Shown here: positions 1 through 64,000 of the stretch, piece after piece
How the letters are laid out: every line of letters begins with the position of its first letter
Numbering within the stretch: position 1 is the stretch's first letter
Source of the DNA: Sipunculus nudus
Lineage: Eukaryota; Annelida; Sipuncula; Golfingiida; Sipunculidae
NCBI GenBank assembly: GCA_026874595.1
Contig: CM049307.1
Coordinates: forward strand, 42,166,362-42,230,361
Direction: 5' to 3'
Length of the DNA stretch: 64,000 nt
The notes under the pieces: model-generated
Databases searched by the model: none
What the model was told of the DNA's origin: nothing
The model's input: the letters and a program-made list of their open reading frames with translations, nothing else
Program-made: the position numbers and the translations under genes

Positions 1-730
1 AGAAAAGACCTTTTACTAATTGGAAATACACGATTGCTTTTAGGATCAGAGTCACACAAGAAAGAATTGCTGTTAGGATCAGAGACACACAAGAAAGAAA
101 AGACCTTTTACTAATTGGAAATACACGATTGCTTTTAGGATCAGAGTCACACAAGAAAGAATATCTATTAGGATCAGGATCACACAAGAAAGAAAAGACC
201 TTTTACTAATTGGAAATACACGAATGCTTTTAGGATCAGAGTCACACAAGAAAGAATTGCTATTAGGATCAGAGACACACAAGAAAGAAAAGACCTTTCA
301 CTAATGGAAATACAGGATTGCTTTTAGGATCAGAGTCACACAAGAAAGAATATCTATTAGGATCAGAGTCACACAAGAAAGAAAAGACCTTTTACTAATT
401 GGAAATACACGATTGCTTTTAGGATCAGAGTCACACAAGAAAGAATTGCTATTAGGATCAGAGACACACAAGAAAGAAAAGATCTTTTACTAATTGGAAA
501 TACACGATTGCTTTTAGGATCAGAGTCACACAAGAAAGAATATCTATTAGGATCAGAGTCACACAAGAAAGAAAAGACCTTTTACTAATTGGAAATACAC
601 GATTGCTTTTAGGATCAGAGTCACACAAGAAAGAATTGCTATTAGGATCAGAGACACACAAGAAAGAAAAGACCTTTTACTAATGGAAATACAGGATTGC
701 TTTTAGGATCAGAGTCACACAAGAAAGAAA
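1..730. repeat. 95-bp minisatellite with alternating A/B monomers
   Basis: Copies begin at 1, 96, 191, 286, 380, 475, 570 and 665 (last one partial), judged by the recurrent AGAAAAGACCTTTTACTAAT. Odd copies carry AATTGCT(G/A)TTAGGATC and even copies AATATCTATTAGGATC, so the real unit is a dimer of about 190 bp. Copies 4 and 8 also share a missing T and TACAGGATTG, suggesting a 379-bp four-monomer unit. Each 95-mer is itself about 62 bp plus a 33-bp partial duplication of the TTAGGATCAGAGTCACAC end. The array continues to the left edge of the window. Confidence 0.95.
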
Positions 731-2348
731 GGAACTTATGTTGATTTAAACATTTCATTGCCGTAAGGGTTAAGAGTCAAACCAGAAAGAAGAGAACTTT
801 TACTGATGAAAACACCTGATTCTCATAAGAATCAGAGTCACGCAAAAAAAAAAAAGGAACCCTTACTTATAAAACACACTGTATCATAAATATATGAACT
901 GTTATTCACCTGTAAAGGATCAGTCAGTTCATATAGTGAGTATTGGTATTTATTGATGTAATAACATAAAAAGCTACATCATAATATCAAAAGGGAACTT
1001 TCTAGCAAAATAATTACCTCAAGACCTTTATCAGGAAATAATTATTTAGCTTTTATTCCTTTTAGAAAACAGGTAAACATGCAGCTGGGAATAATGTATA
1101 ATTTTCATAAGAAGTATATTAATCCTTGTTTTCTTGTCATGTTAATCATGTGATCATCAGAGTTATAATTTCTATCAGGTGTATTTGGCAAAAAAACAAT
1201 ATTGAAGGGTAGAGATATCATCTGGAGACACCTGCTAAATTAATCATCAGAGAGGTTTTATGTGTATTATGTCAGGCTACATCTTAGTATATCACGGTAC
1301 ATAGTACATGTACCTATGAATTGTGTATGATAGATCTGCATTTCATCAGCGTACCACTATATTTGTTTTAGTTGTTCTCACTGAGAAACCATGCTACAGT
1401 GTTTACCGGATGCACATCTGGTGATTTGGTAAAGGCAGCATCATGTTTACATTAGGCTATATAAGGAGTGTGCAAATTTTTCATTATTGGCAGGTATATC
1501 TTAATTTCATAGTTTTTAGGTCTTACGGTATTTTAAACCATATTAGAATTCACAGAATTGCTTTAATCATCGCTATTAACTTTTAAAGGTGTCTTGTTCC
1601 AGGATTATGAAATCTCATACCACAGTAAAATTCAAGGATAACCTCAGTTGTCAACATTAATTACAATAAATTTTATATTTCAGTTGTGTGTCAAATATCA
1701 TATTTCAGCCATTTCTTATTTTGGTAACCTCAATGTCCTTAAAAATAACAAAATCATGACCATTTTTGAATGTACAGGAATCCATTTTCATGGTGCCGCA
1801 GATTCATTCATATCTTTTGATCAGACAGACATGGTTAGATTGTGAGGCCATAACTAGCCATTTGTGTGACTGTCTGTGGTTATATATTTACTGATGCTGA
1901 TGCGATATGTTTTATTAATTCAGCTACATTAAAAAGATACCAATTCTTGCAATAACTAAAATAAATAAAATTTTATTTTTCCTAATAATAACCCTAAAAC
2001 TTCAATGTATAAAATCTTTTAAAATTTTTAATTATGTTAAAATTTTATTTTCTGATTCACTCTTTAAAAAAATTGTAAATGAATTATTTAAAATATTTTG
2101 ATGATCATGTAATTCAAATATTTTTGGATCAAGAACCAAGAGTTTAAACTTAATTTGTTTCGGAACATAACACTTTGTTTTATTAAGATTGAAAAATAAA
2201 TTATACTTGTGTGAATATATATATTCAATAAGCATACTGATGCAGCAGAGATTCATCTGTTCATGTGACGTATATTCAATTATGTATATATTTATGAAGA
2301 CAGTACCTGATCAGTATTTTACCTGAGATGATTTTCTCCTCATTACAG
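731..2348. other. Degenerate minisatellite edge, then AT-rich non-coding sequence
   Basis: About 731-870 holds decayed units of roughly 60 bp (AGAAAGAAGAGAACTTTTAC and ATCAGAGTCACGCAAAA recur). From 870 to 2348 I see nothing but AT-rich non-coding sequence, probably an intron in the 5' UTR. Confidence 0.6.
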
Positions 2349-2440
2349 GTGAGATGGGGTAGCCGAGGCCTGCAGCAGGAGCAGCAGTGCAAGCAGGAAC
2401 TGACAGCATTTGATAGCAGCCCAGGCTCCAAGTGTGCACC
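2349..2440 (+). other. 5' UTR part of the first coding exon, with a minimal upstream ORF
   Basis: A pyrimidine-rich tract ending CTCCTCATTACAG precedes 2349, so this exon looks spliced to a 5' UTR exon upstream of the window. The leader holds an in-frame TAG at 2414-2416, which rules out an N-terminal extension. It also holds a tiny upstream ORF, ATG GGG TAG, at 2354-2362. The acceptor is predicted by eye. Transcription could instead start within this region. Confidence 0.65.
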
Positions 2441-2500
2441 ATGAATGATATGGACAGACATATTCAACAGACTAACGATAGGCTTCAGTGTATAAAACAG
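2441..2500 (+). CDS. ZMIZ1: ZMIZ1-like exon 1 (residues 1-20)
   Basis: Encodes [20 protein letters not shown], nearly identical to the vertebrate ZMIZ1 N terminus (MNSMDRHIQQ...). The start is fixed by this match, by A at -3 of the ATG, and by the in-frame stop 27 nt upstream. The donor is CAG/GTCAGT and the exon ends in phase 0. Confidence 0.96.
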
Positions 2501-3258
2501 GTCAGTTCACACAACCCATGTAACAGCACTGATCTTATTACCTGCCTCTGTCCCTTGATCTTCTTTAGTTCTAGAGGATATATCCTATTCACAGCAAATG
2601 GTATATTATATTTTTATAGATGCACATGCCCTTACACATTCAGTTGCACTTTCTGGCTTACACTTGTCATTTAGTGCTAACAAAGCTTACAAAGTCCTGA
2701 TATGGACTGTGATGTGAGAATTTTTTTCCACCCCATGACTTGAAAAGAATGGGAGGAAAATGACTTACATAATTCAGGAAAATGGTGTTTCACAAATTTC
2801 TGTATAGGTTGTAAGTGCAATAGTGCAATGCTACATTGCACCATCTATCAGCTGTTTAGCTTTTGTTTTCAGAAATGCATTTGGAAATTGTACCTCCATT
2901 GTGTGCAACATGTTTTCTTATGTGGTCTCCCTTGAGTTACACTCCCAAAATTGTAAATACAATTTTTGGGACTCTCGTACATTGGAGATTAATTTAAGCC
3001 CCTTCTTCTTTGGTGTAGTACTCAACAATTAGAGGTAAGCCACAAAATGTGAAAAGTAGGTCTCATCAGGTTTATTGGTGTACTGTAAAAGGATTTACAG
3101 ATACAAACACATCTATCCCTCAAAATTTGATATTGGATTTTATCATTTTCATGTAGAAAAAGGTGGCTGTTATACTGAGGTGCCCATCAGTGTATATATG
3201 TTTATGTATATATTTCATTATAACCATGCTTTTTTTGACTATTGGATTTTAATATATA

Positions 3259-3307
<49 letters not shown>

Positions 3308-6300
3308 CAGAGAGAGTAAAAGAGAAAGATTATTCTTCAGGTGAAACATTTTTAGTATATGATTGTCACCTTCTCTGCCAGTAGGACATTTAACAGTCCT
3401 AATATTAGTAACAGTATATGTGTGATGCATGGTGTAGTAACAGCCCAAGGTTTGTGCACATGTATATTTATCAGTTGTCTGAGTAAAGTTATAAACTCAC
3501 CTGATAAAATCCACAGTTGTATAAGAAATGCCTGGGAGATCGATACTGCCACACATGTATATGACTGATGCTCACTTGTCAGTCTGACTTCAGTGATATT
3601 TATTAGTGACACATACCAGTTTGCTTGTAATTCATGTATGTTTACAAGTTGGCTGGTGTAACATTAACAGTATACTTCTTGGTAAAACATTGCCAATCAC
3701 TCCACGCCCACCTCCCTTGCCAAGCCAGCAATGACATCCACTTTCACATAATGTTTATTTGTTGTTTGTTATGTATTATAATAAAATGTGATTGAAACAT
3801 GGGTTTTGTGAACATTAAGATAATGCTTCATTCCCTGTGAGGATATTTAGGGTTTTAACATTTTAGTATTCTCCATTGTATCTGTATGCAAAAGCACTAG
3901 GGAATGTATTGTGTCACTTTGATGTCAATGCTTATCATTTTAAGAAGTTTTTTGTTCTGCCTAGTTAACTTTATAAAGTTAAACCAATCTCCCTTACTCC
4001 CTTTCCCATATAGAATGGTCATTCAGCTTTTTGACATTTGTTTTAAGAAATATAATATTTGCTTATTATTACTTCAGTTTGTGACAATAGCATTGATTAA
4101 AGCAGTAATTAGTGTTCCTTTTTCAATTATGTCTGTGTGGATTGATCCTGCTTTTCCCTGCATAGATTTGTTTGATCACAGTGTTTTCATTCACTTTGCT
4201 GGCACTCCTGTAGTGTGGTCTCTCAATTTGACATAATTGTAGTTCCTAGCAATAGGTTTAAGTGTATTTTATTGAGCCTGTTTCTTAACATATACCCTTT
4301 TTCAGTTAAGTTTAATTTGATGGAAAGCAAAAATGTCTTGTTAGGGATGAAAATTATTATTTAGAATATTTCAGTAGTCCTTTAAAGGTCTTTTAATGAA
4401 TATTTTTGTCAAGAGATGCAGATAGTTTTTTTTAATGAAAAATAAGTATATGTTATTATCTCAATTACTGACTTCTTCCAGTTTGTGCTGGGAATATGCA
4501 GCATTTAAACATTTTAGTGACAGATATATTTTCCTCACATTTTTCTTTTGCAGTTATAATAAGGTCACTATATGACCTTACTCCATAAAATGTCAGTCAG
4601 AATTAAGTACAATTCAATAAATACAGTAATAAACAGGAATTATGACGTGCAAGCTCAACATGAACATCCAGTTCAACTTTTATATGTTGCTTGGTAAGGA
4701 TCTAGTCCTGCATTGGAAATATTTGATCATTATTTAATGCACTGACTTGTGCAGTGTTCACAGGTGGGTGTGAATGTGTGGCAGTTAGAGCTGGTTATTT
4801 TCCATCATACAATTAGTGCTAACGGTGCGTCTCTCAACCTTGATCATTGGCTTCCTCAGGAGGGTATGCGTTCTTCCCAGTTTGGGCTTGTGTTGGTGTG
4901 TGTTCACATGAACAGAATCTGATGAAATTTTGAGGGAATTTGGAGAATAGGCAAATAAATCAGATTTTGGTGAAGAACATTATCAAGAAATATTCACAAA
5001 TGTACAGTCACTTATGCGTGAATGAACCTGGGAATATGGGTTAGTTTTATGGGTTGAAAAAGTGAATGCAAGGCCTGCATTCCTTAGAATGCAGATTACT
5101 AGTTCAATATTAAATTAATTACCTAACATTTAAGCACATTCTTGTATCTTTCTCTCTGTAGTCCAATGTGTATTTTCAGTGACACTCATTTTGTACTTAT
5201 CTTTCTAAATCATTCTGTAATTAACTCATTGATTTAACAGATACATTTACATAAGATATTTAATAAATGATCTTATGGGTTTTGTTTATTGCAGCATTTA
5301 ACTTCTTCAAATGGATTCCAAGGTGCAGCGAGAGAACTTCTAGACTGGTGCTCAGATCCTCGCGCATTCCAACCACCATTTGAACAGGGTTTAATTGGAT
5401 GTCTCACGGTAAGTACTTTTTTTCATAAATTTTGCTCTTTTTACACAAAAAACAGCTTTAAGACATCATGGGTGATACAAATAAAGTTTGTCTGTTACAA
5501 AACGTTTCATGCATTCCAGTAACTGGTTCTCTGGTGGAGCACTTGACTGCCAACCCATTCGCAGTCAGTACCATAATCATGATGCAACATGCCTACGTGA
5601 AGCATCCACACTAGTAGAATAGGTCTGAACCGTGTCACATGTTCACATGGCACTTAACCTAACAGTTTTAATTAATTAACACTGAAAATGTTTTAAAACC
5701 ACCTGTGGAGGATTCAAAATAGTTTGGTTAAAGCAGATTTGAAAATGTTTTGGATTATTGGCTAGACTCTCAACTCACATAAAAAAGGTATGTAAGCATT
5801 TGGCATTTTTGTTGTAAAAAGGGGTGTTAAAAAATAGAAATCCAGGTTTCCACAAATTGTAAAACCTTGCCAAGTTGTTTAGGTTTTGGTCTTTGGAGCT
5901 TCAGGTTCCCAGCTCAAACCCAGCCAACACATAAAAAACAAGGGAGCCATCAAATATGCTCCAATGCCTCAACACGTTTCGAGATCTTTATGGTGCTTAG
6001 CACATGTGATCTGTGAATTCTGTGTTGTCTGTTATTGATATGTCATCTTGATCATACATTTATTTTCATCTTCATTCAGTAGAAAATGCCACCTATAGGC
6101 CACAGACCTATCCAATGTAAAGTAAACAACCAGGACAGATCAATATAAAAAAATATATGTTTTTGTATTCTGTGCCTTACATGACAAAGGACAGATTTAG
6201 TCACCATCTCATGTCTCAGTTGGGACATAAACACATCAGGATGACTTGTGAAGGAGAAATATAGAAACAAACTTAATATGGAGCATCCTCCAAACAAATT

Positions 6301-9300
6301 TTCTCAGGTGAATAGACGTGTTTCCCACCAGTATTGTGAATCAGTGGTAACTTGTTAATCTTAAACATGTGATGAGCTGTGGCTTCTCTAAGTAGTAGAA
6401 AAATGATGAAAGAAGATAACTTATTTTTGGTTTCATAGTATCCATGATCTCAAGAACATTTTTAGGTGATAATACAGTTATGTTAAAGGGATTTTATTTG
6501 CAATGAGTGTAAATAGTGTACATGTGTTGGACACTTTTACACAGGTATAACCAGCAAAATTTAGTGCATAACAAAGAGGGCTGTGCTCCGATAAAAGTTT
6601 CATGTAATGACATTTAGCTTTACATGTTGTCATCGGCTATTTATTCAGTGTGAAATTTTATATGGCCCATTGTCTGTGTTTAAAGAAAATAAACAGTGAC
6701 AGTGGAATTCTATTGCTTAATGTGTAGTATTTAACCTACAATCCTTTTATCCAGACAAAACCAAGCCTATATTGTGAAGCAATATCTGTTTAAGTATGAG
6801 TACATGTGCTACAGTTACCCCAGACGGTGTGAAGTTTTTGTCACAGGGTACCAATTATGTCCCCCTTTCATGGCCTGCTTTAAAGGGGAATGTGACATGG
6901 GAACATCGGGATGACGAGGGTTTGTACATGTCTGACATTCCCATATGCCCCGATCTTAACACATGGTTTGATAGTTGAGTCGCTGTTTCTGTTACCCTAA
7001 TCATGTGATGGGGAGGGTGTCGATAATTGCTACATAAGGGATGACAGAATGTAGAACTGGGACAAATTATATATAGATATTGTTTTATTTCTGTTGCCCA
7101 CAAGTAATGCCCTTCAGATAATTAAATATTTTTATAGGCATGATTAATCATAATTATTAAACATTTATATTACCAGTGGAAATATTCCACTACACAGTTT
7201 ATGAAAGTTAATTGTCTGCAATCAGAGCTAATCATTGAACTTTTATTAATATTTTGGGTCACTGAAAACAAAAACAAATTGAACACTAAAATGTGCATAT
7301 TTGAATGTTATTAATTATCAGCATTTTGTGAAATTAAAAAAAAAATAAAAGAATTTGTGAAATAATGGAAAATAATTATGCTTTAAGTCAATGGAAATAT
7401 TTGACAGCAGCCGGAAAATGAGTTTTAGTATTGTAATATTACTGGGGTTACAGTATTTCCCAGAAAATTCTAAATTTGATACAGTTTTTAATTGTAAGCC
7501 CACTAACATATCTAAAACTACATACTGGTATTGTATGTTCTGTGTGCATGCATCATACTCAAATAGTAATGAAGATCAAGAAAGAAAAACTGCACACAGA
7601 TCATGATTATTTACTGGGATATGTAACATGATCAAACAGTGGTCTACATAACCAGATAACTATACTTTGTTGATGTATTCAGAGGGACAATAAAACACTG
7701 CTAAGTAAGTCTGTAAACAGGTTGACTATGTTTGTTCAAGAAGCGTGCCACATTTTGGTAAAAACTGCTAACAGACAATGTAATCCTTATAAGTGGAACA
7801 TAGACATTGAAACACATATTGTGTGTACAGGAGCATGCGTTTTATTAACACTTAACAACTTAAAAGTGTAAGTAATTATCCAATAGGAAGCAACAGTAAA
7901 TGAGGCTGTTTTGTGCGTGCTTACTTTCACGACATGTTAACTGTGTATACAGGTCAGCCTGTGGTAGTGCAGCGATGACTTGATGTGGTGTTATTTCTCG
8001 TCACACCCCAAGGTTATTAAATGTTCGCCTTTACTTGAACGTGCATAATACCATGTTCATTTATGTTTGGTGCAGTATATGAAAACATGAAGACACAATG
8101 GTCTTCTAGAGATTATGTTGTCCAAATCATTGTTATTAAAGTCACTCACAGACTCTTTGTTCCTTCAGGCATATTGTTATACCCCAGTCAGGTTAGATGG
8201 TTGGTTGGTCAGTCAGTGTGTCACATGGCTGGTTAGTTTGTCTGTCAGCAGCTTATCTCAATAAATTATGAACAGAATTTGATGAAATTTTGTGGTTGGT
8301 TACAGTAACACCCAAGAGGTTATATGGAGCACCATATTATGCTTTTGTTTATAGGATTCCAGGTTCTTTACCATTTGCAAGATAAGCTAGTTTGTTTACC
8401 CAGGCAAAGACAAGGTCCTACACTGGTATGAGGGGCCACCCTTGTTTTGGTATGCAGAAATGACCTGTGATGCAGCCATCAGTTTGGTGTACAATCACTC
8501 ACATTTCTTCAATCTCTCCTTCATGTATTTTCTACGCTTATGCAGCATATAACAAAGTTTGTTCATGACCAAGGCAGAGGTATATATGTGGTTTATGACT
8601 TCTCTCTAGGTTCTTATTATATAATTATTCAAGCAGCAAAAATCAGTGTGATTGAAACAAAGGGATTGGCTTAACAGTTGATGACAGTGATGAGACAGCA
8701 TTGTAAGCCCTTGATGAGTGTACCAAAGTTTAGTTTCCCATCCGAGTATGCTGAATGAATCCTGCAAGAACAGATAATTACATCTCTGCTTTTAAGGATA
8801 TAAAAAAAAACTGGCAAGGTATTATTGATCAAAGAATCTTAAAATTAATGAGTCATTGGAAAGTTATTGTTTTCTGTGTGGATGAGTTCTCGGGAGATGA
8901 GAACATCTGGTAAGGCCTGTGGTTTTAATACACCCATCTTTCATATGACGAGCAGTCAAGTTTGGGCCCCTGACAGCCGCTGGAACCTAATCAGGTGACA
9001 AAGATAGCGCAGGACGGTGAGAGCAACCCAGAGGTATTAGGTACAGATTAGTCCTGAGGAGGCTTGAAGACTTGTGTACTGCTTGAAGGGATCGCTAAAT
9101 CTCATTCTGCAACAGTGCTGAAGTCTTTTGTTGCTTTTTCTGTGTCCCTGCTTCCTGTCACAGTGCTGTTTATGCTTTCACTTTGTCTGTTTATCAGTCT
9201 ACCTTCAGTCTTTTGTCTTTCTTCACTTCTTTCTCAGTCTATCTGGAAAAAAGTCTATAAATATGGTATCATTATATCTTAAAGTCTTCTCAGTCTCAGA

Positions 9301-12300
9301 ATTTTTGTTCATTTTACTTTATTTGTCATTGCCTTTACTTGTTCCTGATAATTCTGTTTTGATGCATGCTGTCTTCTCTCATTGTCACTTTCAATTCCTT
9401 CTTCTGTTGGTTTTTTGGTGTGACCTTTCCTTGGTTTATATTGTGCTGTCTTTTGTCTGCCTTCATTACCCTCCCTGTCCATCTACCTTCACTGTCCAGT
9501 CTCTCTGCATATCTCTGCATCTTTACAAAGTCCCTGGCTATCAAAAATGCCATTAGTAGTCCATAACTCAGTCTTTATTTGCTGGTCATCTTACCTGTTT
9601 AGTAAAAATTAGTCTGAATCATGATTGAGGTTCTGTCACTGTTTGTTCGTTGGTCAGTTTCGGTTATTTATCAGCCTTTGCCTGTCTGCATATTCTTTTC
9701 TACCTCTTGGTCACTCATTGGTAAAAAATGGAGAAAGCTTGTTTCCAGTATGATTACATGTTTATCTCAAATCAGTTAAGAACCTACAGGAATTAGATAC
9801 AGGGGGTCCCAGACTGTCTTCCACGTTCAGTCCACTGTCCCATTGGCTGTAATTTTTGTAGATGTGACAAGAACGGTTCCATACAGTGTCTGTCTGCTGA
9901 GCCATGTAGGCCTGAGCTAACAAATTGTCTGCCTGCAATAGCCGCACCGCTAATCAGGTTTTATACCAGTGATGGGGAGGGCCTCAAGTGGAGAGGAGAA
10001 AGCGTGTTGCAAAAATGTGCCGGCAAAAAGCTCTAATCTGTCAGCGATGCCACCTGTCCTGCTGCAGGTTCATCTCATCATGACTGCACTGATTCCATGC
10101 TTTATTCCATTAATCATCCGCAATAACACTTGTTTTCTTGGCTCCTTTGTGTGCAGGGTTAACGATTGTCTGATCAATAATTGCTTTGTGAGGGATTAAA
10201 CATGTACTTGATAAAATAGTTATATCAAATGGTAATTATGCTTACCATGCTCACCATGCTTTAGCATCACGTAGCAAAAGGCATTTATATTTATTTATAA
10301 TGTTATAGTTTATGATCAATATTTTGACAAATAAGTGTAAGCCTGTTGTTGAAGTTGTTATGTTTCTCATTGTGTTATCAGTTTTATTATTAACATTACA
10401 TGTTTTATTATGCTTTCCATCAAGTTGCAAAAGTATCTGCTGATTTAGATTACTTTCACCTTAATAGACAAAAACTATTTGGGCTACTCTGTGTAAAAAT
10501 AAAAGTCCAATATTTTACCAGCCTATGCCTATGATTAACTCACGAGCAAACCTACAATACTTGAATATTAATCAATTCATGTTACATAGATGCTGTCCTT
10601 ATATCCCAGTTGGACCATTTTGTCATTAATATTTTATGATACCCTGAGCATTCATTTATGTTTTGGATCAGTTTTATACCAGCTGTTACTAGAGCCTATA
10701 CTAATATTTATACGTAGATGTGAATCAGGTGAGTCAAAAATAAATTTTAAAAATAAATCACTGTTCACCTGTTGAATACATTGTTTATATATCTCACCAC
10801 CTGGGGACTTTTTATTATTGTGACAATTGTAATACTGCTTTCCTTAATTCTGATTCACAACACTGATTTCACATAACGTGATATTTCTGATAAAACAGCA
10901 TTTGCATTTACATGTTTATGTGACATTTATAAAAACCAGGAAGCATTGAAAATCATATCATCATTCATCTGGTTATCATTTCAGGTTAAAAGAATGCTTA
11001 AAATCAAAGTTATATTTGTGGCATTAACTTTTTGTTTGATATGTAGGATCTTGTCATGGAAATTTATTCAAGTCTGGGGTACTAAGAATTTTATTAAACC
11101 AAACAAAGTTTATAAACATGTATCTTTCATTGACTTACAGTGGGATCTGTTCAAAAGACCACTTAACTATTTAGACCACTCTTGAGTGAACCGAAAGCAT
11201 TCACATTGGTTATGACTGACTTACTGTGTAATACCATCTGTGAATTAAGACCACTTTTGGCCAGTCCCACAGGTGGTTTTATAACACAGGTTTCACTGTA
11301 TATTATAGTTAGGCTAATACTGAATTTATGATGAATCATGCTCCACCTATTTTTCTTGTTTTGTCAGTGTTAATTTTTTCTTTATTTTAAATGTGTACTG
11401 CAAAAAACAATCTGCCGCTGAATGTCAGAGTCGCACAGTAAAGGAAACCTGAAAGGTTGAAGTGTGCATCTGGTGGTCATGGTTACCTGATGCTCTGCCC
11501 CTAGGAGAAAAGGGGATGGGGGAGGGTAGAGAGATGCTACACCTGCCCTTCTCATCAGCTGGCCTTACTGTACCCTCTGCTGTCTGTCGGTGCAGCTCCC
11601 TTCTGTCTGTGACCCCCCCAAGTCCAAATTTGTGAACATTTTGTGGCCTGTTGATACTGGCACATGGTGCTCACAAGGGCTGATGTGGTACAGATGTGTA
11701 TGATGTAGTCAGCTCCCCCCAGACAGCCCCAGCTCAATCAGTTTGGGTTTGCCAGCCTCCCAGGCCCTCCTTCCATGTCCTACTTGATACAAGCTGTCAG
11801 TTCTTGTTGTTTTCCAGGAGTCAACTGTACCAGGCCATGCTTCATGGAGCAGCCTTCATGTGCTGCCATCTGCTTGCGGAGAGCTTCACTAATTTGTCCC
11901 TCACTTATTATTACACTCTGGGTTATGTTATGAGGTATGCTGGCTCACTTGAAAACAATACTGACATTAATATATATTAGTGAAGCCACATGCTGGAGCT
12001 ATCAGCATACCATACAGCATCCACATGATGTTACAGGGTGCATAGCAGCCCCGGGAAGAGACCACAAAACTGTTTCAGGACCAAACCGATGTCAGCTGCT
12101 GACTGCCTTTGTTCTAATTGGCACTTTTCTTATCTCATGTTCAAAATGTGCAAGGGCTGTGAACTTCATCTGTCAACATGAAACCAGCCAGTGAATTGAT
12201 GGAATTTCATCACTCTTCTTTTTGTTCCCCTGTCACAGTGGTTGATTGTTAACCAGCAGTTGACAAAGAGAGGCCAACTGGGGTTAGCGGAAATTTTGTG

Positions 12301-15300
12301 ACCTGCCTCGAGTGAGAGAAAATTTGGTTCCCTAATGAACCAGATCATGTGTTACATGGGAGACCCCCGATCAGCAATTATGTTGTGACTCTGCTGCCGG
12401 CTGCCAGAGTAGGTGAAGAGTTAACGAGACAAAGTGAAGTTGTTGGTACAGTTTATGTTTCAGGCCATGCATTAGATGTTTGAGTGTAGCAGGGCCAGCA
12501 CAGCTTTTTCTGGTTGTGGTAGAAGTTAAAAGAAAGATGAAATGATGGCATTGCTATCACACCTTTGATGAATAAATGGATGTAGTATCAGGTTGCGGGG
12601 TCAATCAGATTTCCTAATGATCACCAGAGCAGACTGCTCTAATTGATTCTCTGGCTGTTAACATACAGCAGAATCATATCAAAGTGGCCATGGCCACAGC
12701 CGCAACAGCAAGGGATTCTGGGATTGAATATAGAAACTGTCACTCTTATTAGACACCGTCTGCCAAGAGCCATGAATGTTTTTATTTGTCTGTGCCCTGG
12801 CCTGTATGTGATGTACCCGAGCACAGCTCATCATTACCAGGCCCTGAATTTTTTCCCATGATTCTCTGTGCCCGGGACCTCTCGTTTGCCTCTTGATTGA
12901 AATTGATACAAGCAGGGAGTGAATGGAGTGATTTGCAGTAGGACCCTGCTTAACTAAATCCAGGCCTGTGGACCAAACTGATGATTATCAGTGGTAATTA
13001 CCCTCCCCTCAATCCCATGATGCTGTGTTCTCCCCCTTCTCTACTGTAGCTGAGAGCTCCAGCTGAGCCGTGGTGCTTGCAGCATCTGTTTTCATAACTA
13101 CAAATCTGCAGTGTAGATACACAAGCTTATAATAGCTGGATGCCTGGCCATATAGAAAACATTTCTGTTACTGATAATTTGTTCATCCTCTTTGATAATT
13201 AACCTACAGGTTAACTGTGTCAGATTTCAGACAAATGATCTATTACATCTACAGGCGCCCAAGTACCCTGCAGCCCATGTCAGTTGATAAAGTGTTAACA
13301 GTTCTGAGGAGCTTGACCAATGTGGTTTAGAGAGTGATGGCTTATTGTATGAATCAGTGTTTTTTCTATATTGTGGTCACAGTAAAACTGTATTTTTTTA
13401 TATTTCTTTTTATGATTTAGATAATATGATTATGACAATTATATTTATATCAAACATACCATGTTGGTTTATAATTGATTAATTGAATGAGGTTATTCAT
13501 AGTAGCTTAAGTTCCAGATTCTCCAAGCCTAGAAATGCATTATGGGAAATGATAATTATTTGCAGTATATTAATGTCCCTGTGTTTTATATATGCACATG
13601 GTTACTAATTGATGCACTTAATACAAATATAATAAAGTATTTTTTAATGCTGTATATTATACTAAATTTTATTACTTGTGGGAATAAATTTTTATGACTT
13701 GCAATTTTTTTTACATTTCTTATCAATCTGCATCATTGTTATCATATTGCCATGGTTTCTAGAAAGTTATTTCTGTAGCATGACCAGAATTATATCAGAC
13801 TTCATCAGCTGGAGACAATCGATGTACCTGAAGGAGAACCATGATGTCACACAGATCACCTGTACAGATATGTAAAATGCTGACCCTGGGCTGTGTGCAC
13901 TGTTTGACGATATTATGTGTATTTATAAGTTATAGCTATATATACCCTTTAATATGTAAAGACTACACAGCAGTTGCTGTGATATATTGATTTTTATCAT
14001 CTCTCATTTCTGTTTCCTTCTTGCCCTGGTTAGCTGCAGCATCTCGTCCTCCACTATATATTTCTGATGTGTCTGGGCCTGGCTGGAACACAAAATCAGT
14101 TCTTTTCTATGGTGTTTTGTTGAATTGACATTTAGGCTGAAAACAGATGGCCCCTACTCTGATATATATGCTCACTATGTGATCAAATATTTATTGTTAA
14201 AATATGCTGATCCATGTAGTTGTAAAGGTGTAAGTTTTTTTGTATCAAACATGTTTGATGACACACATATGCTTTTGCATATAGAGTATTCATATGTACA
14301 CATGTATACATATAAAAACATACTTTGTTTTCATTAAGAACAGGTTTCTAATAATAATCACAAAGAGGTTTAGGTCATTGATTTCTATCAGATGAGGATA
14401 CAAATAAGCCTTATAATGACTTATTATTAATCCATCTGGATTTTGCTTGTCTATATACAGGGTTACTATTATTAATTATTATATTACCAAGACATACTAT
14501 TTTTTCACAATTACTTATTTGACTAACTGTATGATAAAATAGACAAATTAGGCTTATTAACAACAAGTAGCATAAATGGAGTTCCAGAAAATTTAAGAAA
14601 TAATTTTATTATTATCTGAGAAAACACTAATTTTCATGACAGTTAAATTCACATTTATTCTGTGCTACAACAAATATATTTAACATGATTATGATAATGC
14701 TATGAACTTATTACATGTTCTAAATGGCATTTTCAGCAAAAACAAAGCTAGTTATACATTACAAGGGGACCTCACCTTGCCGTTTTAGTATCTCAGCTTT
14801 GACATCATTACTTGCAACATTGCTTTTTCTAATCTGTTTAAAAAAAAGGGGTGAGGGTTCACTATGGGTACAGAGATGATACACAAAAGAATTCAAGGAC
14901 ATTGTATAGGCGGGAATAAATCTGAGTTTGGTTGCATTAGGATGTGTATCTGTTGACTTTGGAGCACTTGGTAAAAAATATTCCTGTGACCACGCCCAAA
15001 ACCCCTAATTATAGTAGGATAACAGGGAAGCATGTGTCATTTCAGGTATAATGTAGTCTGCATAAAATACAACTCTGATTTAAAGACAAATTCTTGTTTA
15101 GCATATTTGGTTTGTAAAAAGGAAGAACAAGAAATTTTCACGAATTGAGTGCAGACCTCTGCCAAGGCAGCTCATTAACCTCCCCCCCCCCCCACCCCAC
15201 CACCCCCCCCACCCCCATGGCATTGCCAGAAATGCAGCGTTTTTCCTTAACAAAAATTCCTGAATCCAGATGGTGATCAGACCACCCCCACAATTTAATC

Positions 15301-18300
15301 ATTTGTGCCTTGTATCTTTGTTGAGCTGTCCTGAAAATTTCATCAAAATCTGTTAATCACTTTTTGAGTAATTTTGCTAACAAACAAACCAATGCTGGCA
15401 AAAAAGTAACCCTCACCCCTTTCACAGGGGTAAAAAATAGAAATAATCATCAGTGTTTATACATGGATTTTGAAAGTAATTTTCAGGCTTGCTTTAAAGT
15501 GCTTTTTTTTTTTTAAGTTCCTGAAAATTAAGTTTGCTGAAAAGCACTGAAAGGCACATCTAGTTACTTTGAAAAATGTCTTGGCTCTGTACCATCAGTT
15601 AATATCTTAAAAAATCTTCATCCTGAAAAAGTTGCTTTAAGAGGTGTGGATGTTACCCGATACATCTATTTTAGGGGGATGTTTCCCACATTTTTTCATC
15701 TGAAAAAATGTCAAAGATACATTATAGTATTAGATTTCTCAATTTGTATTAGCATTATAGTTGATTTGGTCAGTCTAAAGTGTTGCATACCCTTTTAGTT
15801 GATATCTATAGATACTCGTGTCTTGGATTTGCAGAGGCACCACAGAGTCTCTGAATTACTTTAAAATTCTTGGAATCTTTGTTTAAAAAAGGATCAATGT
15901 TCACTTGATTAAAAAAATTCCAGGTGTGTGGTGTGAAACAAGGCAGAGTTTGTTGATTTTACATGAAATGTTTATTGTTTACTTTAGCAGTATGCTGCTT
16001 GTTAGCAAACACCATTTAAATTCCAAAATTTCCAAGCAGAACTGCAATGGTAAATACACATTCAGCCCAGAAGTATTTACTTTGGCATTCAAGAAAAATA
16101 ATTTGCTGAATTATTTTAGTTTGAAGTCACATGAGACATGTATCAATATATGGTTGATAACTAGCGATGTATTTGTGATGGTATAATTAGAGCATATCAT
16201 TTTAATGTTTTATTATGTTGGCTATTATTAAAATAAAGCCTCATCCCACTGTCAAGTTTCTTTGCAATATCACCATATTGTGCCCATTTGACTTTTAACT
16301 GAGTAGCATTTTATATATAAACTAGCGAACCAGTCCTGTGTGATTTGTAGTTCAGTGTGGCCTACTTGTTGCCTCATTCAGGATTGTGTTTACAGGGAAG
16401 TAAAGCAAGCTTTTCATATTGGTAGATTGTCCAGTCTGTCTGATTGAGATCATTTTGAAATAACCTTAATATGGTTGCTACAGGGGTTGAAATGCTCTGG
16501 TCAGGTCCCGAAAAAAGACATCTAGTGTGAGGTCGCAAGACTGTATTACCAGTGCCACCTGCCTCTACCCAGCTGAAGTAGGAGGCTTTTTTTTAATAAA
16601 TTGGTCTAACAATGAAGTAGCGGTTAAACACCACCTTGGATTATCATTGACATCATTTTATATATAAATATCAAGTACTATTCCAACTCCTTCACCTGTC
16701 TCATGGCTACCAATATGCAGATATTATGGGTTACACTTACAGGGATCATTCACCAGAACTAAAACCTAGACATCTAATTCAAGAAATATTCAATCTTGAT
16801 GTTACCTTAAACATTGCCAAGCACAATTTATTGTCAGTGTTGTGACTATCTGAGTAGATTTAAGTTGTGGAATTACACTTGCAGGTTGTGAGTCGAGTGG
16901 CGCATCAGCCGGGGTACGACTTAGAACTTGGCTACAGACTGCTGGCAGTATGTGCGGCCCACCGAGAAAAATTCTCTCCCAAGTCAGCAGGTGAGTAAAA
17001 ACATTCTTTAAAAAAGTAGCAAGCACTCAGTAGTGTCAACATCCCAGCCAAGGCCAGCAGCTACAAAGCTCAGTGGAATGATATCTCATTGCCTCAATAT
17101 AAGATCAAGCATCACTTGAACTAGTTATTTTCTGGAGTCTGGACCTGATGTTCATCAGTATTTAGAGTGTAGACCAAAGCTGGGGATTCAGGTCTATATA
17201 AAAGAAAGTGGGAACTAGAAAATTGCATTCTAATGAATATTATTCAGTCCATATTCCCAGGCTCATTTGTGTATAAGTCACTCTAGATTTGTTACTATTC
17301 CTTGATGATGTTCCCGACTCCAGATCCGGTGCCTGATCCACACAATAAACTATGGGATTTTTCATTGGCTCTTTCCTGAAATGCCCTAAAAATTTCATGA
17401 AATTCCATTCATGATTGTGTGAATTAGGCACAAACGAGGATGAAGACATAACCTTCTGGGGGAGACAATCTGATTCTAACCAATCAGCCTGTACTGGGTA
17501 TCAGAACTGAGCTGCTGGCCTTGTGAGGTGTTGTTCTGTTCGTTGAACCAACCGGCTGTGAGGTTTTATTTCAAGTGATTATCTTCATGATGACAGGACA
17601 AGCCATCCAACCAAATATTAAAAAAATATGATAACAACTTTTCATATAATTTAATTCACAAACAAAACACAACAACATTTGATGCATATTGTTCATGTTC
17701 TTTGTGGGTCCGAATTTTTTTTTTCCTAAATAAGGACAAGATCCTTGGTAATGTTGATAATATGTGCTCTTGCCACAATTCCTTAAAAGAATTCCTTTTG
17801 ATTTGGAAAATTAACAATTGCACCATTTTAGAACAAAAGAAAATTTTTATACTTTTCTTAGCAATTTTGTGAACTTCAATGCATCTTGTCTGAACTGTTG
17901 AATTAAAATAGAAACTAAAGATGTGCATGTGTAGAACAATTATATTTACTTTGTGTGGCCTGACCAGTGACCCCAGGTGTGTATGTTAAACATGTAGAAC
18001 TTTATGTTGTTTTTTGCATGTTCTATAGATTCCTTTACAAGAACATTTGTTAAGGATTTGCCTACAAAGAACAAACATGGCTGTGATGATATATATAGAC
18101 CTGAGAGTACACCTTTCAATACGCTTAGTGGTTGTATGAACTGCCTTCAACAATTAAAAGCTGTCTTTCTGCAATGGACAATAAAAATTGACTAGCTGGA
18201 AGAAACAGTTAAGACCTGTCTACCTGCAATCAGCCTTTAAAAGCTGTCTGCTTCTAATGAACAGATAAAAACTGTTCAACTGCAGTCTACAGTTAATAAT

Positions 18301-21300
18301 TGTCTATGTGCAGTCAACAGTTTAACTAGAACTGTCTACCTGCAATCAACCTTTAAACACTGTCTACTTATAATGATCAGATAAAAACAGTTCAACTGGA
18401 GTCTGCAGTGAATAATTGTCTATATGCAGTCAATAATTTTAAAAATGCAGACAGGATCTGTCTCTGCAAGCTAGACACAGATGGAACTTAATATCTGTGG
18501 GTCGTTAGAAACGGTTGGCAGTCAGCTAGACAACAGTGGCATTTGAATTGTGGTGCTGGAGATCAAGTGGAAACACCATGGGAACCAGTAACAGACTGTC
18601 TTGACTTTGATCAAGAGTGGCGTACATATTGGGCCGGACTATTGATCACAGCCTCTCATATAGATTCATACATGAAACAGTAACAGTGATTTGTTTCATT
18701 CCCCTGACACTAGGTGTCTCCCTCATACAAATGGCTGCTTTGACCTTTTCATGCAGTTAGCTTCCACAAGGCTGTGGGCACATTTTGTCTGGGCATTGTG
18801 GATCAGCTCCACCGCATCCTAGCGGCTGACTGCCAGCTTTAGGCCAACAACGTGATCAAGGCCTGATCAGGGGTTCGTAATGCCAGACACTACTTGCACC
18901 ATTCGTGGGCTGGCCCAATAACTTCCCGGCTCCTTGGTGAATCGGTGGCCGCCTTGTGGCAGCGTAATAAAAGCGATTTGGGTGTGGGACCACCGTGGGC
19001 CAAGTACACGCTCCACCCACCCAGCAGAGAGCAATATGTGAACACCGGGGCCTCCCCTGTACATAAAACACTATGTCAGTGTATAGGTTTTTCTGGCCCA
19101 GGAAAAGAACATTCATATCGGCTGGAGATGAACTGCAGTCTGTGTTTGATTCATGGTTGTTACACTCTGTTGCACAGAGCCATTAGAGGTACAGTGTACT
19201 GTAACAGCTGATTTGCCGATGAATACATGATTTATGCCACTTGAAATGCTGTGCACTGTATCAGTATGTTATTGTAGATCATGCTGAAAACAAATAAATC
19301 ACACACAAATACATATGGATGGTATACATTTACACAATAGATAGGGAACCAAAGAAAAAGCATATTCCCCACAGAAATTACTTTCAGTAGTGCCTTTTCA
19401 AAATATATATGGGATAGAAAATGGAAGGTATTTATCAAAATCAGATAAACGTATCTGTTTTTCTTTTACCTAATTTTTAGATATTTTAGATCACTGTATT
19501 CATGATAATACTGTACAGAGTATATGTAAATATCAAGTATATTTTGTGTGTATGTAATAACAGTCAGAATACTGACCTTTCTGTGATTTATGTATCCAAA
19601 TTTGGTGTTCTGGCTCCTAAACAAGATTAATGAGACCAACAGCTGACAGTTATACCAAGATTTGTTGTGTTACATATTTAATTGACTTTTTGCAATGATA
19701 GAGCTTAGAAGGTATTGATCCTATTATTCACTTTCAGTGGATAGGGTCAATTCATCTTACGGACCTCTTTGATTATTAAATTTTATTTAATTTTCATTTT
19801 TCACATAAATATGCAAAATTTTAAAATTTACTTAAAGAAAGAGGTTAAAAAGCTCAGGAGGAGATCTTTGCGATCTGGACAACTCATCTTTGACTAGGAC
19901 CTCTTCTATTGTATTATTAAACAGCACAATATCTGTTTAGAAAAGGAACATGACTCCTGAATAACCTTCTTGATGTTGTGTGGACAAGCTCAGATTTGGT
20001 GCAATATTTTGACAAGTAACATTGGCAAAATAAAGCTTACAAAAAAGCATTAATTTATGCAAAGTATTTATCAATCTTAAAAATAAATACCTGTAGAAAT
20101 ATTATTATCTGTATGTGTTAAGTTTTACACAGTTTTAGCTATGGTAATCATCTTTTAATACAGTTAATTACATCTTTAAAGGGTCATGTGTGCCACTTAT
20201 AAGCAGGTGTTCCAAATTGGGGGGTGTTCAAGAGAGAGCTTCTATTGCAGGTTTTTGACTGGGTTTAAAAATCTAAATGGCTTATTAAATTGATCAATTA
20301 AGTTACAGTTTATTTAATAAGAATAAGTTTTATAATCTTTAGCAATAATGAAGATGATAATGATGGTGGATATGGTGTTGATATTCATTATTTACGACAG
20401 GTACCATTTGTTTAACAAATTCTGGCAAATCACTCTTTGTTAGTGAAATAGGATCATGCTTCTTAACACCCGCCAGCGCATTCAGCCAGTTTATGTATGC
20501 ATTTGAATCGTTGCCTTCCCCTCAGTCAGCGATTGATCTCACTGTGTGCTCAGCTTCCTCCCTATTGAAGGAAAAACTCCTCACTCACACCAGGGCAAGG
20601 TGACCTACACCCTCAGGGGTCTGGTAGGAGCAGTCCAAGTGTCACAGCCAGGGGTCACACAGCGAGTCTCCAGTAAAGCCAAGATGGCTGCCAACATTGT
20701 TTACAACTTCATAAACATTATTCTGCCAATCCTTGCAGGAAATCCTCAAGCAGGATTCAGACTTGGATTGACACTTAAGTGTAGAAAGGAAGGGAAAAAC
20801 CAGGTCTGAGGTCCCTAAAGCTAGCTGTATCCCCATCTGAGGAGGAGAGAAGCTCGGCACGGCTTTGTGCGAAGAGAAAGGCAAACGCAAGCATTGTCAT
20901 AATGTGTTTGACAATGGGGACAGATGCAGGGGTCAGGCAGGGGTTCTTGGTGCCTTGTCCGGGCCATGGGCTTTCTGATTCAGCCTGCTATCCATTATTC
21001 TATTGGTCCCCACTGCCTCTAATAACAGGCAATTGATTTATCATTCTTCTCAAAAGGTTGGCCAGATTGGCTGCCTTTTGGGCAAGGAGAAACATGATAC
21101 TGCGGCAGATTGGAACATTGCCCACATTTGCCAGTGCAGTAATTAAAAGCATTGTCACTTCCAGGTAGTTGTTTGTATGGTGATTATGTGCTTCTGTTAC
21201 ATGCACTGCTACTGGCCTTAACCCCAGTTTAGGGCACAGGGACAGTTTTCTATATAATTCTCATGGTTCTTTTGTTGAACTTCACACATCTTTTTCCCTG

Positions 21301-24300
21301 TCAAATCATTAAATTTCATTATTTTTCATGTCTGAATCAAACTTGTTATTACATGAATCAGGTTGTGCAGTGCTCATATAGACAAATTCAGTTTGGATTT
21401 ATGCTATTAAATTAATAGGATTGTCCTTTGTGCTTATAATAGACTTCATACATATTTTATGGCCATTTAAAAAAGCTGCAACCTTTTTAAGCCAACACAT
21501 TAATGTGACTTGTAACTTCTCGCAAAGTGAAGAAAAAATGTCCCGTGTTGGTGTTTCTGCATAATTCATTTTGTATTACACAGAAAAGCATTAAACCAAT
21601 TGTCACCCAGGAAGCTATTACAAGTGTTCAGGAAGTTTCTGTGGGTAATTTTGTCTTGTATTCAGCATGAATTTAAAACTGTGTGGGAACTTTATTGAAA
21701 AACCCAACTTACATTGGCTGGATTTGTTATTTCACAGAGTACTGATTGTATGGTCACCGCCAGGGTCTAAGATTATCAGGAACATCTTTATCTACTTGAA
21801 TGGGCATTAGAAAAAGCACCTGTAACAATGAAAATAAGATAAAACACAGGTAACAAAGAAAGTGAATAAAACAAAAAAACAGCTTGTATTAAGATATTAT
21901 TATAATTCTGTAGTCATATATATATATATATGTATATATATATAAATATATATATTAAAATACACATATAATTATTAAGCTGCCAGTTAATCTTGCCAAA
22001 TAAAATGTATTATTTTTTAGTTTTTTTGGGGGGGAGGGGGGGGGATTTTAGAATGTTAGGTTTCATTGGGTCAGCTATAAATTATCCTCAGTTAGCTCCA
22101 TGGAGATGGCTCATTTGAAAGGTTACTGTGTAGCCCAGTGTAGCATACCATGAACTTCCAAGAACACTGAAGCAGACCAGTCTATCACTTCTTACAGCCA
22201 GAACCATTAGTCTGAGGCTGCTTCAGCTGCCTTAGCTACACAGCCAGGGGGGTTCATACCCCCATGCTTCACACTGCCCTTTTGACACTCCTGGCCCAGG
22301 GACTGACCCTTGATCCTGTGGGAGGGCAGGGCAAAGGTCAGGGTAAACAGGTTGTCTGACATCCATGCCTTCTTACCAACCCTGCTTGCTGCAACAGCAG
22401 GAGACTCTGTACAGTTAGGTCCAGGGCTGGTTTGGGCCACACTCAATCCTGCCCTCCCCTGTTGATTGCCATAGGATTTCTTCAGCTGGACAATTTAGCA
22501 TATATGTTTGTATTTAACCAGTGGATTGTTTTACGGCAATTCTACAGGCATGAGGTTCAGTGCTGTAACTTTTCAATGATGTTGTTAGATAATGATTGGT
22601 GTTAATTATATGTCAAGCCCTGTATGTTAAGAATATCATGTGTTCAATGCAAACAAAAATCAGATTCTCAATAATTGCATCTTGTCTATTTGTGAAATGT
22701 CATATGCCCATAAATAGCAGATAGCTATATCAATCACACAAGATTTGTGGCGCCACCTACATTATTGCTTTTACAGAATTCAGTGAAAATTATACAAGTT
22801 GCTCATGTTTGGTATCTTGGATGTGTTGATTTTTATTTTGTGTCCATTAACAATGGAAAAATTTATTTGAGTAAAAAAATGTTGTGCATCTTGTACACCA
22901 TGTCTGTAAAAATTTGCTGGGTGACAAAGCAATTAAAAGGGTGGTTGGCCATGCTGCTAGATTGGTTCCACTGATGCCAGAATATTCTCTTTACACATGC
23001 GTATTGATTGACGTTTTTTCAACACATTTATAATTTTGCTAATGCACTAATGATCAGCCTGCTTGACCATTTTGTTGAAGGAAGTGGAACATTAAATTGT
23101 TACACACAGACATGAGCAAGTAATAACCAGTGGTAATACAGGGTTCAATATTACAGATAAATGGTTGGCAGGGCAAGTAAAAGTTAAAAAAAACATGGGC
23201 ATAGGGCAAGCAAAAGTGGCTCCTACTTGCCCAACTGGGCAAGTGGATCAAACATAAACCTTGGATGAATGAAATAATATTGTAATACCTTCCCCTTAAA
23301 TTATGTGTATATTTATCTGTGCAAATGCTGAAGAGAAATATGACTTACTAACACACATTTGAACATGTTTATTGCAGCAAAACAATCATGTGGGACACAT
23401 TTTGTGTTTGTGGTTGAGATCACTGATTTTGTAGGTCAAGTAACTATTTTTGTAGGGTTACAAGTTAAAGCCATTTGTTACTTGTCCAACTGATGAAACA
23501 CTTTCAAAAGTTAATGTCAGGCCCTGTAATAACAGTGGCAACAAACTCTCATGACTCAGAATCCAGGAAAAAGGATCATACATTAAATATATGACTTGGA
23601 AGTCCCCCCTCTTCTTTGGTTGTATTTCATTTAGTCTGCATCCATACTTGAAGAACTGAATTAAAGTCTCAGAGACTCATTATAATTAGGTAGACAGACA
23701 GACGAGACAAATGAATGTTGACAGATTAGATTTCACCTTGCAGATCAGGTTGGTATCATTATCAGGTAGTATGGCTGTTATTTCCAAGTATTCTATCATC
23801 CTTGTGTGAGAGCATTAATTGATGGCAGCATTAGCTAATGATGAGACCTTGATGGCTTGTTATTCCGGGATTAACTTCACCAAAGCTGAAACATAAAAAT
23901 ACTCTGACCAAGGCCACTAGGGGTTCATTAGCCTGAAGGTCTATTGGTCCTGTATCTCTGATTGTGTTCTGTTCTGCCTCCATAATTTTATCTTTAAGAT
24001 TTCACACACTGTGTGCAGCATGCCATAGTAAAGGCTAAAGGGTGCTCATTTGATGAAAGTTTTCTATGCTCAAATTCACCATTGTCAGTCAGCTATTCTT
24101 TCATCAGGCTGTCTTGCCAAAATTCTAAATCTTCAGTCTAAAATTCTGATTTCACCAGCAGTCCAGCCATCTGTGTGTTTGGATAGATTAAGAATTTTTC
24201 AGTCATCTGTGAGTCTGCCCAAAATTGTAATTCATTCAGCCCTCCATCGTTCTTTCTGTCCAAAGTCTTATTTAATGTGTGTACCTCTCATCTATTTATT

Positions 24301-27300
24301 CTCCCAAACAAGAAATTAAGTCACAGTGACCCCATTTTCCAAACCATGTACGCATCAAACAAGTTCTTAATACCTTCGCCTGCAGCTCAGAAAAGCTCTT
24401 CAGTTTAGTTTCATGACCCATGGAGGGCTTATTAATACTTAATGTAGTTCATGTGTGTGAATTGGAGGTGCGGCTCTGATGAACGTTATATAAGGACAGC
24501 ACTGCTCTGTTAGTGTAATTTATTGATAGATGCATTGACTGAATCATCAAGTTGCAGCCAAAAAACAATCTGGCATAATGGGACTGTGCCGCACCTTGTT
24601 GCCGATTGTACGGCAGTTTGGCCTGCTTATCGTTTCATGCAAGATCAGAGTTGCATGAAGGTGATAGAAATCATGACACAGTTAAAATATTCCTCACAAA
24701 TATGTCCCTGTTGTCTCTTGGGGGGTATTTTCTCAAGTGTGTGATATGAATTTAGAATGATCTGGGCACCAGAGCTTGTAATTGCACAGTTTTAGGGCAT
24801 TCCTCAGGTTAGATGTGCATGCGCCAGGTGGATTGTTCAGGCATGTTGTAGCTGGATGATCATATCAGCCATATATTTCTGTTGAACAAACACTGATGCT
24901 CTCACAGACATATATTGACAAGTCAGGTCCATATCCAGGTGGGGCTCATTATTTATTGAGTTTAATGGTGATACAGGGTAGTTGTTCATGTCCTGACTGT
25001 GTACACTGTCACAGTATAGACCCACAGATAATAAAATGGTCACCTCATCTGCGGCACAGGCCTGTGGTTATACCAGTGTATTAATTGATACAATGTTGAT
25101 ATCATTGTTATCAAATCTAACCCAGGCAGTGTTGAACATGATTCATCTAAAAACGAACCCCCCCCTTTATGATTTGAGTGTGAAGCACATACAGGTGGAC
25201 TTACCTGTAAAAGCATCTTTACCTTGAAGATGACAACCTGGTCCCACCCAACACTCAGATAAATATGAATTTGGTCATAGACAAATAGTATTGATGGTCA
25301 TTTTAAGTGACCATCTGAACCTGCCATTAACCAAGAAAACATATATGTTTTGAATTTTGTTCTTGTTTCATAAAACATATGGAAATATTACTGACAATGC
25401 ATTTAGGGACTCAAAACCTATTTTGACTTTGCTCAGAATATTTATAGGGAAAACTAGATACCACAATAACATATCATAAGTGGTACCTATACATTAATTT
25501 TGTTTTAAATAGTAAGGCAGAGCACAGGACCATTCAGGTGAAATATGCCCAAAGGTAAATCTAGTATAAGCATAGATTGTTTATTCAGGGATGATAGAAA
25601 AGATTTGTATTATTACCTGTGCAAGTAAAAGCAGTTTTAAATAATAGAAAAAAAAAGAAAAATTTGTTGCATATGAATATGGTAAATATTAATAATGTTT
25701 TTGATTGGTAGCATTGTATGCCTTTATTTTTTTTTTGGGGGGGGGGGGAATATTAGAGAAGGGAGGGGCTTTTGTCATTGCCCTAGCCTTACGGCCACTC
25801 CAAGTCTAAATCTGCCTTAACTTGTACTAACATAGGATACAGGTTTAAACCCTTAACCATATGCAACACCTTTCTTCACATTTTTTACCTGTAAATCTTT
25901 CTCACCCTGTTGTGTGTCATATCTTCCTGGTTTGCTCATAAATATGGCTCTGTATTTTACTGTATTTTTGGTGTAATAGACAGAGCCTGGTGGTTTCTCT
26001 CTCACCTATCTCATCCCTGAGAGAATAATTAATTAGGTTGTTTACTGTGCTAACCTGGGGGTGTGACTGTATAATTACCCTCATTAGGGAGTCATAGATT
26101 TGTCTTCACTGAAGACTTTAAATTGGCCTGGTGCACAAGATACCAAAGTTATTTTTAGCATATGACTGAAGATTCTTAATTAATTAACCTGTCTTTAACA
26201 TTTCTGTGGTCTGTGTATATACAAATGAAGTGATTACAGTAGAAGTGTTATACACAGTAGTGTGTTAGCATCTTGTTGAGGCAGACAGGTACAGCCGGCG
26301 AGTCCGATTATTGATAGTGTAGCCAGTGCTAGCATTATTTAAGTGCTTCTGGCATGAGTGGCATACTATTATTGATCTCAATATACTGAAGGCACACTGA
26401 AGCCCAGTGAAGTTTCAATAAACATATTGATGTAATGACCTTATATGTATTGTCAATATGGCAAACACCATTCAGCGGTGGCTTGGTGCTATTTAATAGG
26501 AACAAGTGTCACCACATGCGCACAAAGACGAAGGAGCATATCAGCATATCCGCTACAAAGAATAGCTGGTGTATTTAACCACAATAGTGGAGGCAGCTAA
26601 TAGAAAATCGGGCCTGGTTTCCCTGCCACTCCTGTCTGAGTTGGGGATGCCCAAGGGGGAGGTAGGGGGGGGGGGGGTCTAAATGTGGTCATTGATATGC
26701 AAAGAGGTCTGACCTCGTTACATATTCATGGATGAGTGAGCCTTATTGTTGACTGACTAAAGTATCAGCTGGCTGGCCTACAATCATGGTCTATAGTGCT
26801 AGCAACACCTAGGCCCCTCAGACACAGATGGATTGAGCTACATACACTACACAAGCAACTGGTGAAACAGTGTGCACATTGTGGCAGGGCAAGCCATGTG
26901 TTGTAGGGAGTGCATGTATCATAAACCCAGTGGATGGACAGACACTGTGTGTGAGATATAGACTGAGCAGACTGCCTGAACTGATTTAGCAGTGAATGCT
27001 TGAACATCTAACTGGATCTTATTGCTGAATGGCTTTAGTGCTTTAGTTTTATCACACAAACAGGATATTTAATGTGTGTATGTTTTTGGTGTACATATCT
27101 CTGATTGTTTGCTCTGATTGGTGCTTGTGCGGCCGTGGCTTCCTGATTTTGGATTGTTGAACAATGTTATCAACATACACTTAAATGCAGCAAGCTTTCA
27201 CCAGTGCACAGCTGACATGGTGAGTATTGAAAGTATGGTTTTGTTAATTATCATTATTCTGTTCCAGATAAACAAGTGGTCTCAACTTCAGAGTATCAAA

Positions 27301-30300
27301 TAACCATGGGAACACTGAATAATCATGATCTTTTTTTATTTTTACTTTTTCAGGTGAACAGCATATAGAAAAATATATATACTCATTTAACATGTTTCAA
27401 GATCATGCAGTTTTTTTTTTGTTTTATTAAGATTTTAAGTAGCAATTTGTGTGCATGTAAATGACAATTTATATCTTTTATAATTCAGTATTTGATTGTT
27501 CAAGTTTTAGCTTCACTGTTCGGTCCCCCTAAACACCCAAAACACCGGTGTTTTGGGTATCTGTGACGAAACACCACGAAACACCCACTTCACTTCGAAC
27601 CTGAACCAAAAACGTAACACCAATCGATAGATAATCATCTGAAGAATATATCTCTGCAATATTGTTTCATAAATTCATGTCATAAAGATAAAAAACGAGT
27701 GTTTCGTGTCGTGGTCGGTTCACCGGCGCCCACGGCAGCCGTTTATGCCAGCTATGAACCTGCCCCCTAGTGGCGCAAGTCGCAATCAAGCAGCGCACTT
27801 GTCAATTGTACAAAACACTATTGCTTTCTTTAATTTTACAGAAAAGTGGCACAAATTCTGTATAAACATATCCAACAGATGATGATTTATTAAATGATAC
27901 AAGTGTTTTGCTTCAAATTTGAATTTAAAAGGGTGTTTCATGGTGTTTCGTCACACGTACCCAAAACACCGGTGTTTTGGGTGTTTAGGCAGACCCTCAC
28001 TGTTTCCAGTTTCATCAGATTTCTTTTGCTTTAAAATGTAGTTCAAGAAGACATTATCAACAGAATGGAAGACTTGATTATAGTGAGACTGAATATATGA
28101 CACTTTGGACCTTGCTTGTTATGTGCAGTGTTTTATTGCAGGGTTTAATGTACAGCAACATGGTTTTGAATATGAGTCAAGTTGTTTGTGTTGGTCACCT
28201 TTGTCAGTGGCTTAGAGTCAACAAACAAAGATGTGCTTCAGTCTTGGACTTTGTACCATATTACTTACATGATTTATATACATATCAAAGGCACAACCAG
28301 GTAGATCCTCCACTGCCAACAGCGATAAACCCAATGGGTCATGGCTGCCATGCATACTGGGATGACAAGTTTAAGACTGTCGTTTTCTTTAATGCACACA
28401 CAGATTCAGGCATATCCTATCATGGATTTTTCAGCTGGTCAAATAAATTATGGATGATCAGAAAATGTTGATGATTGAAAAACTTTATATTTTATACCAT
28501 GAAAACAGTTATGAACTAAAATTTATTATTGAAGTACATGTAAAATATATGTTGATACATATTATATGTGTCAGCTAATTCACTTTCAAGTTCTACATAT
28601 AATTTCTTAAGGAAAAGGTATTTTTGCAATTGATTTATATTTTGTCTTTAACACACCATGTCTTATTTATGGTTTCAAAGGGAAGTTTACTATGGAAGGT
28701 GATATTTCTGATAATTATAAAATAACCTGTTTTTGAGCTGAAGAGGTTTGAATTTAATTCATACGTCTTTCACTGTGTCTGTCAGGTAGTGGTTGAATTT
28801 TAAATCACTCACAACATTTGGTTGAAAACCCAGGCACTTTCCCTGTCTGGTGTGCCAGTGTAATGAAGTGGCTGCCATTCTTAAGTAATTGGTCATGCCA
28901 AGTGTAAGGCGTCTGTATACAGGTGACACAAAAGCCTGGCTAGGAAGTGTACTGCTAAGTCACAGGGGTAAACATGCAGCTATTCTGAATATCAAAGTGT
29001 TGCACCAAGAACAAACACCCTGGATCGCTGGCCAGGCAGACCCCCACTACAGGTGATGGTGTCAGGCCCCTTGACATAGATAGGCACTGACCCCTGCATG
29101 GTACATTTTTGACCTCTCCTGGTAGTATTGTCACCAAGGCACACAGTACCCAAGGAGCATTTAATTACTCCAATTCATCTGAATCATTCCATGATGTCAG
29201 ATCAGGTGGTTCCTTTATTTGTGCATTTGCAATTATACTGCTGATTCAACTACTGAGTGACTGCTGAATAGCTCCATGAACAGTGTTATTTTTACTGAAA
29301 AGAAGAAACTATTTCTGCTTCCCATCAATGGATGAATTACAAGAGTACCAATATGAATTATGCAAAATGCAGCAAATGTTTAAGTTTGATTTAAGGTTCC
29401 ATTAGACTTACAATGCTGTATTTTGCTTCCCTCATGAAACTTAATGCCTCATATACAGTGCCATCTGTTGACCAAGAGGGAAACTAGGCAGCCCACCCGG
29501 TCCATCCTGATGTGACAAGACTTTACTTCTGATCTTGAAGGACAATATGAATTATAAAGATAAATGCAGTTTACAATGTAAGACCAATGATGCAAAATCT
29601 CAAATACCTTGAATAATTATTTTAGGTCAGATTATTTGGTGATAAATATTTTAGTATGATATCAGTCTTTATAATTTATATCTACACTGATGCCCTACTG
29701 GTAGACTGGTCTCTACACAGTTTTACCTTGATAGTGAGATGGGTGCCAGGCTATATCACCTAGGGATGTTGACAATGCATTGACCTTTTAGGCTGAACAG
29801 TATTGCTAAGACCAGAACTGTCAGACAGCAGTACTGTATTGAATTTTTCCGACTGTTTGATTGTCAGCAGGGCACCGAGCTGAATTGATTTCTGCATGGC
29901 TAAAGTGCCTGTGCTAATAGTCTTTGCTTATTTGCACACATTAGGCACAGCTGTTTTTATCTCTTGCAAGCTTAGGTAAAAATTTCAATTTAGCTAGGTA
30001 ATAACAGAAATGTGACCATGAATGCTTGCAACCCTAAATGTTTGACACAACTCTTTTAAGTAGTAAGTATCATGGTAATGCCTTGTCCCACGCTTTTTCC
30101 CTCCATTACATGGGCATTCAAGAGGACTGATAGCCAAAAAGTGGATGAGGCTGGCTTTCAAGGAAAGGAAGGAGAGCAGCTCCTACAAAATCTAGTAATT
30201 TTTTTTTTTTATATGAAAGTTGGCCATGAAATGCGAGGATCAGCTTTACCTGTGACATACCACAGCTCATATCCTCATGAAGATAAAGACGTACATAAGC

Positions 30301-33300
30301 TTCATCATCCCGTTACAAATCACAGGCTAAATCCTCACCAAGATTATGAAAGGGCAGAAGTCTCATCCGTCCTGGACATAGCACAATCCAAATCCTCCTC
30401 AAGATTATAACAGAAGCCTCAAAATTATGAAAGGGCAAACCTCATCTACCCTGGACATAACACAACCCAAATCCTCACTAGGATTAAGATAGGACAGAAG
30501 TCTCATCCACCCTGGACAACGCAGTCCAAAACCTCGCCAAAATTATGAAAGGATAAAACTCATCTACCCTGGACTAAACACAACCCAAATCCTCACCAGG
30601 ATTAAGATAGGACAGAAGTCTCATCCACCCTGGACAACACAGTCCAAAACCTCACCAAGATTATGAAAGGGCAAACCTCATCTACCCTGGACATAACACA
30701 ACCCAAATCCTCACCAGGATTAAGATAGGACAGAAGTCTCATCCACCCTGTACAACACAGTCCAAAACCTTACCAAGATTATGAAAGGACAAACCTCATC
30801 TACCCTGGACTTAACACAACCCAAATCCTCACCAGGATTAAGATAGGACAGAAGTCTCATCCACCCTGGACAACACAGTCCAAAACCTTACCAAGATTAT
30901 GAAAGGACAAACCTCATCTATCCTGGACTTAACACAACCCAAATCCTCACCAGGATTAAGATAGGACAGAAGTCTCATCCACCCTGGACAACACAGTCCA
31001 AAACCTCACCAAGATTATGAAAGGACAAACCTCATCTACCCTGGACTTAACACAACCCAAATCCTCACCAGGATTTAGATAGGACAGAAGTCTCATCCAC
31101 CCTGGACAACACAGTCCAAAACCTTACCAAGATTATGAAAGGACAAACCTCATCTACCCTGGACTTAACACAACCCAAATCTTCACCAGGATTAAGATAG
31201 GACAGAAGTCTCATCCACCCTGTACAACACAGTCCAAAACCTTACCAAGATTATGAAAGGACAAACCTCATCTACCCTGGACTTAACACAACCCAAATCC
31301 TCACCAGGATTAAGATAGGACAGAAGTCTCATCCACCCTGGACAACACAGTCCAAAACCTCACCAAGATTATGAAAGGACAAACCTCATCTACCCTGGAC
31401 TTAACACAACCCAAATCCTCACCAGGATTTAGATAGGACAGAAGTCTCATCCACCCTGGACAACACAGTCCAAAACCTTACCAAGATTATGAAAGGACAG
31501 ACCTCATCTACCCTGGACTTAACACAACCCGAATCCTCACCAGGATTAAGATAGGACAGAAGTCTCATCCACCCTGGACAACACAGTCCAAAACCTCACC
31601 AAGATTATGAAAGGACAAACCTCATCTACCCTGGACTTAACACAACCCAAATCCTCACCAGGATTAAGATAGGACAGAAGTCTCATCCACCCTGTACAAC
31701 ACAGTCCAAAACCTCACCAAGATTAAGAAAGGACAAACCTCATCTACCCTGGACTTAACACAACCCAAATCCTCACCAGGATTAAGATAGGACAGAAGTC
31801 TCATCCTCCCTGGATAGCACAGTCCAAAACCTCACCAAGATTATGAAAGGACAAACCTCATCTACCCTGGACTTAACACAACCCAAATCCTCACCAGGAT
31901 TAAGATGGGACAGAAGTCTCATCCACCCTGGACAACACAGTCCAAAACCTCACCAAGATTATGAAAGGACAAACCTCATCTACCCTGGACTTAACACAAC
32001 CCAAACCCCCACCAGGATTAAGATAGGACAGAAGTCTCATCCACCCTGGACAACACAGTCCAAAACCTCACCAAGATTATGAAAGGACAAACCTCATCTA
32101 CCCTGGACTTAACACAACCCAAATCCTAACCAGGATTAAGATAGGACAGAAGTCTCATCCACCCTGGACAACACAGTCCAAAACCTCACCAAGATTATGA
32201 AAGGACAAACCTCATCTACCCTGGACTTAACACAACCCAAATCCTCACCAGGATTTAGATAGGACAGAAGTCTCATCCACCCTGGACAACACAGTCCAAA
32301 ACCTCACCAAAATTATGAAAGGACAAACCTCATCTACCCTGGACTTAACACAACCCAAATCCTCACCAGGATTAAGATAGGACAGAAGTCTCATCCACCC
32401 TGTACAACACAGTCCAAAACCTCACCAAGATTAAGAAAGGACAAACCTCATCTACCCTGGACTTAACACAACCCAAATCCTCACCAGGATTAAGATAGGA
32501 CAGAAGTCTCATCCTCCCTGGATAGCACAGTCCAAAACCTCACCAAGATTATGAAAGGACAAACCTCATCTACCCTGGACTTAACACAACCCAAATCCTC
32601 ACCAGGATTAAGATGGGACAGAAGTCTCATCCACCCTGGACAACACAGTCCAAAACCTCACCAAGATTATGAAAGGACAAACCTCATCTACCCTGGACTT
32701 AACACAACCCAAACCCCCACCAGGATTAAGATAGGACAGAAGTCTCATCCACCCTGGACAACACAGTCCAAAACCTCACCAAGATTATGAAAGGACAAAC
32801 CTCATCTACCCTGGACTTAACACAACCCAAATCCTAACCAGGATTAAGATAGGACAGAAGTCTCATCCACCCTGGACAACACAGTCCAAAACCTCACCAA
32901 GATTATGAAAGGACAAACCTCATCTACCCTGGACTTAACACAACCCAAATCCTCACCAGGATTAAGATAGGACAGAAGCCTCATCCACCCTGTACATAGC
33001 ACAGTCCAAAACCTCACCAAAATTATGAAAGGACAAACATCATCTACCCTGGTCACAACCTAAATCTTCATTCAGATTTATGAAAGGTCAGAACACTTAT
33101 CTACCTGTGACATAGCACAACCCTTATCTTCATCCAGATTATGAAGTGACAGAAACCATATCTACTCCAGGACAAAGCTGCACCAATTGGTATAAGAAAA
33201 GTAAAATTAAGAAAATGTCGTAGTTGACAAAAACACAGTGAAAAATACAAAGCCATTTTTATGCTTTGCAAGTAGCAATGAAAAGTTTTATTAATGTACA

Positions 33301-36300
33301 AGCTGTATATTAATGACATGGAGTTTGCCTTGAGATACAGTCAGGAGCTTGAGGAGGGTTTGGGTCAGCCTAAATGTTGATTTGAGTAGACAGGAACTTC
33401 TTGTCTTTACCATGAGTTGAAAGCCAACCTAAATTCCCATCAGGGTTAGGTTTGGACCAATCTGTGAGTGGACCAGATCAGAATCCTAGTTGGGTCCAGG
33501 TCCAGTAAATTCTTGTGTAGAGGTTTCCTTCATGCCCAGCAGGGAGAAGAGAGCCATGGTCATCTGGTTGCCATGGTTACAGCTGTTGGCTGCCACTTGC
33601 ATCTAGTTGATCAATGCCACGGTATATTTACTGGCTTCAGATCTTTGTCCATATTGATATCAATACACAAGTTGCATTTGAAATCTATTAATAGACCACA
33701 ACTCTGCCTTTTTCAAAACCTTTGTCCAATAATGGACTTGCCAGACTAATTAGTGGCATAATTGGTTATACAGTTGAACATCTCTAGTGAACATGTGTGG
33801 TCATACCTGCAAATACTGAAAAGGATTTAATAATCTTTGGTTGGCATATATCATGACAACACAAGGTGGATCTGTAGGACATATAGTGGCAGCTTGTACA
33901 ACTATTTCTTTTAAAGAACATTTGATTTTTCTTAATTTTCTTATGGTGCCTTTGTCCTCTTTCTTTATGAATATGTTTGTCCATTTATGGATATTCATAA
34001 GTCACTGGAGGAATATGACCATGATGTCAGCAAGCTGACGATGATCGTTGACGGCAGCCCAACGGCTGTATTCAGGTTAGGTGAGCAATCTGAAAGGCAG
34101 CAACAAATAGTTGCTATGTTTTATGGCTGACAGCTAAATATTGCAGGTCCATATGTTACTGTGAGTGGGTTCTAATTACATTAATGGCACAGGAGAAACC
34201 AGAGCGGAAATCCAGCCCTGACAAATAAGACTTGCAGATAGATCAATAATTCCTGGACAGCACTGGCAGCAAGCTATAGAGTCAATCCCTCTAACTCGCT
34301 ATAATTAAATTGTACACTCTGTTGAGCTGATTGGGCAGTGGGCAAGGCTGCAGCAATGACCAACAGGGTCACCGTCCAGAGGTAGTGCATTTGTCATTAC
34401 TCCATTGGCCTTTATCTATCAGAATCTTGAAATGTCATTGAGATAAAACTATGACTGCATCACCCACACCTAAACCTAAAAAGTTCTGGTGAAAAGCAGT
34501 TCCACGCAAATGTGCTATTTCTTAGAGGCCGTTTTAAATGAGTTCTTTGGTGTTAGGTGACGCTGTGTGATTACTTCACCCGGAATGGGATTTATTTCCA
34601 GCCGTACTGACGTCATTCGATCCTCAATCATTATTGGCTGGCCTTGGGAGCTCAAGTTGCTTCACATCATTATGCCTATGATTGCATCATTATCATCATC
34701 TTGCCAAATGATCTCTTGCTTTACTTGATCAGATCTTACAGGCTTGGGCTGTACTGAATGGGGTCAGGTAATTTTTGTTTCTGGCTCTACTAATCATAAA
34801 GCTCAGATTATTCAAAATGTCTTTGGTGGATCATCAGTTTCGATAGTGACCATCTTGATAGTTTCGATAGTGATGCATCTACTTGCATCATGGTTCACCA
34901 TGAAAAATGGCAACTAATGAAATCTTTATGCACCAGCACCTTTCTAAAAAAAAAAAAAAAAAAAACCAGTAAATTGTTTCAGGTCATCATTTCAGGATAA
35001 ACACTCCTGCTGAAGATATGTCACACACAATCCCTTCTAATTAATGAGCTACTTGCATATTCATCTTGTTACCTCCATCGACTTAATGATCAGACTTAAA
35101 TGTTACATTTAATAGACTGAGCAGTTGGCAAGTTCTCTTTTTAAAAATATGTTTTGCTGGCAAGTTCTCTTATACAAATAGATTTTGCTGACCTTATTTG
35201 CTAAGCTTCATGGTTCACCATGAAAAACGGCAACTATTGAAATGAAATCTTTCTGCACCAGCACCTTTCTAAAAAAAAAAAAACCCAGTAAATTGTTTCA
35301 GGTCATCATTTCAGGATAAACACTCCTGCTGAAGATATGTCACACACAATCCCTTCTAATTAATGAGCTACCTGCATCACATTTGAAAATCCAGTGTGAG
35401 TTATAAAAAATAAACACATACTACTGAAGCACATACATAAGTCAAAATCTGGGACATTCAGAACACTAACACAGTGTACTGTTCCTTCCAGTGTATTGTA
35501 ATCAGTGATGTCATTTAACCTTGAAAATACCAATCAAGGTCATCTGTTCTAATTACTTTTTATTTATGCATCCTGATAAAACTGGTAACTGTCTGCACTG
35601 TTTATTTTAAACAAGACTTCCCTTATCCTGTGCCAACAAATTTTAAATATATCATCAGCCATTAAAACCAGGTATTAATTTGTTGTTAGCCCGGTGATGA
35701 TCCCAGTATAATTTAACTTGTTAATGAAAGAACACATATATCATGTGAAATTCACTTGAAAATTTGAGAAATGAAATACAGGTTGAAAAGATTTCACTAC
35801 TTAGTACTAATTAGTGATCCTTGTCAATTCCATTGGGAGACCAGGTCGTACTTTTAAAGATATGTTTATATAAAAAAAAAGATCATAAAATGTCACCATG
35901 CAAGTGATCATGGTTTACTGGCTATGGAGTATTAATATTAATGATTTCAGGGAATACTACTGGGAAATAGGTGTTTATATACTAAAAAAACTGTCTCAAT
36001 AGTCATACACATGCACACACATGGTGGTTTTGGTGCTGGGTTTTGGGTGACATATGGGGCTCAACTGGTCCCTAAGTGAGAGCAAAGCCAGGGGGGTTCC
36101 TTTGTACATCAAGCTACTGTTGTGAGTGACTGTGAGTGCCTTGCACTACAGGTAGCCCATTGCTGGGATTTGGTCGGGGCCTGTTATAATCTACTGCTTC
36201 GTGCTGGTTTTCCATAATTTGGGCTATTGATTTGCGCAGTGTGCTTGCAGGGGGAGAGGCTGTTGATGGGTATGCACAAAAGAAACAATGATTAACTTCA

Positions 36301-39300
36301 TGTGGCTCTGATCAATTTAGTATCAGTCGTAGAGATGGCAGTGTCAACCCGTATCACTGCTGCATAATCACATTGATTTTTCCCTTGTCGTCTGCAAACA
36401 CAGGGCACCACCCTGGGCCGAGCTTGCTGTGTCTTCAGCACAGCTACCACAGACCCCTCAGGCATTATAATAAGCACTGCAAGATGGCATGTGCTGATTT
36501 TGTAAATTATTAATTCACTACAATTGAACTGTCTCCCTTAGCTGTTGTCTAGGCTAATGTGAAGGTCAGCTAATGGAGTACTTCTTGGAAGCTTAACAAC
36601 TTCAGCCAAGCTGATGTATGAATGTTCATTACATTATTCAACCTGCATCTGTGGTTATTAACAGAGCTTTACCTCTTTTAATATTTTTTTTTTTTCACAT
36701 GATTGACTACAGTCAGACAGTGTGAGCGTACTGAGTTGAGTTTAGATAATTATTTGATTTCCCTGCTCAGTCAGCTTAGTCAGTTTGAGCATGAGTTAGC
36801 ATTTGGAAAGCCCCGTGGTATTTTGCCCCTGGTAAACTATTTGTGATGTATTGACGTCACACTGTTGTAGGCCCACTTTGTTGATAGTTACCACTACACA
36901 TATACTGTGTTGTCTGTATGGAGCTGACACATCTGTTTACAGTCAGGACCACTCAAATAACTTGATACCGACCCCAAAGATGGGACTGGAGGTCACTCCA
37001 GTTTGAGCCTGCACTAAATCACTGGGACCCCCTTTGTTTTCCTACCACAGGCTGCACCTGCACACTTCCAGATAGGTCAAGGGTCATGACAGTCATACAT
37101 ATTCATAGCGTGTGCCCATTACTGACCTAGTTGATAGTGACAGGCATTAGTTGTTGGAGAACAAACATGATTGAGGCCTTTCAGTGTACTGTGACACAGT
37201 GTGCCTGTTGAGAGTTGGTCTGTACAGGATAAACTGGGTGCAACAATGCCACCAGGATCACAAATGCTACACCAAGAAGGCAGTATGCCCAAGCCCAACA
37301 GTGTGTAAGTAGCATTGCTTCATGTCTGGCTATTGTGGCCTTTTGTTGTGTGCAGGTCAGCATGCCCTCAAGTTGTTAACACAGGTCCTGAGTGAGGGGA
37401 TTGTGTGGTCCAAGTGGCCATGATTGTACACTGGCCACAGATTTACTTGGCCTTTCTTTAGGTGCCTCTCAGGGGTATTCTCAGCACTATGAGCGCATAA
37501 ATAACTCATAGCATGTCTAAGTCAATCGGGACTCAGTCACTTATAACAGCCTGTATCCTGTGGTATTTACAGGGGCATAGGGTGTGTTTAAAACCTACTA
37601 GTGGGCTTTTAAATACACATATTGAATACACAGTGATCTTGTTGTGTACTCTAAGACTTATCACTGTGATTGTGTACATGTTGTGTATTTCTTAATCAGC
37701 ACATGTCACAGGGTCTGAGTTGACTGACCTTCTGTGATTCATTGCTGATATCATGACACAGTTTTGAGTCTTAACTTGCAGGGTAATTATGCTGGCTCAG
37801 GTGGAATTGGCCAGTTAGTGATCAGATAAGGCTGTGTTGTGATTCTTCTCTGGGGTAGATGCCCAGTGAGGCCTGAACTGTTACATGGTAGTAGGGGTGG
37901 CTCAAGTAGGCTGTTATATAACACCACAGTTTTGGAGGCCCAGTGGCTCTGGAGGCCACAAGGTGCTACACACAGAGGAGGCAGGCTGAGACTATAGGTC
38001 AGTGTAGATGGCATCATTACTAAGCACATAACCAAGCCAGAAACACTCCCTGAAGTTACATGATAAAACTGTAGAAATTGAACTTAGTTACACATGCACT
38101 CAGAGTCAGTACTAGCAATATTATTACACACATAATAGGAGGGATATTCCAAATCACAAATTTGGATAAGACTGCATCAGATCCTATGCCAAGTCATTAA
38201 GTGTAGTGCATTTATACTCTTTAAATAATGAATGTCAGTGTAACATACTGCAGTCAGTATATATAGCTGCTTTTAAGAAATTTATAAGCCTGCCAAGGCT
38301 CCCTGGTTATCCAAAAATAGGGTTAAAAATGCAAATAAAGGCAAACCCTATTTGAAAGGTCAAAGTGAGAGAAAATACTTTTTCTTTCTCCAGAAAAACC
38401 CCAACATTACAACATTATGTCAACTTCCTGGGTGTGAGAATTCTCAATTATGATAAACCCACAGACATTTAATACAGCCTGACATAGGTTTCTGCTCTCT
38501 TCCAGAACACGCCTTTTTGAATAATCAAAACACTTTCCCATTCACACTTAAGTTCTGATATCACATTTAGTGAAATTGCGTGGGAGTTTTGGTGTGATAT
38601 AGGAGTTATTCCAGTGTGAGCTGATAAGGTAAAGTTTAACCAGTGTACTGCTGAGTTTAACTTAGGCACTCTGTTTATATAAAATTGTTATCCATCGGCC
38701 TGAGTATTGATATTTTGCTGTTAATCTTCATGATTCATACATGGAGGTGGCACCATTCATGGTTATTTTGAGATGTATCATCACCACAGAGATTTCATTT
38801 GTTTAGAATTTTTTCGAGTGTCAGAAGTCGGTACATGTAATACATGTGTGATTTTTTTACGGTTCAGACACAAGTCACTGAGTAAGTGGACAGCGCCACC
38901 TGTAGTCCATGGCCTGAACCTTTTAAGGAAAGTCCAGTGGAACCAGACTGAATTTGAAAGACCAGTTTTATAATGAGGCCACCTGTCTTTGTGAAACCAT
39001 AAGCTATCACCTTGGTTATAACTTACTTGTCTGTTAAGACCACATGTTAGTTTAGACCACATTTTCCTAGTCCCAAAGGTGGACTTACTACACAAATTCC
39101 AATTAGTATAAGTTCAAGGGAGACACAGTTGAAGCCTATAGCATCAGTAAAATAATCAAATTAATCCCTTCAGTGACAATATATATTTTACACTCACTGC
39201 TTCATGTTACATGCAAGTTCTCTTCTCTGATAGTGAGGATTTTATGTGTTTGAGCTCTCAAATAGTGAATATGTAATAACTTGAAACATTTGACTTGGAT

Positions 39301-42300
39301 GATGTCCATGACCAGCAGTTTTGACGCCATTTTATATAAAGAGGCAAGTAACATTAATTAATGCACAGAGAGTGCCTACTTGATACCCACGGAAATGATA
39401 CTAGATAAAGAAATACAGCTAGATAAGGAAGCTATTGTACATTTTAGAGAACGAATCTTTTGTCTGTTTACAGAGGTTGATAACATAGGAGAGTGTTCTA
39501 ATACACACTGCAAATACCGCTGTGCAGGCTCGTACAGGTAGACACTCACAAGATGCATGTTGGGAAGCTAGATTTGTTCTAAAGCCAAGGCTGTACATGA
39601 AATAGTATGTACACAAGATAACAGTATACTGACAGTTCAAGTGATGTCTCCTGCATGCTCTCTTCATATCAATAGGGATATTTGGATGCGCAGACTTTTT
39701 ATCACTATCAGGTGTATGGGCCTCGGTCTCCTGATAATAATAAAGCGGAAAGCTGCGATGTGCTAGGAGCTGTTTTTTTATACATGTCTATCGGTGATAG
39801 TGTTCACATACTGATGATGGAATCACAGATAAGGATCCCGGCTGTTGTTGATGAAAGGGTCGCCTGGCGTTCCATAGAAGCTTCTCAGGTGTAAAAAGAA
39901 AGGTCAGCTTCTTGTCCACAATCACAGCATGTAACCGAAGTTGTATTCACAGTCTGTTTAGCATGAGTAAGAATATCAGGAAATACATCTCAAAGTACAC
40001 CTTGTGTTAAATATGAAGGCGTGATATGTCACTACAGTTTCCTGGGAACATTAGTTATATCTCAGACTTGCTGTCACATTCAGTACAGATATATGTGCGC
40101 TAACTTGATTCCAACAAATGTGACTGAGTTAAATATATTTTTAGCAATAATAGGACATTTCACCATACATTAGTTAAACATAATTAAAATATAAACATGC
40201 GATATGTTTGTGAATTGTGATTGTATTTTGAGAATTATTAAACAATGATAATCTGTGGTGGGTTGGAGACATGGAGGTGAAAGGACAGTTTGGAGTTAAT
40301 AGTTTGATTACATGATGATATATGCATATAAAGCATTATTAGGATACTTTGATTAACATGAAATAAGATTCATTCAGGAAAATTATAAAGATTACACAAG
40401 TCTTAGTTCTGTGTGTATTTCTGTCTTGTTAAGGCAGGCTTGAGGTTCCTGGAAATTTAATTACATACAGAAAACCAAATATGAGAACTGAGGCTTGTTG
40501 ATCCAGGGTCCCATGTCAGGTTGTCAGTTTGTTTCTTTTGCTACCTGTCATGTTGAGCAGTGCTGCTCAAACAGATCAGAGTCAAGGCACTGGTGCATCT
40601 CATTACTTCTTGCCATGTGGTACAGCCTTTCTTACTGTTAACAAGTCTGTAAAAACTGCTGCTTTAGTTGTTTCTGTACTCTAATGTCATACTTAAAGCT
40701 GGTTTGACTGTCTCGAGGACAGCTCAAGATGGTTTCATTGCATGATTGTTCAAAGATTAAACAGTATATTATCTCACTGGGCTCTACTAAACACACTCTT
40801 ATCACAAGTCAGCTCTTGGAAAATGACCATAGTGTGACAGCTTCAGTGTTACCTTACATCCTGTGTCAGTAGACATATATATACCCCTACAGGGGTGAAA
40901 ATTGTTAGTATATAGCATGTCAAGTGCTTGATATTTTATAATGGTACAACCCTGACAGGCTTGAAGAATGGTCTCTGAATCATTACAAGTCAGTTACCTT
41001 CAACAGATCTGGCAAGACAATGCTTTTGCTAATTCAGCTTGAATACTGGTACACATTTTATTAATTTGCCTTAATTTTCTTTCCAGAAATAAATGTATAA
41101 ATCAGTGAGGTAGTGCTTCCTCTTAAATATTATGCAAAACTTTTTGATTTCCTGGTAAGCCTGTGATTTGCCACCTCATGTGGGCCTGAAAATTTTCCAA
41201 CTGATTTCGAACCCTGTCTGATGTACCAAGTCTGACATCTACACAGGAAGACATATATGCACCTGCCAAGCTCTGCTTCCCCACCATTCACCACCAACAA
41301 CTTTTTTTCTCCCTGTGTGCTTGTATAATGATATGCCTCAGTGACCCTTTTCAGGATCACTGAGAATATTGGCCCATGTCTTGCAAGGAGAAACTGAGCT
41401 GCAGTGTTTTGACCTATGATCAGGCAGGACTGAGGACTAGTGTGAGCACAACAAGTCTAGAGCCCTGACAAAACAAGTTACAGTTGTTTACTTGCAACAG
41501 GTTACCACTTCCATATGGTGCACATTGATTTGTATAATTTATGTCTTTGTATTCCTTGCATTATTTTGTTTTCATCGGGTAATGCTGTCTGTTCTCCTTT
41601 TGTTAATACATCCATTAGGTGGATTGATCCGAGGTTGTCTTTTTGTTGTTTCCCATACGTTTTTTCCTCACCTTTTTGTCCAATGGGTGTTCATGATTGT
41701 CTGATGATTCAAGTCGTGTTCCAAGGTCGAGGTCAGTAGGACCAACACACCTTGAAAGGTGTCATTCACCAGATCATCCTTTTTTTTTTATCAATATTAT
41801 TTATGAAAACCTGTCAGTTTCAGCCCAGCATTATCTTTTGCTGGGTTATTTTTCCTTTGATGGTGCCTCCATTTGGTAGTTTTGTCAATAAGTAGTATCA
41901 ACCATGACACAAAAACAAAATATTTTACAGGTGGTCTTCCACTGACTCTGCATATTTTCTATATTTTCCTTTAAAAATTGTTTATAATTTCTTATACTGT
42001 CCAGCATTTAGGCCCTCATCTCCTTTATTTTTGTGCTTTTTTTATCCACTGCACAATCGTGTTTCTGATATTCCAGTGTTACTCTTGAAAAACATGAAGT
42101 TCTTTTTGCATGCAAGTATGCATGTAGGATGGCACGTAAATGGCAGGTTTACACTGAGCAAAGTATAACTGAAAGTTTGATATCACTAGCAGAAAGTCAA
42201 GTTGTTCTGCGGAAAGGCAAACCTGTATCAATGCCTTTCCATTTGGGAAGGTGTAAATTTCAAAGTATTACGATCCCTGCTTAATGTGTATATACTGTGA

Positions 42301-42530
42301 ATAATGATTAGACTGCAGTGCACAGGTGGTTACTGGTTCTGTAAGAGGGGTTCATGCACTGTTTTCATCACAACTTTATACACAGTTCCATTTCTTGTTG
42401 TATTGTAATCACATGATTATTATTGATGTGTAAGAACTGTTTATTTGTTAGCTTTATCAGATATTTTTTTCACTGGTTTATGGGTTTTTACATTTGGTAA
42501 CTGTTAAATTGATTTACATTTTTTTCTGAA

Positions 42531-42599
<69 letters not shown>

Positions 42600-45500
42600 T
42601 GTATTAAAACACAGAGCTGGATAGTTATAGATTCATCTATTATACAGACATATATAATTGAAGATTTATATATGGATTTCTAAGAAGACTAGACTTTTCC
42701 ATTAATAACTTCTTGCTGGAGATAACAAAAGACTTTGAGCTGAAGGCAACAATCAGCTGTGGACATGTGGAGCCACAGATTAATATTGATGATCTCATAT
42801 AAAACAAAAATGGCAGCAAGAAAATCGTGTCTGATCCGGTGCCAGCTCAGGTCGAGTCTGAAGAAAACAAACATGGACCGACTGCCGGGTGAGCAGGTGG
42901 AAGGTTGATGCGGCCAGACAGATGGCCAAGCACCAGAATCCCAAATCCTCAATGATGGGGAAGAAGGGTCCTGAGCATCATTGATGGTGGGCTAGGTAAT
43001 AGGTGTGGGTGGGTGACTTAGTGCACGAAGCAGTCGGAGATCTGCGTCACATGATTGGGCTACCTGCGTCACAAACAAGGTGTCCGGGTGTGGGTGTTCA
43101 TGGTAGGAGCCCTGCTTGCCCACACACAAATTACAATCATGCTGACTGCCCTAATTTCTTTAGTGTTGCAATGCTGTGAATACTGGGCCTTGTGTCAGCT
43201 GACATACAGCCAGCTGAGTTTAAACTATGCTTGTATCCATATACACACAAGATGTGCAGACCATACGTAGATGACACTGGTAAATGTGATTTTGTATATC
43301 AGGGGTCAGGGACAGGTAGGACAACATTTATAGCTGCTGTGATCTTTTGTCAGCCAGGTGTGCAATGTGGCTCCAGAGACACTTTAGTTGGTGTCAGCAT
43401 TAACATGTGGCTATAGTGGGCCATGGGTGTAACTGAACAAGCCATGTGTGGCGTACTGTATGTTGATAGGAATACTCCCATTCTAAACATTACTGGTCGC
43501 CTTAACGTACACTATCACCACACCTGTTGTTTACATGCCATACCTCAGATCATTATGAAAGGAGACAAGGATCCATGGATGTTCTCTGGTCATTTTCACC
43601 AAGACTGTTTTGTACATAGTTGAGAAGACATTTGTTCGTGGCAAAAATGTCTATATAGAACATAAATTGTAGCTCTCTTCTGAGTGTTTCAATGAAGGTC
43701 TTTGTTACACCAGTAGCTGTCACAGATGAAAATGAGCTCATTTGAAAAATAGTATCTTTGTTTATTATTATTATTTATTTATTTTGGTAAGATGTATTAA
43801 ACAGCCAGTAAATGTGTAAATAAAGTGTACAAAAAGATAATTGTACTCTAAGAGAGTTGCAATTAACAAAAACATTAGTTTCATTGGAAATGCAAATTGA
43901 TGTATTCTTTATAATTTATATTGATTTTCAGTTTCACACAGTGGAATAACCGTAAGCTGTGGTAGTTGTAAAGTGTTCAGTGTTTACATAACACCAAAGT
44001 GTTCACTCATTCATACATTTTCCAGTGTTCATGCTTGCAAACTTAACTGGTCCCGGGACAAAATGAAACAGGTCCCAGGGAATTGGAGGAATGAGACACA
44101 GTCAGCCATGCACAATATAATTCTTTAGTTTGACCATTTGAAAAGGTTATGGAATCCTTTTCAGTGATTATCATCCATCTGTTTTGATGCTGTTTTAGAT
44201 GAACCATTATCATGTACATTATATAAATAATATTTAACTCTGGTCCAGTGCTCAAGGCAAGGGAATTTGAATTGTCTACTCCAGATATGTTACAAAGTAA
44301 CAATGTCTGGGTATGTTATAACTTAAGAAATGAAGGCAGAAAATGAAAGTACAGTACTGTTTCATGTTAGGAAATGCCCTTTTGGTAAACATGGTCAGTA
44401 AGTACAGTGTCTTTGTCAGTCCCTTAATTGTTTTCACTTTTACTATTATTCCTCACAATTACCTGACTGGCTAAAGCACAGAAAATAACATGTCTCAGGA
44501 AAGTAATTTGGCTCAGTTGCTACTCTAACAATCCAGTATATATTAATTTTACCTGTTGGCCTACTGGTGCCCTCTGGTGTGTTTGTGAACCAAGCTCATA
44601 GGAACTGTAATATACACAAGGCAGATTTCATTTTAAGATTTATCCGTAAATGAAGGTGCATGTATCACAGTTCATAGGTACATTACAGTACAAGTTATAA
44701 AATAATTAACAGGTTAATTATTCCAATTTCAAGACATAGTATATCATGATCATTTCATTCAAATATTTTTAAGAAGATATGTCTTAAAACTTATTAATTC
44801 CGTTGCTGTAATATGGCACTGGTTATGGTTGGTGTGGATGTCTGTGTAACAGCAGGGCAAGGTGCAGGGTAGGGAGAAAGAGTGATGTATTTCCAATGAC
44901 ATTATTCCTAGCACTCAGTGTATTAATCATACTCATACAAAGGTACAAACACATGTCCAGGGCACCTGTGATCCCAGTCACAATATTTTATGTAGGTGAG
45001 ACAGGATGAATGGACAACATGTTTATCAGGCTATGAGGTTGTATCCGGCAGCGGTCAGACCCCATGCCCCATGTCTGAGTGCACGTCTTCACGCTAGTAC
45101 CTCACCAATACCTCGCTGCACCTAAACAGGGTGACAACAGCTCTAGTGACAACAGTCCTGTGTCCCAGTTGGGAGCATTGCCAAGATTAGTGGCCTGGTT
45201 GAGAAGCTACACATTTGTTGTGCAAGCCCAGATCTGTGCACAAGATGGCTCAGCGGGAACTGTAATGGTGTGAACAACAAGTGGTTTCTACACTAATAGG
45301 GGGTTTTCTTTCCAGCCTCTGGAGGGAGCGCTGTTTTCTTGAGTTGCTCTTTTGTTGTTTACCACCTCACTGAGGCAGGATACACATGTTTAACATGTTT
45401 ACAGTGCCAGTTTATTCAGAAGTCAAGGTCCAATCCTGACGGAGGACACAAGTATAGACTCGTCCTGTTTGTTTATTGCAGTGATATTTATTTTTTTTTT

Positions 45501-48500
45501 TTTTCTTTCAACACATGTATTCACTTGTGATAAGTATTTGTGTGATGTGTTGGCATGAACCCAACTTTTTGTTGTTTTTTTTTTTTACCTGTCATTTGCA
45601 CCTGATCAAAACGTGTTCACCATCTGTTACTCACGTTATCAGTTTGTGGTTGAAATCCATATTCCTGATAAAATAAAACATTTATCAGTACAACCACCTG
45701 GCAGATCGGTGATCATTGATAAACTAGTGAAACGGGAGGTTCAGGTTTACCATACCCAGATATGATTTAATATAAAGGGTATAACTGTCTCCATTATTAC
45801 ATGTGCATGCCAAGATTAATCATATAAGTCTAAGTGCATGAACCAACTGTGAAATCATACAACACAACAAAGAGGGCTTGTAGATGCTCTAAGCTTTTGG
45901 GTTATATTGGCATGTATCAAGGCCAGTTGGTGTGGGCAGGGCTATTACCATATAAGGGCGTTGATACTGCCTCTGTGCACAAGACTGATATTTATGGCCT
46001 CAGGAGATGGTATGTTTGTTGTACTGCAGTCAGGCTGATCACATAGTAGGTTACCTCCATGATTGTGAAGGTCAGGTATTGGGAGTAACACTGGGGATTT
46101 GAGGGTATAGCACTGCAGCTTTGAGAGTATAACACAACACAGGGTTTGAGAGTATAACACTGTGGGTTGGAAAGTATATCCCTGACTTCAGATTATAGCA
46201 CTGGGTTTGAGACTTGTATAGTATTATACCAGGGGTTAGTGGGAACACACATGACTTAACATTATAAACATTAGGAGGGTTTAAGAGAAGAATACTTCAG
46301 ATTTCAGAGCATGACATATAAGCCTTGAGAGTACAACATAGGGCCAGCATGCATGTACTATTAAATCATTCAAAAATGATTTTTTTGCACAAGAGGGATG
46401 TGGTCAGATTTGTCTTGCCTTATGAAGGGATGTTGACCCATCTCAGGTGTTTGATAATTGTATCCAAAAGGCATTGTATATATAAGTGAATAGAGGTGAT
46501 TCTCATAATTTTTCAGGCTATTATTATTGATAATTTGGTATTTGTTTGTGGAATACTTCACAGTACACTCCTTGCATTTCTTTATACATTTCTCTCTTTA
46601 CCATTGTTTCAGAGCTCCAGTTTCTACAATTCTTTATTGAAATAATCATTTCAAACTTACATTTACTGACATTTTATCAGTCCCCTTAGTATTCTTCTAG
46701 TGAATTGCCTATCATCAAGCAAGGATAAACATTGGGAACACTTCTAAAGGTATTTTATTATTTCAGGTTTCTTATGATTTTAGGTGAAGAAGAGGATGAA
46801 ATTACTGAGAGCCACTTAATAGTCAACATTGAACAAACCATAAATATTAATTTCTATTATAATGTTGATATATAGATAATAATTACATTCATGATGATGT
46901 TGGTATTAGCATAAAGATATTGATGTAGAAGTGTTTCCTGTCTTTGTAGCTATGCTGTCAGTCTGGAGTGAAGATCTTGGTCGTTTACTTTTACTGAGAC
47001 ACCAGAAGAACAGAACACCGCCAGACCCCAACAAACCAGGGATGAATATGCAAGGGATGCCCGGGCTACCGCCCATGCAAAATAACATGAACAAGTTCCC
47101 ACCAGTTCCAGGGTGAGTACAGTCATACCAGGATTCTGCAGTCAGCTCAGCCTGCAAACACTACACTTGTTGCACCTATACACAGCATGCCATCTGTATC
47201 ATGATCTATGTCAGTCTTAACACCTGCATCTGTATCTTGATCCCTGCTAGTCACTTAACTGCCATCTGTATCATGAACCCTGTTAGTCATCCCACTGCAA
47301 TCTGAATCATGATCCTTGCTTGTCACACCACTGCCATATGTATCATGATCCCTGTCAGTTCATCAACCTGCATCTGTATCATGATCCCTGCTAGTCACAT
47401 CACTGCAATCTGTATTATGATCCCTTTCAGTCACACCATTGCCATCTGTATCATGATCCGTCAGTCACACCACTGCTATCTGTACCATGATCCCTGCCAG
47501 TCACATTACTGCCATCTGTATCATTAACCCTGCTAGTCACACCACTGCCATCTGCATCATGATCCCTGCTAGTCACACTACTGTAATCTGTGTCATGATC
47601 CCTGCCAGTCACACCACTGCCATCTGTATCATGAATCTTGTCCGTCACACTACTGCAATCTGTGTCATGATCCTTGCTTGTCACACCACTGCAATGTGTC
47701 ATGATCCCTCTCAGTCACACCACTGCCATCTGTATCATGATCCCTGCCAGTCCTACCACTGCCATCTGTATCATGATCCCTGCCAGTCACACCAGTGCCA
47801 TCTGTATCATGATCCATGCCAATCACACCACCAATATTTGTATCATTAACCTCGAACATATGACTTGGTATGCATTTATATTAGACTGGTAAATCCTACC
47901 TGGGTCATGACACCAGCCGTATGAGGGAAATGCACTGCAGAGGCCATCCATCCTGATGCTTAGATTAACTTGGTAATCAATTGATAATTTTAACATTAGG
48001 CTACGAGTGATGAATTAACATAAGATAATACATGTGAACTCAAAAATTAAACTGAAAATCCATCACTATGGTAATCAGTTATTTCCTGGGTCACATAAAA
48101 GTTATCTGTCTTCCAGTCACCCCATGCTTGTATTCATGTGGTCAAAAATTCAACAAACATGCTTGGGATTGCCAATATGAATATGCTGAGTTCAAACAGG
48201 AGGTAGGTGTTGTTAGAACATGTACCAAATAAGCTAATGATTCATCTGGCTTATGTCAAGTAAACATCCTACCTGTAGGCCTTGAGGCATTGTAAAACAA
48301 TAGTAAAAATATTTGCAACCTCATCATGTGCAATCTATGACACAAGATGTTATGGTATTCTGAAGCTGGTCTAAGACTCTTATTTCAGAGCGCAAAAATT
48401 GCCCTACCGTATCATGACCTCTCTCAGTCTCAGTACATACATATATCAAGATTGCTCCCACCATCATCATCTACCAGATTTCCTGCACAGTCATTCTCTG

Positions 48501-49805
48501 TTTCTCCCTCTTATATCACCACTTTTATCATGATTGCCCTGTCCCCCACCATTGATAAATAATCCAAACCAAGCAGGGCTTTAATAACCACATCTTCATG
48601 GGAAATCAGATATATCAGTTTCAATATTCACAAAACCACAGATCTGTAAATAGAACCACACACCCAACTTCTGACAGCACAAGTACTTCCACACTATACT
48701 TTTAAGGTGAGTACACTTCGAGCAGACTAACTATACAACAGGACTACCACTTCATCTTCCCCAGTGTAATGTCCTCAAACTCATTACTAAAGAAGCCTTG
48801 ACAAGGTATGTGTTACTATCTGTTCCTGTATCAAGGCTTGTCAGTTAAAGCAGCAGGCTTGTATATGTTGAGCTGCAGTATGTTGAAAGTGAACAAAAGC
48901 ATTGCTTCTTGGCTGTGATAAAAAATTCTTTGTAAGATTTGTAGATAAGTTAGGCTTTGGTCACAGGCTGTCATGAGCAAAGGGCTTCAATATTTTTTGG
49001 TTCAGTGTGTACAGGGGCTGGGCAGATATAAAGGTTAACAATATAGGATTAACAATTAAAATTTTATGTCACCATTAATTTACCTGAGAGCACAGTATTC
49101 AAGCTCGAAATCTTTTATTGAAATGACCTCTTTTTGTGGGTTTTTAAACTTATATTAGTTGTTATTCTGAAACTTATTTATTTTATATATAACCCCCATC
49201 TCTTTATCTTGTCAACCACCCAGTCAATATTTAGCACAAGATCAATCAAAAATCTGTATGATACTTGATAGAGAGGGCTAATCCTTTCCATTATGATGTG
49301 TAAATTGTTGTGTATTAAGAGTGGTGGGGGCCAGCAGTGGGCTCAGCCAGGAAACATTACTGGTTAACTGGAGAATGCAAGGATTTTTCCTTGGCTTCAT
49401 GGCAAGCACTGTTTTAGCCTTTGGTGGCACTCTGATCTTGGGCCTTCCTCAGGGTAAATCTGACACCCCCTACCCCTGCCCTCTAACCCCAGACTGGACT
49501 GCTTCTTGCTAATGTTGCTGCCCCAGCCTGGTAAGCAAGCCAGTATTACCTGCGTGTGAGACTGGCATGCCCACATACCTTGGCTGGCCAAGTATGCAGC
49601 TATTTATATATAGCTGAAATCTGCCATTGTTTGCTGCCTACAAGTGCTGGCTGCTGCCAGAGCAGCCTTGGTTAGTCTTTATAATGACAGCCTGTTTATT
49701 CTACAAATCCTGCCTGCTACTTGCTGATGCCTGCTCCAGCTCTGCCCTGTGTGGTAAAACAGTACTTTGGGTAAGTGGCTGTGTCAGGGCTGATGCCTGG
49801 CTTGG

Positions 49806-49845
<40 letters not shown>

Positions 49846-52800
49846 ATGTGTATGTCCTCATGTGTGTGTACACCTACGCTTGTTTTAACTCGCACAGTTC
49901 GTTGCTCCCCCCTCCCCCCCCACCACCTCTTGCCAGAACATACATCTGTCTGACACCTTATTACATACATACATACACTTACCATGTCAGTTAGTACTGA
50001 CAGTCTCACTCAAGCCTACCAAAATAGTGTATTGTACAGTTATATTGTTTTTACAATATACAGCAACAATCAATCAGTAACAATATTTTACATTTTTGTA
50101 CTTTGTTTAAAACACTAAACACTATGTTATCTTGGTTCCTTAATTTCTTATCACATTTCTGTTTTACACCAAAAGGATTCCTATTGCAGGATAACAAAAT
50201 ATGACCCTATTACAAATTTATCATTGCATGTGCAAATTTCAGATAAATTACCAGTATTAAACGACCAAATATATATGTATATCTGTTCAAGTATAAAGTG
50301 TTTTTGCCAGTTAACCCCTGGTGCAAGGCTTAGAATAAATTTGTTGACCAAACAATTGGCATTAAGTGTAATGGAAAGCTGTTACACCAAATATATTAAT
50401 ATAATAGACAGTCTGTTAATAGAGTCATGAGGCTGGGAAGAAAAGATATATATTGAATTTGTTTACTGACATTGGACACTAAGTGTTTCACACAATTTGA
50501 TACAGAAACACGTCAGAGGTCCATTAGATCATGTGAGATCAGGAGTGAACAAGTCTGTCTGACTGGTAAGAAACTGTGCCACATGTTCATGTAATGGGCT
50601 GTCGGTGTTGTTGACTTGGGTTTTTATCATGCATCAGTTTCATATGGGACCACACCGCCCGGGACTTGATCAGGACAGTTTGTGGATCCTGGTACAAGAT
50701 CAGGCTTTGTCCACAGCTGGCTGGCACTTGTTCCACATGTTAGTACTGGTACTCTCAGCTCGCGCCTCTTGTTACCAGCCTGACTTGTCACTGTGGCTTT
50801 TAACTCGGCTCATGGTGAAACTCTCTGTTCACTACTGACGTATCTGAGTTACTATAAGTAGTAATAAACTCAAAATTTCCTGAATTGTTCTCATTATCTC
50901 ATCAGTGACCCGCTCAGTAATTACTTAATTGCACTTGGCATAGTGATGATAGAGTGACTATTTATAGCTGTTATTGTATTCACAAAAATAGTGGATTAAT
51001 ATCTATTACCATGTAACACACAAATATATATGCTTTACTGTGTAACTCCTTGACTATATTTAACTCTTCCAACACAGGCATACATAGAACCTGATATTTA
51101 GGTAAAATAGATATATATTAATCTATAAATACTTAACTGCAGTATACACTATTATCACTATAATATCAGAAGTATTAAATACTGACATTTGAATAACATA
51201 GGCAGTATTATTTTACATTGATTGATTTCCCACTTTGTTTAATATGAGTTTACACAAAGGAATATGGGTAATGAAAACAATTTGCATTATGAATAAAAAA
51301 AAAAATAGAAATTTTTTTTCAGATTTTTATTTTATTTATGGACTCCCACACAGTAAAGTTTTTTCTCAGTATTGGCATTCACTCAGAGTAGGGCCAGGAT
51401 AACTACAAAGTGGGAGGAAAAATTTAATTTTCATCAGCTTCAGTGTTTTACCTTTTACAATTCCGCAGTATTCATTTTTTTTATCCATCCACACTTAATT
51501 AGATGGAACGAGCCCGGGCCGGGTATGTGAAATTCTCCTGCCTGTCAATTAGCTAATGCTTTCTGGTTCTTCAACCTTGTATAATAGCCATATTGTTTTT
51601 CGGTCCTGCCAGGAGATGGCAGCGGTCCCCGTGAGCTTGCTTTGAGCATGAAAAAAGGAACATTGACTGGCTATTGAGGAGGCAGTGCATGTTTGTGTTG
51701 TTTGACATTGTATAATTGGCGAGGGAGACTGATGGTGAGGCTGGCTACATGTAGTTTGGAGCTGAGCCTGATGGATGGCTCTGTGATTAGGCCAGGAGCC
51801 TTTGTGACAGGGAATCAGTCTATTGCTGTGGCAGATGGCAGAGGGTCCATTATGGCAGTTACTGTGTGCTTTGTGTTTGCCAATTGAATCGAATTTGTCA
51901 TCTTCACAGATGACAGCCCTAGACGGCTTCAGGCAGACCAACACCAACCACCCAGTCTACTCACATCCACTCTGTCTCTTCATGGGCCATGTTGCCAAGG
52001 CGACAAGAAATTTATTAGGGGAGAGCTTTTAGAAGAGATACTGGGCATGTTTATGAAGAAAGTGCCTACTGCTGTGGTACTGGGTATCATATCTAACCCC
52101 TCAGTGGTTTTTATGTTCAAATTACTGGCAGGATATGGCTGGTAGAGGCCAGTGCCGTGCCCTTGCTTGGTGTTTAGTCAAATATTTATATAAATCAACA
52201 CTTTGGTCGCTAGTGGGCCATATCATCCACCAGGTTAACCAGAAATCTTTCTCCGATATCCGTCAGTTTCAACAGTATCTGTCAGATATTAGAGATTAGG
52301 GATCTATCAGGCACCAGGTGTTGACTTAAGGCATTAATGGACCTGTAAGGCATAACATACAGGTTCCTCCAGTCACTGGATTTGGCACGAGGCATCTGTC
52401 AGGCATCAGGTATAGGATCTTTTCAGGCACTTGGTATGGAGTCTTTAGGCATCAGCTATTGAGTGTACAAGTGCTGTCAGGGATTATGCATAGGATTTTA
52501 GGTTCTTAGTGTGGAGTCTTTAGGCATCAGCTACAAGTGTACAAGTGCTGTCTGGCATTAGATATTGAATGTTTGATGCATTTGCTCAGCTAGGTTGGCA
52601 TGTTCTAGGTCAGTCTGTCAATCATGACAAAGTTTACCATTCATGAGGTTCTGTTTGGCATTTATGTTGCTGTTAGGCATGAGTATCAGAATTGCCAAGC
52701 AGCATTTGTGAATCAGGTAGCAAGTGGCATACCTTAACCAGTAGACCATGTGATTTGTAAAACAGCTTAATCATTTATATATTTGGTAAGTTTGACAGAT

Positions 52801-55800
52801 GTCACTTTTCCCATTATGAGTATGTGAATATCCAACATAAGTTATTTTTGTCATGATTGTTATAATAATATCAGCAGTGATGCTGGCTGGGATAAATCAC
52901 ATATGTTATCACTTAAGATTTTATTTCAATAAAGACATTCTCTGTTTGGGAAATCAGGTAGGTTCTTCATTATACTGCATATTCACTGTTCAGCATTTAT
53001 AGAATGTTGAATCTGGACTTCCAGAAGTCAGATATTCTAGCAAAAGGGGGTTAATTCATTAAACCTTTTTGATTTTCACAGTCATTACAAGACTCATTTG
53101 AAAATAATCAGCTGTACTGTAAAGACAGGTTTCAAATTTTAGTTTTTGTTATAATCAGTAACTAGAAATTGATTGTTAATAGTATAGTGAAATAGGGAAA
53201 GAAATTCAGAAATTTTCTTAGATTAAGGTATATTTTGAATAGATCCACGTGTGAAGTGCATTATGACTTATTATCCAATGTTGGCAAGTCACATTGACAA
53301 AGCAGAATTCTTACTAACACTCTTCCTTGGCCTTCATCCATCTGAAGCGTGTACGTTTTTTCACTTGGTGGTTTAATACTGTTAGCGTTTGAATAATCGA
53401 CTGATTATTTTGTGGTTATGGTTGATGAGACATCTTATGTTTATGTCAAAATTGGTTATTTGTAACACAGGTTGGAGATTTTAATTTATGTCTCTATCAC
53501 AAGTATGGATTATAATTTGATTCATATTGTAATACACATCAGGGATGGGAGCTAGCAGATATAGTACAATAGTGAGTGAACTGTGTGGGACAGATGCGGG
53601 TCATAATAAACAAGTCTGTATCAGACAAGTATCAGAAGGTTAATAGTGAACACTCCGCCTACTCATGGGCATGCCAGGCAGAAATAATGATAATATAGTA
53701 ATATCATATTGTAACAGCTACATATATGGTTGAATGTGGTCCAGGGACAGGCTCTGGAGTGTACTTTCTACACTATTGCTCATCCATGTATTAACAATAG
53801 TGACGCATGGCTGAGTTGACCTGTGCGTTTCCCTAAGGGCTGTGATTATATCACCGGTAGCTCGCATGCATTACCTGCTGAGTACGGCAGATATGGTGGC
53901 CTTGTGCAAAGTGTTCCAGAAAACCTGTCCTTGTTTGGTATAAATGAACTAGCCTTGCAGCATGCCATTGTCACTGTCACCTCACAAACATCACATAGCC
54001 ATACGTCAGATGTTTGAAATATTAATATTGTTAGGCAGGTTGCATTTGCCAAATAATCCAATATAATCATTTAAATTTGGCCACCAAATATTTTGGCCAG
54101 TATACAGTTACAGCTAAATACTCCTAGCATAGTGACTACAACATTGTGACTACTCCTTACATATTGAACACCACATTTTTCCTATTGTTCAAGAAGAGAT
54201 TTGCTGGTTTTGCTTTCCCAGCATTCCACAGTGTATGTATATGTCCAGTGTGTTATCTAATCTTAAATTTATCATATGCAGGGATGTTCATATTTGTTTA
54301 CATTTCTGCTCTCCAGAACACATTGAAACAGTTTTAGGGATCAACTTAGAGGGAAATGCTTTATTGAAATTTAACGGGACTCATTTCAGTTACAAGACTT
54401 GAGTGTATTTGTGTAGAAATTCGCTCGAACTAATTGTTCATAAACAAAGTATTATACATTTTGTATTTGTTTTGCAGGGAGACAGGGATGCCTCCATGGA
54501 CGCCAGCGAGCCAGCCACAAACTGGTCAGGTCCTCTCGGTAGTGACGACTGTGTGGGGGGACACACCCACCACCCAGAGCGGGCCGTCCAATCAGAACCC
54601 CAACATCCAGAATTATCCCAGCACCACAATGTCCGCCACCAACTACACACAACCCCAGGGCTTCCCCGTCAACCCCCAAATGCAGAAACCTGGCATGTCA
54701 TATAACCCGCAGCCCATGTATCAAGGGAACCCAGGCTACAATAGGCCTCCTAAGTAAGCACATACACACACACACCTAGACCATTTCTTTTACAGTGATG
54801 CCACCTTATACTTAATCAAATATATCAATGACCTGCTGGTGGCCTGGGCATACTGAATTATCTATTGATAAGGATTACCAGTCTTTAAAAACATTATACC
54901 CTGTTGAACTATCACCAGTTTCCCTTGAAGGTTTCAGTGGGATTTTGTACAAGGACTCATTGTGCTGAAGTGCAAAGACTTGGTCACCGGGCTGTGTTCT
55001 ATCCCGAAAAAAGTATAAAGTGGCAAAACACTGGATGGTAAAATATAGAGGAGATTAAGATATTGATGTGAAGTACCAAGGGCTAATGTATGAAGTGTAT
55101 GTTCAAAGAAAAAAAACACTGGAGATTCCTTGTTCCCAGGCATTCTTAGGTAAATGTCTTATAATGACTCATAAAGCTAATAAAATATACTTAACCATTT
55201 ATAATAATAGGCTATCAGAGTCATACAGTGCAGGTTTCTGCAAAATTCAGTAATTTCACTTTCTTGTAAAACCCACTAATGTCATCAGGCCCTAGATGTG
55301 TCTGTTTTCTGTTGGTCTGCGCTGCTTGGACACATCGTGGCGTTATTGTGTATGATCATTGATTAATGTAATATTCATCCTGACTTGTCTTGTTTCTCTC
55401 CACCAGCGGGTACCCTCCTACTCCCAGCACGCCAGGCAATACAGCCAACGGTACACCACAGGCGGTTGCCACGGCAACAGCCATTGCAGCAGCCACAGCG
55501 GCAGCATCTGCCATGGCTGAGCAGCAGGTCAGAGGTCAGCAGATGCCACAGCAAATGAACAGTCAGTATGGGCCAATGGTGAGTCCACAACCTGCATGTG
55601 TGGTTACATCACATAAACAGTTTACTGTTTACTTCAGTCATTTGATGAATGGAGTCTAAATATGTGAAGATGGTATAAGAATCATAAGAAACCAGTAACA
55701 AACAAATAAAATACAAAGCTGAAGCTGTAAAACTTCAAGAAGGAATTTTACATTAATTATCGACAAATGACATAGAAGTTTAAATGCACTTATTAAAGTA

Positions 55801-58800
55801 TTAATTGGTAATTCACTTGATTCTGTGGCAAAATTATCTCAGTTATTGCCTGCACCTGTAAATTAATTTGTCTTGGTAAATTTGCATATCTAATGTATAA
55901 GAATATATCCACAGATGCCGAACCAACAGTATAACCCCCAGTATACCCAGCAGAGGGCGCCGGGCCCCATGATGCCTATGGGACCAGGAGGAATGCCCCA
56001 GGGACCAGGACCAGGATCAGGTCAAGGTCCGATGCAGGGTCCAGGACCAGTCCCTGGCAGAATGCCCTCGTACGGACCACACAGGCGACCCACACCCTAC
56101 CCTACCAACCCTAAACAGTACATAAACCAACCGCGCATCAATGGGGCGCAACCCCAGGTAAAGACAGCAAGAGTGAGGACCTGTTTTTTATACTCCACTA
56201 ACTGACAGCCGCGTCACTGTCTCAGATTCTGTACTAACATTTCGATTATCTTGGAACTTCACTGTTTTACCTCCCTGAGTCCCTCTGTATTTTGTTTCCT
56301 GAAAAATAAAGCCTTAAAAATGAATTATGGGCATTGGAAGTACAACTCACTATGGCATTAAAAATTATATCAGCCTTCAGTTAAATCTGTGATATACTGT
56401 TAAATATTAAAATTAAATTATCCTTCAGTTTATAATGCATTTGAGAATTTATGAAATTATTAAATTTTTTGTAATAACAACCTTAAGTTCAGTCCCTGGA
56501 CTCTAGATGGGCCACAGTCATGTACTTAACAATATAATTTAAATGTGACCATATAGTAGAGAAGTAGCTTATCATGAAAATTTTAAATGTATCTTCAACT
56601 TTAAGAATTACTTTGATGACTTAACTGGATGTAATTGTAGTTGTTATAGTGGTCATATGTGTTGTTCAGGCACTGTATAAGTTGTAATTTCCGTTAACAT
56701 GGCACATTGTTTCACTGTTGTAAACTTCTGGTGACTTATCCTACCTGCCGATGTTCAGCATTTGACCTTATTTGTCAAGTGTGATTTTCACATATTAACA
56801 TTAGTACATTACAGTATTCTTTCCCCTTATAGTACATTTTAATTCAGTACTTCCAAGTTGCCTTACATCACAATGATTATAAACTGCTCCATATTCAGAG
56901 TATGTATGATTTATGTTATATTTGTATGGTATAAATTAACATAAATATATTAATATTTTCAGTATGGACCAGGTCAGCAGTTTGGGCCAAACGGAGGGCC
57001 ATATGCAAATAAACCCCAGTACCCACCCAATCAGCAACCACTGCCATCACCAACGTACCCAGGACCAGGCCCTCAGCCTGGCCAACAACGGCCGCAAGGC
57101 CCCCCTTATGCCAATGGCCAAAATCCTTACCTGGGATACATGCCACGGCAGCCAGGGCCACCCCCAGGCCCGAACCCAGCAGCCTACAACTCACAGTTTC
57201 CTCCTGAGAGACCACCAAGCATGGTGAGACTGCTTTACTTTATTATTATGATTTTATTATGATTTTAAATGTCTCTGTATGCTATGTTTGTAGGTACAGG
57301 CACACTATTATACAATTTCATCACAGTGCACCAAACTCGGAATGTGTAATAGGATATAAATTGCCCAAAGACAGTGGAGGAGACCACTCAGTCTAAGAAC
57401 ATATCTCATAGCAAACCTCAGCATCATACAGTTTTGTAATCATTTGCATCTTTTGGGAAAGTCCTAAAACCATAGAAAATTAGGTCAGTGTGTACTCAGA
57501 TTTGTGCGAGGTAAGGTTGATAGGTATCCAGTACTGTTAAAAGTGGTTTTCAGGTTGTATACACTGGTGTTGGATCCATCCAGTTCGCAAGTATACACTT
57601 ATGAGTCAGTAAATGATACAAAGCACTTTAGTATTGTAAAATTAACGAGTTTTCAGGTCTTTTGTTAATGTTTAAAAGTGATGTCTAAAGATTACATGAT
57701 GTTCTTCATATTTTTTACAGTATAATCCCACCTCGCCGATTCCTGGCAACCCTACTCCGCCCATGACCCCTGGCAGCAGCGTACCTCCCTACTTGCCACC
57801 AGGGGGTGACATGAAGCCTGCCATACCACCTGACATAAAGCCTCTGATTCCGAAGCCGGATGATGAGATGAGGCTGACATTCCCCGTAAGAGACGGAACC
57901 GTGCTGCAGCCCTTCCGACTGGAGCACAACCTCGCAGTCAGCAACCATGCCTTCCACTTGCGGGACAACATCTACCAGACGTTAGTTTGGAGGTAATGAT
58001 ATCATAATAGGATCTGAGCTGAGGTCACTTGGTGCAGTGCAAAACAAAAATTTCTCTCTCCTTTATTTGGTGAAATTCCTCTTTGAGCTAAACTGTTTGG
58101 TGCGTTAAAAAAAAATCCAGAGAAAAGAAACCATCTGAACTTTCTGAAGACCCAAGATGATTGAAATTTCTTCTGAAATGGATATTTGGAAAATTTTGAT
58201 TGAAGCAATTAATGAGAAGTGAATGAATGAAGAACAGTGGCCTTGAAAGGTTCCTCATGTGATACCCAGTAGCCTTCCCTGCTCCAGTATTTCATGTTTA
58301 TAATATGTCTCACTATTAACCCATTGTGTGTATGAGCACCAGCAAGGGGCTATGAAATGTCTTCATATCACATGCTGAACTAGTCACTCTTGTATATTAC
58401 ACTATTGATGTTATCAGGTCTGCTAACTTAAATATGTACTGTTGTTGTTGTACAGAAACATTGAATGTAACTTTCAGGAACTACATACCTTTAACCACAA
58501 TAAACTTGGTATTTGCTCTGTAATGCTTATACATCGATAGTTGTAAAGCATGGGTTGTGCTTGTTTCTTAACTGTGATCTTATTTACTAAAACAGATGTT
58601 TACAAAAGGACAAGTCTTACTTTGGATCTTTCCTGTGTTCTTGGTAAAGCTTGGCTCCTTTGTACAAAGTCTATATTCACCTGTTTTCCTAATGATAGGT
58701 GTCCCAGCTGCTTTTTCATTACAATGATTGGTTCTTGTCCAACAGGTCAGATTTGGAACTGCAGCTGAAATGTTTCCATCACGAAGACCGACAAATGAAC

Positions 58801-60031
58801 ACAAACTGGCCAGCCTCAGTAACAGTCAGCGTGAATGCGACCCCCTTGTCAATACAACGTGGTGAGAACAAAACGTCTCACAAACCTTTGTATCTCAAGG
58901 AAGTGTGTTGTCCTGGCCGCAACACGCTGCAAATAACAGTCACCGCCTGCTGCTGTGTAAGTTACCTTGCATATTTATTTAAACTGGTTGGGATTTGTGA
59001 GGGGGTTAATACACTCCTTACGCAGTGGTTATATACTGCAGTCGTTCCCGCCATATCTCCTTAGTTGAAACTGCTGCGTTGTTTAGCAAGTTTTTCAGGG
59101 TCTAGACACCAGGGCTAGGGCATAGCCCAGATTCAGACCAATGAGAGCGCATTGTCATAGGTTTCAAGCTTGGGAGTTGGATGCACAATGAGATACTTTG
59201 CTGTCGTTTGTCTGATTGCAATTCTTTGTCCTGTATCAGCCTTGGTGGTTAAACCGGAGAATCTTGCTTTACAAAGCCAGATTAAATCAAATAAGATATA
59301 GAATGACTTCAATGTGTAACCACTTGGTCAGGAGTGTAGGGGGTTAAGTGCATAACAAAGTATAAAAATGTCATGTATTCACTCAAGTTAAATTAAGTTT
59401 TAAATTTTTGTTCAGAAGTAAATATGGTCATCCAAACATACATGTTTAGGTTTCAACTTCTGTTAAAATTGCCATGTTTGACAGTCACATAAAAAACAGA
59501 CCTACCAACTTGCAAGAACAAACTTAAGCAAATATTGGAAAAGTACTGACTTTAAATCATGTACCAGACTGATCATGTTTCGGAACAAAATATGATGACA
59601 TCAGGTGACAATGGCATTATTAATTTGTGTTTTTTGTTTCAGTCCCATTTGTTTGTGCTACAACTGGTCCATCGACCGAGCGTCCGATCTGTGTTACAAG
59701 GTCTCCTAAGAAAACGTCTCTTACCAGCAGACCACTGTATAGCCAAAAGTAGGCACTTTTTTACCATTCTGAAATGTAAAATTGAAATATTAAATGTCTC
59801 AGATAATTTTCATCAGAATTTAATATTGATAAGTCATCACAGCCACTGCTACTTCTAATGCTGAAATAAGAATCACACCAATTTTAAAATTAATTTACAG
59901 AAATGTGTATTTATGTTATTTAAAACGGATTAATAATAAGGTGATCTCTCGAATAGATTATCTGGTGGAATTCAGGAAATTTTCAGAGTAATCAGGTGTT
60001 TCTACTTGGCAGGAATTCAAGGTTATGTCTT

Positions 60032-60076
<45 letters not shown>

Positions 60077-63000
60077 TAATAATTTCAATATTTAATAAAA
60101 TATACAAAACACCTGTAACCTGTACTGACATGGCATATTACATAAACAGAGAGTCAAGAGTAACATGAATTACTATATATGTTGGTTGTTTTTGTTATGT
60201 TTTCTAAATAAGGATGTAATTTTTTTTCCAGTTAAGAGGAATTTTACAAGTGCTGGCCACACTCCAAACAATGCACTGAACGGGGAAGATAGTGTTGAGC
60301 AGACAGCAATCAAAGTGCCACTCAAGTGTCCGATCACGTTCCGCAGGATATCGTTACCAGCCAGGGGTCATGACTGTAAACACATACAGGTCAGCACCAA
60401 AACACATTCAGATAATCATTTAGTTAATCATTCAGATATCACAATTAATGGAAGCTTTTTCATTTGAGCAAATTACAATGCATGCTGTTGTGTTGGATTT
60501 CATATATTGTTAAAGAGATCACCGAGATGATGTCATGGTTGTATTGCTCTGCTTGGCAGTGTTTTAATATAGTTATATAGTAAATATAGGTATTGGTACA
60601 GGTTCTCCAGGGTGACTCTACTTACACAACCAATTATTGTAAGATGTAAAATTTTATTATGAAATTTCATTTTGATTGTTTGACATTTATTGTGCTTCAG
60701 CATCTCCATAATTTCAACACAACTGCTTTCACTGGTCCAGTAGGTGGTAATTTTAGTGAGGTAATACTGTATTCTACCACATGAAATTACCACAACTATG
60801 TACTTAGTTGGTACACCAATTTACCATATATGATATATACTGATTATATGATAAGTTTTCTTTGTCTTTGATTGCAGTGCTTTGATCTTGAGTCATATCT
60901 GCAGCTGAACTGTGAAAGAGGGTCTTGGCGGTGTCCTGTTTGCAGGTTGGTTCATTTATGCTTAAATGATGTAGAATTTGATTAAGTATCATTGTGAATC
61001 TTTGACAGATCACTTAGTCTCCGCCATTATAATTATTAACTCATGTTGCATTAGAAAAAAATGATTACAGTAATATTGCTAATTTAATGTTAGCTACACT
61101 ATTTTTCATGAAATTATAGATTTTATCTGTTGTGCCATTGTATATCACCCATACCAGTTATTTTACATTGTATCAAAGTATGGAACTCTTTGTCAGTCTG
61201 GTCAGGTACTGGATATACCTGGTTTCTTGAATGCCATGACATGTTTCCATTTGTATTGTATTTTGAAATTTTAATATGAATAATTCAGTCTCTTTCATTT
61301 CTCATCACAGGGCACACATTTTTGTCATAATTATAATTTAGGACTTGTTTTGTATTTGCAGTAAAACAGCATTACTAGAAGGGTTAGAGATTGACCAGTA
61401 TGTATGGGGAATCTTGACCAACCTCCAAAACACAGAGTTTGAAGAGGTCACAATTGACCAGACGGCCAGTTGGAAACCTGTCCCTCTCAAACCAATCAAA
61501 GAAGAGCCTGATTCCAGTCAGTATCATTCTTGAGCTTTAATTTTACTGAAAACTCCGGGACTAAACTAATCAGTAAAGTAACTGTACTTTATCTTATTAA
61601 CTAGCCATGCTATGTAACCATACCAGGAACTTAAAACAATGAAACCGGTGTGATGAGACCACTGATGGGACTGGCCAAAAGTGGTCTTAATTCACAGGTG
61701 GTCTTATACTAAACGGTTATAAGACAGGTTATACTAAACGGTTTAAGTTTTGCATTAATATATTGAATGGCATACAACCAAAGACTCTATTAATATACAA
61801 TTTTAATCCATTACTGTACATGAAAAGTGCCAGGTGTGAAATTCAATTATCTCTTAATTTAATGTATTTTTCTAGCTCATTGGTAATTCAGGTAAGAACA
61901 TTATTTGTGTAAGAGTAATCATGCTAATTATATTGTACAGGTTTTTTAAATCTTAGTTTGTCTTGCATTTAAAGAATACACAGTAGTTCACCATGGTAAC
62001 GCCTCATACATGGCACTGGTTTGTGTTGACACTGGTTAGATTTTACTGACATTGTCTGTCTGTTGTGTTACAGGTGACCCGTGTAGCAGGTGGATGAAGG
62101 CCCAGTCACCACACAGTATGTCCATGCCAAATATCAACACCTGGGACTCGTCCTATCAGGCTCAGACACCCCTCCCTCCCATGTCACAGCATGGATCAGG
62201 TAACGCATCACACAGTATAGGTGTTATACAAATATATGTTATAGGATCAAATATGTATTATCCTTATATTCACCTATAGTGACATTTCTGTTTTGGGCTC
62301 GTACTAGTTTAGTACCATTTTGTTTTAAAATTGTAGAGGATTTTAGGGGGGTAAGAATTATTTCAGTTCGCCAATATTTTTGCGTTGAAACCTGGTTATC
62401 ACCTTATTCATTGTAGCTATTAACTTGATGATAATGGATACCAGGTTGATCTGTGGAATTGTTACACACATTCCTTTGTGCTAAAAATGTGAATATAAAT
62501 GTTAATATTTGTAGTTTTAGCTTAATTTGTGAGGTTGCTTGATATATTAAGCTTTCTCAGGTGAGATGTTTCATGACATATTCAGTGTTTCATGTATTCT
62601 GTAATTGTGCAGGTGTACTAAAATGTTCTGTTTTTGCTTTACAGCAACGTCACCGTATCCTCAGTACAACAACATGCCTGCCAGGCCGCCCAGTAACAGT
62701 GTGAACTTCCTCGACGGTCTCACACAGATGAGTAATAACATTGGCAGCGATATGTTGGACAATAATAAACCTCCCTTGAGCCACAGCCATGAGCAACCAG
62801 TGAATTTGCCCCCTGTTACGAGCCAGGCCGGGTCACAACCTCTCCGACATCCGGGTACGCCCAACCCGAGTGCTCCACAGGCGCCATCTACTGGGGCAGT
62901 GGTTAACCAAAGCAGTTCGTCTGTACCCAGCATGCCTTCTGCGTGTAACAACGGCCTATCACAGAACCTGGGCGCCAATAATAACCACCCGCCCAATAAC

Positions 63001-63123
63001 AGCGGCACTCCCGGCGATGGCACCAATAACCAGTCCGGCCATAACAACGACTTAAATGGTGATGTCAGTAGTCTGCTGGCAATAATTGATGGTGTGGGTG
63101 GCCCTGGCCAGGAGGGCATTGAT
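2441..63123 (+). CDS. ZMIZ1: ZMIZ1/2-like (tonalli orthologue) MIZ/SP-RING transcriptional coregulator; 16 coding exons, 3' end outside window
   Basis: Joined exons give 990 in-frame codons, against roughly 1,070 residues in human ZMIZ1. Order of parts: N-terminal helical domain (residues 1 to about 115, beginning [20 protein letters not shown], which in vertebrates contacts Notch1); a Pro/Gln/Met/Gly-rich stretch (about 116-465) with conserved LSVVTTVWG at 167-175 and an Ala/Thr tract at 259-277; a conserved core (about 510-660, with [10 protein letters not shown] and [15 protein letters not shown]); an SP-RING finger (693-737) with likely zinc ligands C710, H712, C733 and C736; a candidate SUMO-acceptor motif IKEEPD (782-787); and a low-complexity C-terminal region. 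Known role of the family: nuclear coactivator for Notch, androgen receptor, p53 and SMAD, related to PIAS SUMO ligases. All introns are GT-AG and all phases agree. Vertebrates have two paralogues; this looks equally close to either, so ZMIZ1 is a family label. Confidence 0.97.
3250..3305. repeat. (AT)n microsatellite in intron 1
   Basis: Nearly pure alternating TA from about 3263 to 3305, preceded by short interrupted TA blocks. Confidence 0.97.
4850..5000 (+). repeat. Fragment of dispersed repeat family B
   Basis: GAACAGAATCTGATGAAATT at about 4911-4930 matches GAACAGAATTTGATGAAATT at about 8271-8290 and the reverse complement of the 15.3-kb copy. Boundaries are uncertain. Confidence 0.55.
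5295..5408 (+). CDS. ZMIZ1: ZMIZ1-like exon 2 (residues 21-58)
   Basis: Encodes 38 residues including [12 protein letters not shown] and [11 protein letters not shown], matching the vertebrate ELLDWCGDPRAF and PFEQSLMGCLT. The acceptor is TTTATTGCAG and the donor ACG/GTAAGT. Phase 0 at both ends. Part of the N-terminal helical domain. Confidence 0.97.
8185..8460 (+). repeat. Dispersed repeat family B, copy in plus orientation
   Basis: Contains GGTTAGTTTGTCTGTCAGCA, CTTATCTCAATAAATTATG and GAACAGAATTTGATGAAATT. The reverse complement of 15331-15390 reads through the same order of words. Class unknown; no reading frame for a transposase or reverse transcriptase was seen. Confidence 0.6.
9064..9720 (+). 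repeat. Degenerate pyrimidine-rich block with recurring TCAGTCT/GTCTGTC words
   Basis: The plus strand is strongly C+T-biased, and short words such as CAGTCT, CTGTCT and TTCACT recur without a fixed period. This gives long open frames of hydrophobic residues (142 codons at 9128-9556) that should not be taken as genes. Confidence 0.5.
11140..11300 (+). repeat. Dispersed repeat family A, copy 1
   Basis: Core 11239-11295 starts TGTGAATTAAGACCACTTTT and ends with GGTTTCA. It aligns to the reverse complement of 61640-61696 at 50 of 57 positions by hand, the first 31 identical. A more diverged relative lies near 39.0 kb. Confidence 0.75.
11400..13330. other. Base-balanced intronic block, possible regulatory DNA
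   Basis: Less AT-rich and of higher complexity than the rest of intron 2, without coding features. Contains a 14-bp perfect palindrome GTGGCCATGGCCAC at 12684-12697. Conservation cannot be judged from one sequence. Confidence 0.3.
15120..15430 (-). repeat. Dispersed repeat family B, copy in minus orientation
   Basis: Contains CTGAAAATTTCATCAAAATC, TTTTTGAGTAATTTTGCTAA and CAAACAAACC, the reverse complement of the word order at 8.2 kb. I recall similar sequence as a common dispersed repeat in marine invertebrates (unverified). A 13-bp inverted match, AGGGGTGAGGGTT near 14848 against AACCCTCACCCCT near 15410, may mark termini or be chance. Confidence 0.6.
15182..15217. repeat. Poly-C tract inside the family B copy
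   Basis: Runs of 12, 4 and 8 C separated by single A or AC(C). The complement has at least four G-runs and could form a G-quadruplex. Confidence 0.9.
16885..16990 (+). CDS. ZMIZ1: ZMIZ1-like exon 3 (residues 59-94)
   Basis: Encodes [20 protein letters not shown] then [15 protein letters not shown], matching vertebrate [20 protein letters not shown]. The acceptor is TACACTTGCAG and the donor CAG/GTGAGT. It ends one base into codon 94, which exon 4 completes as Ala. Confidence 0.97.
18120..18460. repeat. Tandem array, about 29-bp subunits in a 116-bp repeat
   Basis: CTGTCTACCTGCAATCA recurs at 18216 and 18332 (116 bp apart), and the sequence between follows the same order of four related subunits of about 28-31 bp: CTGTCTACCTGCAATCA, CTGTCTGCTTCTAATGA, CTGTTCAACTGCAGTCTAC and TGTCTATGTGCAGTCAACAG. 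A fainter unit lies at about 18158. Confidence 0.8.
21916..21955. repeat. Imperfect (AT)n microsatellite
   Basis: TA alternation interrupted by TG and TAAA. Confidence 0.9.
22028..22044. repeat. Poly-G tract
   Basis: Runs of 7 and 9 G after a run of T. Similar tracts occur at 25737-25748 (12 G after 10 T) and 26665-26677 (13 G). Confidence 0.9.
23140..23520. repeat. Repeat with ACTTGCCCA-type hairpin words
   Basis: GGCAAGTAAAAG, GGGCAAGCAAAAG and CTACTTGCCCAACTGGGCAAGTGG lie within 110 bp (about 23177-23245). The last can fold as a hairpin with an 8-bp stem (ACTTGCCC/GGGCAAGT). Related words (GGTCAAGTAAC, TTACTTGTCCAACTGATG) recur at about 23436-23495. Class unknown. Confidence 0.45.
27513..27520. 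repeat. Left target-site duplication TCACTGTT
   Basis: The same 8 bp stand at 27997-28004, immediately outside the right terminal inverted repeat. Confidence 0.85.
27535..27558. repeat. 24-bp perfect palindrome in left TIR
   Basis: ACCCAAAACACC followed directly by GGTGTTTTGGGT. The flanking bases (C and A) no longer pair, so the palindrome is exactly 24 bp. Confidence 0.97.
27959..27982. repeat. 24-bp perfect palindrome in right TIR
   Basis: Identical to the left palindrome. It is preserved perfectly although bases just beside it differ between the two arms. Confidence 0.97.
27997..28004. repeat. Right target-site duplication TCACTGTT
   Basis: Exact match of 27513-27520. Confidence 0.85.
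30290..33170. repeat. 59-bp/118-bp satellite array with nested higher-order structure
   Basis: About 24 copies of a 118-bp dimer, each made of two related 59-bp halves: GATTATGAAAGGACAAACCT... and GATTAAGATAGGACAGAAGT..., both continuing with CTCATC(T/C)ACCCTGG and ending CCTCACCA. Phase is constant from 30424 on (118-bp steps). The ends (about 30290-30420 and 33055-33170) are diverged, the centre homogeneous. Blocks also repeat at 354 bp (30.96-31.19 against 31.32-31.54 kb) and at 708 bp. Frames of up to 79 codons inside it follow from the repeat and are not genes. Confidence 0.97.
31604..32255. repeat. 652-bp block duplicated without visible difference at 32312-32963
   Basis: Offset 708 bp, six dimers. 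I saw no mismatch between the two blocks, including rare variants (CTGGATAGCACAG, AAACCCCCACC, AAATCCTAACC, GATTAAGAAAGG). The first differences are at 31603/32311 and 32256/32964. Confidence 0.88.
34040..34900. promoter_or_regulatory. Candidate intronic regulatory block with a consensus CRE
   Basis: Base-balanced sequence with TGACGTCA at 34608-34615 and an inverted CCAAT-type word (ATTGGCT) about 20 bp downstream. Function is inference only. Confidence 0.25.
34889..35058. repeat. Segmental duplication, copy 1 (about 170 bp)
   Basis: Starts CATGGTTCACCATGAAAAA, has a run of 20 A (34946-34965) and ends GAGCTACTTGCAT. Repeated at 35209-35378. Confidence 0.92.
35209..35378. repeat. Segmental duplication, copy 2 (about 170 bp)
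   Basis: Same order of sequence 320 bp downstream, with a 13-A run and a few substitutions. Between the copies, a separate tandem of about 35 bp (GGCAAGTTCTCTT...TTTTGCTG twice, about 35128-35190) is present. Confidence 0.92.
36040..37500. promoter_or_regulatory. Candidate intronic regulatory block with a second consensus CRE
   Basis: Base-balanced block with TGACGTCA at 36852-36859. Only inference; binding words of 8 bp occur by chance. Confidence 0.2.
38880..39110 (+). repeat. Dispersed repeat family A, diverged copy 2
   Basis: Contains TCTGTTAAGACCACATGTTA, TTTAGACCACATTTTCCTAG and TCCCAAAGGTGG, in the same order as the 11.2-kb copy. Confidence 0.55.
42534..42598. repeat. Long pure (AT)n microsatellite
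   Basis: About 32 uninterrupted AT dinucleotides, likely polymorphic. Confidence 0.98.
42690..43080. promoter_or_regulatory. Candidate regulatory block with paired TGCGTCAC words
   Basis: TGCGTCAC occurs at 43043-43050 and again at 43065-43072, 22 bp apart, about two helical turns. TGCGTCA resembles an ATF/C-EBP type half site. Just upstream, TCAATGATG and CATCATTGA can pair as a 9-bp stem. Function is inference only. Confidence 0.25.
46075..46340. repeat. Degenerate minisatellite, about 22-25-bp unit
   Basis: GGTTTGAGAGTATAACACTG-like units recur with substitutions (GATTTGAGGGTATAGCACTG, GCTTTGAGAGTATAACACAA and others) for about ten units, ending roughly 600 bp before exon 4. Confidence 0.75.
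46950..47112 (+). CDS. ZMIZ1: ZMIZ1-like exon 4 (residues 94-148)
   Basis: Encodes [20 protein letters not shown], close to vertebrate [20 protein letters not shown], then a Pro/Met/Asn-rich tail that begins the low-complexity region. The acceptor is TCTTTGTAG and the donor GG/GTGAGT. The codon split with exon 5 is GG-G (Gly148). Reading through the donor gives an immediate TGA, so intron retention would truncate the protein after the N-terminal domain. Confidence 0.96.
47188..47863. repeat. 36-bp minisatellite, about 19 units, right after exon 4
   Basis: Consensus begins TGCCATCTGTATCATGATCC and continues CTGCCAGTCACACCAC. Most units are exactly 36 bp, a multiple of three, so both strands stay open for long stretches with 12-residue repeats (120 codons on plus at 47487-47849, 83 on minus at 47451-47702). 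The exon 4 frame hits a stop at the donor, so these are not exon extensions. A decayed patch of similar words lies at about 48400-48555. Confidence 0.95.
49808..49842. repeat. (TG)n microsatellite
   Basis: About 17 TG dinucleotides. Confidence 0.97.
51480..52060. other. Base-balanced block in intron 4
   Basis: More complex and less AT-rich than its surroundings. Minus-strand frame of 132 codons (51549-51947) is rich in His/Gln/Ser/Cys and has no recognisable domain. I cannot assign a role. Confidence 0.25.
52390..52565. repeat. Degenerate tandem repeat, about 75-bp period
   Basis: GGAGTCTTTAGGCATCAGCT followed by GTGTACAAGTGCTGTC occurs twice (GTCTTTAGG at 52441 and 52516). Shorter fragments (GGCATCTGTCAGGCATCAGG) extend upstream. 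Confidence 0.75.
54478..54753 (+). CDS. ZMIZ1: ZMIZ1-like exon 5 (residues 148-240)
   Basis: Encodes [17 protein letters not shown] then [10 protein letters not shown], the family signature shared with vertebrate [10 protein letters not shown], followed by a Ser/Thr/Asn/Gln/Pro-rich stretch. The acceptor is TTGTTTTGCAG and the donor CCTAA/GTAAGC. The split codon AA-C (Asn240) is completed by exon 6. Confidence 0.95.
54754..55406 (+). other. Intron 5
   Basis: 653-bp GT-AG intron. AT-rich with a short CA run just after the donor. Nothing else seen. Confidence 0.85.
55407..55578 (+). CDS. ZMIZ1: ZMIZ1-like exon 6 (residues 240-297), Ala/Thr tract
   Basis: Encodes [15 protein letters not shown], then an Ala/Thr-rich run (residues 259-277) and EQQ...NSQYGPM. 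Vertebrate ZMIZ1 has a longer Ala/Thr tract in the same place, followed by NQYGPM. The acceptor is CTCTCCACCAG and the donor ATG/GTGAGT. It ends in phase 0. Confidence 0.94.
55579..55914 (+). other. Intron 6
   Basis: 336-bp GT-AG intron, AT-rich, nothing else seen. Confidence 0.85.
55915..56157 (+). CDS. ZMIZ1: ZMIZ1-like exon 7 (residues 298-378), Pro/Gly/Met-rich
   Basis: 81 codons, rich in Pro, Gly, Met and Gln ([13 protein letters not shown], then repeated MGPGG/GPGP motifs), probably disordered. Vertebrate ZMIZ1 is similarly biased here. The acceptor is ATATCCACAG and the donor CAG/GTAAAG. Phase 0 at both ends, so skipping would keep the frame. Confidence 0.92.
56158..56962 (+). other. 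Intron 7
   Basis: 805-bp GT-AG intron, AT-rich, nothing else recognised. Confidence 0.85.
56963..57223 (+). CDS. ZMIZ1: ZMIZ1-like exon 8 (residues 379-465), Pro/Gln/Tyr-rich
   Basis: 87 codons beginning [10 protein letters not shown], rich in Pro, Gln, Tyr and Gly, matching the compositional style of vertebrate ZMIZ1 (QQYGPNSQF). The acceptor is TAATATTTTCAG and the donor ATG/GTGAGA. Phase 0 at both ends. Confidence 0.93.
57224..57720 (+). other. Intron 8
   Basis: 497-bp GT-AG intron, AT-rich, nothing else recognised. Confidence 0.85.
57721..57992 (+). CDS. ZMIZ1: ZMIZ1-like exon 9 (residues 466-556), start of conserved core
   Basis: Encodes [19 protein letters not shown], then PPDIKP and [35 protein letters not shown] and QTLVWR. 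Vertebrate ZMIZ1 is almost the same along this stretch. The acceptor is TTTTTTACAG and the donor AG/GTAATG. Arg556 is split as AG-G. Confidence 0.98.
57993..58745 (+). other. Intron 9
   Basis: 753-bp GT-AG intron. The 3' part stays open in one frame across the acceptor (from 58699), but it shows no resemblance to the family before the acceptor at 58745. Confidence 0.85.
58746..58956 (+). CDS. ZMIZ1: ZMIZ1-like exon 10 (residues 556-626), conserved core
   Basis: Encodes [48 protein letters not shown] and [12 protein letters not shown]. Nearly identical to vertebrates. This region lies just N-terminal to the SP-RING, as the PINIT region does in PIAS proteins. The acceptor is TCCAACAG and the donor TGT/GTAAGT. 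Confidence 0.98.
58957..59642 (+). other. Intron 10
   Basis: 686-bp GT-AG intron, nothing else recognised. Confidence 0.85.
59643..59748 (+). CDS. ZMIZ1: ZMIZ1-like exon 11 (residues 627-662)
   Basis: Encodes [20 protein letters not shown] then [15 protein letters not shown], one of the most conserved stretches of the family. The acceptor is TTTTTTGTTTCAG and the donor AAAA/GTAGGC. Ile662 is split A-TT. Confidence 0.98.
59749..60231 (+). other. Intron 11, with (AT)n
   Basis: 483-bp GT-AG intron containing an (AT)n microsatellite at about 60035-60071. The acceptor has a run of eight T before CCAG. Confidence 0.85.
60035..60071. repeat. (AT)n microsatellite in intron 11
   Basis: Pure AT alternation, about 18 dinucleotides. 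Confidence 0.97.
60232..60389 (+). CDS. ZMIZ1: ZMIZ1-like exon 12 (residues 662-714), first half of SP-RING
   Basis: Encodes [30 protein letters not shown] and [19 protein letters not shown]694 is the structural cysteine that starts the MIZ finger; C710 and H712 are the expected first pair of zinc ligands by comparison with PIAS/Siz SP-RING domains. The acceptor is TTTTTTTTCCAG and the donor CAG/GTCAGC. Confidence 0.98.
60390..60877 (+). other. Intron 12
   Basis: 488-bp GT-AG intron splitting the SP-RING coding region. Nothing else recognised. Confidence 0.85.
60878..60945 (+). CDS. ZMIZ1: ZMIZ1-like exon 13 (residues 715-737), second half of SP-RING
   Basis: Encodes [12 protein letters not shown] then [11 protein letters not shown]733 and C736 complete the expected C-H-C-C zinc site; W731 is the conserved tryptophan. 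The acceptor is TTTGATTGCAG and the donor TGCAG/GTTGGT. Only 68 nt; skipping it would remove half the finger and shift the frame. Confidence 0.98.
60946..61361 (+). other. Intron 13
   Basis: 416-bp GT-AG intron, AT-rich, nothing else recognised. Confidence 0.85.
61362..61516 (+). CDS. ZMIZ1: ZMIZ1-like exon 14 (residues 737-789), post-RING and SUMO-type motif
   Basis: Encodes [37 protein letters not shown] and KPIKEEPDS. Vertebrates have [18 protein letters not shown] and IKDDPD here. IKEE fits the SUMO-acceptor pattern (hydrophobic-K-x-E), with K783 as candidate acceptor. Two GT sites compete at the 3' end: GTCAGT at 61517 restores the exon 15 frame (Ser789 = A-GT), while GTATCA at 61521 would shift it. 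Confidence 0.96.
61517..62073 (+). other. Intron 14, with a dispersed-repeat copy
   Basis: 557-bp GT-AG intron. It contains an inverted copy (61640-61696 and its flanks to about 61745) of the dispersed repeat also seen near 11.2 kb and 39.0 kb. Confidence 0.85.
61640..61745 (-). repeat. Dispersed repeat family A, copy 3 (inverted)
   Basis: The reverse complement of 61640-61696 matches 11239-11295 (50/57 by hand). Next to it, TTATACTAAACGGTT is tandemly repeated at about 61705-61745. Confidence 0.75.
62074..62199 (+). CDS. ZMIZ1: ZMIZ1-like exon 15 (residues 789-831)
   Basis: Encodes [20 protein letters not shown] then [21 protein letters not shown]. It corresponds to vertebrate KTMSPSQMIMPNVMEM, but is shorter and less conserved. 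The acceptor is TGTGTTACAG and the donor CAG/GTAACG. Phases fit exons 14 and 16. Confidence 0.92.
62200..62644 (+). other. Intron 15
   Basis: 445-bp GT-AG intron, nothing else recognised. Confidence 0.85.
62645..63123 (+). CDS. ZMIZ1: ZMIZ1-like exon 16 (residues 831-990), C-terminal low-complexity region; last exon in the window
   Basis: Encodes an Asn/Ser/Pro/Gln-rich stretch with [29 protein letters not shown] and [15 protein letters not shown]. The C-terminal region of vertebrate ZMIZ1 is a transactivation domain, so these short hydrophobic/acidic clusters could serve the same role (inference). The exon ends GAT/GTAAGT at 63123. Read-through would add only VSDTAL and then a stop (63142-63144). 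Because vertebrate proteins end with a different acidic tail (NDDLLSLFENN), I take GTAAGT as a real donor. The read-through end remains possible as an isoform. Confidence 0.85.
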
Positions 63124-64000
63124 GTAAGTGACACCGCTCTTTAACACATCCTACACTCAGTTTATGGTTAAGGTCCAGATCTGCAGATTTTTCAGGCCAA
63201 ACGGTCCTTGTCATATCTACCAAGCATCGTTTTAGCTAATCACTGCAAATTTGATAATGCTGCTTCCCATGTTTTTGCATACCCAGGCATTTCATTTGGA
63301 AAAATACAAGAATGATATCTTGTTATCTTATATTTGCATCTTATCTAATCATTGGTTATAAAATTCATCTGTCATGAGGGCCTCCTGTTCATTAATCAAT
63401 CAAATACCTCAAAATGCTTAAGTCATGACAAGTTCATCATAGACACTGTCCCTCCTGAAAAAGAGGACACATCTGCTCTTCTGCTTTGCCCAGTTTATTT
63501 ACTACTAAGTTTATAGTGTTAAATTCAACCTTGCATTCCCTGCAGTGATTTTGATAGTATGTTATCCCTTGTAATTAAAGCCAGCTAAAGTTTTACTGTT
63601 TGTTTGTGGTGTTGAGATGAGGACATTGATATAACAGCCAGCGGGGTTAGCTAACAGTTGTGGTGGTGCCACCTGTGCTTGCCTTATAGTTATACAGTGC
63701 TGCACAGTGTCTGTTTGAAACAATGTAACAGTAGCTTTTGGAATGGCTTGATACTAATGTTTAACCTCCAGGCCAGTCCACTGTTAATATCCCATATTGA
63801 TTGCAGCAATAACAGTTCCTTTCTGGTACAGTTATAATGCAACATAGCAATCATTGTATTATAAAACACACTTTTAAAAGTTTGTGTAATAATTTCCTGT
63901 CATTATAAAAAACAGCTGCTTTAAATTTTCAGTGTTTCTTATTAAATAGATTAGTTTTTCACTGGATTGATAATTGTAAAACATGAAGTGACATATTTCT
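63124..64000 (+). other. Start of intron 16 (or 3' UTR of a read-through isoform)
   Basis: No exon with an acidic ZMIZ-type tail was found in either reading after a plausible acceptor. An AG at 63768-63770 opens a short frame with no resemblance to the family. The final exon therefore probably lies beyond 64000. Confidence 0.6.

Follow-up and report, generated by a model that had tools for sequence, protein, structure and literature searches.

The window, that is, the whole stretch of 64,000 nucleotides of Sipunculus nudus DNA that was analysed, contains, at about 57.7-59.9 kb (57700-59860) on the + strand, exons of a ZMIZ1/ZMIZ2-type gene; three matches support them, the last of which scored below the family cut-off. 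A short non-autonomous DNA transposon (MITE), the parts of which are listed in Table 1, precedes the first domain-matched exon by about 30 kb. A tandem array of 118-bp units (30420-33052; 22.3 copies, 96%) starts 2.4 kb from the MITE, and further arrays were seen at 1-729 and 47181-47831, with units of 95 bp and of 36 bp (250 bp).

Table 1 Features of the MITE copy (window positions)
Feature	Position	Strand
MITE copy (non-autonomous DNA transposon), 476 bp, differing from the 40-row consensus at 6 positions	27521..27996	+
Left target site duplication TCACTGTT	27513..27520	.
Right target site duplication TCACTGTT	27997..28004	.
Left outer terminal inverted repeat, 66 nt, mismatched to the right arm at 6 positions	27521..27586	+
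Right outer terminal inverted repeat, 66 nt	27931..27996	-
Left inverted repeat, inner diverged part, 29/76 mismatched	27587..27662	+
Right inverted repeat, inner diverged part	27855..27930	-
Left 24-bp perfect palindrome	27535..27558	.
Right 24-bp perfect palindrome	27959..27982	.
AAACACC copy 1, left	27531..27537	+
AAACACC copy 2, left half of left palindrome	27540..27546	+
AAACACC copy 3, inverted, right half of left palindrome	27547..27553	-
AAACACC copy 4, left	27569..27575	+
AAACACC copy 5, left	27579..27585	+
AAACACC copy, right end	27932..27938	-
AAACACC copy, right end	27942..27948	-
AAACACC copy, half of right palindrome	27964..27970	+
AAACACC copy, other half of right palindrome	27971..27977	-
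AAACACC copy, right end	27980..27986	-

The arms of the window copy pair as an inverted repeat over 142 nt (76%), and their mismatches lie mainly in the inner part (6 across the outer 66 nt, 29 across nt 67-142). The initial annotation had described a MITE-like element with the same perfect 24-bp palindrome in both terminal inverted repeats (TIRs) and with intact 8-bp target duplications; for the window copy both statements were confirmed, the palindrome reading ACCCAAAACACCGGTGTTTTGGGT at each end and the same flank TCACTGTT standing on both sides. AT repeats aside, these two were the only perfect palindromes with arms of at least 12 in the 64-kb window, and 40 first-order Markov windows gave 0 such palindromes, the longest arm being 11. 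No start-codon frame of at least 80 aa was found inside the element, and a single stop-to-stop frame of at least 70 aa touched it, only across its last 8 bases. A search of Rfam returned 0 matches.

Each outer end carries the heptamer AAACACC five times. Counted from the left terminus, the copies begin at nt 11, 20, 27 (inverted), 49 and 59, and the right end is symmetric to the left. Copies 2 and 3 stand head to head and make up the palindrome. The motif occurs 10 times in the 476-bp element as against 14 times in the remaining 63.5 kb of the window, and at least five copies of any one 7-mer were present in 44 of 5000 Markov-shuffled ends. When the two arms of the window copy were compared, mismatches affected 0 of 35 motif columns but 6 of 31 other outer-end columns (p 0.008, a post hoc comparison).

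A search of the organism's own 1.43-Gb genome, as the initial annotation had proposed, revealed a multi-copy family. The best 40 of 793 candidate places were scored as copies (92-100%), and the exact 31-bp end CCTAAACACCCAAAACACCGGTGTTTTGGGT occurred 123 times in the genome, its reversed control 0 times. Apart from the window copy, all scored copies (39) were read, along with 20 more loci that have the exact end, and all of these 20 shared the MITE interior; the family comprises at least dozens of copies in the genome. Being multi-copy and short, with terminal inverted repeats, target duplications and no coding capacity seen, the stretch 27521-27996 is a MITE. Divergence of the family from its consensus is moderate, with a mean of 2.6% in 33 end-intact copies (a best-hit sample). 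None of the 6 positions at which the window copy differs from the consensus falls within the palindromes, and the arms of the consensus itself differ at 4 positions in the outer 66 nt and at 28 in nt 67-142. The consensus termini read CGGTCCC...CGGACCC; among 53 elements, 40 began with CGG and one with GGG, and 51 ended with ACCC. Two very short elements contain little beyond the two ends, one of 109 bp (L086, 788-896) and one with its end patterns 108 bp apart (G000:C15:42782609-42782751). Among the papers listed by our literature search, none dealt with this MITE family, and those matched by the letters of the end were unrelated by title. Patterns of 22 and 28 bases for the palindrome had 0 matches among prokaryotes and viruses, and another end pattern had 0 in the genome_contigs collection; shorter end patterns matched five viral contigs, which were rejected as chance, the match stopping at 19-21 bases.

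Exact target duplications flanked 35 of the 53 two-ended elements and measured 8 bp in 21, 9 bp in 13 and 10 bp in one. One-mismatch duplications were present in 7 of the other 18, and none were found in 11; these 11 include two copies with rearranged ends, L031 and L045, whose duplications were seen by eye to be intact outside the rearrangements. As a control, flanks of different elements were paired, and 0 of 2756 pairings matched over at least 7 bp. Thus, the target duplications themselves were supported, while the 8-bp rule of the initial annotation gives way to a mixture of 8 and 9 bp.

The mixture of 8 and 9 (10) bp is compatible with a Mutator-like or a Merlin element and fits hAT or Zisupton less well. 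We favour a Mutator-like element (MULE), probably of the Phantom type, because the mixed duplications are combined with repeat-bearing ends and with CGGT...ACCC termini as in Tm1. Target duplications of Mutator-like elements are described as 8-11 bp (PMC6446971), those of Tm1 as 8-10 bp, a range that covers all exact duplications found here. The 142-nt arms with 66 well-kept nucleotides and five AAACACC copies per end correspond to long TIRs with internal repeats, and the Phantom-like termini were compared against those of one family, Tm1. According to the description in PMC3169594, Tm1 is a Phantom-type MULE/Foldback family of root-knot nematodes with mostly MITE-like copies and repeated motifs inside the TIRs, and its asymmetric termini (CGGTTAA...CCTACCC) resemble those of the MITE consensus. 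Its motif C is a 14-bp tandem repeat of variable number (PMC3169594), whereas the motif of the MITE is 7 bp long, occurs five times in each end of the consensus and is partly inverted into a palindrome. Muta1, an active Phantom-type MULE of Aedes aegypti, is reported with 145-bp TIRs, a palindromic terminal motif, subterminal repeats, duplications of 8 or 9 bp and more than 300 putative non-autonomous derivatives (PMC5225508). The palindrome given there for Muta1 is 10 bp long, imperfect and terminal, while that of the MITE is 24 bp long, perfect and located 14 bp inside the end; the Muta1 derivatives are described as varying in their interior (PMC5225508), unlike the 20 of 20 further MITE end loci with a common interior.

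MULE domains are common in the genome (131 matches). When all 131 were compared with the 93 listed end or copy places, none lay within 7 kb, the nearest being 7.2 kb away (L039). One abundant MULE that was read (L103) had no MITE-type end within 4.4 kb and no inverted repeat of its own there. At this locus (G000:C10) a frame for a FLYWCH+MULE transposase extends over 967-2766 (+), and a C-type lectin frame lies next to it at 3265-4365 (-). PMC12265568 gave no passage on a FLYWCH motif. About 43 of the 131 MULE matches have a 607-aa frame, a pattern that a recent burst would produce.

An autonomous relative with the same termini, which the initial annotation had envisaged, was not found: among the 93 listed end or copy places compared and the loci read, no transposase-bearing partner with these ends turned up. 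Two candidates with widely spaced ends were rejected. Ends bounding 2.96 kb (L083; C4:18711043/18713956) belong to a copy with two nested insertions, and those bounding 4.87 kb (L087) to a copy that has a single nested insertion. When position 67 of the end pattern was changed, the pattern occurred at 4 places, including one known copy.

Membership of the Merlin superfamily (IS1016/IS1595-type transposase), as a MITE with long ends, is an unlikely reading. Merlin elements are described with TIRs of 24-462 bp, duplications of 8 or 9 bp and ends beginning 5'-GG (PMC8101967). The long TIRs and the duplications of 8-9 bp of the MITE agree with this, as do its GG-rich ends, the right ends reading GGG inward; the expectation of GG at both ends (PMC8101967), however, is at odds with the left end, which is mostly CGG (40 of 53, with GGG in one). 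The genome contains 150 IS1595-domain matches, and one of these lies 1.8 kb beyond a MITE copy (L040). This copy has its own closed 8-bp duplication, which makes the neighbouring Merlin frame a separate insertion, and no other place among the 93 listed ends or copies came within 135 kb of any of the 110 matches (of 150) that were compared. Some IS1595-domain matches, moreover, are located on small contigs that are perhaps bacterial. The small contigs C101-C138 (G000), which are possibly bacterial, carry many IS1595-family transposase frames at identical scores.

Assignment to another superfamily with duplications of about 8 bp, i.e. hAT, P, KDZ/Zisupton or an undescribed one, is likewise unlikely. 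Zisupton duplications are given as 8 bp and those of hAT as usually 8 bp (PMC12730594), the length seen in 21 of the 35 exact duplications of the MITE, but 13 of the 35 were of 9 bp and one of 10 bp. P-type (34 matches) and KDZ (9 matches) transposase domains are present in the genome. Nevertheless, when 28 P and 8 KDZ matches were compared with 96 end places, none lay within 44 kb; the nearest P match compared was 359 kb away and the nearest KDZ match 45 kb. The lengths of 8, 9 and 10 bp occur side by side in this family, and we know of no such mixture in hAT, P or KDZ/Zisupton elements.

The initial annotation took the perfect palindromes, set among TIR bases that differ between the arms, as a hint of constraint or conversion. 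The palindrome is far from conserved in all copies: among the 33 end-intact copies used for palindrome statistics (7 of the 40 rows were dropped), it was intact at the left end in 21, at the right end in 21 and at both in just 15. One copy scored as changed at the left (L023) reads the full 24-mer with an adjacent insertion, so that 22, 21 and 16 are perhaps fairer counts. At non-CpG bases, the palindromes differed from the consensus at 17 of 1450 bases and the remaining outer end at 20 of 2178, compared with 134 of 4807 in nt 67-142 and 118 of 5554 in the middle. Per base, the palindromes diverged less than the remainder of the element as a whole (p 0.011), but not significantly so per site, and the rest of the outer end shares this low divergence. 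Counts of variable sites likewise gave no significant difference between palindrome and other outer-end sites.

Per base, non-CpG divergence in the outer 66 bp was 2-3 times lower than inside, but per site this was not significant (private variants p 0.11, shared variants p 1.0), and in all 40 rows, truncated copies included, the sign was opposite and the ends were more variable. As to a greater conservation of the outer 66 bp than of the interior, our report rests on neither the per-base nor the all-row comparison. None of the 22 changed palindromes listed carried a compensating change. The palindrome thus belongs to an end that is somewhat conserved and shows no sign of added constraint as a fold: palindromes diverge like their end neighbours, and none of the 22 was compensated. 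The arm difference cited as a hint (GTATCTG against GTACGTG) dissolves as well; differences at positions 1, 7, 40 and 41 are present in the family consensus, and the asymmetry is therefore ancestral.

That frequent gene conversion holds the palindrome identical at both ends is very unlikely. Left and right end types stay distinct, their ancestral differences persist and exchange between ends is rare: of the 116 end rows scored, in which one end appears twice, 20 had a mixed diagnostic column, and 12 of these 20 involve a recurrent variant at position 71, alone or together with another. Routine conversion of the palindrome is not supported by these rows. There is one clear exchange between ends, in L031, and L094 and L098 are possible exchanges at position 7. 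Changes at the CCGG centre of the palindrome (gaps counted) occurred at both ends in 4 copies, only at the left in 3, only at the right in 3 and at neither in 23. This co-occurrence, in 4 of 10 changed copies, speaks for conversion (p 0.023, one of several tests), but the co-occurring changes are mostly at a CpG. Occasional conversion between ends is possible.

In L031 (G000:C8:75699707-75700419, about 12-120), the 9-bp duplication CCTCGTTAT is kept on both sides, and about 95 bp of the right flank recur inverted in the left end, with a right-type terminus after them. L045 (G000:C2:66872627-66873329, about 551-632) has an extra inverted end with palindrome at one side and an intact duplication, CACCAAGGG. 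Both are consistent with template switching between or within ends via the shared end or the palindrome, and both are possibly assembly artefacts. Since the breakpoint of L031 lies in a stretch identical at both ends, the palindrome and plain end homology are indistinguishable as the route in this copy. We tentatively suggest, as a rather unlikely course of events, that repair synthesis at an excised or broken copy may switch ends and turn round at the palindrome, leaving foldback ends and captured flanks as in L031 and L045; such switching would be possible because the palindrome reads the same inward and outward and matches that of the other end. If this were true, a simple MITE could become a Foldback-type element through end-switching repair.

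Retention of the palindrome as a DNA hairpin or cruciform serving mobilisation is highly improbable: the single-stranded 24-mer is predicted to form a 10-bp hairpin (-9.0 kcal/mol; 1 of 200 shuffles as good) and fold-back or a template switch would explain the rearranged ends of L031 and L045, but the whole 66-nt ends gain little over shuffled sequences, of which 15 and 19 of 200 folded equally well, the palindromes are as variable as other outer-end bases, 0 of the 22 changed ones listed are compensated, and ordinary target duplications indicate double-strand cut-and-paste.

The AAACACC array likely represents putative transposase-binding sites with one dyad. The palindrome would then most likely be a pair of head-to-head transposase binding motifs in an end of an ordinary kind, and the dimeric transposase site already suggested for it gains support from this pairing. 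The explanation that we consider best, with somewhat better than even confidence, is that of a cut-and-paste MITE, most likely of a Phantom-type MULE, that is moved in trans and has binding-array ends; the Mutator-like affiliation taken by itself is probable to a similar degree. The outer 66-bp end would be the recognition unit. Of its five AAACACC copies, four share one direction and form two pairs, stepped by 9 and 10 bp; the fifth is inverted and together with its neighbour yields the palindrome. The DNA-binding domains of the transposase would occupy the array, with a dimer on the palindrome, and the bound protein would draw both ends together. The duplications of 8-9 bp would result from a staggered cut in the target, and the enzyme itself would be encoded elsewhere, mobilising the MITE in trans by cut-and-paste. 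The nearest experimental parallel for such a binding-array mechanism is Galileo, a member of the P superfamily for which footprinting and gel shift are reported to have located several binding sites of the transposase domain in long TIRs (PMC3688188). Galileo differs in that these are sites of a THAP domain, and in its superfamily (PMC3688188).

For the host genome, the MITE is an ordinary repeat. Its end is unusual but understandable and does not define a new kind of element; it probably belongs to a Phantom-type MULE. The odd double palindrome can be recast as a testable end architecture, namely a motif array with one head-to-head pair. If a partner transposase is found, the family would offer an animal MULE-type system for testing directly what a palindromic end motif, such as Muta1 also has, is for.
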